From a virus, in the IMG/VR virus record IMGVR_UViG_3300036768_001393, positions 1 through 45,876 of that record: 45,876 nucleotides of DNA; one strand, 5' to 3'. This document shows positions 1-45,876 of this stretch, piece after piece. Every line of letters starts with the position of its first letter. Positions within the stretch are counted from its first letter, which is position 1. A program made the translations under genes and the position numbers. Under the pieces are notes generated by a model, which searched no databases, was not told the DNA's origin, and was given only the letters and a program-made list of their open reading frames with translations.

Positions 1-382
1 TGTGTTCGAGCCACCCGAGGCCGCAGAGCCCATCGACTCCCGAAAGCTTCGCGAGGACCCGGTTGGAGTCGGGGTACTTCCCGTGGTACCCGCGCAGCGA
101 GAAAGCTTCTGGATAAAACTGCCAGCTCCGCACGATGAGGTCTTCGACGGTGAACGGGTCGTGCTCCGCGGCGAGCGCGACGGCGGCGACGAGGATCTTC
201 TGGCGCACGGTCAGCTCGCGCGCATCACGCCGCGCAAGCTCAAGGGCTCGCCACAGCGGGTAGTCGCGGCCCGAAGCCGCGTAGTCCGTCCACAGTCCCG
301 GCCGCCGCGTCGACGGGCCGAAGCCCTCGCGCTCCAGCGTCGCGAGCTCGTCGGGCGAGGGCGACCCGTCCGTCACGCTCAT
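1..382 (-). CDS. Conserved phage protein, 5' part, runs off the left edge
   Basis: An open frame starts with ATG at 382 and stays open for 127 codons to the edge. The ATG overlaps the stop of the XRE gene (ATGA), so translation is probably coupled. The product is soluble and mostly helical. It has a conserved-looking block at residues 90-125 (motifs FSLRGYHGKYPDSNRV and GLGWLE) that reads like a small winged-helix-type domain. I do not recognise a function. If the window is circular, the gene continues at 45876 and stops at 45615 (about 214 aa in total). The frames at the two ends differ by one base, at a G run lying exactly on the junction. Confidence 0.72.
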   Translation of the reverse strand, partial: MSVTDGSPSPDELATLEREGFGPSTRRPGLWTDYAASGRDYPLWRALELARRDARELTVRQKILVAAVALAAEHDPFTVEDLIVRSWQFYPEAFSLRGYHGKYPDSNRVLAKLSGVDGLCGLGWLEH

Positions 383-648
383 CGGCCGCTCCGCTGCGCG
401 AGGGCGAGCACGCTGGCGTGCGCTCGTTCGACGGCCTCGCGCTCCCGGCAAGTGGCCCACTCCCACGCGGGGATGCCGGTCAGGACCTCGAGCGCGGCGC
501 GGTGCTCGACGGGGCTGCGGCCCCCGCTCTCCCACTCGCACCACGCTGGACCGGAGACGCCGATGAGCGCCCCCGCTTCCTTCTGCGAGAGGTCGCGTTC
601 CTCTCGCCATGCCTTCAGCCGCTCGCGCGGCGTCGCTTCGGTGCTCAT
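379..648 (-). CDS. XRE-family HTH regulator (Cro/CI-like)
   Basis: An 89-aa protein with a helix-turn-helix of the XRE type at about residues 17-45 (LSQKEAGALIGVSGPAWCEW), followed by a short helical tail. Size and fold fit a Cro-like or short phage repressor. It is the first gene of the leftward operon. Its ATG lies only 8 nt from a putative -10 box, so the message is probably leaderless. A palindromic operator (655-674) overlaps that promoter, which suggests autoregulation. It lacks the C-terminal protease or dimerisation domain of CI/LexA-type repressors, so SOS-type cleavage is unlikely. Confidence 0.85.
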   Translation of the reverse strand: MSTEATPRERLKAWREERDLSQKEAGALIGVSGPAWCEWESGGRSPVEHRAALEVLTGIPAWEWATCREREAVERAHASVLALAQRSGR

Positions 649-654
649 GAGGCG

Positions 655-674
655 TAACAGTAGCGACTGCTACT
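655..674. promoter_or_regulatory. Operator O1, palindrome over the leftward promoter
   Basis: AGTAGC-GACT-GCTACT (659-674) is a perfect 6-bp inverted repeat with a 4-base centre. With its flank (655-673) it matches the inverted copy at 759-777 in 18 of 19 positions. It covers the -10 box of the leftward promoter, as expected for an XRE regulator site. Confidence 0.7.
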
Positions 675-684
675 CAAGAGTCAA
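657..684 (-). promoter_or_regulatory. Leftward promoter for the XRE gene
   Basis: On the minus strand, TTGACT (684-679) and TACTGT (662-657) are separated by 16 bp. The -10 box ends 8 nt before the ATG of the XRE gene, which predicts a leaderless mRNA. The -10 box lies inside operator O1. Confidence 0.55.
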
Positions 685-747
685 GCTCGTCGCCCGACTC
701 GCCGAAGCCGTCGCCACCGCACACGCGGAATTCTGCCGCCAACCACC

Positions 748-775
748 TTGCGTTTTCGGTAGCATTCGCTACTGT
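748..775 (+). promoter_or_regulatory. Rightward promoter
   Basis: TTGCGT (748-753) and TACTGT (770-775) are separated by 16 bp, the same geometry as the leftward promoter. It would drive the 823-3592 operon with a leader of about 40 nt. Its -10 box is covered by operator O2. Confidence 0.5.
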
Positions 776-777
776 TA
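759..777. promoter_or_regulatory. Operator O2, inverted copy of O1
   Basis: GTAGC-ATTC-GCTAC (759-772) plus flank is the reverse complement of O1 with one mismatch in 19. The two sites are about 100 bp apart and each covers one of the divergent promoters. One small regulator could therefore control both operons. Confidence 0.7.
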
Positions 778-822
778 TATCCGACCCGCACGGCACTCCA
801 CGCCGCGCCGGTCGGAGCCGCC

Positions 823-1173
823 ATGTCGAAGCCCTCGCGCGAACCAGCCTACGACCCCGCCGAAGACACCCCCTCGCTGCACGGCGACACCGCCGTGCAC
901 GCCCCCATCCTCCCGCCAGCCCCCGAGGCGATCGACGCGGACGAGCTCCGCGCGTGGGCCGAGTCGCGTACCGCCGAGGCGATGGAGGCCCTCGACGCCG
1001 AGGCCGGCCCCGAGCAGTTCCGCGACGACGGCGAGCTCTTCCACGGCCGGCTCCCCGACCCGCTGAACCCCTGGGTCACCGCCCGCGCGCCCGTGCAGGT
1101 GCTCCCTGCGCCCGTCACGTCGGTCTACCCCGGTGCGCTCGTGCGCGTCCGGTCGTGGTGGGTGACGCCGTGA
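823..1173 (+). CDS. Hypothetical protein, first gene of the rightward operon
   Basis: A 116-aa protein with ATG at 823 preceded by GGAG (814-817, 5-nt spacing). It is acidic and Ala/Pro/Glu-rich, with a predicted helix at about residues 38-62. I recognise no family. The stop overlaps the GTG of the next frame (GTGA at 1170-1173). Position directly behind an operator-controlled promoter suggests an early function. Codon third positions are strongly G/C, supporting a real gene. Confidence 0.7.
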   Translation: MSKPSREPAYDPAEDTPSLHGDTAVHAPILPPAPEAIDADELRAWAESRTAEAMEALDAEAGPEQFRDDGELFHGRLPDPLNPWVTARAPVQVLPAPVTSVYPGALVRVRSWWVTP

Positions 1174-1196
1174 GCGTGGTGGATGACGCCGTGAGC
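1155..1196 (+). repeat. 21-bp tandem duplication spanning a stop/start overlap
   Basis: Positions 1155-1175 and 1176-1196 are identical except for one base (G at 1162, A at 1183). Each copy contains GACGCCGTGAGC, so the GTGA stop/start overlap is duplicated and the next gene has two candidate GTG starts (1170 and 1191). Confidence 0.8.
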
Positions 1197-1572
1197 AGGC
1201 AGGCGCCGACACACTCGACGCCACCGGCCGCCCCTGCGCGTGGCCCACGACGGAGGCCCACGACGCGCCCCGCTGACACCGCCTGGCAGCGCGACCCCGC
1301 GCTTTGGCCAGCGCACGTCGCGACGCTCGCCAACACCTTCGCGGTGCGTGGGAGCGTCGCCAAGCACGGCGCGCGGCTCGGCATCATCTATCGCACCCTC
1401 TGCGCGCGCAGGCTCGTCGAGGTGACGGAGCCAGACCGCGACGGGGCGCGCCTCACGCTCGCGTCCGCCTGGGCGCGCGTCGAGGGCTGGCACGCCGCGG
1501 TGGGCGCTCAGCGCGCTCTCCGACGACGGCGCCTGCGACCAGTGCGAAGACGCGGAAGGCGGTGCCCGGTGA
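1170..1572 (+). CDS. Small DNA-binding-like protein, apparent frameshift
   Basis: Starts at GTG 1170 (or 1191). The frame codes convincingly through residues that look like a winged-helix segment (ALWPAHVATLANTFAVRGSV, then KHGARLGIIYRTL), up to about 1500. Beyond that, coding character moves to the +1 frame, which ends naturally at TGA 1570-1572 with a CDQCED tail. Dropping one G of the GGG near 1502-1504 would join the two into a protein of about 133 aa. Without the shift the first frame runs on into the RecT-like gene with no stop, which would give an Arg-rich, shadow-like stretch. A real break or a sequence error are both possible. Confidence 0.5.
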
Positions 1573-1712
1573 GCGCCCCCGTCCTGCGCCCGCCGACTCA
1601 GGGGACTAGCAGCGTCGGAGGGGCCTGCGGGGCGCGGCTGATTCCCGCGCGGCACACGCCCCCACTGTGCCTCACCCGCCGCCCCCTCGGGCGCTGCAAC
1701 GAGGAGACGGGC

Positions 1713-2585
1713 ATGAGCATCACGAAGGGCGCACCCGCGGCGCTCGCAACCACCGCCGCCGACGCGCACACGCAGGCGAAGGTCATCGAGTCACTGGTGC
1801 TGCGCGGAGACCTGTCGGGCCTCGGTCCGGTGGAGCGCGCGCGGTACTACGTGCAGATGTGTGAGGGGCTGGGGCTCAACCCCCACGCGCAACCCTTCGC
1901 CTTCCTGCGGCTCAACGGCAAGGAGGTGCTCTACGCGACGCGGGGAGCGACGGACCAGCTCGCGGCGATCCACAAGCTCAACCGGGAGATCGTTGACGGG
2001 CCGAAGGTGATCGACCTCGCGGGCACCAAGCTCGTGTACGCGGTGTGCCGGGCCACCCACCCCAACGGTCGCGTGGAGACGGCCACGGCCACAGTGCCCT
2101 TGGTCGATCCCATGAACGTTCTCATGCGCTGCGAGACCAAGGCCAAGCGACGCGCGACGCTGTCCATCCTGGGCCTCGGCGTCCTCGACGAGATGGAGCT
2201 CGAGACCATCCCGGCGAACGTCCAGGAGCCCGGCGGCGGCGTCGACCTCACGCCCCCGCGCGACGAGGAGCCCGTCGCCCCGCCCCGCGGCGAGGTGCCC
2301 ATGGAGCCCCCGCCCGCGGAGGTCCCTGCGGTCGCCGAAGGGTTCTACGCGCGGATCGCCGAGATCGAGCTTCCCGGCGAGGCCGTCGCCGTGTGGATGA
2401 AGCACCGGGCCGAACTCGCCGCCCTCTCTGCGCCGGAGCGCGAAGCCGCATGGAAGGCGCTGTGCAAACGCACGGAGGAGGTCGGGAAGATGAAGAACGC
2501 GAAGGTGTGGCTCAAGAAGGCGATCGCCGAGGAGGACGCCCGCCGCGAGGTCGTGAGGGCCGACGCTCTCAAGGAGGCCCGCTGA
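1713..2585 (+). CDS. RecT/Bet-like single-strand annealing protein
   Basis: A 290-aa protein with ATG 1713 behind a good ribosome site (GAGGAG, 1701-1706). The core at residues 45-75 (YYVQMCEGLGLNPHAQPFAF) and the later block KAKRRATLSILGLGVLDE (about 147-164) resemble a phage protein group usually placed with RecT/Redbeta-type annealing proteins. The C-terminal part is a Pro/Glu-rich linker and a helical end. Such proteins coat resected single strands and anneal them to complements. No partner exonuclease is seen beside it. It overlaps the DUF5131 gene by one base (TGATG). Family placement is by memory of motifs. Confidence 0.55.
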   Translation: MSITKGAPAALATTAADAHTQAKVIESLVLRGDLSGLGPVERARYYVQMCEGLGLNPHAQPFAFLRLNGKEVLYATRGATDQLAAIHKLNREIVDGPKVIDLAGTKLVYAVCRATHPNGRVETATATVPLVDPMNVLMRCETKAKRRATLSILGLGVLDEMELETIPANVQEPGGGVDLTPPRDEEPVAPPRGEVPMEPPPAEVPAVAEGFYARIAEIELPGEAVAVWMKHRAELAALSAPEREAAWKALCKRTEEVGKMKNAKVWLKKAIAEEDARREVVRADALKEAR

Positions 2586-3364
2586 TGGCGCTCGGCTCCG
2601 GCATCGAGTGGACCGAGTCCACCTGGAACCCCGTCACGGGGTGCAACAAGATCAGCCCCGGCTGCAAGTACTGCTACGCCGAGCGCATGGCGGAACGCCT
2701 GCAGGCGATGGGGCAGCCGAACTACAAGGACGGCTTCAAGCTCACGCTGCAGCCGCAGATGTTGGAGCTGCCGCTTCAGTGGAAGAAGCCGCAGACGATC
2801 TTCGTGAACTCGATGAGCGACCTGTTCCACAAGGACGTGCCGCTCGAGTACATCCAGCGCGTCTTCGACGTCATGCGTCGCGCGCACTGGCATCGCTTCC
2901 AGGTGCTCACGAAGCGCGCCGGTCGGCTCGCCGAGCTGAGCCCCGAGATCGACTGGCCCGAGAACGTGTGGATGGGCGTGAGCGTCGAGAACGCCGACTA
3001 CGTCGACCGTATCGACGACCTACGGACGACCGGTGCGCATGTGAAGTTCCTCTCGCTCGAGCCGCTCCTTGGGCCCCTGAAGAAGCTGAAGCTGAAGAAC
3101 ATCGACTGGGTGATCGTCGGCGGCGAGTCGGGCCCCGGGGCGCGCGCGTGCGACGTGGGCGCGGTGCGACGCGTCGTCGCGCAGTGCCGCGCGCAGCGGG
3201 TGCCCGTGTTCGTGAAGCAGCTCGGCCGCGTGCCCCTGCTCGACGGGAAGCGCCTCCGCCTCGTCAACGACGCGGGCAAGGCCGACCTGAAGGGAAAGAT
3301 GCTCGCGCAGTGGCCCGAGGATCTCCAGGTGCGCCAGATGCCCGAGGTGCGCCGTGTCGGCTGA
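2585..3364 (+). CDS. DUF5131 / phage Gp37-Gp68 family protein
   Basis: A 259-aa protein that starts with the family hallmark IEWTESTWNPVTGC. Three cysteines follow as CX6CX2C (C20, C27, C30, in PGCKYCYAERMAERL). This looks like a radical-SAM-type metal site. Later blocks FVNSMSDLFHKDVP, WMGVSVEN, FLSLEPLLGP and WVIVGGESGPGAR are also typical. Full length for the family. The biochemical role is not established; many phages and some mobile elements carry it. It follows the RecT-like gene in a coupled pair. Confidence 0.9.
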   Translation: MALGSGIEWTESTWNPVTGCNKISPGCKYCYAERMAERLQAMGQPNYKDGFKLTLQPQMLELPLQWKKPQTIFVNSMSDLFHKDVPLEYIQRVFDVMRRAHWHRFQVLTKRAGRLAELSPEIDWPENVWMGVSVENADYVDRIDDLRTTGAHVKFLSLEPLLGPLKKLKLKNIDWVIVGGESGPGARACDVGAVRRVVAQCRAQRVPVFVKQLGRVPLLDGKRLRLVNDAGKADLKGKMLAQWPEDLQVRQMPEVRRVG

Positions 3365-3592
3365 GAACTCGCGCCGCCCCAAGCCGACAAGGTGCTCCGC
3401 CGCACCCTGGCGCGCGTGCACCGCATCTGCGGGCGCGGGCTGTTCGAATCCGTCGAGACTTCGGAGGAGCTCGCGGTCTCGCTCATGACCTGCGAGCGGT
3501 GCGGCGTGCTCGCGGCCGAGTGGGTGGTGGTCGAGCCGCGAGCCAGGCCGGGCACGCTTTGTGGCGCACGAGATCCTCGCGTCGGACTGTGA
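3354..3592 (+). CDS. Small Cys protein, apparent frameshift near its start
   Basis: A GTG at 3354 overlaps the end of the DUF5131 gene and begins SAENSRRPK. Coding then continues in another frame from about 3383 (DKVLRRTLARVHRICGRG, later TCERCGVLAAEW) to the stop at 3590-3592. One extra C in the CCCC run at 3377-3380 would join them into about 79 aa. Alternatively a GTG at 3392 starts a 66-aa protein, but no ribosome site is visible there. A CXXC pair suggests metal binding. Function unknown. Confidence 0.45.
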
Positions 3593-3617
3593 AAATCTAC
3601 GAGTGGGCGTCGATCTT

Positions 3618-3642
3618 CCAAAACCTCTACGAGAGGTTTTGG
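3618..3642. terminator. Bidirectional terminator-like hairpin between convergent operons
   Basis: CCAAAACCTC (3618-3627), loop TACGA, GAGGTTTTGG (3633-3642): a perfect 10-bp stem carrying four A:T pairs, so a U-rich arm is transcribed in both directions. It lies where the rightward operon and the leftward late operon meet. There is no long U tail beyond the stem. Confidence 0.55.
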
Positions 3643-3959
3643 CGGTGCGTCGCACTCCTTCCACGACCGATCCCACTCGGCGAGCGGGCTCGTCGTTGAA
3701 GGCGACCTTCGCGAGCTCGGCGACGGTGGGCCTCGGGGCGACGAGCGTCCGGCCGCGCAGCTCCCTCTTGGCCAGCGGGCACGCCTGAGCGGCCTCGGGG
3801 CTCTCGTGTCCGCAGGTCGCGGGGCTCTCCGAGGCGGTCCCGCCGCACGCGCACAGGGGGGGACGCGCCGGCGTGCTCGTCGCTCACCTCGACGAGGCGC
3901 CAGCGGCCCGTGGCGCCGCCGTCGGGGGTGGTGATCTCCAGAGGCTGCGTGATGATCAC
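3627..3959 (-). CDS. Small Cys-rich protein, apparent frameshift at a 7-G run
   Basis: The start GTG 3959 overlaps the stop of the gene before it. The first 34 residues (motif GRWRLVEVSDEHAGAS) are clearly coding. After the G7 run at 3856-3862 coding character moves to a neighbouring frame (CACGGTASESPATCGHES, then KRELRGRTLVAPRPTVAEL). Removing one G would join them. The natural end is unclear: the uncorrected frame stops inside the terminator hairpin and the corrected one runs further. Four cysteines suggest a small zinc site. It is the last gene of the late operon. Confidence 0.45.
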   Translation of the reverse strand: MIITQPLEITTPDGGATGRWRLVEVSDEHAGASPPVRVRRDRLGEPRDLRTREPRGRSGVPAGQEGAARPDARRPEAHRRRAREGRLQRRARSPSGIGRGRSATHRQNLS

Positions 3960-4318
3960 AGCCCACCGTCCTGCGCAGGGACGCCCGCGCCGCTGGCGGT
4001 CGGGGGCGACGAGCCCGCGTCAGCAGGATCTCCCGACGACGGCCCGGCGCACGGCTGCGCGCCGCCCGTCACCCAGCACGGCGCGCGGTCGGAGCACACG
4101 CCGAGCTCCTCCGCCCCGCGGTGGATGCTCGGCCACGCCACGATGGCCGTCGTGCGCGCCGCTTCGAGCGCGGTGAGGGTGCCCGCGGCTCCCGTGGTGC
4201 CCCTGCAGCCGGTGCCGAGCACCAGCGCGGCGAGCATCCCGAACAGCCCCGAGGTGCGCGCGAGCTCGACGCCGGCGGGCGCGAGCCAGCGGCCGAGGCC
4301 GAGGAGGAGGAGCCCCAC
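3956..4318 (-). CDS. Membrane/lipoprotein-like protein of the lysis region
   Basis: About 120 aa from GTG 4318. A hydrophobic N-terminal half (GLLLLGLGRWLAPAG, then GLFGMLAALVLGTGC) is followed by a Cys-containing, Pro/Ala/Gly-rich tail. Upstream codons in the same frame (IETLVAIGAILGVG) also look coding and hydrophobic back to about 4420. Deleting one base of the C5 run at 4416-4420 would link them to a TTG at 4439. It may be a holin- or spanin-like membrane protein. It sits downstream of the endolysin candidate and overlaps the next gene by three bases. Confidence 0.5.
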   Translation of the reverse strand: MGLLLLGLGRWLAPAGVELARTSGLFGMLAALVLGTGCRGTTGAAGTLTALEAARTTAIVAWPSIHRGAEELGVCSDRAPCWVTGGAQPCAGPSSGDPADAGSSPPTASGAGVPAQDGGL

Positions 4319-4486
4319 CGTGCCGACGCCGGGGACGATGCCCGTGCGCGCGCCGATCTGCCGCAGCCCGGTGCCGACGCCCAGGATCGCGCCGATCGCG
4401 ACGAGCGTCTCGATGCCCCCGATCTTCGCTTGCGGTCAACGCCCGACCAGGGGTTGCAAGGCGGCGAGCAACCTCGCAGAAGACAT

Positions 4487-4520
4487 GCCTGCCGTGTTTC
4501 ACGTGCAACATTCGGCAGGC
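4487..4520. promoter_or_regulatory. parS-like ParB-binding site inside an inverted repeat
   Basis: TGTTTCACGTGCAACA at 4495-4510 differs from the widespread bacterial parS TGTTTCACGTGAAACA at one of 16 positions; the left half-site is perfect. It is flanked by a perfect 8-bp inverted repeat, GCCTGCCG (4487-4494) and CGGCAGGC (4513-4520). The intergenic stretch around it (4440-4598) shows no convincing gene. No parA or parB was found in the window, so any binding would be by the host protein. Confidence 0.55.
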
Positions 4521-4581
4521 TCGCGCGAGCGCTTGGGCCATACGGCCCGGTTTTGCGGAGGAATCGGTCAGGCGGGCGGGG

Positions 4582-4598
4582 CGGCCCGGAGCGGGCCG
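4582..4598 (-). terminator. GC-rich hairpin directly after the endolysin stop codon
   Basis: CGGCCCG-GAG-CGGGCCG, a perfect 7-bp stem that starts right behind the TAA of the endolysin candidate. There is no U tract, so it may stabilise the 3' end or cause pausing rather than act as a classical terminator. Confidence 0.35.
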
Positions 4599-5555
4599 TT
4601 AGAGCCCGGCGGCGGAGCGCAGGGCCTCCTCGGTGCGGGGGCCGATGAGGCCGTCCGCCGCGAGGTTGTGCGCCGCCTGCCACCGCTCCACCGCGTCCGG
4701 GCCGTGCCCGGCCTCCGCCCGGAGCACCCGCACGAGGCGGAGGGCGAGGAGGCCGTTGGCGTCCCACGAGCCCGGGTAGGCCCACAGGCGGCCGATGCGG
4801 TGCTCCGCGAGGCCCCACACGGAGGCCCCCACCGTGTGCCCCCACCCCTGGAGGTAGGGCGCCCACAGCGCCCCGCCGGGGAGGAGCTCCGCCGGGAGCC
4901 CGTCACGCTCCGCGATGCCCTCCCACCGGCCCTTGCTCGTGGCGATGCGCGCCATGAGTTCCTTCTGCCTCACGAGCCTCCCCTTCTGCGCCGGGTAGTG
5001 CTGGGGGCTGTGGCCCCCCACGTTGCGGAGGATCACGCCCCAGGGGAGCTTGAAGCCGGGCATGTCGTGGGAGGTCCACATCACCACCGCGGCGGAGCCC
5101 CGGAGGCGGAGCTCCTCCTCCGCGGCGCCGAGGATGGCGGCGGCGAGGTCCGCGAGCTCCTGCGCCTCCGCGGGCGTGCCCGGAATCCAGTCGCCGGGCT
5201 TCGAGGCGTCGGAGCTCCCCTCGCCGTTGAACTCGAACGCCTCCGCGCCCATGTCCGCGGCGATGCGCGCGCACCGCCGGGCCTCCGCGATGGCGGCGGG
5301 GACGCCCCGGCTCTGGCCCAGGCGGACGAGGTAGTTCGCGGGGACGGCGAGCCACACACGAGAGCACCCGTAGAGGCGCACCTTCCCCGCCGCCCCCACG
5401 TCGGAGGCGTCCGCCGCCGTGTGGAGGGTGATGAAGTCGGAGGCCCGGCACACCGGCTCCGCGATGTCTCGCGGGAGTTTGCCGTAGATGGTCGCCCCCA
5501 CGCCGGGGGCGAGGGTGCGGAGGGTGGGGGCGGCGGTCTCGGGGGCGGTGCTCAT
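4599..5555 (-). CDS. Endolysin candidate: hydrolase-like domain plus peptidoglycan-binding domain
   Basis: A 318-aa protein. The C-terminal 40 residues (ERWQAAHNLAADGLIGPRTE) fit the PG_binding_1 repeat of cell-wall enzymes. The N-terminal 250 residues look like an alpha/beta, barrel-type fold (ASDFITLHTAADASDV; GAEAFEFNGEG; AAVVMWTSHDMPGFKLPWG) with many acidic residues at strand ends. This suits a glycoside-hydrolase-like catalytic domain, but I cannot name the family. Position in the late cassette beside a holin candidate supports a lysis role. The ATG overlaps the preceding stop (ATGA). Confidence 0.6.
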   Translation of the reverse strand: MSTAPETAAPTLRTLAPGVGATIYGKLPRDIAEPVCRASDFITLHTAADASDVGAAGKVRLYGCSRVWLAVPANYLVRLGQSRGVPAAIAEARRCARIAADMGAEAFEFNGEGSSDASKPGDWIPGTPAEAQELADLAAAILGAAEEELRLRGSAAVVMWTSHDMPGFKLPWGVILRNVGGHSPQHYPAQKGRLVRQKELMARIATSKGRWEGIAERDGLPAELLPGGALWAPYLQGWGHTVGASVWGLAEHRIGRLWAYPGSWDANGLLALRLVRVLRAEAGHGPDAVERWQAAHNLAADGLIGPRTEEALRSAAGL

Positions 5556-5746
5556 CGTGGGGGTGCTCCTTGGGGTTGCGCCGGGCGCTCCATGGGCACC
5601 CCGAGGGCGACGGCCAGGAGCTCATGGAGCTCCGGCACGTCGGGGGGCACCGGCCCGGCTTCGTCGGCCGGGAGGATACTCCCATCGGTGAAGAGAACGG
5701 AACGGAGAGACGACGGATCGCGGTAGAGCTCGCCGGTGTACTTCAC
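5552..5746 (-). CDS. Small hypothetical protein coupled to the endolysin gene
   Basis: 64 aa from GTG 5746 (KYTGELYRDPSSLRSVLFTD). The start overlaps the stop of the preceding frame (GTGA) and its own stop overlaps the endolysin ATG (ATGA). Acidic, no membrane segment, no recognised family. The tight overlaps make it credible despite its size. Confidence 0.6.
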   Translation of the reverse strand: MKYTGELYRDPSSLRSVLFTDGSILPADEAGPVPPDVPELHELLAVALGVPMERPAQPQGAPPR

Positions 5747-5913
5747 CCGGCGAGGGTACCCCGAAGATCTGCGTGGTGGGAGGAGGCCAGGAGCTCCGCG
5801 GTGATGCGGGCGGCCCAGCAGTTCGGGGCCTCCCCCTCCGCGATGTCGCGGTAGTGGGAGCGGAGGAGGCCCTCCGCCGTGTCGCACCCGCCGGTGACGA
5901 GGTTGTAGTCATC
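5743..5913 (-). CDS. Coding fragment without its own start, possibly fused to the upstream gene
   Basis: From about 5913 to TGA 5745-5743 one frame is plainly coding (DDYNLVTGGCDTAEGLLRSH, then ITAELLASSHHADLRGTLAG). No ATG, GTG or TTG exists in that frame after the upstream in-frame stop. Dropping one G of GGG at about 5912-5915 would join it in frame to the zincin gene, which otherwise stops at 5909. Alternatively this is the remnant of a gene truncated by recombination: codon choice to its left differs in style from the zincin gene. Confidence 0.45.
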   Translation of the reverse strand, partial: DDYNLVTGGCDTAEGLLRSHYRDIAEGEAPNCWAARITAELLASSHHADLRGTLAG

Positions 5914-6517
5914 CCGCGAGCAGGCCCTCGCGGCGCAGCCACTCGACGACCTCGAGCCCGACGGGCGTCACGCCCTTCAGGCCGTTGGCCAGGCTCGTGG
6001 CCGACACGTTCAGCAGGTCCCGACCGAGCTTCAGCTCCTTCTCGGTCAGCGCGTAGCCGCCCTCGAGCGGGAACGCCAGCTCGTCGAGCGAGGGCAACGC
6101 GCCCGTGAGCGCGTACTCGACCTCGAGCGAGGTGGCGTAGGCGTCGGCCTCGTACCGCACGCGCGCCTCGCGCTCGACGAGGTAGAGCCACCACAGGCCC
6201 GGCCCGCCCGGCAGCCCGAGCCCGCCGTTCCAGAACTGGTGCACGTGCTGCACCTCGTGGGCGAGCACGATGAGCTGGTCGCGCGGGCTGAGGTTGCTCG
6301 CGAGGTAGACCATCGGGCCGATCGTCGTCGAGTAACGCTCGAGGAACGTCTTGCCGTCGGGCAGCGCGTCGACGCCGGGGATGCGCGACAGGATGTCGAA
6401 GGCCATCGAGACGTACTGCATCTCGATGGCCGCGCTCTTGTCGATGACCGTGCAGAAGAACCGGCGCGAGAGGTGGCCCTTGAGCCGGTCGACCTGGGCC
6501 TGCGTGACCTCCTTCAT
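5909..6517 (-). CDS. Zincin-like metallopeptidase-fold protein
   Basis: A 202-aa protein starting at ATG 6517 behind GGAGG. It has an HExxH motif (HEVQH, residues 87-91) and a downstream acidic block EADAYATSLEVEY (about 123-135) as in zinc metallopeptidases of the DUF4157 sort. No signal peptide. Between the lysis-type membrane proteins and the endolysin, it may process the envelope or a virion part; this is inference. The stop may be premature (see the fragment at 5743-5913). Start overlaps the previous stop (ATGA). Confidence 0.6.
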   Translation of the reverse strand: MKEVTQAQVDRLKGHLSRRFFCTVIDKSAAIEMQYVSMAFDILSRIPGVDALPDGKTFLERYSTTIGPMVYLASNLSPRDQLIVLAHEVQHVHQFWNGGLGLPGGPGLWWLYLVEREARVRYEADAYATSLEVEYALTGALPSLDELAFPLEGGYALTEKELKLGRDLLNVSATSLANGLKGVTPVGLEVVEWLRREGLLAG

Positions 6518-7077
6518 GGCGCACCTCCGTCCCCGAGTCCGCCGTCCGAGACGACCACCTCCGGCAGGCACGCCGCCTGGGGCACGCAGGCGTGGGTCTG
6601 CCCGCCGTACGGCGAGTTCGCCAGGCAGCACACGCCGCCGACCTCCGCACACGGACGCTGCGCCGGGCTCCAGCGCTGGGTCTGCGAGCAGACCTCGGGC
6701 GCGCCGTTGTGGCACCGGGTCGCGCTGGGCTGACACCCGCTAGGTTCGGGCAGCCGCGGGCAGCCAACGAGCAACGAGCTGGATGCACCCAGCATCAACA
6801 GCACCAGAAGCGTCGGAGGCTTGCCAGCGCGGAGGATCGCCAGGATGCCCTTCCCGACCTCGAGCACGAACGGCCAGATGTCCGTGCCGAACTTCCGGGC
6901 GGCGCGCGCCCAGTGCCCGAACGTCGGCGACGCCTTGGCGAGCGCGTTGTACCGCTCCTCCGGGATCGCGCGCAGCACCAGCGAGAACGCCGTGGCGAGC
7001 ATCCAGAGGAACGCGAAGACCTGGACCACGACGTGGACCCAGGCGGGGAACTTGGTCGGGTCGAGCGGGAGCGTCAT
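6514..7077 (-). CDS. Membrane protein with a Cys-rich, lipoprotein-like C-terminal domain
   Basis: 187 aa from ATG 7077. Segment 1 (about residues 13-35, VVVQVFAFLWMLATAFSLVL) is a membrane helix. A second hydrophobic stretch at about 87-108 ends in SSLLVGC, a lipobox-like sequence. The rest is a Cys-rich domain (ten or so Cys; CHNGAPEVCSQTQRW, GGVCC). An internal ATG before the second stretch could give a separate small lipoprotein, recalling Rz/Rz1 spanin pairs. A TATATT box (7090-7085) lies close to the start, so a local, nearly leaderless promoter is possible. Confidence 0.6.
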   Translation of the reverse strand: MTLPLDPTKFPAWVHVVVQVFAFLWMLATAFSLVLRAIPEERYNALAKASPTFGHWARAARKFGTDIWPFVLEVGKGILAILRAGKPPTLLVLLMLGASSSLLVGCPRLPEPSGCQPSATRCHNGAPEVCSQTQRWSPAQRPCAEVGGVCCLANSPYGGQTHACVPQAACLPEVVVSDGGLGDGGAP

Positions 7078-7117
7078 GCCCGGCAATATACCTGCCAGGC
7101 TGGGGCTCGCCCAGTGC

Positions 7118-7372
7118 TTAGCCCTTGAGCGCCTGGAACTTGTTCGTCAGGTCTCCGACCGGCGGAGGTTCGCCCGGTTTCGGCGGGATCACGGCGCGCA
7201 TGGTGCCGGAGTGCGAGGTAGACCGGCCCAGCCTGGCCACATCCAAGGCGCTGTTCACGAAAGCGGTCGTGGCGGCCTTGAGCCTTTCAATCGCTGGAGG
7301 GATGTCCCGGTCCACGGTCTTGCAGGCAGCATCGAGTTGCTGCGTCGCACGATCCACCTCGGCATCCGACAT
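7118..7372 (-). CDS. Small helical hypothetical protein
   Basis: 84 aa from ATG 7372 (SDAEVDRATQQLDAACKTVD). Mostly one long amphipathic helix followed by a Pro-rich tail. No family recognised. It lies 5 bp downstream of the holin candidate. A longer reading upstream is just shadow of that gene. Confidence 0.6.
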   Translation of the reverse strand: MSDAEVDRATQQLDAACKTVDRDIPPAIERLKAATTAFVNSALDVARLGRSTSHSGTMRAVIPPKPGEPPPVGDLTNKFQALKG

Positions 7373-7377
7373 GGCTC

Positions 7378-7707
7378 TCACCTCCGCGAGGGACGGCCGG
7401 TGCGCACTTCGTCGGCGAGATCGCGGAAGGCGCCCTTCAGCTCCGTCATGGCTTCCCGCTGAGCTTCCATCGCGGAGGTGACGTTCGTCAAGGCGGTCAC
7501 GCATTCCGAGTTGGTCTTCAAGAGCTGTTCCGTCACGGCCTGTGCGTCACGGACGCGCTGGGCCTGGAGGTCCTGGTGGTCTTTGAGCCGCGCAGCCTGG
7601 ATGTCCGTGTTGGACTTCCACAGCGTCCACACCGCGATGCCCAGCGCGAGGACAGCGATCCCGAGTACACCGTTCTTCAACAGTTCCGCAGCGATCTCGC
7701 CCGTCAT
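7378..7707 (-). CDS. Holin-like protein, one membrane helix plus coiled coil
   Basis: 109 aa from ATG 7707 with GGAGGA just upstream. A short outer segment, one membrane helix (residues 12-30, NGVLGIAVLALGIAVWTLW) and a long heptad-rich cytoplasmic helix (35-105). This layout is common in phage holins and in holin-associated proteins. Proximity to the other lysis-region genes supports that role. Confidence 0.55.
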   Translation of the reverse strand: MTGEIAAELLKNGVLGIAVLALGIAVWTLWKSNTDIQAARLKDHQDLQAQRVRDAQAVTEQLLKTNSECVTALTNVTSAMEAQREAMTELKGAFRDLADEVRTGRPSRR

Positions 7708-7749
7708 CGAGATTCCTCCTGACGCGCCTCCCAACACGTCGAGCTGAAT

Positions 7750-8160
7750 CTACGGCAGAGTCGCGGCGGGCCCAAGCAAGAATGCGGAGAGCGGGACGAG
7801 CTGGTGCCGGCCGTCCGCACGGACGAGCCAGCAGTCGTAGACGAAACGCCCGGGCAGCATCGCCCGTGTGTCCGTCGGTTCCACCGTCAGCACGACCCGG
7901 TTGCGCGCGTCGGGCGGCGTCCGCGTGCCCTCCTTGCGGAAGCCCGGCGTGCGCCCGCTCTGCTGGCTGGTCTTCTTGACCGAGATCACCACCCGGTCCG
8001 TCGGCTCGAGGGACACCGCCGAGCCGTCCTCGCGCACCACGGTCACGGCGATCTCGCCGGCCTCGCCGAGCGGCCACTCGAGCGTCCGGGCGCTGTTGGC
8101 CGGGATGTGCCCCGCCCGCGGCGATCCGTCGCGCACCACGCCGAGCAGTTCGATCTTCAT
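7750..8160 (-). CDS. Beta-rich protein at the tail/lysis boundary
   Basis: 136 aa from ATG 8160, which overlaps the previous stop (ATGA). It alternates short beta segments (IAVTVVREDGSAVSLEP, DRVVISVKKTSQQ, NRVVLTVEPTD, RFVYDCWLVRADGRHQLVPL) like a small Ig or jelly-roll-like domain. Similar small proteins occur behind tail-fibre genes. No exact family named. Confidence 0.6.
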   Translation of the reverse strand: MKIELLGVVRDGSPRAGHIPANSARTLEWPLGEAGEIAVTVVREDGSAVSLEPTDRVVISVKKTSQQSGRTPGFRKEGTRTPPDARNRVVLTVEPTDTRAMLPGRFVYDCWLVRADGRHQLVPLSAFLLGPAATLP

Positions 8161-8495
8161 TCCGAGCGCTCCAGGCAGCCCGACGCGATGTTCACGGTCC
8201 ACTTCCGGCTCTCGTTGTCGTCCGGGTGCACGCCGTGGGCGATGGCCACGTCGCGCAGCGCCTGGCGGAGCTGCCCGCGGACCTGCCCGACCTGCTGGAG
8301 CACGCCCCGCTTGCGCGCCTCCAGGTCCTCGATCTCGAGCTGGAGGCCCCCGAGCTGCGTCTGGAGGCGCTCGAGCACACCCTGGTGCCCCTTCAGGGAC
8401 TCCAGCTCACGCGGCGCGAGCGAAATCTTGGTCGGGGCGGGCGGCGGGAGGTCGACGGCGGTGGGTTTGGCGGGGGCGGGCGGTTTGCGCGACAT
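8157..8495 (-). CDS. Coiled-coil hypothetical protein
   Basis: 112 aa from ATG 8495; an alternative ATG at 8507 would add four residues. A Pro-rich N-terminus is followed by a coiled coil (about 35-85, VLERLQTQLGGLQLEIEDLE) and a short tail. Ends in an ATGA overlap with the next gene. Likely virion-associated by position only. Confidence 0.6.
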   Translation of the reverse strand: MSRKPPAPAKPTAVDLPPPAPTKISLAPRELESLKGHQGVLERLQTQLGGLQLEIEDLEARKRGVLQQVGQVRGQLRQALRDVAIAHGVHPDDNESRKWTVNIASGCLERSE

Positions 8496-8508
8496 GGTGC
8501 CGCCCATT

Positions 8509-8703
8509 CTACCGACGCGGGCGGGGTACGTCGACCGCCGGCAGCACTCCGAGGTCGGGCGGGCCCGGCGGGCTGGTCGACGATCGTCCAGGCGTACGTG
8601 ATCTCGCCGCCGTTGCCCTGATTCGAGAGGGCCACGGCGGCGTTGATCGGCAGGTCCATGTTGGACCCCGCCACCCCGTTGACGGTGATGCGGGCCTGGG
8701 CAT
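8509..8703 (-). CDS. Small beta-domain protein, two compensating indels
   Basis: ATG 8703 has a GGAG ribosome site and the TAG at 8509 is in the same frame. In between, coding character sits in a neighbouring frame (ITVNGVAGSNMDLPINAAVA, then EITYAWTIVDQPAGP, a PKD/Ig-like strand pattern). One extra C right after the start and one C fewer near 8540-8550 would give a clean protein of about 64 aa ending DLGVLPAVDVPRPRR. Start and stop signals fit this repaired form. Confidence 0.5.
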   Translation of the reverse strand: MPRPASPSTGWRGPTWTCRSTPPWPSRIRATAARSRTPGRSSTSPPGPPDLGVLPAVDVPRPRR

Positions 8704-8715
8704 CGGCGGCTCCTA

Positions 8716-9906
8716 CTACGGCGTCTCGCGGCCCGAGCGCGCGCGGATGGTGCACGAAATCGAGACGTTGCCGGGCGCGCCGAAGTCGGGCGCCTGCACG
8801 ACCGAGCCGCCGACCAGGAACAGCGGCCAAACCACCCCGCTGGCGTACGGCTGGCCGATCGCGATCTTCTTGCCCGACGGCGTCGCGCCGGCGAGGGCCA
8901 GGATCGACTGCACGCCCGCGTCCGCGCTCGCGCCGAAGCTGACCTTCGGCCCGCCGGCGGCCCCGATCACGCTGTTGGCCACGTAGGGCGCGATGCCCGT
9001 CGAGACGTAGTTCAGCGTCCCGACCTCGTAGCTCACGTGCAGGCGCGCCGGCTCGCTCCACGCGCCCGGGCCCCAGAGAATCCACTGGACGCCTCGCGGG
9101 TTAGTCGCGCCGCCCACGGGGTCCGACCACGGCGCGAGCACGATCTCGACGCCCGGCGGCGCGATGATCGAGACGTTGCCGATGGTCGGCGGGTTCACGC
9201 TCGTCGTGATCTGACAGCTCCAGCTCGCCACAAGCTGCCCGTCGGGCTGGAGCAGCGGCCGGCGGTCCGCGATGTTCTCCGACGTGATCGACGCCGCGCC
9301 GGCGGGCACGTAGACGTGGCCCAGGCGCACGTACCCCGCCGTGGTCGTCGGCAGTGTGGGCGAGGCCGCCGGCGTGCCCGTCTTGTAGTTGATCGGGCTC
9401 GAGCCGTTCGTGCTGGTCAGCCCGTCAAGCAGGAAGCTCAGCGTCTTCGGAACGAGCGTCGGCGAGAACTGCCCGGTCACGATGTTGAGGATGTCCCGCG
9501 AGAGCGGGTTCTCGACCCGGCGGTCGTACTTCACCTCGACGATGTCGTACCGGGGGTGTGTCGCGTCGGGCGTCGGCACCGTGAAGGTCGGCGCCGCGGA
9601 GAGCAGCAGCGGCTTCAGCTCGCTCAGGTCGTTCAGCCCGACCACGCCGCCGATGTCCAAGGCGCCCGAGCCGGCCACGCGCTGGAACCCGACGCCGGCC
9701 GTGACGCCGACGGTCATCCCGCCCGCGGCGTACAGACGGAAGCCGTCCCCCAGGAAGCCTGTGGGGTAGCCCGCTTCGCCCCGCGTCCAGTTCAGCAACA
9801 CGGTCCGCAGCGCGTAGTAGAGCTGCGACTGGAGCTGGTTAATGTCGCTCGAGAGCGGGCGCTCGCGCGGGTTGATGATCGTCTGGTCGAACGGCTTGTC
9901 GGGCAT
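8716..9906 (-). CDS. Tail protein, probably fibre- or tip-associated
   Basis: 396 aa. The N-terminus (DQTIINPRERPLSSDINQLQ) is of the type seen in proteins attached to the baseplate. The remainder is beta-rich and low in Cys, with Gly/Ser/Thr repeats (GYVRLGHVYVPAGAASITSE). It follows the gpI-like gene directly, where fibre or adaptor proteins usually lie. Receptor binding is plausible but not shown. Confidence 0.6.
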   Translation of the reverse strand: MPDKPFDQTIINPRERPLSSDINQLQSQLYYALRTVLLNWTRGEAGYPTGFLGDGFRLYAAGGMTVGVTAGVGFQRVAGSGALDIGGVVGLNDLSELKPLLLSAAPTFTVPTPDATHPRYDIVEVKYDRRVENPLSRDILNIVTGQFSPTLVPKTLSFLLDGLTSTNGSSPINYKTGTPAASPTLPTTTAGYVRLGHVYVPAGAASITSENIADRRPLLQPDGQLVASWSCQITTSVNPPTIGNVSIIAPPGVEIVLAPWSDPVGGATNPRGVQWILWGPGAWSEPARLHVSYEVGTLNYVSTGIAPYVANSVIGAAGGPKVSFGASADAGVQSILALAGATPSGKKIAIGQPYASGVVWPLFLVGGSVVQAPDFGAPGNVSISCTIRARSGRETP

Positions 9907-9908
9907 GT

Positions 9909-11480
9909 CTACTGTCCCTTGAGTTCAACGATCGCGGCCACCCCGGCGGCCTTGATCTGCTGGAGTGCTTGCCAGAGCCCAAAGTACACCGCATTCCGCG
10001 GCAGGTCGAAGCCGTCGTAGCCGCCCTGGAGCCCGAAAGCCGTCGAGAGCGTGCCCGGCACGTCGTAGCCGTTGATGGCCCGGGCCCCGAACGTGGTCTC
10101 CAGGGCCGCCGGCGTCGCCGCGGTGTCGTCGTAGGCCAGGCCCACGTCCCGGATCGCCGGCATCTCCGGCACGACCACGACGAACGCCCCGCGGTGCTCG
10201 ATCTCGTCGAGCCAGCGGTTGCAGAACGGCGTCGGGTCCCGCGGGTCGTCGAAGCAGAACAGGTTCGGGTTGTAGTCCGGGTTCAGCGCGATCACGCCAG
10301 CGGGCGCGTCCCAGCACGTCTGGTAGGTGATGTCCCAGGTCTCGATGAACTGGTAGCCCAGCCCGTACCGGTCGAGCTGCCCGCGGATCAGGCGATGCAT
10401 CGCGTCGGGCGAGATCGTGTCGGGGAGCTGGCGCAGCCGGAAACGGTACGCCGCGTCACTCTCGCCAGCGATACGGGGCAACCCGCGGTCGACCCCGAGC
10501 CCGTCGAGCATCGGCGCCCGACCGCCCGCCGTGGCCAGGATCTGACGTACCTGGATCGTCGGGTCGCCGTAGGCCGGCTCCTCGATCAGCCTCTTGCAGG
10601 TATCGATCTCGCCCGGCAGCAACTCGCCGCGCTGGGTGACGACCTCGCCCGGCACGTTCCACTCCCAGCCCTGCGCGACGGCGCGCACCGCGACCGCGAC
10701 GGGGCCGAGGTCGAGCGCCCCGAACGTCGCGTCCTCGAGCGTGATGAAGTCCCGGGCCCCGCGGCTCGTCGTCACGACGGTGCCGGCCTTCACGACGACC
10801 GCGCCGTGGCTTGCGTCCAGCCGGTAGAACTCCACTGTGCCCGTCGCGTACTCGCCGCCCTCGGCGAAGATCACGAAGCTGCCGCACTCGAAGCGCTCGA
10901 TCGCCAGGCTCACGCGCTCGAAGACCTTGCCGAACGCCTGGTAGATCTCGTAGCCTGAGTTGGGCGTGACCTTCAGCGGGCGCAGGTACTCCGGGTCATA
11001 GGCCCGGTCGTACAGGTCCAGGAAGTACGCCTGGTCGTGCATCGTGCCGTCGCACGAGCCCGGTCCCGCGCCCGACCCCGTGGGGAACACTGGCACCGCC
11101 GGCGCGGGCACGGTCGTGACCGGGGAGGCCACGAGCCACGAGTACGGCGTGATCGCGGCCACATCCGCCGTGTCGCTGATCGCGTAGACCAGGACCGTCG
11201 GGCTGTCGGGCCAGATCGGCGAGCGGCGCACCGCGAAGTGGAACCCGTTGCCCAGCGTCCCGTCCGAGGTCGCCACGACGGCCGAGAGCGCCGCGTAGGG
11301 CGTCGTGAAGGCCGCGCCGTCGTACACGACCTCCTGGAGCGCCATGCCCGGGAACTTGATCGTCACGATGATCCGGGCGAACGCGCCGGCCGTGAGGAAC
11401 ACGTCGAAGTAGAGCGGCGCGTCCGCGGCGATGACCGTGCCCGTAGTCGGGGCGACGTTGTTGATGGTCGGCGTCGCCAC
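9909..11480 (-). CDS. Baseplate/tail protein with N-terminal beta domain
   Basis: 523 aa. Residues 1-130 look like an Ig/IPT-type beta domain (TPTINNVAPTTGTVIAADAP). Residues 140-330 contain HDQAYFLDLYDRAYDPEYLR and a block on diameter-like repeats. Residues 330-400 (ESDAAYRFRLRQLPDTISPD) resemble a segment found in gpI/gpJ-adjacent baseplate proteins. It lies 3 bp after the gpJ-like gene, the usual place for gpI. I infer a gpI-like or tail-tip role. Confidence 0.6.
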   Translation of the reverse strand: MATPTINNVAPTTGTVIAADAPLYFDVFLTAGAFARIIVTIKFPGMALQEVVYDGAAFTTPYAALSAVVATSDGTLGNGFHFAVRRSPIWPDSPTVLVYAISDTADVAAITPYSWLVASPVTTVPAPAVPVFPTGSGAGPGSCDGTMHDQAYFLDLYDRAYDPEYLRPLKVTPNSGYEIYQAFGKVFERVSLAIERFECGSFVIFAEGGEYATGTVEFYRLDASHGAVVVKAGTVVTTSRGARDFITLEDATFGALDLGPVAVAVRAVAQGWEWNVPGEVVTQRGELLPGEIDTCKRLIEEPAYGDPTIQVRQILATAGGRAPMLDGLGVDRGLPRIAGESDAAYRFRLRQLPDTISPDAMHRLIRGQLDRYGLGYQFIETWDITYQTCWDAPAGVIALNPDYNPNLFCFDDPRDPTPFCNRWLDEIEHRGAFVVVVPEMPAIRDVGLAYDDTAATPAALETTFGARAINGYDVPGTLSTAFGLQGGYDGFDLPRNAVYFGLWQALQQIKAAGVAAIVELKGQ

Positions 11481-11483
11481 GGC

Positions 11484-12683
11484 TCAGACCACGTCCGGGT
11501 TGGTCGTCGACTGGATGGCGCGCTCGGGCTGGATCGACACGGCCAGCACCAGCGACAGCGTCGAGCGCAGCACCTGGAGCGGCTGCACGACCACGTCGCC
11601 GGCGGGCGAGAGGATCTCGTTGCCCGTCACGACGAGCCCGGTGATCAGCCGCAGCGCGTTGATCAGCCGCGTCCGCGTCAGGGTCTCGCCGGGCGAGAGG
11701 CTGTTGATCGTCGCCACGACGATGGCGCGGGCCTGGAGCGCGACCTTGTCGACCGACACGCCGGCCTGGAAGCTCAGCCCGAGCTGCACGCCCTGGAGAA
11801 TCACCTGCCCGAGCTGCACCTGCACGAAGATGCCCGCGGCGCGCGTATCCGACAGCGCCGCGAAGACGTTGTCGGCGAGCACCTGGCTCTGGGTCTCGTA
11901 GCTCAAGGGCGTCGGGTTGACGCCAACGAGCTGCTCGGTGAAGGCGTCGGCGATGACGAGCTGCACGACTTTCGCCGGGCGCCCGTACACGTCCAGCGCC
12001 TCGAACGCCGTGGCTTTGCGCACACCTGGCACTTCGAGCGCTTTGGTCTGAATCGCCGCCAGGGTGCCGCGGCGGGCTGTCGTCCAGAACCGGCGCGCCC
12101 GGTCCCGCAGGTCGTCGTCCGACTCCTCGTCGTCCGCCCCGGCCGTCGCCAGCGGGTTGTTGACCTTCAGGTCGGCGGGCGCGCCCGCGATCTGCCCCAC
12201 GATCGACGTGATCGTGTTCGACTTGGCCTGCTGGCTCGCCCCGGCGAGCACCGACTGTACCTGCACCGAGACCGGGCCGAGCGATCCACCGGCGTAGTTC
12301 GCCGCCGCGGTCGTGACGAACTGCCGCCCGTCCGCCGTCGCGACCTTGGTGTTGAGCGGGATCGAGAACGGCGCCGGGGCCGGGGCGGTCGTGAAGAACT
12401 GCACGGTGCCCACCGCCGGCGAGGCCGGCTTGCGCAGCATCCCGTACCGGTCGAAGACCAGGCGGTCCAGCTTCCGGCCCTTGGCCGAGTCGAGGAAGAC
12501 CGCGGCCTCGACCTGCGCGAGCTGCCCGATGCACTCGTCGGCCGCCGCGGCCCCGCCGGCGACGATCAGGTTGGCGTCGGAGCCCTCGCGCTCGATGATC
12601 TCGCGCGTCAGCTCGCCGTTGCGCGACAGCATCTCGTCGCGCTCGATGCGGAATAGCTCCTGGAAGGTGGGGAAGTCGGCCAT
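11484..12683 (-). CDS. Baseplate J-like wedge protein
   Basis: 399 aa. Shows the gpJ pattern: N-terminal helices (FPTFQELFRIERDEMLSRNG), AADECIGQLAQVEAAVFLDSA, a beta domain (GTVQFFTTAPAPAPFSIPLN), then DDLRDRARRFWTTARRGTLA and VPGVRKATAFEALD. These match Baseplate_J-type proteins that form the wedge ring of contractile tails. Length is in the normal range. Flanked by the gp25/W-like and the gpI-like genes. Confidence 0.85.
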   Translation of the reverse strand: MADFPTFQELFRIERDEMLSRNGELTREIIEREGSDANLIVAGGAAAADECIGQLAQVEAAVFLDSAKGRKLDRLVFDRYGMLRKPASPAVGTVQFFTTAPAPAPFSIPLNTKVATADGRQFVTTAAANYAGGSLGPVSVQVQSVLAGASQQAKSNTITSIVGQIAGAPADLKVNNPLATAGADDEESDDDLRDRARRFWTTARRGTLAAIQTKALEVPGVRKATAFEALDVYGRPAKVVQLVIADAFTEQLVGVNPTPLSYETQSQVLADNVFAALSDTRAAGIFVQVQLGQVILQGVQLGLSFQAGVSVDKVALQARAIVVATINSLSPGETLTRTRLINALRLITGLVVTGNEILSPAGDVVVQPLQVLRSTLSLVLAVSIQPERAIQSTTNPDVV

Positions 12684-12687
12684 CGCT

Positions 12688-13497
12688 CTACAGCTCCACG
12701 GCGGCGGTGGGCACGCTGAACTCCACCGGCACCACCTGGTTGTTCTTCATCTTGACCTGCGCCGTGATCGTCAGGATGCCCTGCCGGTTCAAGCTCACGC
12801 TCGCCCGGGCGCTGTCCACGTCCGGCTCGCGCTCGATCTGGCGCTCGACCTCGACCTTCAGCTTCGTCAGGTCGTTGACCGGCAGCGGCTGCTTGTCCTT
12901 GATCCCGAGCCCGTAGTTCTTGTCCAGGTGGAAGAAGCTGTGCGGCGAGGTCGTCAGCCGCCGGATCACCAGCTTGCGGACCATCTCCGCGCCGGCGTGG
13001 GTGGCGTAGTCGCCGCCCGACGTGGCTCGCAGCACGCCCGAGATCGCCGTGCCCGAGTGCGGGTGGTTGAGCAGGTCCCGGGGCCCGCGCTGGTCGGGTG
13101 GCGAGACGAACGCCTCGAGCCCGTAGAAGTCCGCGGTGAGCGGCGCGACCGTCGGGGCGCCGGCGAAGTCCAGGATGCCCACGTTGGCCAGGCGGTGCAC
13201 CACCATCGGCCCGCCGAGCTTCTGGAGCGTGTACAGCTCGAAGACGTTGTCCGCGAGCACCACGCGCACCGTAAGCACGGTGAGGTACGCCAACGTGTCC
13301 AGGCGCTGCACCGTCCAGGACGCGGGGTTCAGGGCGTCGCCCGTGCCGAGCGCCGACAGCGCCCGCACGTTGCCCGTGAAGCGGCCCTGCACCGTGCGCT
13401 CAGTCGTCGCGAGCGCGGCCTCCAGGTAGATCGACCCGGAGCCGGCGCCGCCGACGCCCCAGGCCGAGAGCCCGAACTCGCTGCTGCCCCAGCCCAT
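12688..13497 (-). CDS. Baseplate wedge protein with gp25/W-like C-terminal domain
   Basis: 269 aa. The C-terminal 110 residues (NYGLGIKDKQPLPVNDLTKL, then REPDVDSARASVSLNRQG and KMKNNQVVPVEF) fit the gp25/W lysozyme-like wedge fold, which has no enzyme activity in phages. The N-terminal 140 residues are an extra beta-rich domain not usual for short gpW. The stop codon of the spike gene overlaps the start region. Confidence 0.6.
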   Translation of the reverse strand: MGWGSSEFGLSAWGVGGAGSGSIYLEAALATTERTVQGRFTGNVRALSALGTGDALNPASWTVQRLDTLAYLTVLTVRVVLADNVFELYTLQKLGGPMVVHRLANVGILDFAGAPTVAPLTADFYGLEAFVSPPDQRGPRDLLNHPHSGTAISGVLRATSGGDYATHAGAEMVRKLVIRRLTTSPHSFFHLDKNYGLGIKDKQPLPVNDLTKLKVEVERQIEREPDVDSARASVSLNRQGILTITAQVKMKNNQVVPVEFSVPTAAVEL

Positions 13498-14303
13498 TAG
13501 CTGTTCTTCACCTTCTCCGACAGCGCCGGGGACTCATCCACCGTGCTCGCGGTCGGCAACATCAACAGGTCGGTCGACGCGGGCACCATCGCGCCGCCGG
13601 CCGAGCAGCTCGTCAAGTGGGTGTGCGTCTTGATCGTGTTCACGTCGGAGCGGAGCTTGTTGAACTCCGCCCGGAAGCCCTCGAGCCACGCCCGCTCGTC
13701 CTCGGCCAGGAACTGGAACTGCGTGCCCTCCTCGTCGCCGATGTGGACCAGGTGCCCGTCCGTCACGGTGATGAAGATGTTCCCGGTGCCAGTCTGCTTG
13801 ACCTTGATGTCCTGGTTGCCCTTGCCCTCGACCAAAATTTTCCCGTCACCTTCGGCCTGCACCATAATGTCACCGTCGGTGTCCGAGGTCCGCAGGATGT
13901 ACTTCTTGCCGGGCCGGACGCGCAGCACGACGTTCTCGGTCGGCACATCGTGGCCGTCCTCCTGCTCCTCGGCCTTGAAGTCCTGGTGCGGCTTGTCCGA
14001 CGCGCGCCAGAATCGGCTGATGATCACCGGGCCCATGTTCGGGTCGCCGCCGGGCACCGCGACCAGCACCCAGTCGTCGACCATCACGGGCGCGAAGCTC
14101 CCGAACCCGTCGCCGGCGTAGTCCCCGGCCAGGAACGCGGTCTCGATCTCGCCGGTCGGCATGAACTGCACGTCGGCGAAGATGCCCTCGTCGGCGTCGA
14201 AGCCGACCTCCTTGACCACGGCGAGCGTGATCCACACGCGCGGGTCGATGCCCGGGCGCGACGCGAGCGCCGACAGGCGCCCCATGTCCATCCGACGACG
14301 CAT
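13497..14303 (-). CDS. Baseplate spike protein, gpV-like
   Basis: 268 aa from ATG 14303 in a TGATG overlap. An OB-fold region (residues 20-100, VKEVGFDADEGIFADVQFMP; VMVDDWVLVAVPGGDPNMGP) is followed by a beta-helix-like repeat stretch (YILRTSDTDGDIMVQAEGDG; KVKQTGTGNIFITVTDGHLV) and a C-terminal helix. This is the layout of gpV/VgrG-type spikes that puncture the outer envelope. A HTHLTSCSAG motif near the end could bind metal. Confidence 0.8.
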   Translation of the reverse strand: MRRRMDMGRLSALASRPGIDPRVWITLAVVKEVGFDADEGIFADVQFMPTGEIETAFLAGDYAGDGFGSFAPVMVDDWVLVAVPGGDPNMGPVIISRFWRASDKPHQDFKAEEQEDGHDVPTENVVLRVRPGKKYILRTSDTDGDIMVQAEGDGKILVEGKGNQDIKVKQTGTGNIFITVTDGHLVHIGDEEGTQFQFLAEDERAWLEGFRAEFNKLRSDVNTIKTHTHLTSCSAGGAMVPASTDLLMLPTASTVDESPALSEKVKNS

Positions 14304-16033
14304 CAGGTGGCCCTCCCGCTCGTCGCGCGGCGCACCGTGCCGGCGTCCGTGCCGACCGACGCGCCCACGTTGAAGCGCTGCACGAAGTAGTTCTGGAAAT
14401 CGAAGCTGATCCCGACGCCCTTGTCTGCGTTCCAGTCGTACTTGACGTTCGACGTGCGGAACCAGCGCTGAAGCTCCGCGACCTGGCCACGGGCCGTCGC
14501 GACGATCACCCGGCAGAGCGACTCGTCCGAGATGCGGGTGCGCAGGTCGCGCACGGCCTCCTCGAATGCGGCGCGGGCGAAGTTGCCGGCCGTCGAGACG
14601 ATCGGGGCGCGGGCGTGGCCCTGGCTCCGGTCGACGTAGAACTCCACGCCGTCCCCGGGGCGCAGGCGCAGCAGGTCGGGGTCCTGGTTGTCGCCGCCGA
14701 AGCTCGCCAGGTTCTTCGTCTCGACCGAGCCACCCATCTCGTTGCGGCCGATCTCCTCGAAGATGTTGCGGGCGATCTCCTGGAGGCGCGCCGGGTCGGC
14801 GACGCCCGGCACCGCGATGTTGATCACGTCCTCCTGCGACTGCTGCCCGCCGGCGGCCACGGTGTGCGTCCGCGCGCCCCGCCCGCGCTGGCTCGTCTCC
14901 GGCAGCGGCCAGCGCCCCTCGACGACCGGGCCCTCGAGCCCGCGGTTGGCGTCCGACTGGTTGATCGCCACGCAGCGCACCGTCTTCGGGCGGGCGTGCC
15001 CGGCGAACTTCCGCTCGAAGTGCAGCTTCTCCACGTCGCGCCCGTAGACCAGGCGGCGCACCGAGAACTGCACGCCGCCGACCTCGCGGGGCTGGTCGGG
15101 CAGGAACGGCGTCGCGATGGCCGGGTCGAAGCCGGCGCGCTCCTGGTCGAAGATCGAGCGCGTGGGCCGAATCCAGAGCTTGGTGCCCCGGAAGTACGGG
15201 ATCGCCCCGACCAGGTAGCAGAACCGCACGATCGCGTCCCAGTAGTTGAGCTGCTGGCTGGCGCCCGCCGCGTTGCCCCGCCCGCCCCGGCGCGTCCCGC
15301 GGGCCCCGCGGCGGTGGCGCGGGATCAGCCCGGCCGACAGCGGGCTCGGGATCGTCTGGTCGGGCCACTCGGCGGCGTTGACCTCCACGGTGAACTGCTC
15401 GCCGAGCGGGTGGAACTCCAGGATCTGCTGCACCACGGCCACGATGTCCTCGTGCAGCTCGAGCTGCTCGAGGACCGCGGGGTTGAGCGGGCTGTCGAGC
15501 AGGATGCCGCGCAGGTCGCGGCCCTCCATCGTGACCTCGGAGCCGTGGTCGCTGTGGTCGACCTTCCACACGTCGATGTTGCCGACGAGCAGCAGCGTGT
15601 CCTGGCGCACGCCGCCGGCGTCGTCGCGCGTGCGCAGGATCGAGCGGCGCTGGTTGTTGCCGTCCCGCCCGCGCATGCCGGCCGCGAAGTCGTCGGCCCG
15701 GACGGCCCCGAGGTGGATCTCCACGGCCGCCGCCCGCACCGTGCGCGGGTCGATGGGCAGCTCCTTGAAGTCAAAGGTCAGGTTGAACGTGCCGGCCTGG
15801 CGGTAGCCCGGCAGCTCCACGCTCGCCTTCTTCGGGACGCGGTTGAGCACGAACGAGGCGTTGGCGCTGCCGCGCTGGAGGATCAGCGGCTCCAGGGTGT
15901 GCTGCGCCGCGCCCGTCGCGGGCGCCTCCGCCCGGCCGTCGGTCGAGACCGGGTCTGGCGTCGTCACGACGTGCAGCGCCTCGTCGAAGCGCAGCTTCAG
16001 GTTCACCACACAGCTCGGATAGAAGACCGGCAT
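14303..16033 (-). CDS. Baseplate hub protein, gpD-like
   Basis: 576 aa from ATG 16033 (TGATG overlap). N-terminal beta region (SVELPGYRQAGTFNLTFDFK), a middle part with NYWDAIVRFCYLVGAIPYFR, and a C-terminal GDGVEFYVDRSQ block, as in late-control D / hub proteins that sit on the spike. It is followed immediately by the gpV-like gene, the classical order. A short Arg/Gly-rich insertion is at about residues 245-265. Confidence 0.7.
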   Translation of the reverse strand: MPVFYPSCVVNLKLRFDEALHVVTTPDPVSTDGRAEAPATGAAQHTLEPLILQRGSANASFVLNRVPKKASVELPGYRQAGTFNLTFDFKELPIDPRTVRAAAVEIHLGAVRADDFAAGMRGRDGNNQRRSILRTRDDAGGVRQDTLLLVGNIDVWKVDHSDHGSEVTMEGRDLRGILLDSPLNPAVLEQLELHEDIVAVVQQILEFHPLGEQFTVEVNAAEWPDQTIPSPLSAGLIPRHRRGARGTRRGGRGNAAGASQQLNYWDAIVRFCYLVGAIPYFRGTKLWIRPTRSIFDQERAGFDPAIATPFLPDQPREVGGVQFSVRRLVYGRDVEKLHFERKFAGHARPKTVRCVAINQSDANRGLEGPVVEGRWPLPETSQRGRGARTHTVAAGGQQSQEDVINIAVPGVADPARLQEIARNIFEEIGRNEMGGSVETKNLASFGGDNQDPDLLRLRPGDGVEFYVDRSQGHARAPIVSTAGNFARAAFEEAVRDLRTRISDESLCRVIVATARGQVAELQRWFRTSNVKYDWNADKGVGISFDFQNYFVQRFNVGASVGTDAGTVRRATSGRAT

Positions 16034-17112
16034 CAGCCCACCCCGCCCGTCGTCACGCGCGGCACCAGCACGACCTGGCCCGCCACCAGCTCCGCCGACT
16101 CCAGCTCGTTGAAGTTCATCAGCCGCCGCCACTCGAACGCGGTGCCGTAGTAGATCCGGCTCACGTCGCGCAGGTCTTGCCCGTCGCGCGCCCGGTGCAC
16201 CGCCAGCAGGTCGTTCTGGATCGCCCGCGCCAGCACCTGCTGCCGGAGCACGGCCGTGCGCTTCAGCGCCCGCGCGTTGCGCTGCATCTCGCGCACGTAG
16301 CCCTCGGCCGCGATGATCTGCCCGAGCGTCATCTGCTCGACCTCGACGCCCGCGTTGAGCAGGCGCGAGGGCGCGCCCGCCAGCGTGTCGATCAGGGTCT
16401 GGGCCTGCTCAGCGACCGCCCCGGTGATCGCCACCATGCGCCGGGCCGCGTCGAACGGCGAGATGGCGGCGATCAACAGGTTCGCGACCACGCCCCGGGC
16501 CGACGCCACGCTGTCCGCGATGTCCAGGAGCTGGGTGGTGAGCGTGTCGGAGAAGTCGCTCGAGACGGGGAACGGCGGCGTGGCCGACGCCTGGAGCGCG
16601 TCGTTCTGCGCGCCCATGACGCTGGCCGTGTCCCCGACCGAGGTCTCCCCGTCCAGCTCCGGCTGGCTCTCCGCCGAGCCGACCGAGAGCCACTGGAACG
16701 TGACCTCCCATTCGACATCCTGCGGGTTGTGCCAGCGCCGCTCGAACTCCGTGATCAGCCCCCGGCGGACTTCCTCGTCCCACGTGACCTCGACCTCCTG
16801 GCCCTCCCCGCGCAGCGAGTCCATCGCGTCGACCAGCTCGCGGACCGTCACGATCTGCGTGCCGTCGAGGGCGGCCGACACGATCGTCGTGTCGCCGATG
16901 TACTTCTCCTTCCAGAACCCGTGGATCGTCGTCGGCTCGTGCGAGCCGCCGAGCACCGTCGCGGAGCCCTCGGGCGAGCCGGGGTACCACGTCGTCTCGA
17001 CGCGCTGCGTGGCCTTCAGCGTGTAGGGCCGGTAGGGCAGGGCGCGGGCCGTCAGGCGAAGCTCGCGCTGGCGCCCGGTCCGCTCCTTGATCGTGAGCGT
17101 GCTGCCCGGCAT
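16033..17112 (-). CDS. Tail/baseplate protein with C-terminal LysM-like domain
   Basis: 359 aa. The N-terminal 120 residues are beta-rich (GSTLTIKERTGRQRELRLTA; TTIHGFWKEKYIGDTTIVSA). A long helical middle follows. The last 50 residues (DLRDVSRIYYGTAFEWRRLM, then LVAGQVVLVPRV) fit a LysM-type fold, as in gp53/gpX-like proteins that link the tape measure to the hub. Placement between tape measure and hub genes agrees. Confidence 0.7.
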   Translation of the reverse strand: MPGSTLTIKERTGRQRELRLTARALPYRPYTLKATQRVETTWYPGSPEGSATVLGGSHEPTTIHGFWKEKYIGDTTIVSAALDGTQIVTVRELVDAMDSLRGEGQEVEVTWDEEVRRGLITEFERRWHNPQDVEWEVTFQWLSVGSAESQPELDGETSVGDTASVMGAQNDALQASATPPFPVSSDFSDTLTTQLLDIADSVASARGVVANLLIAAISPFDAARRMVAITGAVAEQAQTLIDTLAGAPSRLLNAGVEVEQMTLGQIIAAEGYVREMQRNARALKRTAVLRQQVLARAIQNDLLAVHRARDGQDLRDVSRIYYGTAFEWRRLMNFNELESAELVAGQVVLVPRVTTGGVG

Positions 17113-17113
17113 C

Positions 17114-19051
17114 TCAGTTCACCCCGAACACGGGCTCGAGGCCCGACTGGAGGCGCCGGTCCGCCATCGCCTCCAGGTCGTTCGCGAACGCGACCGCGAC
17201 CCGGTCGGGGTCGAAGCCCTCGGCGAAGCGCTGGGTGATGTCGAACCGGCTGTTGCGGAAGTCGTTGTACGTGCGCGAGCCACCACGGGCGGCCGGGGTC
17301 GCGCGCCGGGCCGCCCCGTTGGCGGCGTTCATCGCCTGCGCCTGGCGCTCCTGCGCCTCGTTGCCCGCGTTGATTGCGTTGCGGACCTGCTCGAGGACGT
17401 TGGTCTGGTTCTCCACGCCGGGCGGTGTCGGGGCGTTGCGCGGCTGCGCCAGCGCCGACTGGTTGAGCTGCCGCCCGAGCCACGACAGGAACCGCGCGAT
17501 CCCGTCGATCATCTGGCGCAGCGCCCCGATCACCGTGGTGATCACCGGCACCAGGTACTGCGCCGTGTTCTGGTAGAGCTGCATCAGGATGTTGCCCACG
17601 ATGCGGATGATCGGCGCGAGCACCTCGCCGAGCGACCGCACCAGGCGGTCGATCGACTGCGCCAACCCTAGCAGGTGGGGCCGGAGCTGCGAGACCAGGG
17701 TCTGCACGAGGCCGATGACGCCCTGCGCGAACTCCACGATGGGTGGGATCAGCATCGCGATGCCCTCCATCAGCGGGGGCAGGATCGCGGCAATCAGCTC
17801 GCCCATGACCTCGTTGAGCATCGCGACCAGGCCCATCAGCGGCTCGAACAGCGGCAGCAGGCCCATGCCGATCGAGACCAGGCTGTTCAGGACGCTGTTG
17901 ACGGCCTCGGTGTGGTGTGAGAACGCGATGAGCGGGCCCACCAGCGCGCCGACGGGGCCCATCGCGGCCCGCGCCACGATCCCGAGCGCCGCGTTGCGCA
18001 TCCCGGGGTCCTGCATCACGTGCATCCCGATGGAGATCGAGCGCCCCATGATGCGCTGGAGCCCCGCGAACCACGGCTGCTGCGCGATGCCCTCACCGAT
18101 GCGCTCCAGGCGCGAGCCGAGCGTGCCCGCGAGGTCTACCGCCCGCCGGATGCCGCTGACCAGGTGCGTGCTGATCAGGCGCCCGATCGTGATCACGGTG
18201 CGGCCGGTGCGGGTGAAGTTCCCGTCCGAGTCCATGAACAACGCGTTGAACTGCCCCAGGCTCCGCGTCGCCGCCTGGAAGATGGGCGTCGTGGCCTGGC
18301 GGAGCATCATCCGCAGCATCGACTTCAACGTGCCGGTCTGGGCGCCCCAGCTCTCGGCCGCGTCGTTGAGCATGTCGGTCAGGCCCTGCTGCTGGAGCGT
18401 CAGGCGCATGACCTCCCCGCGCTGGGTCTGCGTCAGGCGCACGAAGTCGGCGGCGTTGCGGACCTGGTGGGCGGTGCCCTCGGTCGCCCGCGCCATGAAC
18501 GGCAGCAGGGTCCGCAACGCCGGGTTCATCTCCGACAGGCCTGTCGCGCTCGCTCCGAGCATGCGCGACAGGCCCTCAGAGGCTTCGGACACAGAGACCT
18601 GGAGCGTCGACATCACCGCCGTGTAGCGGTTCGACAGCGCGGTCATCTGGCTCATATTGTTGTTGAAGGCGCCGGACAGGGAGGGCAGGCCGGCGCGGAA
18701 GACCTGGATGTAGTCCTCGGCCTCACCGGGCAGCCGGGCCGCGTCCACGGTGATCTGCCGCATCACCTGGGCGGCCATCGTCATGCCCTGCCGGAAGTCG
18801 TCGGCCTGGCCGAGCGAGGCGAACATGCCGCCCATCGCGCGGGCGGTGTCCTCGGCCTCCGAGTGCAAGTCCATCAGACCGTGGAACGAGGCCAGCGACG
18901 CGACGCCGCCGACCACGGCCGTGAGCGGGGAGATCATCGACGAGACGGCGCTCGCCGCCCGCATCGCGGCGGAGGCGATCCCGGTCATCGGCGCCGAGGC
19001 CATGTCGACGGCCTTGAAGACCGTCTCTACCACCCTGCGCACGTCGGCCAT
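17114..19051 (-). CDS. Tape measure protein
   Basis: 645 aa. Ala/Met/Ser-rich helices at the N-terminus (residues 15-60), a long helical body, and several hydrophobic helices at about 350-480 (MGLLPLFEPLMGLVAMLNEV; LIAAILPPLMEGIAMLIPPI). This is the common layout of tape measure proteins. At the usual ~0.15 nm per residue the tail would be about 95-100 nm. It follows the two-frame chaperone region, as in most long-tailed phages. Confidence 0.85.
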   Translation of the reverse strand: MADVRRVVETVFKAVDMASAPMTGIASAAMRAASAVSSMISPLTAVVGGVASLASFHGLMDLHSEAEDTARAMGGMFASLGQADDFRQGMTMAAQVMRQITVDAARLPGEAEDYIQVFRAGLPSLSGAFNNNMSQMTALSNRYTAVMSTLQVSVSEASEGLSRMLGASATGLSEMNPALRTLLPFMARATEGTAHQVRNAADFVRLTQTQRGEVMRLTLQQQGLTDMLNDAAESWGAQTGTLKSMLRMMLRQATTPIFQAATRSLGQFNALFMDSDGNFTRTGRTVITIGRLISTHLVSGIRRAVDLAGTLGSRLERIGEGIAQQPWFAGLQRIMGRSISIGMHVMQDPGMRNAALGIVARAAMGPVGALVGPLIAFSHHTEAVNSVLNSLVSIGMGLLPLFEPLMGLVAMLNEVMGELIAAILPPLMEGIAMLIPPIVEFAQGVIGLVQTLVSQLRPHLLGLAQSIDRLVRSLGEVLAPIIRIVGNILMQLYQNTAQYLVPVITTVIGALRQMIDGIARFLSWLGRQLNQSALAQPRNAPTPPGVENQTNVLEQVRNAINAGNEAQERQAQAMNAANGAARRATPAARGGSRTYNDFRNSRFDITQRFAEGFDPDRVAVAFANDLEAMADRRLQSGLEPVFGVN

Positions 19052-19066
19052 GAATCGCCTCCTACC

Positions 19067-19308
19067 TCAGTCGTCCGTGGTGCTGCGTACCGCCGCCGAT
19101 TCCTCCTCGAGCAGCTTCGCGATCTGCCCGACGAACTCGATCAGCTCCGTGACCGGCATCCGGCGCGTGATGTTCGGCGGGGTGTGCCCGTACCGGGCCG
19201 CGAAGGTCATCATGCGCCAGAGGTTCTCCCGGTGTACGGCCGGGTCGCTGGCCGCCAGCGCGAGCGCCGAGAGGCTCAGCCAACGCTGACCTCCCGGCTC
19301 TCGAGAAA
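19067..19308 (-). CDS. Tail assembly chaperone, -1 frameshift extension
   Basis: This frame overlaps the end of the first chaperone and is coding through WLSLSALALAASDPAVHREN and MPVTELIEFVGQIAKLLEEE to its stop at 19067. It has no good start of its own upstream of the first convincing residues. A TTTT run in GATTTTCTC (19306-19309) lies where both frames are open, so a -1 slip would make the long gpG-T-like product. The first candidate independent start is an internal ATG pair around MMTFAARYG. Confidence 0.6.
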
Positions 19309-19701
19309 ATCGGCCGCCTCCGAGTCCTTGGGGTTGTGCAGCTCGGCGTACGCCGTGATGCAGAGCGTGCGGAGCTTCGGGTGCATTTTCATCCAGAGCC
19401 GGTCGCTGGTGCCGTCGCCTGTGCGCACCGCGGTGCGCACGATGCCGTTCGGGCCCTGCTGCCCGAACTCGCAGAGCGACTCGCGGGCCTGCTCGAACGC
19501 GAGGCGGATCGGCTGGTTGCCGCACCGCTTCGTCGCCATCAGCTCCTCGTCGGGGTTCAGCTCCTTGAACCCCAGCTCGACGACGCCGCCGGCGATGTCC
19601 TTCAGCGACGCCGGCACCTTGTACCGGTAGATCGGCCGGTTGTCCTTCGCCGGCGCGAGAAGATCCGCGACCGACTGCACGCTCTTGCCCGTAACATCCA
19701 T
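19276..19701 (-). CDS. Tail assembly chaperone (short form)
   Basis: 141 aa from ATG 19701 (DVTGKSVQSVADLLAPAKDN). An alpha/beta protein placed between tube and tape measure, the normal position of gpG-like chaperones that coat the tape measure before tube assembly. Ends SREVSVG at 19276, with the extension frame running on. Confidence 0.7.
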   Translation of the reverse strand: MDVTGKSVQSVADLLAPAKDNRPIYRYKVPASLKDIAGGVVELGFKELNPDEELMATKRCGNQPIRLAFEQARESLCEFGQQGPNGIVRTAVRTGDGTSDRLWMKMHPKLRTLCITAYAELHNPKDSEAADFLESREVSVG

Positions 19702-19748
19702 GTGCTCTGCCTCCTGGTGGATACCCCAAAGGCCCTGTGCCCTGGCGA

Positions 19749-20183
19749 CTACGACTTGATGACCTGCGCCTCGGCCGCCACGTAGTTCACCGTGACGCTG
19801 AGGTAGTCCGTGCGGCTCCCGAAGCTGAAGGGGAACTCGCCCAGCTCCACGTCGGGGATGATGACCTTCGGCCGCTGCCCGTTCGGGAAGTTCAGCGTGG
19901 CCTTGATGTTGATCCGCGTGCCCGGCGTCCGGCGGGTCGCCTTGTCGACCGCCGCCTTCACCAGGTCGAAGATGTCCTGGTTCTCGATGTGCAGCTCCAT
20001 CTTCCCGGCAATGCCCTTGAAGACGGAGTCCTTGCGCTCGGTCTTCTCGCCCAGGTAGCCCTCGGACGTGGTCTCGAGCTGGAACGTGAAGTCGAAGTTC
20101 TTGATCGTGGTGATGTTGGTCTTGGCCTGGCCGTCGACCATGATGATCACCTCGACTTCCTGACCCTTGATCCGCTGCGCCAT
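19749..20183 (-). CDS. Tail tube protein
   Basis: 144 aa with GGAGG before ATG 20183. Beta-rich pattern (EVEVIIMVDGQAKTNITTIK; NFDFTFQLETTSEGYLGEKT; KATLNFPNGQRPKVIIPDVE) as in tube proteins of contractile tails. It lies between sheath and chaperone genes. A strong terminator-like hairpin is just upstream, so it may depend partly on its own transcript or on read-through. Confidence 0.75.
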   Translation of the reverse strand: MAQRIKGQEVEVIIMVDGQAKTNITTIKNFDFTFQLETTSEGYLGEKTERKDSVFKGIAGKMELHIENQDIFDLVKAAVDKATRRTPGTRINIKATLNFPNGQRPKVIIPDVELGEFPFSFGSRTDYLSVTVNYVAAEAQVIKS

Positions 20184-20199
20184 GTCGACCTCCGGTTGC

Positions 20200-20242
20200 C
20201 GAAACTAGAAAGGGCCCGCGGGGGAGCATTCCCCACGAGCCC
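20200..20242 (-). terminator. Rho-independent terminator-like hairpin before the tube gene
   Basis: On the minus strand a 12-bp stem (20212-20242, two G-U pairs) is followed by TTTCTAGTTTC. It lies downstream of 20350-20592 and upstream of the tube gene. It would lower read-through from the sheath side. Confidence 0.65.
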
Positions 20243-20291
20243 TATCCTCCCGCCAGGGAGTGCGGCCGTGCGCGCGGGTCAATCCCACGCT

Positions 20292-20318
20292 CAGGTCGGC
20301 AGTGTACAGACCGACCTG
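20292..20318. repeat. Perfect 8-bp inverted repeat in the sheath-tube spacer
   Basis: CAGGTCGG (20292-20299) and CCGACCTG (20311-20318) with an 11-base loop. It stands 50 bp upstream of the terminator hairpin. The rest of the 20184-20349 spacer holds no gene that I can support. Confidence 0.5.
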
Positions 20319-20349
20319 GCCCCAGGCAACTACCCGATGAGCGGCGGCC

Positions 20350-20592
20350 TCACTCGGCCCGCAGGCCGTACTGCTTCAGCAGCTTCTCGGCCCGCCGGCG
20401 CTGCGGGCGCGAACCCCGGAGCATGTGGTTCAGGCCCTGCGGGCCCAGTTTCTGGACGCTGGCCTTCGGGCCGCGGATGCGCACCGCCCCGGGAGGGATC
20501 GGTCCCTCCTGGGGCGCGGCGAGCTCGGGCTGGACGGGGGTGGCGTCGGTGTAGTCGAGGTCGCCGGGCTGCGGGACGGGGCGTTCGTTCAT
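20350..20592 (-). CDS. Small basic hypothetical protein after the sheath gene
   Basis: 80 aa, ATG 20592 with a good ribosome site (AAGGAGG). Acidic/Pro-rich N-terminal half, basic C-terminal half (NHMLRGSRPQRRRAEKLLKQ). No recognised domain. The two-part charge pattern suggests a small accessory or nucleic-acid-binding protein. Confidence 0.6.
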   Translation of the reverse strand: MNERPVPQPGDLDYTDATPVQPELAAPQEGPIPPGAVRIRGPKASVQKLGPQGLNHMLRGSRPQRRRAEKLLKQYGLRAE

Positions 20593-20617
20593 CGGGGCCT
20601 CCTTGGCCCCGAGGATA

Positions 20618-22621
20618 CTACGCCGCCTGGCGGATCGTCACGCCCTCGCCGATCTCCGTCTGGAGGACGATGAAGTCGGCGGTCGGAGTCAGGCGCACGC
20701 GCACGATGATCACGTAGATCCCCTGCGCGGTCATCTCGGGCGTGTTGCCGCTCTTGTCGTCGACCTGGAAGGCGTCGATGCGCTGAGCGGCCGGGTTGTT
20801 CTCGCTGAGCAGCGTCGTGAGGAAGGCGTTGACCTCCGCCACGGCGGCGTCCTTGAGCTGGGTCGAGAGCGGCTGCTTCGCGAACTGCACCAGGCGCTGC
20901 GCGATCGAGTCCTGGATGAAGTCCGCCATGCGCCGGCGGGCGATGTTCTTCTCGCCGGAGATCAGCGAGGTCGTCACGCCCGACTGCACCACCGGCCCGA
21001 CCGTCTTGTCGAGGCGGAGCGCCGCGACGCCCTTGGCGCGGAGCTGGATGTACTCGGCCATGCCGAGGCCCGAGACGCCGCGCTGGAAGCCCAGCACCGG
21101 CGCGAGCACCTCCGGGACGGGCGCCGACGCCTGGCCGGGGTTCCGCTCCGGGGCGAGGTTCGACAGGATCGAGGCCAGCCACGTGTCGAACGTGTCGTCC
21201 AGGATGCCGTCGGTCGTGGTCTTCGAGTCGGCCGTGGCGATGGCGAACCCGACCGCCTCGGGCACCAAGTGCGTGCACCCCGGCCAACTGAAGTTCACGC
21301 GGTCCGAGCGGTTCGCGCCCACGCCCGGGTCGGCGTCCGCCAGGATCGCCGTGAGCGACACGTTGGTCAGCTCGGGCGCCAGGCACGTCGTCCGGGTCAG
21401 GCCGCGCGACGCCGCGGTGAGCACGTGGCTCTTGAGCTTCGCCCGGATCGTCGAGGACTTGCGGGCCGCCAGGATGATGTTGATGTCCCGGGCTGGGTAG
21501 TCGTCCGACATGCAGGCGTCGATCGCGCTCTGGTAGCGCGCGTCGAGCGTGGCGTGGTTCGCGGCATTCACCGCGTGCACGTGCGCGTCGTACGTGAGCG
21601 AGCCCGTGGGGTGGGTGATCCCGGCCAGGCCCGAGAGCGGGTCCCAGCTCGTAGCCGACCCGGCGTCCGGCACGCTGCTCGGCGTGAGCACGGTCGCCGC
21701 CGCGATCGTCGCGTCCAGCGGGCGTGCCGGCACGGCGTAGCCCGACGCGTCCGAAAGCACGACATTGGCCGCGGCCACGCAGCCGGCCGTGTCCGCCACG
21801 GCCGCCTCGTGGATGCGGAACACGATGGCCGTGCCCGCGACCGACTCGAAGTTCGACCCGTTGAGCTTCTGGATCGACAGCTCGGTCTCGGAGATCACGG
21901 CCGTGATCCGGTACGTGCCGGCCATCGTCCCCTGCACGCCCGACGCCCCGAGCACGCCGATCACGATGATGTCGCCGACCTGCACGCCGTCGGTGATGAA
22001 CGTCGAGGACGCCGAGATGAAGACCTGGGTCGCCGCGGCGGCGGCCGTGAGCCACTCGCCGTCGGTGCCCTGCACGTAGGCCAGGCTATCCGAGAACGTG
22101 AAGCGTTTGGCCACGCGCACCCGGTTGGCGCCCGCCTTGAACTCCCGCCCGGCCGCCACCGTGCCGCCCGAGACGGGCACGATCGGGGTCGGGTCCGTGG
22201 CCGACTTGTTCGTGGGCAGGTCCCGCCAGAACCGCAGCGCGTACTGCGACCCGGCCCCGGGCGTGATGTTGTCGACCGGGCAGACGATCAGGCGGCTGAA
22301 CTTCTTGTTGCGCAGCGACGCGAACCCGTTGCCGAGCGCGCCACCAAACTGACCGATAAACTCATCGAAACCGCCGACCTTATTGATGAGATCCTGCCCC
22401 GAGAAGATCTCGATCGGGGTCGGGTTGCCCGTCACGATGCCCGTGGTGGTCACGTCGACCGCGTAGCTGGCATCGGCGAACTCGCCCACCATGCACACGG
22501 TGCCCGTCCCCACGCCGTCGATGCCACCGGGCGGGGGCAGGTCGACCACGACCACGCCCTCGATCTGGGTGATGACTTCCGTCCCCGGAAAGTAACCGAA
22601 TCGGCGAATGAAACCTGCCAT
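20618..22621 (-). CDS. Tail sheath protein
   Basis: 667 aa. N-terminal PGTEVITQIEGVVVVDLPPP, a middle variable domain, and a C-terminal sheath core (AAVAEVNAFLTTLLSENNPA; GIYVIIVRVRLTPTADFIVL) as in contractile sheath proteins. FQRGVSGLGMAEYIQLRAKG precedes the core. Its presence, with tube and baseplate genes, defines a contractile tail. The length is above that of P2-type sheaths, with extra beta-rich domains at about 130-330. Confidence 0.85.
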   Translation of the reverse strand: MAGFIRRFGYFPGTEVITQIEGVVVVDLPPPGGIDGVGTGTVCMVGEFADASYAVDVTTTGIVTGNPTPIEIFSGQDLINKVGGFDEFIGQFGGALGNGFASLRNKKFSRLIVCPVDNITPGAGSQYALRFWRDLPTNKSATDPTPIVPVSGGTVAAGREFKAGANRVRVAKRFTFSDSLAYVQGTDGEWLTAAAAATQVFISASSTFITDGVQVGDIIVIGVLGASGVQGTMAGTYRITAVISETELSIQKLNGSNFESVAGTAIVFRIHEAAVADTAGCVAAANVVLSDASGYAVPARPLDATIAAATVLTPSSVPDAGSATSWDPLSGLAGITHPTGSLTYDAHVHAVNAANHATLDARYQSAIDACMSDDYPARDINIILAARKSSTIRAKLKSHVLTAASRGLTRTTCLAPELTNVSLTAILADADPGVGANRSDRVNFSWPGCTHLVPEAVGFAIATADSKTTTDGILDDTFDTWLASILSNLAPERNPGQASAPVPEVLAPVLGFQRGVSGLGMAEYIQLRAKGVAALRLDKTVGPVVQSGVTTSLISGEKNIARRRMADFIQDSIAQRLVQFAKQPLSTQLKDAAVAEVNAFLTTLLSENNPAAQRIDAFQVDDKSGNTPEMTAQGIYVIIVRVRLTPTADFIVLQTEIGEGVTIRQAA

Positions 22622-22666
22622 CGGTGTGCTCCTTGACCCGCGCTCGTTACCTGGGCCCTACCATAC

Positions 22667-23383
22667 TCAAAGATCGACCCCGTGACCAAGAGTCGGGCCC
22701 GAGGCCGTGCCGAGCGCGGGGTCTACTCGCACGTCGTAGCCGATCGAGGCCGGGTCGCTGCTGGGTGCATCGGTCACTTCCGCCAGATCCACGCGGATCT
22801 GCATCTTCGGGCGCTTGCCGACGTACACGACGTTCGGGCCGCGGGCCTCGATCGCGAAAACGAAGCGCCGGACCCGGCGCTGCGCGTCGCCCGCGTCGTC
22901 CAGATACGCCATCGACTTCGGCGTGAAGTCCGCGCGCACCCCGTGGTAGTGCGGCAGCTCCAGGCGGAAGCCGAACATCCACTCCACGGGGTTGAACGCC
23001 TGCTCGAGGAGCGCCGACAGCGCAACGCGCTGCTTGGGGTCGGTGGCCCACACGTCCACGAAGACCCGCTGCACGAACTCGCTCGGCATGCGCAGCAGCG
23101 TGCCGTCGGGCAGCACCTTCGTCACGGGCGTGAAGCTCGACTCGTCGTAGACGCCGGGGTCGGGCGAGTAGACGCACGCCGACGGGATCGTCGCCGGCTG
23201 CTCGGGCTCGGCCCAGGTCTGGAAGACCTTCTCGAGCCGCACGAGCTGTCCGTCGTGGGTCTGGGCCTGGAGGCTCTCGAGGTACTCCTTCAGGCCGCGC
23301 GTGAGCGCCGTGCGCGTGTCGGTCTCGCGGACCGCCGTCAGGACCTGCTCACCCTCCTCGCCCGTGATCAGCCGCGTGCCCAT
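22667..23383 (-). CDS. Tail-terminator/neck-like protein
   Basis: 238 aa from ATG 23383 (TGATG overlap). N-terminal helix with LITGEEGEQVLTAVRETDTR, then an alpha/beta region (FVQRVFVDVWATDPKQRVAL; WMFGFRLELPHYHGVRADF). It lies directly before the sheath gene, where the tail terminator usually is. Family assignment is by position. Confidence 0.6.
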   Translation of the reverse strand: MGTRLITGEEGEQVLTAVRETDTRTALTRGLKEYLESLQAQTHDGQLVRLEKVFQTWAEPEQPATIPSACVYSPDPGVYDESSFTPVTKVLPDGTLLRMPSEFVQRVFVDVWATDPKQRVALSALLEQAFNPVEWMFGFRLELPHYHGVRADFTPKSMAYLDDAGDAQRRVRRFVFAIEARGPNVVYVGKRPKMQIRVDLAEVTDAPSSDPASIGYDVRVDPALGTASGPTLGHGVDL

Positions 23384-23880
23384 CAGAACCTCAGCCCACG
23401 CAGCACTTCGTCCATGAACTGGGTCGTCTCGCGCGCGAAGATCTTGATCAGCTCCGGTGTCGCGTTCTTCAGCACGTGGCGCGGCTTGATGCCGAAGATC
23501 GCGATCTTGCGCGCGAGCTGCATCGCGACGTTGCGGCTCTCGGGCGAGGCCACGCCGCGGACGCGCTGCACCCACATCTCGAGCGCGTCGTACGGCGGCA
23601 TCTTCTGCCGCGGCGCCCGGCCGCCCTCGACGTACGGGGCGTGGGGCGAGTCGTTGAAGATGCGCTGGCTCCCGAGCCGGTCGGCGGCCTCGCGCTTCCA
23701 GCCCTCGTTGAACGAGCCGGTATACGGGCGCACGTCCCGGGCCGAGACCTGCTTCAGGTGCTCGAGCACCTTCGCCCCGGCCTTGTCCATCGCCTGGGCC
23801 AGGTACCGGGGCATGCGCACGCCGAGGCGCTTCTCGTACTCGCCGAAGTTCTTCAGCGGCACCTGCGTCACCGAGGCCAT
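23383..23880 (-). CDS. HK97 gp10-like neck/tail completion protein
   Basis: 165 aa from ATG 23880 (TGATG overlap). FGEYEKRLGVRMPRYLAQAM and KAGAKVLEHLKQVSARDVRP, followed by PYTGSFNEGWKREAADRLGS and NDSPHAPYVEGGRAP, fit the pattern of gp10-type proteins that join head and tail. Located between connector and terminator genes. Confidence 0.65.
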   Translation of the reverse strand: MASVTQVPLKNFGEYEKRLGVRMPRYLAQAMDKAGAKVLEHLKQVSARDVRPYTGSFNEGWKREAADRLGSQRIFNDSPHAPYVEGGRAPRQKMPPYDALEMWVQRVRGVASPESRNVAMQLARKIAIFGIKPRHVLKNATPELIKIFARETTQFMDEVLRGLRF

Positions 23881-24413
23881 CAGCCCTCCGGGTCCCCGGT
23901 CAGGGTGCGGTCGTTCGCCGCCCGGACCAGCTTCACCACCCACTCGAAGTTCTCGTTGTTCCGGTCGGGCGGGGCCGCGAGCAGGAACCGTCGCCGCGGG
24001 GCCGCCACGCCGGGCGGCACGATCGGGACCAGCTCCCAGTAGAAGTTCTGGTCCTCGGGCACCGGCTCGCCCGTCTCGTCGCAGCCCGTGAGCTGGGCCT
24101 CGGTGTACCGGGGCGAGATCTCCTGCACGATGACCTGGCCGTTCTCGTGCGCGCCGATCATCTCGGCCGTGACCCGCACGCCGTTCAGCCGGAGCGCCGG
24201 GGTCGGGAGCAGCACCTCCTCGCGGAGCACCTCCTCCACCCCGTCGCCACGCCGACCGCCAGACCACCGCGTCCAGACGAGCACGACCTTGTAGGCGCGC
24301 ATGCCGAACGGCTTGGTCAGCAGGTCCCGGAGCGTGTCCACGACCGGCACCATCCGGTTGAACACGGTCCCCTGCACCTCGTGCGGCGCCAACTCGCTGA
24401 ACTTCTTGGCCAC
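23880..24413 (-). CDS. Head-tail joining region protein
   Basis: 177 aa from ATG 24413. Beta-rich middle (AYKVVLVWTRWSGGRRGDGV; ALRLNGVRVTAEMIGAHENG). No strong family match. Located in the connector block, which suggests a stopper or adaptor role. Confidence 0.6.
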   Translation of the reverse strand: MAKKFSELAPHEVQGTVFNRMVPVVDTLRDLLTKPFGMRAYKVVLVWTRWSGGRRGDGVEEVLREEVLLPTPALRLNGVRVTAEMIGAHENGQVIVQEISPRYTEAQLTGCDETGEPVPEDQNFYWELVPIVPPGVAAPRRRFLLAAPPDRNNENFEWVVKLVRAANDRTLTGDPEG

Positions 24414-24835
24414 TACGCCCTCCGCACCGGCACGTTGCCGGAGCCGCTCCGCTTGAAGCGGTCGGCGTACGGGTAGAGCGGCACGCCCATCACGTCGGCC
24501 AGGCGCTTGGCCCAGCGCACGTACTCGCGCTCGAGCAGGTCGGTGGCCGTCTGCCCGGGCGCGGTGCCCCGGGTCTTCATCGTGCCGAGCTGCTCGGCGA
24601 GCAGCGTGGCCTGGCCGGGGCTCACCATCGTGTCCTCGATGCCGTCGAGGATCGAGAGGATCTTGCGCACCCGACCCACCGCGTACTGGTTGGTCATCAG
24701 GCTGAACGCCTGCTCGAGGAGGAAGATGGTCTGCGCCGGCTTGGGAATGCCGAACTGGAGCGAGGCCGCGGACCCGCTCGTCGCCATGTAACCCAGGTGG
24801 TACCGGACGCGCTCCTTCTCTTCCTCACCGAGCAT
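24413..24835 (-). CDS. Head-tail connector-like protein (helical)
   Basis: 140 aa, ATG 24835. All-helical (EEKERVRYHLGYMATSGSAA; FLLEQAFSLMTNQYAVGRVR; DLLEREYVRWAKRLADVMGV), as in phage connector adaptors. Immediately follows the decoration-like gene. Confidence 0.6.
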   Translation of the reverse strand: MLGEEEKERVRYHLGYMATSGSAASLQFGIPKPAQTIFLLEQAFSLMTNQYAVGRVRKILSILDGIEDTMVSPGQATLLAEQLGTMKTRGTAPGQTATDLLEREYVRWAKRLADVMGVPLYPYADRFKRSGSGNVPVRRA

Positions 24836-24843
24836 CGCTCACC

Positions 24844-25212
24844 TCACACGGGCGGCGGAATCTCCTCGAGCTTCACGCCGGAATCCAGGATCAGGGCCAT
24901 CTTCGCGGGCCCGTGCGTCTCCTCGGAGATCGTCTTGCCGACCGTCAGGCGCACGGTGCGCCCGTACAGGTAGATCGTCTTGGCCTCGACCACGCGGTAC
25001 CACTTCGGGCGCACCGCGCCGACCGTGGACGGCGGCGGGGCCGGGGGCCCCTTCGTGTCGGGCGCGTCGGGCGGGGGCTGGGCGGGCTCGTCGCCCTTGG
25101 CCTCGACCGGCGGCTGCTCGCCCGGCTTCACCGACGCGGCCTCGAGCGGGTCGGGCGCGGGCGAGGCGAGGGCGAGGAGCTTGCTCTGCTGCTTGTTCTG
25201 CGGTCCGGCCAT
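24844..25212 (-). CDS. Pro-rich head protein, decoration-like or linker
   Basis: 122 aa from ATG 25212 with AGGAG in front. The first 70 residues are Pro/Glu/Ala-rich and flexible; the last 45 form a beta domain (PKWYRVVEAKTIYLYGRTVR). It is the first gene after the structured RNA stretch, whose closing helix ends about 15 nt before this ribosome site. A role in the head is inferred from position. Confidence 0.65.
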   Translation of the reverse strand: MAGPQNKQQSKLLALASPAPDPLEAASVKPGEQPPVEAKGDEPAQPPPDAPDTKGPPAPPPSTVGAVRPKWYRVVEAKTIYLYGRTVRLTVGKTISEETHGPAKMALILDSGVKLEEIPPPV

Positions 25213-25240
25213 GTTGGTCACTCCTCCGATAGGGTGCGGC

Positions 25241-25725
25241 GAAGGGCGGCACACCCGTCTGCACCAGTTTTACGTCGAGATTATCGAGCCGACGAAGACC
25301 CGAAGGTCAAGCTCGCGTGGTGCTCGTAGAGTGCCGCCCTTCAGGCCAGTCGACAATGGCGAACCCGAAGGATGCCTTAGAGGCGACGTGATGCCCATAC
25401 CGCGGGAACGAGGCGCGAACCCAAGCCCGGAGGCTGGGGTTGCGCCGGAAACCCGACCCTTGGCAAGGTTCACGACCGGAGTCGAAAACGAGGAGTCGGG
25501 GAGACTGGGAACCGCTTGCCGGAGGTTCCAGATAGAGCCACGAGGGCTTCTACAGTCGGTTGCGGGCCCAGGTGTCGCACCTGACTTCCCGGGGGTATGG
25601 GCCCCGGTTGGTCCTGGACCGCCCGCACAAGCGGGCTCGGGCACCGAAAGCTGCGCGCACCCGACAGGGAGGGTGGAGGCCCCGCCGTCTACACGCAGCT
25701 CTCGATGCCCGGACCCCCGCATGGG
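25241..25725 (-). ncRNA. Candidate large structured RNA between capsid gene and next head gene
   Basis: About 485 nt with no coding character. Perfect helices tile nearly all of it: 25241-25252 with 25331-25342 (12 bp), inside it 25261-25266 with 25318-25323, then 25285-25289 with 25311-25315, then 25297-25300 with 25305-25308. The last is GACC-UUCG-GGUC on the minus strand. A second C(UUCG)G hairpin is at 25358-25376. A 14-bp hairpin is at 25412-25446. A three-way junction is formed by 25452-25457 with 25495-25500 enclosing 25458-25468 and 25473-25484. More hairpins are at 25508-25529, 25569-25583, 25589-25607 and 25621-25636. An outer pair 25638-25643 with 25706-25711 encloses 25649-25655 with 25694-25700. 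The UUCG loops favour the minus strand, the sense of the operon. Function unknown. Confidence 0.65.
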
Positions 25726-27138
25726 TTAGGCCCCGTGCTCGATGACCTGGAACCGCTTGAAGCGGCTCGAGTCGCCGACCGCCGCGTCCGTGCGCACCGG
25801 CCAGTCGCCCATGAACTTCCAGGACGTGGAGACCATGTCCTGGAGGCGGTTCAGCGGCTGGCGGATGATGAGCTGGATGCGCTCGCTGAACACGTCGATC
25901 CCGTTGTTCGAGATCCGCGCGTCGGCCACCTTGCCGGCGATGCCGGCCTCGGTGATCAGGGCCATCAGGTCGGCGTAGTACTCGAACACGCCGCCCTGCG
26001 CCGTGAAGAGGATGCGGTGGATGCCCACGCCGGTCGAGGTGCCGTCGTGGGTCAGCTCGCCCGCGAACGGGTCGTCCTGGCTGAACGGGATCGTCCCGGA
26101 GGTCATGCCGCCCACGACCGTCTCCCGCACCGGGCACTCCGAGTTGCGGTAGAAGACCGTGTTGAGCAGCTCGCCCAGGGCGAACTGCCGGTACATGTAG
26201 TAGTCCGGCAACGCGGTCAGGAGCCGCTGGAACTCCTGGTCCTGGAAGATCTTCGCCTGGGAGATCGGGTCGATGTGCGCGTGGAACCGGCCGTCCGCGT
26301 GCTCCGGCACGTTCTGCTGCCAGAAGTGCGAGACCGCGTCGCGGATGTCCGCGAGCGTCGGGATGTCCGACGCGCTGATGTCGTCGACCTTGTTGCCGCC
26401 GCCCGAGCGCGTGATGTACGTGCGGTCCACGGCCAGCACGTAGGCGCGGTTCGCGACGCTGGTGGTAGGCGCGCCCAGGGTGAGCACGCCGGGACCGACC
26501 TCGTCACCGGGGGTGTCGGGCGTGTACCCGATCACGGTGTTCGTGACCTCGGCGCCGTTGTCGTAAATCGTGATCGTGAGCGGGTTCGAGGACGAGACCG
26601 GGTCGAACCGCACCTGGCTCGCGCCCGACACGTTCGGGTTGCGCGCCCGGGTGAAGCCGTTCAGGCGCTTCACCCGGAGGCGGGTCGTGGCCACCGCCGC
26701 GCCGTCCGCCACCGTGTGGCCGGAGAGCGCCGCGTTGTACATGCGGTTGCGCACCATGCGGTTCAACGACATCGCCGCCTGGAGCCCGAGCTGATGCGCG
26801 TTGCGCAGGAACAGGGACGCGATGGCCGTCATGTCCGAGGGCATGTGCGTGTCGATCGTGTCCGCGTACTGGTTCATCTGCGCGACCCACTGCTCGATCG
26901 GGTAGGACTTCGGGGTCGGGTCCTCGCCGGGGCGCAACGCCCGCATGTTCGGCTGCATCAGACCAGGCGCGCTGAAGATCTGGCTGTCGCCGACCCCAGC
27001 CTGCCACGGCTGCGGCGTCGCCTCCCCGCGGAACAGGAGCCGCGGGAAGAGGGCGTCGTGGAAGGCGCGCTCCAGGATGTTCTCCTGAACGATCGCGCGA
27101 ACCTGAGGGCTCTGGAGGATTACGCTGAAATCGGCCAT
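25726..27138 (-). CDS. Major capsid protein
   Basis: 470 aa. Starts DFSVILQSPQVRAIVQENIL and contains blocks (IEQWVAQMNQYADTIDTHMP; FHAHIDPISQAKIFQDQEFQ; HRILFTAQGGVFEYYADLMA) as seen in HK97-fold capsid proteins of large-genome groups. It follows a scaffold-like gene and precedes connectors. Size is normal for the main shell protein. A spacer of 89 bp upstream contains TTGGCG and TAGTGT at 18-bp spacing, a weak local promoter candidate. Confidence 0.75.
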   Translation of the reverse strand: MADFSVILQSPQVRAIVQENILERAFHDALFPRLLFRGEATPQPWQAGVGDSQIFSAPGLMQPNMRALRPGEDPTPKSYPIEQWVAQMNQYADTIDTHMPSDMTAIASLFLRNAHQLGLQAAMSLNRMVRNRMYNAALSGHTVADGAAVATTRLRVKRLNGFTRARNPNVSGASQVRFDPVSSSNPLTITIYDNGAEVTNTVIGYTPDTPGDEVGPGVLTLGAPTTSVANRAYVLAVDRTYITRSGGGNKVDDISASDIPTLADIRDAVSHFWQQNVPEHADGRFHAHIDPISQAKIFQDQEFQRLLTALPDYYMYRQFALGELLNTVFYRNSECPVRETVVGGMTSGTIPFSQDDPFAGELTHDGTSTGVGIHRILFTAQGGVFEYYADLMALITEAGIAGKVADARISNNGIDVFSERIQLIIRQPLNRLQDMVSTSWKFMGDWPVRTDAAVGDSSRFKRFQVIEHGA

Positions 27139-27227
27139 GTCTTCTTCCTCATCCTACGGCGAGGTTCGCCGGCTCGTCGGTTGGTACACTACACGTTCTG
27201 ACGGACGCTCGCCAAAAGGAACCGGAC

Positions 27228-28124
27228 TCAGAAGCGGTACGAACCGTTCGGGCTCGTGTACCCACGCTCGGCCAGGAGCTTCTGGAATTCCTGCGGCGTG
27301 AGCTTCATCGCGTCGATCGCGCCGTTCCCGTTGCCCTTCTCCTGGGCGTTCGGGGTCTTCGGAGCGGTCTTGGGAGCCGGGCCCTCCGCCGTCTTCGTCG
27401 GGGCACCGGTGCTCGCCGGGCGCTCCTCCACGGCGAACAGGTACGGCCGGCTCTCGCGCAGGTTGCTGAAGAACTTGGACTCGTCGAAGTTCTTGAGCTG
27501 CTCCGCACTCTTGCCACGGACCTCCTGCTGGAGCAGGTGCATCGCGAAGTCCACGTCCTGCACGCCCGACCGCACGGCCGCGATGCGCAGGGCCATCTCG
27601 GCCTCCTTCGCGTCGAGGGCGCGCTGGAGCGCGAGGCGCTGCTTCTTCTCGTACGCCTGTGCGCGATTCAGCTTCTTGCGGTCCTCGAGCAGCTTCTGGT
27701 TCTGCCGCTCGAGCTTGGCCAGGTACCGCGGATGCTGCTTGCGGGCCGCGTCGCGCTCGGAGCTGGTCTCGACCACCTCCTCCTGCTCGGCGTCCCGACC
27801 CGGCCGCTTGGTCCGAGCGTCGCGCGCGGGACGCTCGGTCCGGACCGGGCTGGCGTTGCGCGCCTTCGCCCGCGCCGCGGCGGCCTTCAGGTCCTCGTAG
27901 TTCTTGAACCCGAGGGCCCGCGCCTCCGCGTTCAGCTTCTCGAGGGCCTGCTTGCTGCCGCGCTCGCGCTCCTCCTGCTTGATGCGGGCCATCACCGAGG
28001 TCGGGATGGTCAGCACCTTCTTCTCGACCGTCCGGGCCTCGGCAGCCGGGGGCTGCTCGATCACGTCCTGGGTGGCCTCGGTCTCTTCGCTCTGTCCGTT
28101 CGTCTCGTCGATCTCGGGGGGCAT
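27228..28124 (-). CDS. Capsid scaffold-like protein
   Basis: 298 aa. Acidic N-terminus, a long coiled coil (about 115-190, YLAKLERQNQKLLEDRKKLN), an Ala/Pro/Lys linker, and a short C-terminal helix (LTPQEFQKLLAERGYTSPNG). This is the typical build of an assembly scaffold, encoded just before the capsid protein. No protease motif was seen. Confidence 0.7.
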   Translation of the reverse strand: MPPEIDETNGQSEETEATQDVIEQPPAAEARTVEKKVLTIPTSVMARIKQEERERGSKQALEKLNAEARALGFKNYEDLKAAAARAKARNASPVRTERPARDARTKRPGRDAEQEEVVETSSERDAARKQHPRYLAKLERQNQKLLEDRKKLNRAQAYEKKQRLALQRALDAKEAEMALRIAAVRSGVQDVDFAMHLLQQEVRGKSAEQLKNFDESKFFSNLRESRPYLFAVEERPASTGAPTKTAEGPAPKTAPKTPNAQEKGNGNGAIDAMKLTPQEFQKLLAERGYTSPNGSYRF

Positions 28125-28169
28125 CGTTCGCTTCTCCTGGTCTCCGTCCGGTCTCCGACTGTTGTCCGC

Positions 28170-28189
28170 CGTCGTTCGCGTGAACGACG
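28170..28189. repeat. Perfect 8-bp hairpin in the scaffold leader
   Basis: CGTCGTTC (28170-28177), loop GCGT, GAACGACG (28182-28189). It lies in the 150-bp spacer (28125-28274) ahead of the scaffold gene. The spacer has no gene that I can support. On the minus strand TAGGAT stands a little upstream, a possible weak -10. Confidence 0.45.
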
Positions 28190-28251
28190 AAATCCTATGT
28201 CAGCCCCCAGATCGGCGAATCAGGATGCCTTCCTTGCTACCAACCAGCGAT

Positions 28252-28270
28252 CACCCGGCGCATCCGGGTG
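28252..28270 (-). terminator. Hairpin just behind the 28275-28727 gene
   Basis: CACCCGG-CGCAT-CCGGGTG, a perfect 7-bp stem starting 4 nt after the stop codon. No U tract. It may mark partial termination or mRNA processing before the scaffold and capsid genes. Confidence 0.4.
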
Positions 28271-28274
28271 TGGA

Positions 28275-28727
28275 TCAGACCTGGTTGTCCATCTCCGATG
28301 TCAGGTCGACCTCGCTCAGCGGGAAGTACTCGATGATGAAGCCGGTGACGGTGCCCTCGAAGGTGAGGGTCTTGCCGTCGTCCGACAGCTTCGCCACCGT
28401 GGCCGACGCGGTCGCGTCGGCGTCGCTCACGGTGCGCGCGCCCTCGGCGCCGGTGCCCCCGGCCGTCACGCGGAGCGTGCGGACAAGGCCGATCGGCGGG
28501 AGCGTGGTGCGGTGCTGCCCGAGCGCGCCGACGTTGATCGTCGCCGCCGCGAGCGTGGCCGCCGCCGTGATGTCGACGGCCGCGGCGGCCGTGAGGCCAG
28601 TGACCGTGACCTTCAAAAGGCTCAGCATCGAGCCCAGCTTCACCTTGCGGAGCACGTCGGGGACGTTCTGCGGGTTGGCGCGGTCCAGAACGTCCTGGTA
28701 CGTGTTCTTCTTCGTGGTGGTTCCCAT
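28275..28727 (-). CDS. Head-associated protein with beta domain
   Basis: 150 aa. A short basic N-terminus (GTTTKKNTYQDVLDRANPQN) is followed by an Ala/Thr/Val-rich beta region (AAATINVGALGQHRTTLPPI; LTFEGTVTGFIIEYFPLSEV). Together with the next gene it could be a decoration or head-fibre protein. Family unknown. Confidence 0.6.
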   Translation of the reverse strand: MGTTTKKNTYQDVLDRANPQNVPDVLRKVKLGSMLSLLKVTVTGLTAAAAVDITAAATLAAATINVGALGQHRTTLPPIGLVRTLRVTAGGTGAEGARTVSDADATASATVAKLSDDGKTLTFEGTVTGFIIEYFPLSEVDLTSEMDNQV

Positions 28728-28741
28728 CAGCAGCAGCTCCT

Positions 28742-29125
28742 TCAGGTGGCGACTTCGCCCATGAACACTTCGACGTTGGTGAGGACCCCCGACACGCGCG
28801 TGAGGTCGATGGCCGTGAGGCCGACCGACTCCGAGATCAGGATGAACAGCCCGTCCACCGGCACGGCCTGGGTCGCCCCATCCGAGCTGGTGATGCGGAC
28901 GCGCACCTTGCCGCCCGTCGCCTTCACGACGAGCACGTTGCAGACGAAGCCGTCGGGGAACTGCACATTCTCGGGCGCGTCGGCGTCCAGCTCGAAGGAC
29001 TGCACCGACTTGTTCCCGAGCTGAAGCGACTCGGCCAGCGGCGCAACCAGCGACGGAAACGCGGACGGGTTCCCCACGGTGGGCTTCGTCGTATACGTGC
29101 CGTCGATCTGGAAGATGTCCGCCAT
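28742..29125 (-). CDS. Beta-rich head-module protein
   Basis: 127 aa from ATG 29125. Beta pattern (FVCNVLVVKATGGKVRVRIT; VDGLFILISESVGLTAIDLT). Paired with 28275-28727 and similar in style; both may decorate the shell. Ends 14 bp before the neighbour. Confidence 0.6.
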   Translation of the reverse strand: MADIFQIDGTYTTKPTVGNPSAFPSLVAPLAESLQLGNKSVQSFELDADAPENVQFPDGFVCNVLVVKATGGKVRVRITSSDGATQAVPVDGLFILISESVGLTAIDLTRVSGVLTNVEVFMGEVAT

Positions 29126-29181
29126 GAACTCTCCGCTGGCCGAATCTGTATCAGATCAGAACGCGCTTGTCTCGTCCCAGG

Positions 29182-29352
29182 CTACTTGCCGCTCCGCACC
29201 GCGAACGGCTGCGGGTCAGGCGCCCTCGGGAGCTGCGGCAGCAGGGCCGCGTCGCCGGGCTTGTGGGGCGGGTTGTACTTCCCGCCCTGCGACTCGTCCT
29301 GCGGGTTCTGGATGCCCTTGTCCTGACCGATGTTCCCGGCGTCCGGCTTCAT
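29182..29352 (-). CDS. Short polar hypothetical protein
   Basis: 56 aa, ATG 29352 preceded by GGAGGAG. Gly/Gln/Asp/Pro-rich (DAGNIGQDKGIQNPQDESQG), ending FAVRSGK. Strong ribosome site and strongly G/C-ending codons make it credible. Probably flexible. Function unknown. Confidence 0.6.
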   Translation of the reverse strand: MKPDAGNIGQDKGIQNPQDESQGGKYNPPHKPGDAALLPQLPRAPDPQPFAVRSGK

Positions 29353-29363
29353 GTGCGTCTCCT

Positions 29364-29383
29364 CCGGCGGTATCGGCCGCCGG
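29364..29383. repeat. Perfect 7-bp hairpin next to a ribosome site
   Basis: CCGGCGG-TATCGG-CCGCCGG, lying directly upstream (in the minus sense) of the GGAGGAG of 29182-29352. It may protect the mRNA end or modulate initiation. Confidence 0.45.
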
Positions 29384-29392
29384 TCCGATGCT

Positions 29393-29629
29393 CTACTTGC
29401 GCAGGCCGCCGAAGGGCGAGTTCGCCCCGGGGCGCTTGCCGCCGTCCAGCGCCAGCCCGGCCGCCGGGTCGCGATACGCCTGGTCGGTCAGGCCGGGCAG
29501 GGCGGTGCCAACCGGCACGCCCGTCGTCGGCGAGATCGCGATGGCGCCGTTGAACCCCGCGGACAGGGTGCCCTTCTCGAGGGCGACGGTGCGGACGGAA
29601 CGGGGCGCGGCCCCGAGGTTGGTCTTCAT
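29393..29629 (-). CDS. Small head-module protein
   Basis: 78 aa from ATG 29629, in an ATGA overlap with the gene before it. Low-complexity Gly/Ala/Pro/Leu content (KGTLSAGFNGAIAISPTTGV). No family. Likely made together with 29626-29832. Confidence 0.55.
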   Translation of the reverse strand: MKTNLGAAPRSVRTVALEKGTLSAGFNGAIAISPTTGVPVGTALPGLTDQAYRDPAAGLALDGGKRPGANSPFGGLRK

Positions 29630-29832
29630 TTGCCAGCTCCCTTCACGACGAACGGCGGGCCCTCCGTGGAGAGAGCCCGCCGGGGCGGCATCGGCGGCCG
29701 GGCGCCCATCGCCGCGGAGAGGTGCATCGTCGACTGGCTGACCCCGTGCGCCGTGGGCGGCGTCTGGATCAGCATCGGCGAGGTCTCGATCTCCGCGACG
29801 AAGAGGCCCGACCCGTCCGGCAGCTTGTTCAT
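29626..29832 (-). CDS. Small Met/Pro-rich protein
   Basis: 68 aa (NKLPDGSGLFVAEIETSPML). Many Met and Pro, basic end. No recognised domain. Stop overlaps the next ATG. A small hairpin (GGCTG-TTGC-CAGCC) sits in the short spacer upstream. Confidence 0.55.
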   Translation of the reverse strand: MNKLPDGSGLFVAEIETSPMLIQTPPTAHGVSQSTMHLSAAMGARPPMPPRRALSTEGPPFVVKGAGK

Positions 29833-29880
29833 GAAGGCAGAAGGTACAGTGCCCGGGGTTGGCTGGCAACAGCCTGAAGG

Positions 29881-30324
29881 TCAGACCACCTGGCCGACGC
29901 GGTACAGCCAGCCCGCGAGGCGGTCCGGGTCCTGGACGGCGTCCGCCTCGAAGAGGCGGTCGGCGACGCTCTGCGCGTCCTCCATCGAGATATCGGCGGC
30001 GTAGTTCTCGAGCGCCGCCTTGAGCTTCGGCGGGAGGTTGGCCAGGCCCTCCTCCAGGATCTGGGCCTCGGGCTCCTCGAGTTCCGCGTCGGGGTCCTCG
30101 AGCACGCTCGCGTCCAGCTCGTCGCACGCGGCCTCGGCGTCCTCGGCGAACTCGCTCATGACCTTGACCAGCTCGTCGAGGCCCGCGCCCGACTCGTTCT
30201 CCTCGACCTCCGGGGCGTCGCCGTCCCCGTCGTCGACCATCTCCTCCTCGGCGGGCTCCTCGGGCGCGCCGCCCTTCTTCCCACCGTTCGCGTACGCCGC
30301 CAGCTTCTTCGGGTCGATCGGCAT
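29881..30324 (-). CDS. Acidic protein of the head module
   Basis: 147 aa. A basic N-terminus (PIDPKKLAAYANGGKKGGAP) is followed by a very acidic middle (residues 20-85) and a helical C-terminus (GLANLPPKLKAALENYAADI). This could be a head accessory, scaffold-like or DNA-mimic type protein. Position between minor head protein and scaffold favours a head-assembly role. Confidence 0.6.
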   Translation of the reverse strand: MPIDPKKLAAYANGGKKGGAPEEPAEEEMVDDGDGDAPEVEENESGAGLDELVKVMSEFAEDAEAACDELDASVLEDPDAELEEPEAQILEEGLANLPPKLKAALENYAADISMEDAQSVADRLFEADAVQDPDRLAGWLYRVGQVV

Positions 30325-30341
30325 CTATGCTCTCCAGTCTA

Positions 30342-30359
30342 GGCCGGAGGGTACCGGCC
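30342..30359. repeat. Perfect 6-bp hairpin between two head genes
   Basis: GGCCGG-AGGGTA-CCGGCC in the 54-bp spacer between 30379-30977 and 29881-30324. Confidence 0.4.
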
Positions 30360-30378
30360 GGGTTTGTCTCGCACAACT

Positions 30379-30977
30379 CTACGTGAGCGGCACCCGCCGA
30401 CCACGCCACACCCAACCGGGAATGCCCCAACCCGGCATCCAAGGCAAGAGCACAGCGCGATCGTTCGGTCGGTTCGGCGGGTAGGGCCAGGTCTTGCCCG
30501 CCAGCCAAGCCGGGCCGTCGGGCGGCATGACGAACGACTCGCCGGGCGCGGCCACCTGGCCGTGCAGCGCGATCGAGTCCTTGCCGACCTTCTTGTCGAG
30601 CGGGCGCCCGGTGAAGTCGTCGCCCAGCTCGGTCCAGCGCTGCTTCAAGCCCGGTACCTCGCAGGCCGCCTCCCGGATCGCGTCGGCCTGCGCCGTGTTC
30701 ACGGCGAACGCGGCCTCGGTGCGCACCGCCCGCACGACGCGCCAGTGCGCACCTTCGACCGCGGCCCGCATGCGCGTCGGCAGCTCCTTGGCCGGCGTCT
30801 TGGCCGCGAGCAGTTCGCCGAGCCGGGCGGAGGTCTGGGCCTCGATCTGGGCGCGGACGCTCGCGGCGGTCTTGCGGCGGAGCGCCTCGAGCTGCTCGCG
30901 GCGGACTCCGCCCACGCGAGCAGCGCCTCGTGCTCGCGGAGGTACCGGGCGACGGCGGCCCGGCGGCGCCTATCCAC
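30379..30977 (-). CDS. Mu gpF-like minor head protein, apparent frameshift near its start
   Basis: GTG 30977 overlaps the previous stop and starts DRRRRAAVARYLREHEALLA. About 22 codons later coding moves to another frame (VRREQLEALRRKTAASVRAQ), which runs to 30379. One extra G in the GGG near 30910 joins them into about 199 aa. The C-terminal part (TEAAFAVNTAQADAIREAAC; GDDFTGRPLDKKVGKDSIAL) fits the Mu F / SPP1 gp7 head-morphogenesis family, bound to the portal in a few copies. Function call is firm, N-terminus is not. Confidence 0.65.
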
Positions 30978-31365
30978 GGACCGTCCGGTGCACCCGCGTC
31001 GCGAACCGCGTCGGGGCGGGAGGCAGCGCCGGGGGCTTGGCCTTCGGCGGCGCGGGCGGGGGCGGCGGGGAGCCCAGCGCCCAGTTCCAGAGGCGGGCCT
31101 TCAGGCCGCACCACGTCGCGCAGACCCACCACGTCCAGAGCAGGAACCACGCGAGCCGGAGCGCGTTGCGGGGCGTCGTACTGAACGCAAGGATCTCCTT
31201 CGCCCCGTGGTAGATGTCGACCGCGTCGCCGCGGGGCATCACGGCCGTAGTCGACCCGTTGGGCTCGTCGACCACAAAGGATGCGGTTGACCCGGGCGCG
31301 CGCACCTGGCCCGCCTTGTCCCGCTCGGCCAGCGCCCGCGCCACGTAGAACTTCAACCCCGCCAT
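30970..31365 (-). CDS. Protein with one membrane helix and Pro-rich tail
   Basis: 131 aa from ATG 31365. Beta-like N-terminal 65 residues, one hydrophobic, Trp-rich helix (about 70-90, LAWFLLWTWWVCATWCG), then a Pro-rich basic tail. A membrane protein inside a head gene cluster is unusual. It could act in DNA entry or in host interference. No family. Confidence 0.55.
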   Translation of the reverse strand: MAGLKFYVARALAERDKAGQVRAPGSTASFVVDEPNGSTTAVMPRGDAVDIYHGAKEILAFSTTPRNALRLAWFLLWTWWVCATWCGLKARLWNWALGSPPPPPAPPKAKPPALPPAPTRFATRVHRTVRG

Positions 31366-31368
31366 CGG

Positions 31369-31797
31369 CTACTCCTTGTCGCCCTCGGGCTCGACCTGGC
31401 TCGAATCCACACCCTCTTCCCGCGCCTTGTTGTGGATGCGGTCGTGGCAGGCCACGCAGATCGTCACGAGGTTGTTCTTCACGTTCTTGTGGCCCTTCTC
31501 GCTCAGCCACTTCGACTCGACGATGCCGCCCTTGTGGTGCACCTCGATGCCGCCGTTCTCGGCCTTGTTGCCCTTCTGGCCGCAGACCTTGCAGGTGTAC
31601 TCGTCGCGGCGCATCACGCCGAGCACGAGACTCGGGGACAGCCCGCCCTTGCCGTTGGACTTCAGCTCCGACCCGGCGGCGCGGGCCTCCTGGCGGATGA
31701 GCTGAAGGGACCGGCGCTCCTCGCGCGAGAGCACGGGCTCGTGGCGCTCGCGGGTGCGGTCGGCGTGCTTGGCCCAGGTCTTGAGTGCCTCGCTCAT
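31369..31797 (-). CDS. HNH endonuclease
   Basis: 142 aa. Classic zinc-supported HNH: C69 and C72 (YTCKVCGQKG), HH at 87-88 (IEVHHKGG), N in KNNLVTICVACHDRIH and C114/C117/H118. An N-terminal helical part precedes it. HNH proteins encoded beside terminase and head genes often assist packaging (as HK97 gp74) or are free-standing homing enzymes. The catalytic His pair is intact. Confidence 0.85.
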   Translation of the reverse strand: MSEALKTWAKHADRTRERHEPVLSREERRSLQLIRQEARAAGSELKSNGKGGLSPSLVLGVMRRDEYTCKVCGQKGNKAENGGIEVHHKGGIVESKWLSEKGHKNVKNNLVTICVACHDRIHNKAREEGVDSSQVEPEGDKE

Positions 31798-31812
31798 CCT
31801 ACTCCCTGAAGA

Positions 31813-32214
31813 TCACGGGCCGGAGACGATCTTCGAGGGGCCGGGGCCGCGGCTGATGTCCACGACCGCCCAGCTCGGGCTCTTGGCCAGGGCCTTCTCC
31901 AGCTCCGGCACGCAGCGCTTGCAGGCGTAGGTCGTCGAGACGCGGACGTGCGGGTAGGGCTTCCCGTCCCCGCCCTTGAGCGGGACGATGAGCTTCAGCG
32001 CGGCCTCGGGCTTGACAGCGATCAGCGCGTCGAACATCGGGTCGCGCTTCTTCATCTCGTCGAGCGGCACGTACGTGAACGCGCGCAGGAGCAGGCCCTT
32101 GTCGGCGTTGCAACCCGCGCACCGGGCGCCGAGCGGAAAGGCGTATTTCGAGTGGTACTCCTCGGGCGTGGAGTTGCCGTTGTCGAACGTCTTGCGGTGG
32201 ATGACCGCGCTCAT
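31813..32214 (-). CDS. Zinc-ribbon-type hypothetical protein
   Basis: 133 aa with GGAGG ahead of ATG 32214. Two CXXC pairs (GARCAGCNADKG at about 30-41 and YACKRCVPELEK at about 96-107). A typical zinc ribbon split by a 60-residue insertion. Function unknown; one of several small Cys proteins in this block. Confidence 0.6.
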   Translation of the reverse strand: MSAVIHRKTFDNGNSTPEEYHSKYAFPLGARCAGCNADKGLLLRAFTYVPLDEMKKRDPMFDALIAVKPEAALKLIVPLKGGDGKPYPHVRVSTTYACKRCVPELEKALAKSPSWAVVDISRGPGPSKIVSGP

Positions 32215-32243
32215 GTCTTGGGGCCTCCGAGGCGGAGCATAGC

Positions 32244-32493
32244 CTACCCGAGGCGGTACCGGTAGACCTCAGACCCGTCGGGCTCCGGCGCGTCGAGCGG
32301 GCGGTGCACGGCCTCGACGAAAACCACGAAGCGCCCCGCCTGGTTGAGGCCCTTGACGGTCACGTCAATGAACCCCGTCGCCGCCGACCGGAATCACCGA
32401 AGCCACCTGGGCCTCGATCTCGGCCAGCACCCGGTCGGCGCGCTTGATCGCGGCCACGCTCACGGAGATCGAGCTGAGCTTAGGCGCGCTCAC
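32244..32493 (-). CDS. Small protein, apparent frameshift in the middle
   Basis: GTG 32493 overlaps the previous stop (GTGA). The first 37 codons (SAPKLSSISVSVAAIKRADR) read well to about 32377. The frame then stops at 32365, while the neighbouring frame continues well (DVTVKGLNQAGRFVVFVEAV) to TAG 32244. One G fewer in the G4 run (32373-32376) would give about 82 aa. Alternatively two tiny overlapping genes. Function unknown. Confidence 0.5.
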
Positions 32494-32832
32494 CAGTGAA
32501 GCTCGGCGAGGTACTCGACCTCGAGCGGGCGCCGCAGGTGGATCAGCATGCGCGTGGTCGGGAGCAGGCCGGTGCCCACCTCGGCGCGGATCTCGCCATC
32601 GACCAGGTCCGGGTGGATGCCCAGCTTCGCGGCGATCGTGTCCCGGATGGCCGCGACCATCTGTTGGTTGATGTCCGGCGTGACCTGCACGCGGACGAAC
32701 TGGGCCAGGCTCTCCTCGAGCTGCGCCTTGATCTCAGCCTTGCGGGCCTCGACCTCGAGCGCGTTGAGCACCCGGTTGGCGGCGGCGAACTCCTCCCAGG
32801 CGACGCCGGGCGGGTCGGTGGTCGCGGTTCAT
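32490..32832 (-). CDS. Small phage protein, apparent frameshift at codon 2
   Basis: An ATGA overlap marks the start at 32832, but the coding frame (TDPPGVAWEEFAAANRVLNA, then QFVRVQVTPDINQQMVAAIR) is one base off. Removing one A right after the ATG gives about 113 aa ending LEVEYLAELHW. The alternative start GTG 32771 has a ribosome site too far upstream. Helical then beta; no family. Confidence 0.55.
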
Positions 32833-33125
32833 CGGCCCAGTCTACAGGATCGGCAGTGGCCCTTCGACCACCCGCACGCCGGGCACGGCGGGCCCTGGCG
32901 CAGGGAGAGCACGACCCGGGCAGCGGCCTTGGCCTCCTCGAGCGAGACGCCCTCGACCAGCAGGTAGATCGAGCCATCGAGAGTCTGGTACTCCTCGATC
33001 ACACCCGCGGCCACGAGCTGTCGGACGCCGAGCAGCTCGTGGCCGAAGTCCTGGGTCAGCTCCAGCAGCGCGTGGGTGCGCCGACCCTCGGCCAGCAGGT
33101 GCTCGATGTCGGGGTCCTCATCCAC
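32829..33125 (-). CDS. Zinc-ribbon protein with helical N-terminus
   Basis: 98 aa from GTG 33125, overlapping the preceding stop. Helical (IEHLLAEGRRTHALLELTQD), beta (EEYQTLDGSIYLLVEGVSLE) and a Cys-rich end (PPCPACGWSKGHCRSCRLGR). Four Cys in two pairs suggest one zinc. Unknown function. Confidence 0.6.
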   Translation of the reverse strand: MDEDPDIEHLLAEGRRTHALLELTQDFGHELLGVRQLVAAGVIEEYQTLDGSIYLLVEGVSLEEAKAAARVVLSLRQGPPCPACGWSKGHCRSCRLGR

Positions 33126-33567
33126 CGGCCAACTTCTTCCGGTGGCGATACACCGAGCGCTGGCTGATGCGAGCGTTGGGGTGCTTCTCGAGCCAGGCAA
33201 GCACCCGGGCCTCGTCCCGGCAGCGGTAGCGCTTGGTCGGGGAGCCCTCCTCCATCGCCGCATCGAGAAAGCCCTGGCGCACCCACTCGAGGATGGTGGG
33301 GTACCGCACGCCGTAGCGGTGCAACCAATAGTCCAGCGTGCCCCAACCCTCCTTCGGGTCGAGGTAGCGCACGACGCGGTAGGTCAACCCGTCGGTCGCG
33401 TCGTGGTAGGGCACGCCGACCCGGAGCGGGCTGCGGGGCGAGTCGGCCGGGATCGCGTACGGGCTGACCGGGTTGCCCTCCCGGTCCGTGAACAGCACCT
33501 CGGTCTGGGGCAGATCCCGGCGGTTCATCCAGATCTTCCGCCCCTGGTAGTGCACCAGCGTCGCCAT
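33118..33567 (-). CDS. Hypothetical protein with HTH-like C-terminus
   Basis: 149 aa. The N-terminal half is beta-rich (VHYQGRKIWMNRRDLPQTEV). The C-terminal part (YPTILEWVRQGFLDAAMEEG; YRCRDEARVLAWLEKHPNAR; SQRSVYRHRKKL) looks like a MerR/excisionase-type or resolvase-type DNA-binding helix set. Could be a late regulator, by inference only. Confidence 0.55.
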   Translation of the reverse strand: MATLVHYQGRKIWMNRRDLPQTEVLFTDREGNPVSPYAIPADSPRSPLRVGVPYHDATDGLTYRVVRYLDPKEGWGTLDYWLHRYGVRYPTILEWVRQGFLDAAMEEGSPTKRYRCRDEARVLAWLEKHPNARISQRSVYRHRKKLAGG

Positions 33568-33864
33568 CTAGTCCTCCAGCAAGTGCACGTGCAGGTGCTC
33601 GACGTGGCCCGGCACGTTCACCTTGATGCGGTAGCGCTTCATCTTAAACACGTGCGCGACGACGAGCACGTCCTGAAAGAGCCGGCCCAGCATGCTCGGG
33701 CTCGCGGCCAGGTCGGAGAGGTCCTTCAGGTGCAGCTTCGGGATGACGAGCAGGTGGCGCCGCGCCTCGGGGCTCCGGGAGGGCAGCACCCCCACGTCGT
33801 CGAGGGAGAGCACCAGCGGGGAGCCGCCCGAGTCGATCAGGCGGCAGAACTCGCAGTCCATCAT
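33568..33864 (-). CDS. HIT-family (histidine triad) protein
   Basis: 98 aa. N-terminal CEFC (residues 4-7) and C-terminal triad HLHVHLLE with His at 90, 92 and 94, plus HLLVIPKLHLKDLSDLAASP, all as in HIT nucleotide hydrolases/transferases. Full length for a minimal HIT domain. The triad that binds the alpha phosphate is complete. Two ATG codons (33864, 33861) are possible; the first overlaps the previous stop. A HIT protein in a head module is unusual. It could act on nucleotides in the infected cell. Confidence 0.75.
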   Translation of the reverse strand: MMDCEFCRLIDSGGSPLVLSLDDVGVLPSRSPEARRHLLVIPKLHLKDLSDLAASPSMLGRLFQDVLVVAHVFKMKRYRIKVNVPGHVEHLHVHLLED

Positions 33865-34010
33865 GGCCGCCGGCGGACCCGACTCCACTCGTCGAGGTAG
33901 GCAGGGCCGGGGAAGGGCGCGCCGCAGTCGCGGCAGGGCACGTGCCCGGTCCAGTCGTGGGCGCCCAGCCAGCAGAACAGGCGGAGGAACCAGCGCGACA
34001 GGCGCCTCAT
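33861..34010 (-). CDS. Very small zinc-binding-like protein after the portal
   Basis: 49 aa, ATG 34010 in a TGATG overlap with the portal stop. A hydrophobic/aromatic N-terminus (LSRWFLRLFCWLGAHDWTGH) and CRDCGAPFPG. The CXXC and His suggest zinc. Its real existence is supported by tight overlaps on both sides. Confidence 0.6.
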   Translation of the reverse strand: MRRLSRWFLRLFCWLGAHDWTGHVPCRDCGAPFPGPAYLDEWSRVRRRP

Positions 34011-35671
34011 CAGCCGGCCTTGATGTTCGGGGCCGCACTGGCCGCCATCCGGTTCATCATCTGCACCTCGAGCGCGTCGCTCATCTCGGCCTGCATCTTC
34101 CTGATCTTCTCGAGCAGCGCCTGGGTGTCCTCGACCTGGAAGTACTCCGCGATGAACTGCACGGCCGTCTCGTCGTCGATCAGGCCGCCGGTCTTGGCCA
34201 GGGTCGCGGTCTGCACGGCCTTCAGCGCGTCGTCGAGGGAGGGCTGGAAGTAGCCGGGCCACTTCAGAGTCACCAGGCTCGAGGGCCCGAGCCGGCGCTC
34301 GACGAACGTGGCCCGGCCGGTGCCGTCCTCCTTCACGGCCCGGCGCGGGAGCTGGAGCGTCGAGCGCACCAGCCGGGTGCCGGCCTCGTCGCGCTCGATG
34401 CGGGGCACGCTGACCTTGCGGGCGGCCTTGACCATCAGGATCAAGAGCTGCTTCGCCCCGCGCTCGCCGTACTGCTCGCGGAGCAGGTCGCACTTCTCGA
34501 GCATGCTCGAGTAGTCGCGCTCGATCTCGACGACGCTCTTGGCCCCGCCCGTCTTGTTCGTGTCCAGGTAGCAGCGCACCACCCGGAGCACGTACTCCTC
34601 GAGCTTCTCGACCAGGTCCATCGCGGCCTTCGGGCCCGAGCCGGTCATCTCCATGTAGGAGGCCGTACCGCCCTTCTCGACCTTGATCGCATTGTCCGAC
34701 CCCTTCATGACCTCGTCCATGTCGGCGTCGGTCGTGATCACGGTGGTCGGGTCGCAGTTGGCGAGCGTGCCCTTGTGGGCCTGCGCGATGAGCTGGTCGA
34801 TCGCCTCGATCATGTCGAAGGCGCCGTGGGCGTCGGGGTCGCCGTCCACGCTGTCGGCCACGGGCAGGTTCTGAATCCAGACGGCGGGGCAAAACCCGAA
34901 GCCGTGCTCGACCTGCACGTGCTTCCAGGCGTCCCAGTCCGGCTCGGTGCCGTCGCCGACGGGGACCTTCGGCCAGACGGTGTCGGTCTGGTCGTCGATC
35001 ACGCGGCGAAACCAGAACCACGCCTCGACCCACTCGCCCTTGGGGCCGCGGGTCTGGTCGGGGAAGGTGTACCGGATCTCGAGCCTGGCGAGCTTCTGGG
35101 TCTGTCGGTTCTCGAAGATCGGGTAGCACCAGCGCGGGTCGTGAGTCTCGACCACGGGCACGCCGTCCTCGAACTTGAAGCTCATGCCCACGCTGCCCAT
35201 CGCGCCGCCATAGGTGCGGGCCTGGATCATCTGGGGCCACAGGCGGCTGGCCTCGGCGAGGGCGCGGGCGAAGTCCTCGGTGTCGGGGTCGCCCTCGACC
35301 ACGATCTGCGGGTGCCGCCGATTCGAGAACAGCAGGCTCGTGAACCGGTCGACGATCACCCGCCCGAGGTAGTACGGCGCGGTGGGCCGGCGAAACTTCA
35401 GCGGTAAGCTTTGCCCGGCGTCGTAGAAGCCCGGCGGGATGAACCCGGCCGAGGCGACGTACTCGTGCTCGGTCTTCGAGAGCTGAGCGCGGCCCGACCA
35501 GTCCACCTTGCGGCCCGCGTAGTTCTGGCAGGCGTAGTAGCTCCAGAGTTGCTGGAGCTCTTCCTGTCGCGGAGACAGGGGCGGGCCCATGCTCATGCCC
35601 ATGCCATCCTCCGAGACGCTCATCGCCATCGCCCCACCCGCTCCGGGCCTATTCGCCGTGCCGCTACTCAT
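34010..35671 (-). CDS. Portal protein
   Basis: 553 aa. Contains LWSYYACQNYAGRKVDWSGR, then YYLGRVIVDRFTSLLFSNRR, GAFDMIEAIDQLIAQAHKGT, and a long C-terminal helix (TQALLEKIRKMQAEMSDALE). This is the pattern of phage portals (SPP1 gp6/gp3-like). It follows the large terminase gene after two small frames. The dodecameric portal is the DNA gate of the head. Confidence 0.8.
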   Translation of the reverse strand: MSSGTANRPGAGGAMAMSVSEDGMGMSMGPPLSPRQEELQQLWSYYACQNYAGRKVDWSGRAQLSKTEHEYVASAGFIPPGFYDAGQSLPLKFRRPTAPYYLGRVIVDRFTSLLFSNRRHPQIVVEGDPDTEDFARALAEASRLWPQMIQARTYGGAMGSVGMSFKFEDGVPVVETHDPRWCYPIFENRQTQKLARLEIRYTFPDQTRGPKGEWVEAWFWFRRVIDDQTDTVWPKVPVGDGTEPDWDAWKHVQVEHGFGFCPAVWIQNLPVADSVDGDPDAHGAFDMIEAIDQLIAQAHKGTLANCDPTTVITTDADMDEVMKGSDNAIKVEKGGTASYMEMTGSGPKAAMDLVEKLEEYVLRVVRCYLDTNKTGGAKSVVEIERDYSSMLEKCDLLREQYGERGAKQLLILMVKAARKVSVPRIERDEAGTRLVRSTLQLPRRAVKEDGTGRATFVERRLGPSSLVTLKWPGYFQPSLDDALKAVQTATLAKTGGLIDDETAVQFIAEYFQVEDTQALLEKIRKMQAEMSDALEVQMMNRMAASAAPNIKAG

Positions 35672-35720
35672 GGGCGGACTCTATGAAAATGTCGGCGCAC
35701 TCGCAGTCGTTCTCGTTCAT
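35664..35720 (-). CDS. Possible 18-residue peptide gene
   Basis: ATG 35720 overlaps the previous stop (ATGA), and TAG 35666-35664 overlaps the portal start. It encodes NENDCECADIFIESAHE. Tight overlap on both ends is the only support. It may just be a coupling device for portal translation. Confidence 0.35.
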   Translation of the reverse strand: MNENDCECADIFIESAHE

Positions 35721-35895
35721 CGCAGCACCTCGCTCGCCACCCCGGTAATCGCCCAGCACCCGTCCAGCAGCCACACCAGCCCGCCCAGGCAGGCGAGCCC
35801 GACCGCGCCCTCGACCGCGTCCCAGAGCCGGGCCCACGGATCGGGCGGGCTCCGGGGGCGGCGGGGGCGTAGCGGTAGTGCAGCGGCTCCTTCAT
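35717..35895 (-). CDS. Small membrane protein, apparent frameshift
   Basis: ATG 35895 overlaps the TerL stop (ATGA) and starts KEPLHYRYAPAAP. Beyond a run of five C the coding frame is shifted (DPWARLWDAVEGAVGLACLG, then GLVWLLDGCWAITGVASEVL) and stops at 35717. One extra C gives about 58 aa with one membrane helix. Holin- or scaffold-unrelated; function unknown. Confidence 0.5.
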
Positions 35896-37397
35896 CGGAC
35901 GGTGGTGTTGAGGCGGCCGAACTGGATCTTCGGCTTCGCCATGCGGGCGCCCTCGCGAGCAAACCAGGACGACATCAGGCGGTCGCCCGGGTGCCCGGCG
36001 GGATCGTAGTAGAGCAGCTCGTTGACCCAGGCGTCAAGGTCGGGACTGGCGGCCCGGTAGCGCCCGTTGATCTCCACGGACGGGATGATCCACTTCCCGT
36101 TGGCCAGCTCGGTCGCCAGGCCCTCGATGCCGAACTCGGCGTGGCTGATGGCCCGGCCGGTGGTCGTGAAGGACTTCACGGGCACGGCGCTCATCTCCTT
36201 GGTGAAGTCGACGATGAACTGCTGGGCGGCGTTGTTCTCGACGATCACGATGGAGCCGTACCGGTTGTGGGTGTCGACCAGGCGGCGGACGATGTCGGGC
36301 CCCGCCCAGCGCCCGGCCTGAATATCGAGCACCTGGCGGTCACCGTTCGGGGCCACGGCGATCGTGAAGATGCTCGTGAGGTCGGAGCCGGCCTTCACCC
36401 GCACGCCGAGGTCCACGCCCGTGTAGGTCTTGTAGCCGTCGGGCACGCGCTCGAGGGCGTGGATCAGGGTCTTGCCCAGGCCCCGCTTGAGACACTGGTC
36501 GATCCACTCCTTCTTGAACCGGGCGTCCTCGTCGGAGCGGGCGATGCACAGGAACTGGCGGCTGAACTCGAGGGGCCCGAGCGCCTCGCGCTTCTGGGCG
36601 ATGCGGTCGTCGGGCCAGCGGTCCGGCCAACGGCTCTTGCCGTCACCGTCGACCACCGGGTAGCGCACGGCCACCCAGCCCGGGTTCTTGGCGAACCGGT
36701 GCATGATGTCCTCGCGGTGCCAGGCGGTGCCAATACACAACACACGGGAGCGCCGGGTCAGGCGGCCCTCGAGCGTGGCGTGGTACCAGGCCCACAGGTC
36801 CTCGCGCTGGGTCGGGGAGACTGTGTTCTCGTAGTCGAGCAGGTCGTCCATGATCAGCAGGTCGATGCGGGAGCCGAGGATGTTGCCGTGGATGCCGAGG
36901 GTCTGGACCGACGGGTCCTTCGCCTTGGTCTCGCGCTGCACGTAGAGCTGGTTCTGGTTCCAGGGCAGGCCGCGGGCCTTCTTCAGGTGCGGGAAGACCT
37001 CGTGCAGCTCCTCGGACTGCTCGATGTACTTCGCGATCATCATGCAGATCTTCTGGGCCTGGCCGCCCGTGTTGCTGCACACGACCACGCGGAGGTTGGG
37101 GTTCTTGCCCAGCTCGAACAGCACACGGCCGATCGACATCTGGGTGGTCTTGCCCGCCTCGACGTGCGACCAGATGAGCAGCCGGCTCACGTCACCCGAG
37201 AACAGCCAGTTCCACTCCTGGTGGATGGGGCTCTGGAGGATCGGCTTGCCGGTCTCCTCGTCCTTCAGGACGTAGGTCATGAAGGCGTTGGGGTACTGCC
37301 GGGCGAGCTTGAGGTGGGCCTCCTTCGCCGACGCGAGTCGGGAGCGGACGGCCGCGGGCGCCATCAGCAGCCGGCTCTCGTCGAGCTGCATGCTCAT
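35892..37397 (-). CDS. terL: Terminase large subunit
   Basis: 501 aa. ATPase with P-loop variant SHVEAGKTT (residues 77-85) and Walker B LLIMDD (180-185), and a C-terminal RNase-H-like nuclease beginning TGVDLG (326-331), with VENNAA near 380. The P-loop lacks the usual first Gly, as in several phage terminases. It cuts and pumps DNA into the head through the portal. The start overlaps the small-subunit stop (ATGA). Confidence 0.92.
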   Translation of the reverse strand: MSMQLDESRLLMAPAAVRSRLASAKEAHLKLARQYPNAFMTYVLKDEETGKPILQSPIHQEWNWLFSGDVSRLLIWSHVEAGKTTQMSIGRVLFELGKNPNLRVVVCSNTGGQAQKICMMIAKYIEQSEELHEVFPHLKKARGLPWNQNQLYVQRETKAKDPSVQTLGIHGNILGSRIDLLIMDDLLDYENTVSPTQREDLWAWYHATLEGRLTRRSRVLCIGTAWHREDIMHRFAKNPGWVAVRYPVVDGDGKSRWPDRWPDDRIAQKREALGPLEFSRQFLCIARSDEDARFKKEWIDQCLKRGLGKTLIHALERVPDGYKTYTGVDLGVRVKAGSDLTSIFTIAVAPNGDRQVLDIQAGRWAGPDIVRRLVDTHNRYGSIVIVENNAAQQFIVDFTKEMSAVPVKSFTTTGRAISHAEFGIEGLATELANGKWIIPSVEINGRYRAASPDLDAWVNELLYYDPAGHPGDRLMSSWFAREGARMAKPKIQFGRLNTTVR

Positions 37398-38152
37398 GAC
37401 GACTGCTCGAGGGCGAGCCCGCCGGTGATCACCCGGAGCCCGCCGTTGGCCACGTTCTTGGCGTCGACCAGCGCCTGCTCGGCGGCGCGGATGCGCAGCT
37501 CAGCTTCCTCCAGGGTGATGTCTTCCTTGCCCGTGGTGATCCCGATGATCTCGTTGGGCTGCCCGAGGTGCAGGCGCTCCATCTGCATCGCCAGGTGGGC
37601 GGCGGCGTTCAGCCGACCCGTGATGTCGGCGATGCGCCCGAGCATGTAGATCGCCTGGCTCATGGGCAGCCGGTACGGGTTGGGGATGGTCTTGGTCGGG
37701 TCGTGCGGATCGGGAATGGTGTCCGGCTTCTTGGCCTCCTCGTCGATGTGCTTCTTGAGCGACATCGCCAGAGTCTTGCCGGCGGTGATGCAGGTGCCGA
37801 CCACGACCATCGCTTGAAGGCAGGACTGCCGGGCCATCGTCACGAGCTGGCCCTCCTGCTTGCGAGCTTCGATCGCCTGCTTCCGGGCCTCCTCCCGCTC
37901 CTTCTCGGCCATCGCCGTCTTGGCGGCAGCTTCCGCCAGGAGCTTCGCCCGGGCCGCCTGCTGCTCCTCCCGGAAGATGTCCTGCACAGACACCCCGTTC
38001 CGGAAGTTCGGCCAGCCCTTCTCCCAGGCTCTCTCGGCGAGCTTCCGCCCACACTGGGCCGCGCGGCGGGCGTGTTCGATGTTACCTGGACTTTCCCGGA
38101 AAGCTTGGACCAGGCGATCGAAGACTTCGTCAGTGATTACGGCACGGGGCAT
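37394..38152 (-). CDS. Terminase small subunit-like protein
   Basis: 252 aa from ATG 38152. N-terminal HTH-like part (VFDRLVQAFRESPGNIEHAR, then AAQCGRKLAERAWEKGWPNF), a long Lys/Glu/Ala coiled coil (about 62-105), and a helical end. Position directly before terL and the HTH/coiled-coil build support DNA recognition for packaging. No sequence family can be assigned with certainty. Confidence 0.65.
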   Translation of the reverse strand: MPRAVITDEVFDRLVQAFRESPGNIEHARRAAQCGRKLAERAWEKGWPNFRNGVSVQDIFREEQQAARAKLLAEAAAKTAMAEKEREEARKQAIEARKQEGQLVTMARQSCLQAMVVVGTCITAGKTLAMSLKKHIDEEAKKPDTIPDPHDPTKTIPNPYRLPMSQAIYMLGRIADITGRLNAAAHLAMQMERLHLGQPNEIIGITTGKEDITLEEAELRIRAAEQALVDAKNVANGGLRVITGGLALEQSS

Positions 38153-38332
38153 GGTCGAGGCAAAGGCTAAGGGAAAGCGCAACCGGGAGGCAACCCGTTG
38201 CCTTAGATTGTTCCTTCGAGCGGGTCGGGAGGGCGGACTGACACTCCGTCCCTTGGGAGCACTCCCTACCGGCGGCTGAAGCTTGTGCTTCGGGAGCGGA
38301 TCTTGGACGGGGTCGGAAACGGCGGGAGCGGG
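38153..38332. other. Intergenic region before the terminase genes
   Basis: 180 bp without a convincing gene. Contains a perfect 6-bp palindrome GGCAAC-CC-GTTGCC (about 38193-38206) and a GAAGC/GCTTC hairpin (about 38279-38296). It is the natural place for a packaging start site or a late promoter; neither can be shown from the sequence. No strong -10/-35 pair was seen. Confidence 0.4.
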
Positions 38333-38705
38333 TCAGTGCATCTTGGCCAGCTCGAGGTGGATGACCAGGTCTTCCTCCCAGTAGCTGCTGCGCTCCACCC
38401 GTTGGATGCACGTCCCGGCTCGGCAGAGCGGGCAATATTTCGGCGCAGCTTCGTCACGGGTCCAGACGTACTGGATCACCCCGTACTTGGAGCTGTAGTA
38501 GCTGAGCACCGTGTCGCCGGGCATGGGCGCGTCGTCCTGGTCGTCTTGGCTCACCCGGGCGAGTGTAGCCGTAGACGGCCGGGTCGATCGGCAGCGTGGC
38601 CCGCTCGTCGAACAGCAGCCCGCCCTCCTCGCCCGGCTTGGCGTCGTTGAACGCCCGCACGGGGCCGCCACGGGCCTCCGCGGGGCTCCCAGGGCCATGC
38701 CTCAC
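38333..38705 (-). CDS. Hypothetical Cys protein in two frames, probably one gene
   Basis: GTG 38705 overlaps the previous stop (GTGA) and reads GGPVRAFNDAKPGEEGGLLF and ERATLPIDPAVYGYTRPGE. At about 38555 coding passes to another frame, which itself begins at GTG 38554 (SQDDQDDAPMPGDTVLSYYS) and ends at 38333 with CPLCRAGTCIQRV and LVIHLELAKMH. Removing one base in the CCCGGG at 38554-38559 fuses them to about 122 aa. Two coupled small genes are also possible. Function unknown; CXXC suggests zinc. Confidence 0.5.
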
Positions 38706-39631
38706 TTCGACTCCCCGCCAATGTTCGCCAGATGGATCATGTCGGCCTTCGCGAGCTCCAGGGCGCCGAGCCGGTGGACGAAGTCCACGTTACCGGAGAA
38801 CTTCGTCGCCCACCCGCACCCCATCGGATGCGTGGGGCTGTGGCGCACGACCACCACCGCAGCGTCGATGTGCCCGGCGCGCACTCCGGCGAGGGTCTCC
38901 TCCAGGAGCTCCACGAGGATTCGCCGGTGTTGCTCGTGCGGGTCGGGCGCGGCCTCTCCACCGGGGAGCACGCGGAGCATCGGGAGCACCCGCGCGGGCT
39001 CCGGCTCCACGGGCGGCGGAGGCACGGCGGGACGCGCTTCCCATCCCGCGGGCGTGGCCTCCACGACCACCGGCACGAGCGGACCCGCTTCAAACACCTC
39101 CGACACGCGCACCTCGGCCTCGGCGCGTTCCTTCGCGGCCTTCTCCCGCTGCTGCCGGTGCGAGCAGGTGTTGGGGCAGGTGCTCCCGCCCATGCGCTTG
39201 CAGCCAGGGCACCGGGGGTACGGGGCCTTCTCGGGGGGCACCCGAACGGTCGGGCGTTGGGAGGGAGTGCTCACGGCGGGAGGGGTGCTCAAACGGGGCT
39301 TCTCGGGGGTGTCCACGCGAGGGGTCGCAGGGGTGCTCAAACGGGGCGCGGGAGGCGCCGCGGGTTCCGGTGCCGCAGGGGGAGAAGGGCGCGCGGTCGG
39401 GAGTGCTTCGGGCGTTGCGGTGGGTTCACCGGACGGGAGCGCGCCTCCGCGCTGGTGGGTGCGATAGCCCTCCGCCCACGCCTTCCCGATGGCGGTGAAG
39501 TCCGGGAAGGGGTTGTCGGTGATCGGCCTCCCCTCGGCGGAGGCCAAGTACCCGCGGCGCGCTTCGCGGAGCTCCGCCGCGATCACCTCGGGGCTCCGTC
39601 CGGTACCCTTGTCGTTGCTCCTACCCTTCAC
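38702..39631 (-). CDS. Early-region protein with Pro-rich linker and Cys/His cluster
   Basis: 309 aa from ATG 39631. Helical N-terminus (IAAELREARRGYLASAEGRP), a long Pro/Thr/Ser linker with repeats (RLSTPATPRVDTPEKPRLST), a Cys/His cluster (CPGCKRMGGSTCPNTCSH, about residues 147-164), and a C-terminal domain (HIDAAVVVVRHSPTHPMGCG). The linker is encoded by direct repeats. It looks like a modular binding protein. Function unknown. Confidence 0.6.
   Translation of the reverse strand: MKGRSNDKGTGRSPEVIAAELREARRGYLASAEGRPITDNPFPDFTAIGKAWAEGYRTHQRGGALPSGEPTATPEALPTARPSPPAAPEPAAPPAPRLSTPATPRVDTPEKPRLSTPPAVSTPSQRPTVRVPPEKAPYPRCPGCKRMGGSTCPNTCSHRQQREKAAKERAEAEVRVSEVFEAGPLVPVVVEATPAGWEARPAVPPPPVEPEPARVLPMLRVLPGGEAAPDPHEQHRRILVELLEETLAGVRAGHIDAAVVVVRHSPTHPMGCGWATKFSGNVDFVHRLGALELAKADMIHLANIGGESK
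39281..39347 (+). repeat. Two 19-bp direct repeats in the linker of 38702-39631
   Basis: AGGGGTGCTCAAACGGGGC occurs at 39281-39299 and 39329-39347. On the coding strand it encodes RLSTP repeats. It is probably the result of local duplication in the linker. Confidence 0.7.
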
Positions 39632-39705
39632 GCTCTCGCTCCTCTCGCCGCACGCCTTGCCGGGTGGCGCACGCTACAACACGGCCTCCGCCAGAGCCAG
39701 GGTCA

Positions 39706-40293
39706 TCATGCTACGCGCACCTCCCCGCCATCCACCCGGAGACGCAGGGCCGTCATGCACCCGGCCACCTCCGCGAAGATCGCCTGCTCCGCCATCGTGG
39801 CGAACATCGTCGCGAGGAGGGGGCAGTGGCCGGAGTCGGCGAGGGCCTTCATGGTCTCCACCTGGGCCTCCGGCGTGAGGTGCGAACCGGCCCACAGCCA
39901 CTCGACCACCGGGCGGAGCTCCCAGGCGCCGCTCACCTCCGGCGGGATCGCGGAAGCGGTGGTGAGCACCCGCGGCACCTCCACCGGCCGCGCCTGGGCG
40001 TCCCCGATGCCCTGCCGCACCGCCGGGCCGGGCGCCTGGCCGGAGCCCTCGTACGCCGCCCCCACGCGCTCCTGGTACGCCTGCCGCCCCCCAGGCTCCT
40101 CCACACGGAGGTCCGGCACAGAGCGGAGGCGGTCCGTGTCGAGGGCCGCGAGCACCTCCATGGCGTCCACGTAGGTGAGCCCCTGGATGATGAGGGAGCT
40201 CGGGTTCCCAGGCCCACCGGCCAGAAGCTCCACACGGAGCACACGCCCCAGCACGTTCGCCTTCCCACTGAATCCATCCACTTCCAGCATCAC
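39706..40293 (-). CDS. Hypothetical early protein
   Basis: 195 aa from GTG 40293 (AAGGAG, 9-nt spacing), or ATG 40290. Beta N-terminus (KANVLGRVLRVELLAGGPGN; SSLIIQGLTYVDAMEVLAAL) followed by a helical C-terminal half (VVEWLWAGSHLTPEAQVETM; LLATMFATMAEQAIFAEVAG). No family. Located between replication and packaging genes. Confidence 0.6.
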   Translation of the reverse strand: MMLEVDGFSGKANVLGRVLRVELLAGGPGNPSSLIIQGLTYVDAMEVLAALDTDRLRSVPDLRVEEPGGRQAYQERVGAAYEGSGQAPGPAVRQGIGDAQARPVEVPRVLTTASAIPPEVSGAWELRPVVEWLWAGSHLTPEAQVETMKALADSGHCPLLATMFATMAEQAIFAEVAGCMTALRLRVDGGEVRVA

Positions 40294-40299
40294 GTCACG

Positions 40300-40533
40300 T
40301 CACTCCTTAGCCGGAGGCTTGCCGCCACCCGTTCCGGGTTCCGCCAGGTGATCCGCCAGGTCAGCGGAGTCTACGGCGCGTGGGGGGTGCCCGCCTTCGG
40401 GCCCTGGAAGTGCGCGGTGGAGCCTCACCCCCTGCGCCGCGAGTTCGACGAAGAGGCGGTCGATGGACGATGGGGCCGAGGGGCCGCCGACGGCGCGTCG
40501 GTAGGCCTTGAGGTGTCGTTCCAGGAGAAGCAC
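40300..40533 (-). CDS. Small hypothetical protein, start uncertain
   Basis: 77 aa if GTG 40533 is used (LLLERHLKAYRRAVGGPSAP, then SIDRLFVELAAQGVRLHRAL). Farther upstream in the same frame the codons lose their G/C-ending pattern, so 40600-40690 is unlikely to be coding. No clear ribosome site at the chosen GTG. Confidence 0.5.
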   Translation of the reverse strand: MLLLERHLKAYRRAVGGPSAPSSIDRLFVELAAQGVRLHRALPGPEGGHPPRAVDSADLADHLAEPGTGGGKPPAKE

Positions 40534-40603
40534 GCGGGGGGCGGGAGAGTGGCGGTCGCGCGGAGGGGCGGGGGCAACGGCCGTGGTGCCAGGTCGAGCT
40601 GGA

Positions 40604-40630
40604 CGCACCTCTGCCAACGGTAGAGGTGCG
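40604..40630. promoter_or_regulatory. Strong intergenic hairpin with tandem repeats beside it
   Basis: CGCACCTCT (40604-40612) and AGAGGTGCG (40622-40630) form a perfect 9-bp stem, with inner GCC/GGT pairing. Right beside it, GGTGCGAACC and GGTGCAAACC are direct repeats (about 40626-40647). The 40534-40711 stretch has no convincing minus-strand gene. It may hold a regulatory site between this plus gene and the minus operon. Confidence 0.5.
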
Positions 40631-40711
40631 AACCGTGGTGCAAACCTAGCAAAGCGCCCATGCGGTGTCGATAGCGTGTCGTCAGGGATTCCGCTGCGGT
40701 GGCCGGTGGAA

Positions 40712-40873
40712 ATGCTCCGCGCCGCCGAGGCCGAGGAGCGGGGGCGTTCGACGCGCTCGTCGCCCTCGTGGGGGGATGGCGTGCGGTCAAACGTGGACAG
40801 GGCGGACGCGCTGCGGACCACGGTGCGGGCGTACCTCGCCGAGCTGGTCGCCGCCGTGTCGCCCCGGGCGTAG
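40712..40873 (+). CDS. Possible lone plus-strand small gene
   Basis: 53 aa from ATG 40712 (GTG 40706 is an alternative; GGTGG precedes it). Codons end in G or C almost throughout, and the C-terminus (ADALRTTVRAYLAELVAAVS) is a good amphipathic helix. It stops 2 bp before the stop of the converging gene 40876-41507. The antisense frame also has high G/C at third positions, so the call is tentative. It would be the only plus gene outside the early operon. Confidence 0.4.
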   Translation: MLRAAEAEERGRSTRSSPSWGDGVRSNVDRADALRTTVRAYLAELVAAVSPRA

Positions 40874-40875
40874 CC

Positions 40876-41507
40876 CTACCGCCGCGCCGACGGCGCGGTC
40901 GACTCCCACGCCACCACCGCCGCCTCCTCTGCCGCCGTGGCCCATGCGAGCTGGCCATCGGCGGAGTACGCCGCGGCCCACCGCTTCCACCGCTCCGCCG
41001 GGACAAACCGCTCGGCCACCCACGACGCCGCGAGGGCGAGGCGGAGGGGGCGGAGGTCGGCGGGGGCGCGAGCGGCGTCGAGGAGCTTGCGGAGGTCGTA
41101 GGACCGCGAGCGTACTGTGAAGCCTTCGGTCCCCCGGAGCCACACCAGCACGGCGAGAGGGAGCGCGGCCTCGAGGCCGCAGGCATCGATGCGCGCGAGG
41201 CGCTGGCCCGCGGGGTCGAAGGCCCGGCCGACGCCGCTCCGCCCCGAGAGTTGGAGGGTGAAGTCCTCGGGCCGGAGGGAGGACTGGACGCGGGGGCGCT
41301 CGTAGTCGATCGCCTTGGCGCCGACCGCGTCGAGGGCGAAGGTGCGCAGCTCGTAGACGGTGCAGCGGAGGCGGGTGACGGCGGAGTCCTCGGCGGGCGC
41401 GAGGGCGGGGCGCGGGGCGCGGGTGGCCGAGGGCTTCCCGGGGTCGTCGGGGCGACGTAGACGGCGGCGTGGGATGAGCGGTGGAGGGTCACTCAGGGGG
41501 TCTCCAT
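40876..41507 (-). CDS. Hypothetical early protein, apparent frameshift at codon 4
   Basis: ATG 41507 begins METP and meets a stop at once. The coding frame directly behind (SDPPPLIPRRRLRRPDDPGK) is open to 40876. One extra C in the C5 run (41496-41500) makes a protein of about 210 aa. Alternatively a CTG just after the run is used as start, with GGAG at good spacing. Main body is alpha/beta (VYELRTFALDAVGAKAIDYE; LRKLLDAARAPADLRPLRLA; WVAERFVPAERWKRWAAAYS). No family. Confidence 0.5.
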
Positions 41508-41643
41508 GTCGGGTTCTGCTCTCACCGAGAGCGCGTGGAGCGCACGGAAGCACGGAATTGGGCGGTGTGTCCACGCCGGGCCGAGCATGGGTGCCCACGG
41601 AGGGGCGGGGGCTGCGCCGCGGGTGGGTGCCGGTCGTCGCGCG
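41508..41643. other. Spacer between the RusA-like gene and the next gene
   Basis: 136 bp. Frames on the minus strand are open but with poor codon pattern. I see no gene, promoter or hairpin that I can support. Confidence 0.3.
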
Positions 41644-42171
41644 TCACGCACCCGAGCAGTCGCACGAGGGCGCCGCGGCGGTTCGGATCACGGCGCGGGC
41701 GCCGTAGCCCCCGCGCCGCTGGGAGACGCGCCACGCGACGGGTGCGGCGGGGCCGTCGTCGACGCCCAGGAACGCGGCCACCTCGTCGCGCAGGCCCTTG
41801 AGCGACGCGGCGAGGTTGTCGGTGTCGAGGAGCCGGGGGCCGCTGCGCTCGAGCGATACCTCCCACGCGGGGCCGGGCGGCGGGGTGGTGGTGCGGAGTG
41901 CGTCGCCGGCGATGCGGCGCTCGCGCGCGCGGCGCTTGCCTGTCTCGCGGCGGTGGCAGCGGCTGTTCGGGGTGCAGTCGAGGCGCAGGCCCGGCGCGTC
42001 GAGCGTGACCACGTCGCCGTCGCGGACGGCCGTCGCGGTCGCCAGGGTGCCGCGGCGCTGGGCGCGGGCGAAGTGCGGCACGAGGTGTGGGTTGCGCTTC
42101 AAGAGCTCCGCGCGCTGCGCGGGGGTGAGCGCTTCGAGCACGGTGGCGAGCGCGGTAGTGCGCGAGCTCAT
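41644..42171 (-). CDS. rusA: RusA-like Holliday-junction resolvase
   Basis: 175 aa from ATG 42171 (ATGA overlap with the helicase stop). The conserved RusA block is seen at residues 113-142 (RLLDTDNLAASLKGLRDEVA, then LGVDDG) with Asp116, Asp118 and Asp138/139 as likely metal ligands, then WRVSQRRGGYGARAVI. The N-terminal 60 residues and a Cys/His stretch (CTPNSRCHRRETGKRRARER) are extra. RusA-like enzymes cut four-way junctions that arise in replication and recombination, before packaging. Confidence 0.75.
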   Translation of the reverse strand: MSSRTTALATVLEALTPAQRAELLKRNPHLVPHFARAQRRGTLATATAVRDGDVVTLDAPGLRLDCTPNSRCHRRETGKRRARERRIAGDALRTTTPPPGPAWEVSLERSGPRLLDTDNLAASLKGLRDEVAAFLGVDDGPAAPVAWRVSQRRGGYGARAVIRTAAAPSCDCSGA

Positions 42172-43478
42172 TCGGCGTCGCCTCCAGGCGCGGACTCGCC
42201 CGTGAACTTCGTATACAACCGGTGGAACACCACGCGCTCGAAGCCGGTGGGCCCGCTCCGCTGCGCCGCGACGATGACCTCCGCGTCGCTCACCGGGGCC
42301 TCGTCGGTCGCGTCGTCGCTGTGGATGAAGATGACGGCGTTGGCGTCCTGCTCGATCGCCCCCGACTCGCGCAGGTGCGACAGGCGCGGCCGCTGGCCGT
42401 CCGCCGCGCGGTTGAGCTGCGAGAGGGCGAGCACCGGGCACCCGAGCTCCCCCGCCAGCGCTTTGGCCCCGCGCGAGAGCTGCGAGACCTCCTCCTCCCG
42501 CGTCCCGCCCTTGCGCCGCTCGGGCGCGGTCATCAGCTGGAGGTAGTCCAGCACGATGAGGCCGAGGTCGCCCTCGCGCGCCTTCACCCGCCGCGCGAGG
42601 GCGCGCACATCAGCCAGAGACGCCCCGGCCTTGTCGAGGACCTCGAGGCGCATCCGCTCGATGCGCCGGGTGGCGCCGATCACCCGGGCGTACTCGTCCT
42701 CCGTGAAGAGGCGGCGGCGCAACGTCGCCTGCCCGTCGACCTCGCCGAGGATTGCGAGGGCGCGCGCGGCCACCTCCCGCTTCGTCATCTCGCAGGACAC
42801 GAAGACCACGGGGCGCCCGCAGTCGCCCGCGACGTAGAGCGCCTGCTGCAGCGCGAGCGCGCTCTTGCCCTTCTTCGGGCGCGCCGCCAGCACGACGAGG
42901 TTCCCAGGGGCGAGGCGCCCGAAGCGGCGCAGGCCCGGCACGCACCACTCGACGCCCACCTCGAGGCCACCGTCCTCGAGCAAAAGCTCCGTGACAGCCG
43001 AGTCGAGCGAGGCCCCGGCCACCACCCGCGCCTCCCCCGCCTGGGACACCGCCGCGCGCGCGAGGTCGACGGCCTCGTCCACCGGACGCGCGAGGTCCAT
43101 GGCCAACCGCTTCGCCGCGTCGCAGGCGGCCACCACCGCGCGGCGCCGCGCGAGCTCGGCCACCGTCCGCACCGCGCTCGCGGCGGACACCGGCGTGAGG
43201 GGGAACCCGCAGCCGTCAAGAGCGTCCTGGCAGTTGGTGACCGCCTGCATGCCCCCGACCGCGTTCAGGACGTTGCGCTCGACGAGCGCGTCGCGGAGGT
43301 CGACGAGGTCGAGCTCCCCACGCCGCCGGATCGAAGCGACGAGCGCCCCGAACATCGCCGCGTGCGCGGGCACGCTAAAGTCATCCTCCGCGAGGCGCTC
43401 GGCGACGAGCTCCGCCTCCTCCGGGCGCAACTGCAACCACCCGATCACCATCCGCTCGGCCAGCTCGTCACTCAGCAT
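42168..43478 (-). CDS. dnaB: Replicative DNA helicase, DnaB family
   Basis: 436 aa. N-terminal helical domain (about 1-150) and RecA-type domain with Walker A RPKKGKSALAL (200-210), Walker B GLIVLDYLQLM (306-316), RGAKALAGELGCPVLALSQL, and the final DNA-loop block. All motifs of a hexameric replicative helicase are present. It overlaps the initiator gene by 11 bp, as in many phages that encode initiator and helicase side by side. Confidence 0.92.
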   Translation of the reverse strand: MLSDELAERMVIGWLQLRPEEAELVAERLAEDDFSVPAHAAMFGALVASIRRRGELDLVDLRDALVERNVLNAVGGMQAVTNCQDALDGCGFPLTPVSAASAVRTVAELARRRAVVAACDAAKRLAMDLARPVDEAVDLARAAVSQAGEARVVAGASLDSAVTELLLEDGGLEVGVEWCVPGLRRFGRLAPGNLVVLAARPKKGKSALALQQALYVAGDCGRPVVFVSCEMTKREVAARALAILGEVDGQATLRRRLFTEDEYARVIGATRRIERMRLEVLDKAGASLADVRALARRVKAREGDLGLIVLDYLQLMTAPERRKGGTREEEVSQLSRGAKALAGELGCPVLALSQLNRAADGQRPRLSHLRESGAIEQDANAVIFIHSDDATDEAPVSDAEVIVAAQRSGPTGFERVVFHRLYTKFTGESAPGGDAE

Positions 43479-44673
43479 GGGTGGCCTCCCTGGCCTTCGC
43501 CGCGGCGAGCGCGGCCTTCATCGACGCGGCCTGCGCGCGCTGCCGGTCGCGGGCCTCTGGGGTGGTGGGGTCTTCGAACTTCAAGGCGTCGACGGGTGGG
43601 GTGGCCGCCGGACGCGTCGCCCTCGCGCAGCGCTCGCACCCCTGCGCCTCGTCGTAGAGGGACAGGAGCGTCGACCAGGACCCGTCGCGCCCCCGCAAGT
43701 GCGACAGCGCGGGCTTCCAGCCGTCCTTGAGGTGCCCCGCGCGGACGTGGGCCGCGAGGCGCCGTACGCCAGGCAGCGACCAAGGGGGGGTGACGCCCGC
43801 GAGGGCCCGGTCGAGCTCCACCTCGATCGCCCCGGTGATGGACAGGCGCAGGCCAGCTCCGCGCAGCTCAGCGAGCACGTCCCCGGCGCCGACGACGCCC
43901 GCGGGGCGCTCGACGGTGGGGAGCCGCAGGGGCGCGGCGGAGGTTGACGCCGTGGGGTTGACGCTCGCGGTGTCAGGGTTGACGCCGTTCGCGGTGTCAG
44001 GGTTGACGCCGCGGGCGCGCGCGCCTTCCGTGCTTCTCTCTTCGTTCTTTTCAGAGAGGGGAGGTGCGGAGGGGAGAGGCGGGTTGACGCCGTGGTTGAC
44101 GCCGTTGGCGGCGTCAACCACGGGCAGGGTTGACACCGTGCCGGCTCCGGGTTGACGCCGGCCGAACCGCCCCCGGTTGACGCCGTGGGTGCGGCCCGCG
44201 AGGTCGAGCACCCACGACCGGTCGCGGCCCTCGCGCTCGAGGAACCGCTCGCCCGCGGCGGAGTCGAGCCACGCCACCCGCGCCGCGGTGGTGTCGATCC
44301 CCGCCTTGGACCACAGCGCGCCGAGGCGTTTGGCGACTGCGCGGTCGTCGGTGCGGCGCAGGGCCGGCGCGGGGACCGAGGGGACGCCAGCGTTCCGCGG
44401 GGCGGCGCCCACGGTCGAGGGCGAGCCGTCCGGGGCCAAGAGGACGAGCCGCCCGTCCTCGACGCCCACCACGCCCAGGTCGAGCAAGCGGTCGAGGTGT
44501 GCGCCGGCTCCGGCCGCGAGCGCGTCGAGGACGGGCGCAGCGTCCTCACCGCACCGCGCGACGCCGCCGTTCACCGCCAGCTCGTAGAGCGCGAGCCGGG
44601 CTTCGGCGGGCAGCGCGCGCACGCCGCCGTCGAGGGAGAGCCACAGGGGTACGCGGGCGAAGAGCTCGCTCAT
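43468..44673 (-). CDS. Replication initiator/helicase-loader-like protein with iterons in its gene
   Basis: 401 aa from ATG 44673. A winged-helix-like N-terminal domain (residues 1-80, PLWLSLDGGVRALPAEARLA; VLDALAAGAGAHLDRLLDLG) is followed by a low-complexity linker (about 160-245) with repeated GVNP/GVNH and a C-terminal domain (PPWSLPGVRRLAAHVRAGHL; CERCARAT). The linker is encoded by ten iterons. A lambda-O-like plan (N-terminal origin binding, linker carrying ori, C-terminal helicase contact) fits, but sequence kinship to O is not claimed. DnaB lies directly downstream. Confidence 0.65.
   Translation of the reverse strand: MSELFARVPLWLSLDGGVRALPAEARLALYELAVNGGVARCGEDAAPVLDALAAGAGAHLDRLLDLGVVGVEDGRLVLLAPDGSPSTVGAAPRNAGVPSVPAPALRRTDDRAVAKRLGALWSKAGIDTTAARVAWLDSAAGERFLEREGRDRSWVLDLAGRTHGVNRGRFGRRQPGAGTVSTLPVVDAANGVNHGVNPPLPSAPPLSEKNEERSTEGARARGVNPDTANGVNPDTASVNPTASTSAAPLRLPTVERPAGVVGAGDVLAELRGAGLRLSITGAIEVELDRALAGVTPPWSLPGVRRLAAHVRAGHLKDGWKPALSHLRGRDGSWSTLLSLYDEAQGCERCARATRPAATPPVDALKFEDPTTPEARDRQRAQAASMKAALAAAKAREATHAE
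43942..44185. repeat. Ten iterons GGTTGACGCCG, probable replication origin
   Basis: Copies at 43942-43952, 43956-43966 (9/11), 43977-43987, 44001-44011, 44082-44092, 44094-44104, 44109-44119 (inverted), 44128-44138 (10/11), 44150-44160 and 44175-44185. The other seven are perfect. Between copies 4 and 5 lies the only pyrimidine/T-rich patch (44025-44056), a possible unwinding element. The inverted copy encodes different residues (VVDAA) from the others (GVN), so the repeat is kept as DNA, not only as peptide. Iterons inside the initiator gene next to a helicase gene are typical of lambda-type origins. Confidence 0.7.
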
Positions 44674-44882
44674 CGGCCGCCCACGATCTCCTCGGAGAGC
44701 ACACAGCATGCCGCGAGGACGACGTCCATGGTGTCGGTGTCGACCGGCTCCCTGCGGGAGACCTGGCGCTGCGCGCGCAGGCGGAGGTTGAGCCGCGCCA
44801 GGGGGAGCCCCTCGGCGGCGCGCTGCAGGGCGTCGAGGCGCCTCCGGACGTCGTCGACGTGGAGCGCGAGTTCCGGGATCAT
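44670..44882 (-). CDS. Small helical hypothetical protein
   Basis: 70 aa from ATG 44882. One amphipathic helix (LALHVDDVRRRLDALQRAAE), then LPLARLNLRLRAQRQVSRRE and VDTDTMDVVLAACCVLSEEI. Overlaps by ATGA at both ends. Could help the initiator; no family. Confidence 0.6.
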   Translation of the reverse strand: MIPELALHVDDVRRRLDALQRAAEGLPLARLNLRLRAQRQVSRREPVDTDTMDVVLAACCVLSEEIVGGR

Positions 44883-45622
44883 CGCCAGCCTCCTGCCCGC
44901 GCGGCGAGGTGCCGGGCGAGCGCTACGACGCCCTGAGGCAGGTGCTCGACCCACGCGGGGGCCGTCGCCTCGTGCGCGAAGTCCCACGCCGCGAGCGCCA
45001 ACACCCACGGCGCGCAGGGGAGCTTCGGCGACGCGATCACCGCGCGCCAGAGGTCGAGCCAGGGGCCGGAGGCGGCCTGGCGACCGCGCGCGAGGTCCAC
45101 CTCCTCGAGGAGGTCGACGGGGTAGCGGACGTGCCCGCCACCCTCCGGCACGGCCCCGGCCCTGCGCACCCGGTAGAGCGTCGCGGTTGGGCAGGCGCCC
45201 GCCCGGCGCGCCCACTCGCACAGGCGAAGCGTGCGCCGGTCGCGCACGGTGAGGAGCGCCTCCACCGCGTCCTGCTCGACCACGAGCTTGCGGTAGTGGG
45301 CGCTCTTGCGCGGGTGCTGCCTTACTGGCGCCGCGGGATGCGGCCGCATCCCGCACTCGGCGAGGAGCCGATACAGGGTGTCATGACAGACACCCACCGC
45401 GCGGCACGCCGCGGCGACGGGCGTGCGCCCCTGCGACTGGGACGGGAGCCCGAGGTCACGCGCTCGCTGGTAGATGGCCGTCTCGGAGCGGCGGAGCTTC
45501 CGCGTGAGGGTGCGGGCGCCGTCCTCGCCCCAGCGGGCACGGAGGATCATGTCGTCGGCGGCGGTCCACCGACGCCAGGTGCGGCGCTGCCGGTGGCGGC
45601 GGGGGGGCGATCCGTCAGCCAC
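44879..45622 (-). CDS. Helix-turn-helix DNA-binding protein, several HTH units
   Basis: 247 aa from GTG 45622. Three consecutive HTH-like units: a Myb/SANT-like one (RRWTAADDMILRARWGEDGA), a HTH with AACRAVGVCHDTLYRLLAEC, and a MerR/excisionase-like one (CEWARRAGACPTATLYRVRR). C-terminal helices follow (PKLPCAPWVLALAAWDFAHE). A regulator or accessory replication factor is likely. Upstream frames beyond GTG 45622 are shadows of the preceding gene. Confidence 0.65.
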   Translation of the reverse strand: MADGSPPRRHRQRRTWRRWTAADDMILRARWGEDGARTLTRKLRRSETAIYQRARDLGLPSQSQGRTPVAAACRAVGVCHDTLYRLLAECGMRPHPAAPVRQHPRKSAHYRKLVVEQDAVEALLTVRDRRTLRLCEWARRAGACPTATLYRVRRAGAVPEGGGHVRYPVDLLEEVDLARGRQAASGPWLDLWRAVIASPKLPCAPWVLALAAWDFAHEATAPAWVEHLPQGVVALARHLAARAGGWR

Positions 45623-45876
45623 GGGCGTCCTCCCGCCCGACGAGCGCGTCGAGCTCGCGGGCGAAGCGCCCGAGCATGAGCCGGTGGAGGTTGAGGAGGC
45701 CGTAGCAGGTGGAGAGCGACGGGAGCCGACCGTCCGTGGCGCCCTCGGTGCCGAGGCTGTCCACCACGCGCTTGAGGAGCTCTTCCGTGGCGTCGAGGCG
45801 CTCCTGGACAGCTGCGGGGCGCGAGGCCGAAATGCCCCAGAAGACACAGGCGTCTGCGAAAGTGAGCGGCGACCCC
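45615..45876 (-). CDS. 3' part of a gene entering from the right edge
   Basis: An open frame from the edge to TGA 45617-45615, starting GSPLTFADACVFWGISASRP and ending LMLGRFARELDALVGREDAR. Helical with a coiled-coil look. It overlaps GTG 45622 by eight bases. If the window is circular, this is the end of the gene that begins at 382: joining with one extra G at the junction reads GLGWLEH-R-GSPLTFADAC in frame. Confidence 0.65.
   Translation of the reverse strand, partial: GSPLTFADACVFWGISASRPAAVQERLDATEELLKRVVDSLGTEGATDGRLPSLSTCYGLLNLHRLMLGRFARELDALVGREDARG

Follow-up and report, generated by a model that had tools for sequence, protein, structure and literature searches.

A conserved pseudoknot-bearing non-coding RNA between the capsid gene and its downstream neighbour in the head operon of uncultured contractile-tailed phages

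The locus described here raises the question of what a phage keeps in several hundred non-coding nucleotides of its head operon, directly behind the gene for its major capsid protein (MCP; gene mcp). In the window, by which we mean the whole 45,876-nt stretch of DNA that was analysed (a 45.9-kb phage record), the head genes all lie on the minus strand and follow one another as a scaffold-like gene (27228-28124), mcp, a gene called here the next gene, n2, and n3. The gap that a first-pass annotation had noticed between two of these structural genes is real: mcp stops at 25726, the ATG of the next gene is located at 25212-25210, both on the minus strand, and the sequence between them is non-coding (Table 1). 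At 66% GC and spanned by an open frame, the gap might also be regarded as a GC-rich spacer or as a real gene of 150 aa. The latter was rejected because the frame shows no codon-position signal, with GC contents of.66/.68/.65 at the three positions vs about.65/.46/.96 in real genes (third-position GC was.94-.97 in the 7 head, tail, and portal genes checked), and because tblastn detected no homologue of it in any of the relative loci fetched. A conserved reading frame in the interval, which the first-pass annotation had named as grounds for abandoning an RNA, is thus excluded.

Table 1. Features of the RNA-bearing gap and its flanking genes, in window coordinates
Feature	Position	Strand	Basis or remark
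mcp (major capsid protein, 470 aa)	25726..27138	-	PHROG 1357 major head protein, E 9e-7; directly upstream of RNA
Structured RNA region, mcp stop to next-gene start codon	25213..25725	-	z -6.3; same-place non-coding region and covariation in relatives
Spurious 150-aa ORF over RNA	25270..25722	-	Flat codon-position GC, no homologues
Long GC-rich 5' hairpin right after mcp stop	25639..25710	-	Fold; similar hairpins in many relatives, sequence not conserved
GCCCGC/GCGGGC hairpin	25621..25636	-	Fold; alternative partner in the first-pass annotation 25561-25567
Module X: helix CCCGACUC/GGGUCGGG (25493-25500 with 25452-25459), inner hairpin, 3' bulge ending UUGCCAA	25452..25500	-	Hand-curated
Core: GGCGC-AACC-CC-AGCC(loop)GGCU-U-GG-GUUC-GCGCC	25412..25446	-	Divergent form of consensus GCAAACCC-(hairpin)-UGGAACCGC; top R1 match
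Pseudoknot arm: 12-13-bp stem UGAAGGGCGGCAC/GUGCCGCCCUUCG, second short helix, pseudoknot cap	25240..25343	-	Top R2/R3 match; covariation 0/500
H-type pseudoknot	25273..25314	-	S1/S2 compensated variation in 40 phages; enrichment over shuffles
3' strand CGCCGCACC of probable domain-closing helix	25233..25241	-	Family consensus GCYRCCAC, often followed by U-rich tract
GGAGGAG ribosome site and ATG of next gene	25210..25227	-	
Next gene (122 aa)	24844..25212	-	Disordered Pro/Ala-rich N-terminus and ~50-aa beta domain

The operon-sense strand of the gap folded to -252 kcal/mol vs -211 +/- 6.6 in dinucleotide shuffles (z -6.3; 0 of 100 as low), and the opposite strand gave a z of -3.0; the comparison with shuffled controls, which had been proposed together with the suspicion of a structured RNA, accordingly turned out in its favour. 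Among the helices that had been named, the 12-bp stem (25331-25342 with 25241-25252) and the 14-bp hairpin (25412-25446) are present as written and correspond to conserved modules of an RNA family, while two C(UUCG)G loops were located in the operon sense as described. The minimum-energy fold also contains a long, nested, multi-branched part, which fared worse, being without comparative support and in competition with the conserved core hairpin. As a model of the window RNA, the minimum-energy fold, in which the core is mispaired, was set aside in favour of the comparative evidence; when most of the comparative helices were imposed, the resulting fold lay 11 kcal/mol above the minimum, one imposed stem (AGCC/GGCU) having been assigned to the wrong copy. 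In its variable 5' third, the fold of the window RNA is tentative.

Regarding relatives of this locus, searches of IMG/VR with the MCP yielded more than 100 loci, and 95 regions downstream of mcp were compared after the removal of duplicates. Most of these relatives, to which the MCP of the window is 54-72% identical, have a non-coding interval of several hundred nucleotides at the same place, and the intervals share little sequence similarity with the window, that of locus L005 excepted. A recurrent motif, seen by eye, consists of a helix enclosing GCAAACCC, a small hairpin, and UGGAACCGC. Across this group of phages, all of which are metagenomic, the RNA measures approximately 350-600 nt and is composed of three modules in a fixed order, namely, module X, the core, and the pseudoknot, at the same place and on the same strand in MCP-related IMG/VR phages.

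The association with capsid genes was also found without reference to them. The core was written as a DNA pattern and scanned through 2.9 million viral contigs irrespective of genes, and the stricter pattern, for which the list of hits is complete, gave 51 matches, 50 of which were in the mcp/next-gene context. The nearest searched gene was mcp upstream and the next gene, n2, or n3 downstream in 44 of the 51, and in 6 this held on one side only, the second neighbour not having been found. The single remaining match, which lies inside an apparent coding sequence and misses the hairpin, was discarded as chance. MCP identity to the window among the scan matches reaches down to 41%. Relatives negative for the core were searched for a displaced RNA (16 records or genomes), which yielded two sub-threshold partial matches. 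Against cultured phages, blastn of the RNA found no match, and the gap is absent from those with distant MCPs, Kromp (31%) and phiKX1 (24%). Relatives of the MCP in bacterial and archaeal genomes amounted to 2 matches only. One of the two (L232, 62% identity, contig PMZA01000066.1) is assigned to an Armatimonadetes MAG of fen origin, and that genome is without a core match; this provides a weak hint of an Armatimonadetes host and is possibly a binning error.

The core was assessed in a MAFFT alignment of 40 relatives from which the window and L005 were left out. Paired bases occupied 91.9% of the cells, 111 cells were changed on both sides, and the covariation score was 0.546 vs 0.133 in shuffled alignments and at most 0.135 when slid, with 0 of 500 shuffles as high. 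While the bases of its helices vary freely, GC-AAAC-C / G-GAACC-GC is almost invariant. The core of the window itself is divergent, the consensus internal loop being largely replaced by pairs (AACC/GGUU). Module X, which rests on manual curation of 28 phages and is therefore the least rigorous of the modules, lies 5' of the core and the pseudoknot wherever these were compared, and consists of a helix, an inner hairpin, and a 3' (UA)CGCCAA bulge ending in GCCAA or similar. A hairpin with a CUCGGUC loop recurs in the 5' half of many members (e.g. L061, L069, L081, and L131), between module X and the core. Since the CGGUC of this loop is complementary to GACCG in the pseudoknot, a competing or kissing interaction is possible.

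An H-type pseudoknot is present at the tip of the long arm in 40 phages, including the window, for which the pairs were picked partly by complementarity. In the window, S1 joins GAGC (25311-25314) with GCUC (25286-25289) and S2 joins CGUCG (25290-25294) with CGACG (25273-25277); across the phages, S1 appears as CCC/GGG or as variants that include GAG/CUC and GCG/CGC, and S2 as CGGUC/GACCG, CGAUC/GAUCG, CACCGU/ACGGUG, and others. The first pseudoknot loop is short (1-4 nt) in all but the window, in which it is enlarged by an extra UUCG hairpin. As a control for complementarity-based picking, a pseudoknot finder without sequence bonuses was applied with a score cut-off of 8; 24 of 41 real regions reached this value, compared with 6.6% of shuffles and 2 of the 41 control regions taken from mcp. 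The arm, S1, and S2 together had 90 double-changed cells vs 38.5 in shuffles (0/500) in a sequence-only MAFFT alignment (n=29), and a fitted alignment (n=36), which leans towards structure, gave 142 vs 44.5, with the arm and S2 covarying (0/500). A probable domain-closing helix (GGUGGC/GCCACC and variants) is visible by inspection in many members, and its 5' strand in the window, at about 25400-25405, pairs weakly.

The membership of the window in this family was examined with models from which it had been left out, R1 for the core (also without L005) and R2 and R3 for the arm and S2. In the whole window, the best match of R1 was 25408-25450 on the minus strand (17.8 bits, E 0.02), and that of both R2 and R3 was 25231-25346 on the same strand (E 0.17 and 0.022, respectively). 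These E-values are rough and modest for 46 kb, and both sites are in the right 500-nt gap, strand, and order. When other loci amounting to 466-528 kb were scanned, matches of the arm models below E 1 fell in RNA regions only, and core-model matches below 0.01 were likewise in RNA regions. The covariation among homologues that had been called for was found in the core as well as in the arm and S2, and the earlier view of a structured non-coding RNA without a recognised family is supported by this covariation, seen in dozens of relatives, and by an empty Rfam search; the pseudoknot and the near-invariant internal loop, by which the family is defined, had escaped the first-pass annotation. The reading as a chance or coding artefact, already at odds with the folding energy, the homologous RNAs, and the absence of a coding signal, is refuted by the covariation and is hardly credible. 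Judged from sequence comparison, the gap of the window almost certainly holds a genuine conserved structured RNA. In this clade of uncultured phages with contractile tails, the head operon encodes a conserved non-coding RNA with a pseudoknot, always in sense and placed behind mcp and ahead of the next gene.

Of 87 MCP loci, at least 51 were found to carry the RNA, the deepest ingroup branches of a quick MCP tree among them. Another 11 loci, which fall into about three subclades, are too compact to accommodate it, the median distance from mcp to n2 being 428 nt vs 874, and 25 of the 87 were not assigned as RNA-bearing or RNA-less. This distribution fits an old RNA that may have been lost several times, the number of losses being uncertain. 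Loci L016, L018, L190, L202, L207, L213, L214, L222, L223, and L227 belong to close MCP relatives whose mcp is directly followed by the next gene or by n2, and they represent natural deletion mutants for comparison.

Considering its strict synteny and its fixed position before the ribosome site of the next gene, we tentatively favour, at somewhat short of an even chance, the view that the RNA acts in cis as an element of the late head mRNA and sets downstream expression relative to the capsid. The RNA would act within the polycistronic message, in which a rigid pseudoknot-capped 3' domain and an elaborate body behind the mcp stop may separate the capsid cistron from the downstream ones, so that the capsid message would be protected or ended and downstream translation restrained. 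A putative head protein or other ligand would be recognised via the near-invariant core loop and the GCCAA bulge, and the ratio of capsid to minor protein would be set during assembly. Synteny and strand were the same in 50 of the 51 capsid-blind matches, and the pseudoknot is close to the ribosome site of the next gene, 28-60 nt separating the end of the arm/pseudoknot from it in most of the 39 cases measured. Genes for HNH endonucleases, named by eye from translations as was a dCTP-deaminase-like gene, are inserted between mcp and the RNA in L054, L151, and L113 or after the next gene in L010, L172, and L176, and no insertion was seen inside the RNA or between it and the next gene; the two consequently stay together in the cases seen. 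An HNH-endonuclease-like gene on the mcp-RNA side is also present in L195, and the dCTP-deaminase-like gene occurs at the HNH site of L113.

Several findings stand against a role in cis. Conserved sequestering of the ribosome site of the next gene was not found, its predicted accessibility being variable; the size of the RNA and its near-invariant loops exceed the needs of most translational operators; and, since several subclades have lost the RNA yet keep both neighbouring genes, control by it must be dispensable. The next gene is also poorly conserved (24-33% protein identity). Its product, present with or without the RNA, has a Pro/Ala-rich linker and a confidently predicted beta domain of ~50 aa, for which no significant structural match was obtained.

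A message-bound RNA might alternatively have no specific partner and, as a 3' UTR, stabilise or terminate the mcp message passively. In agreement with this, a long hairpin immediately follows mcp in the window and in many relatives, and many members have a short U-rich tract behind the 3' domain; however, such a role leaves the near-invariant unpaired bases (GCAAAC/GAACCGC and GCCAA) and the covarying pseudoknot unexplained, and no terminator was found in the RNA of the window, which makes it improbable. The hairpin is terminator-like in L061 and L144, in which it is followed by a U-run just after the mcp stop and before the RNA, suggesting read-through or a separate RNA promoter in those phages. 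We attach a similarly small probability to a self-processing ribozyme or mobile-intron remnant separating the cistrons. Although the pseudoknot, the near-invariant internal loop, and the repeated insertion of HNH genes nearby would suit it, no Rfam model of group I or II introns or self-cleaving ribozymes matched, no gene is interrupted, most copies are without a nuclease gene, and the position is fixed.

The main rival of cis action, which we regard as possible if somewhat unlikely, is a trans-acting structural or assembly RNA that would be cut from the late transcript and accumulate with the capsid protein as a scaffold, a head-assembly cofactor, or a cage-like RNA, such as the homo-oligomeric RNA-only cages shown for GOLLD and ROOL. 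Its multi-module architecture and near-invariant loops are kept while MCPs diverge to about 41% identity, it is encoded beside the gene of the most abundant head protein, and a conserved 3' part with a variable 5' part has been described for GOLLD (PMC12286853). However, it was never found away from the mcp/next junction, unlike GOLLD and ROOL, no promoter is recognisable within the window, and some subclades have lost it. That it is released from the late transcript as a trans component of the head, which would make it part of a head-assembly system of protein and RNA in myophages that has no relation to phi29 pRNA, appears unlikely. Dozens of diverse phages have retained the RNA at the junction of the genome that is expressed most highly, and it would be a new way for phages to set the ratio of capsid to minor head protein if it acts in cis and an RNA taking part in head building if it does not.

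The window and 18 family loci were compared with Rfam (4,227 families) at gathering and relaxed thresholds, and no family matched; models of miRNAs and sRNAs gave chance matches far below their cut-offs. The first-pass annotation had recognised none of GOLLD, ROOL, or pRNA, and the search agreed with it. No earlier report of such an RNA was found in the literature searched, which lay mostly outside subscription journals and preprints. On this basis, the RNA family is probably undescribed and a new kind of phage RNA, a claim of novelty that covers the family and not its function.

In phi29, the pRNA links the gp16 ATPase to the connector (PMC6765105), and the capsid-side RNA resembles the pRNA as a phage-encoded folded RNA of a tailed phage, beside head genes and with a suspected head function. 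A pRNA-like packaging cofactor is nevertheless very unlikely because the phage has a canonical large terminase (TerL, PHROG 38, E 7e-64); moreover, the Rfam models of phi29 pRNA did not match, and relatives with the same head genes lack the RNA. Its location between head genes is a further difference. Pseudoknot operators are closer to the favoured role in cis. The autoregulatory mRNA pseudoknot of rpsO, the gene of ribosomal protein S15 (rpsO is named in PMC3014915), is likewise an operator controlling translation in an operon, but is far smaller, and no ribosomal protein gene is found beside the capsid-side RNA. In T4, gene 32 controls its own translation through a pseudoknot situated 67 nt ahead of the start codon (PMC3014915), which may serve by analogy as a precedent for cis action, an H-type pseudoknot lying upstream of a ribosome site in phage mRNA in both. 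The operator of gene 32 is a small pseudoknot with an unstructured A+U-rich stretch behind it, whereas the capsid-side region comprises about 350-600 nt and several modules between cistrons; no such stretch was seen between its pseudoknot, which caps a long GC-rich arm, and the ribosome site, the short U-rich tract of many members being all that follows.

GOLLD and ROOL are phage-encoded RNAs of hundreds of nucleotides with an elaborate fold, often near tRNA islands, ROOL having pseudoknots and GOLLD a conserved 3' part and a variable 5' part (PMC12286853). Their covariance models matched neither the window nor the 18 family loci at the gathering threshold or a relaxed E. Although the capsid-side RNA differs from both in its lack of an Rfam match, in its fixed place between mcp and the next gene, and in the absence of tRNA genes from the window, it resembles them in its length of hundreds of nucleotides and its elaborate fold, sharing a pseudoknot with ROOL and a conserved 3' and variable 5' part with GOLLD.
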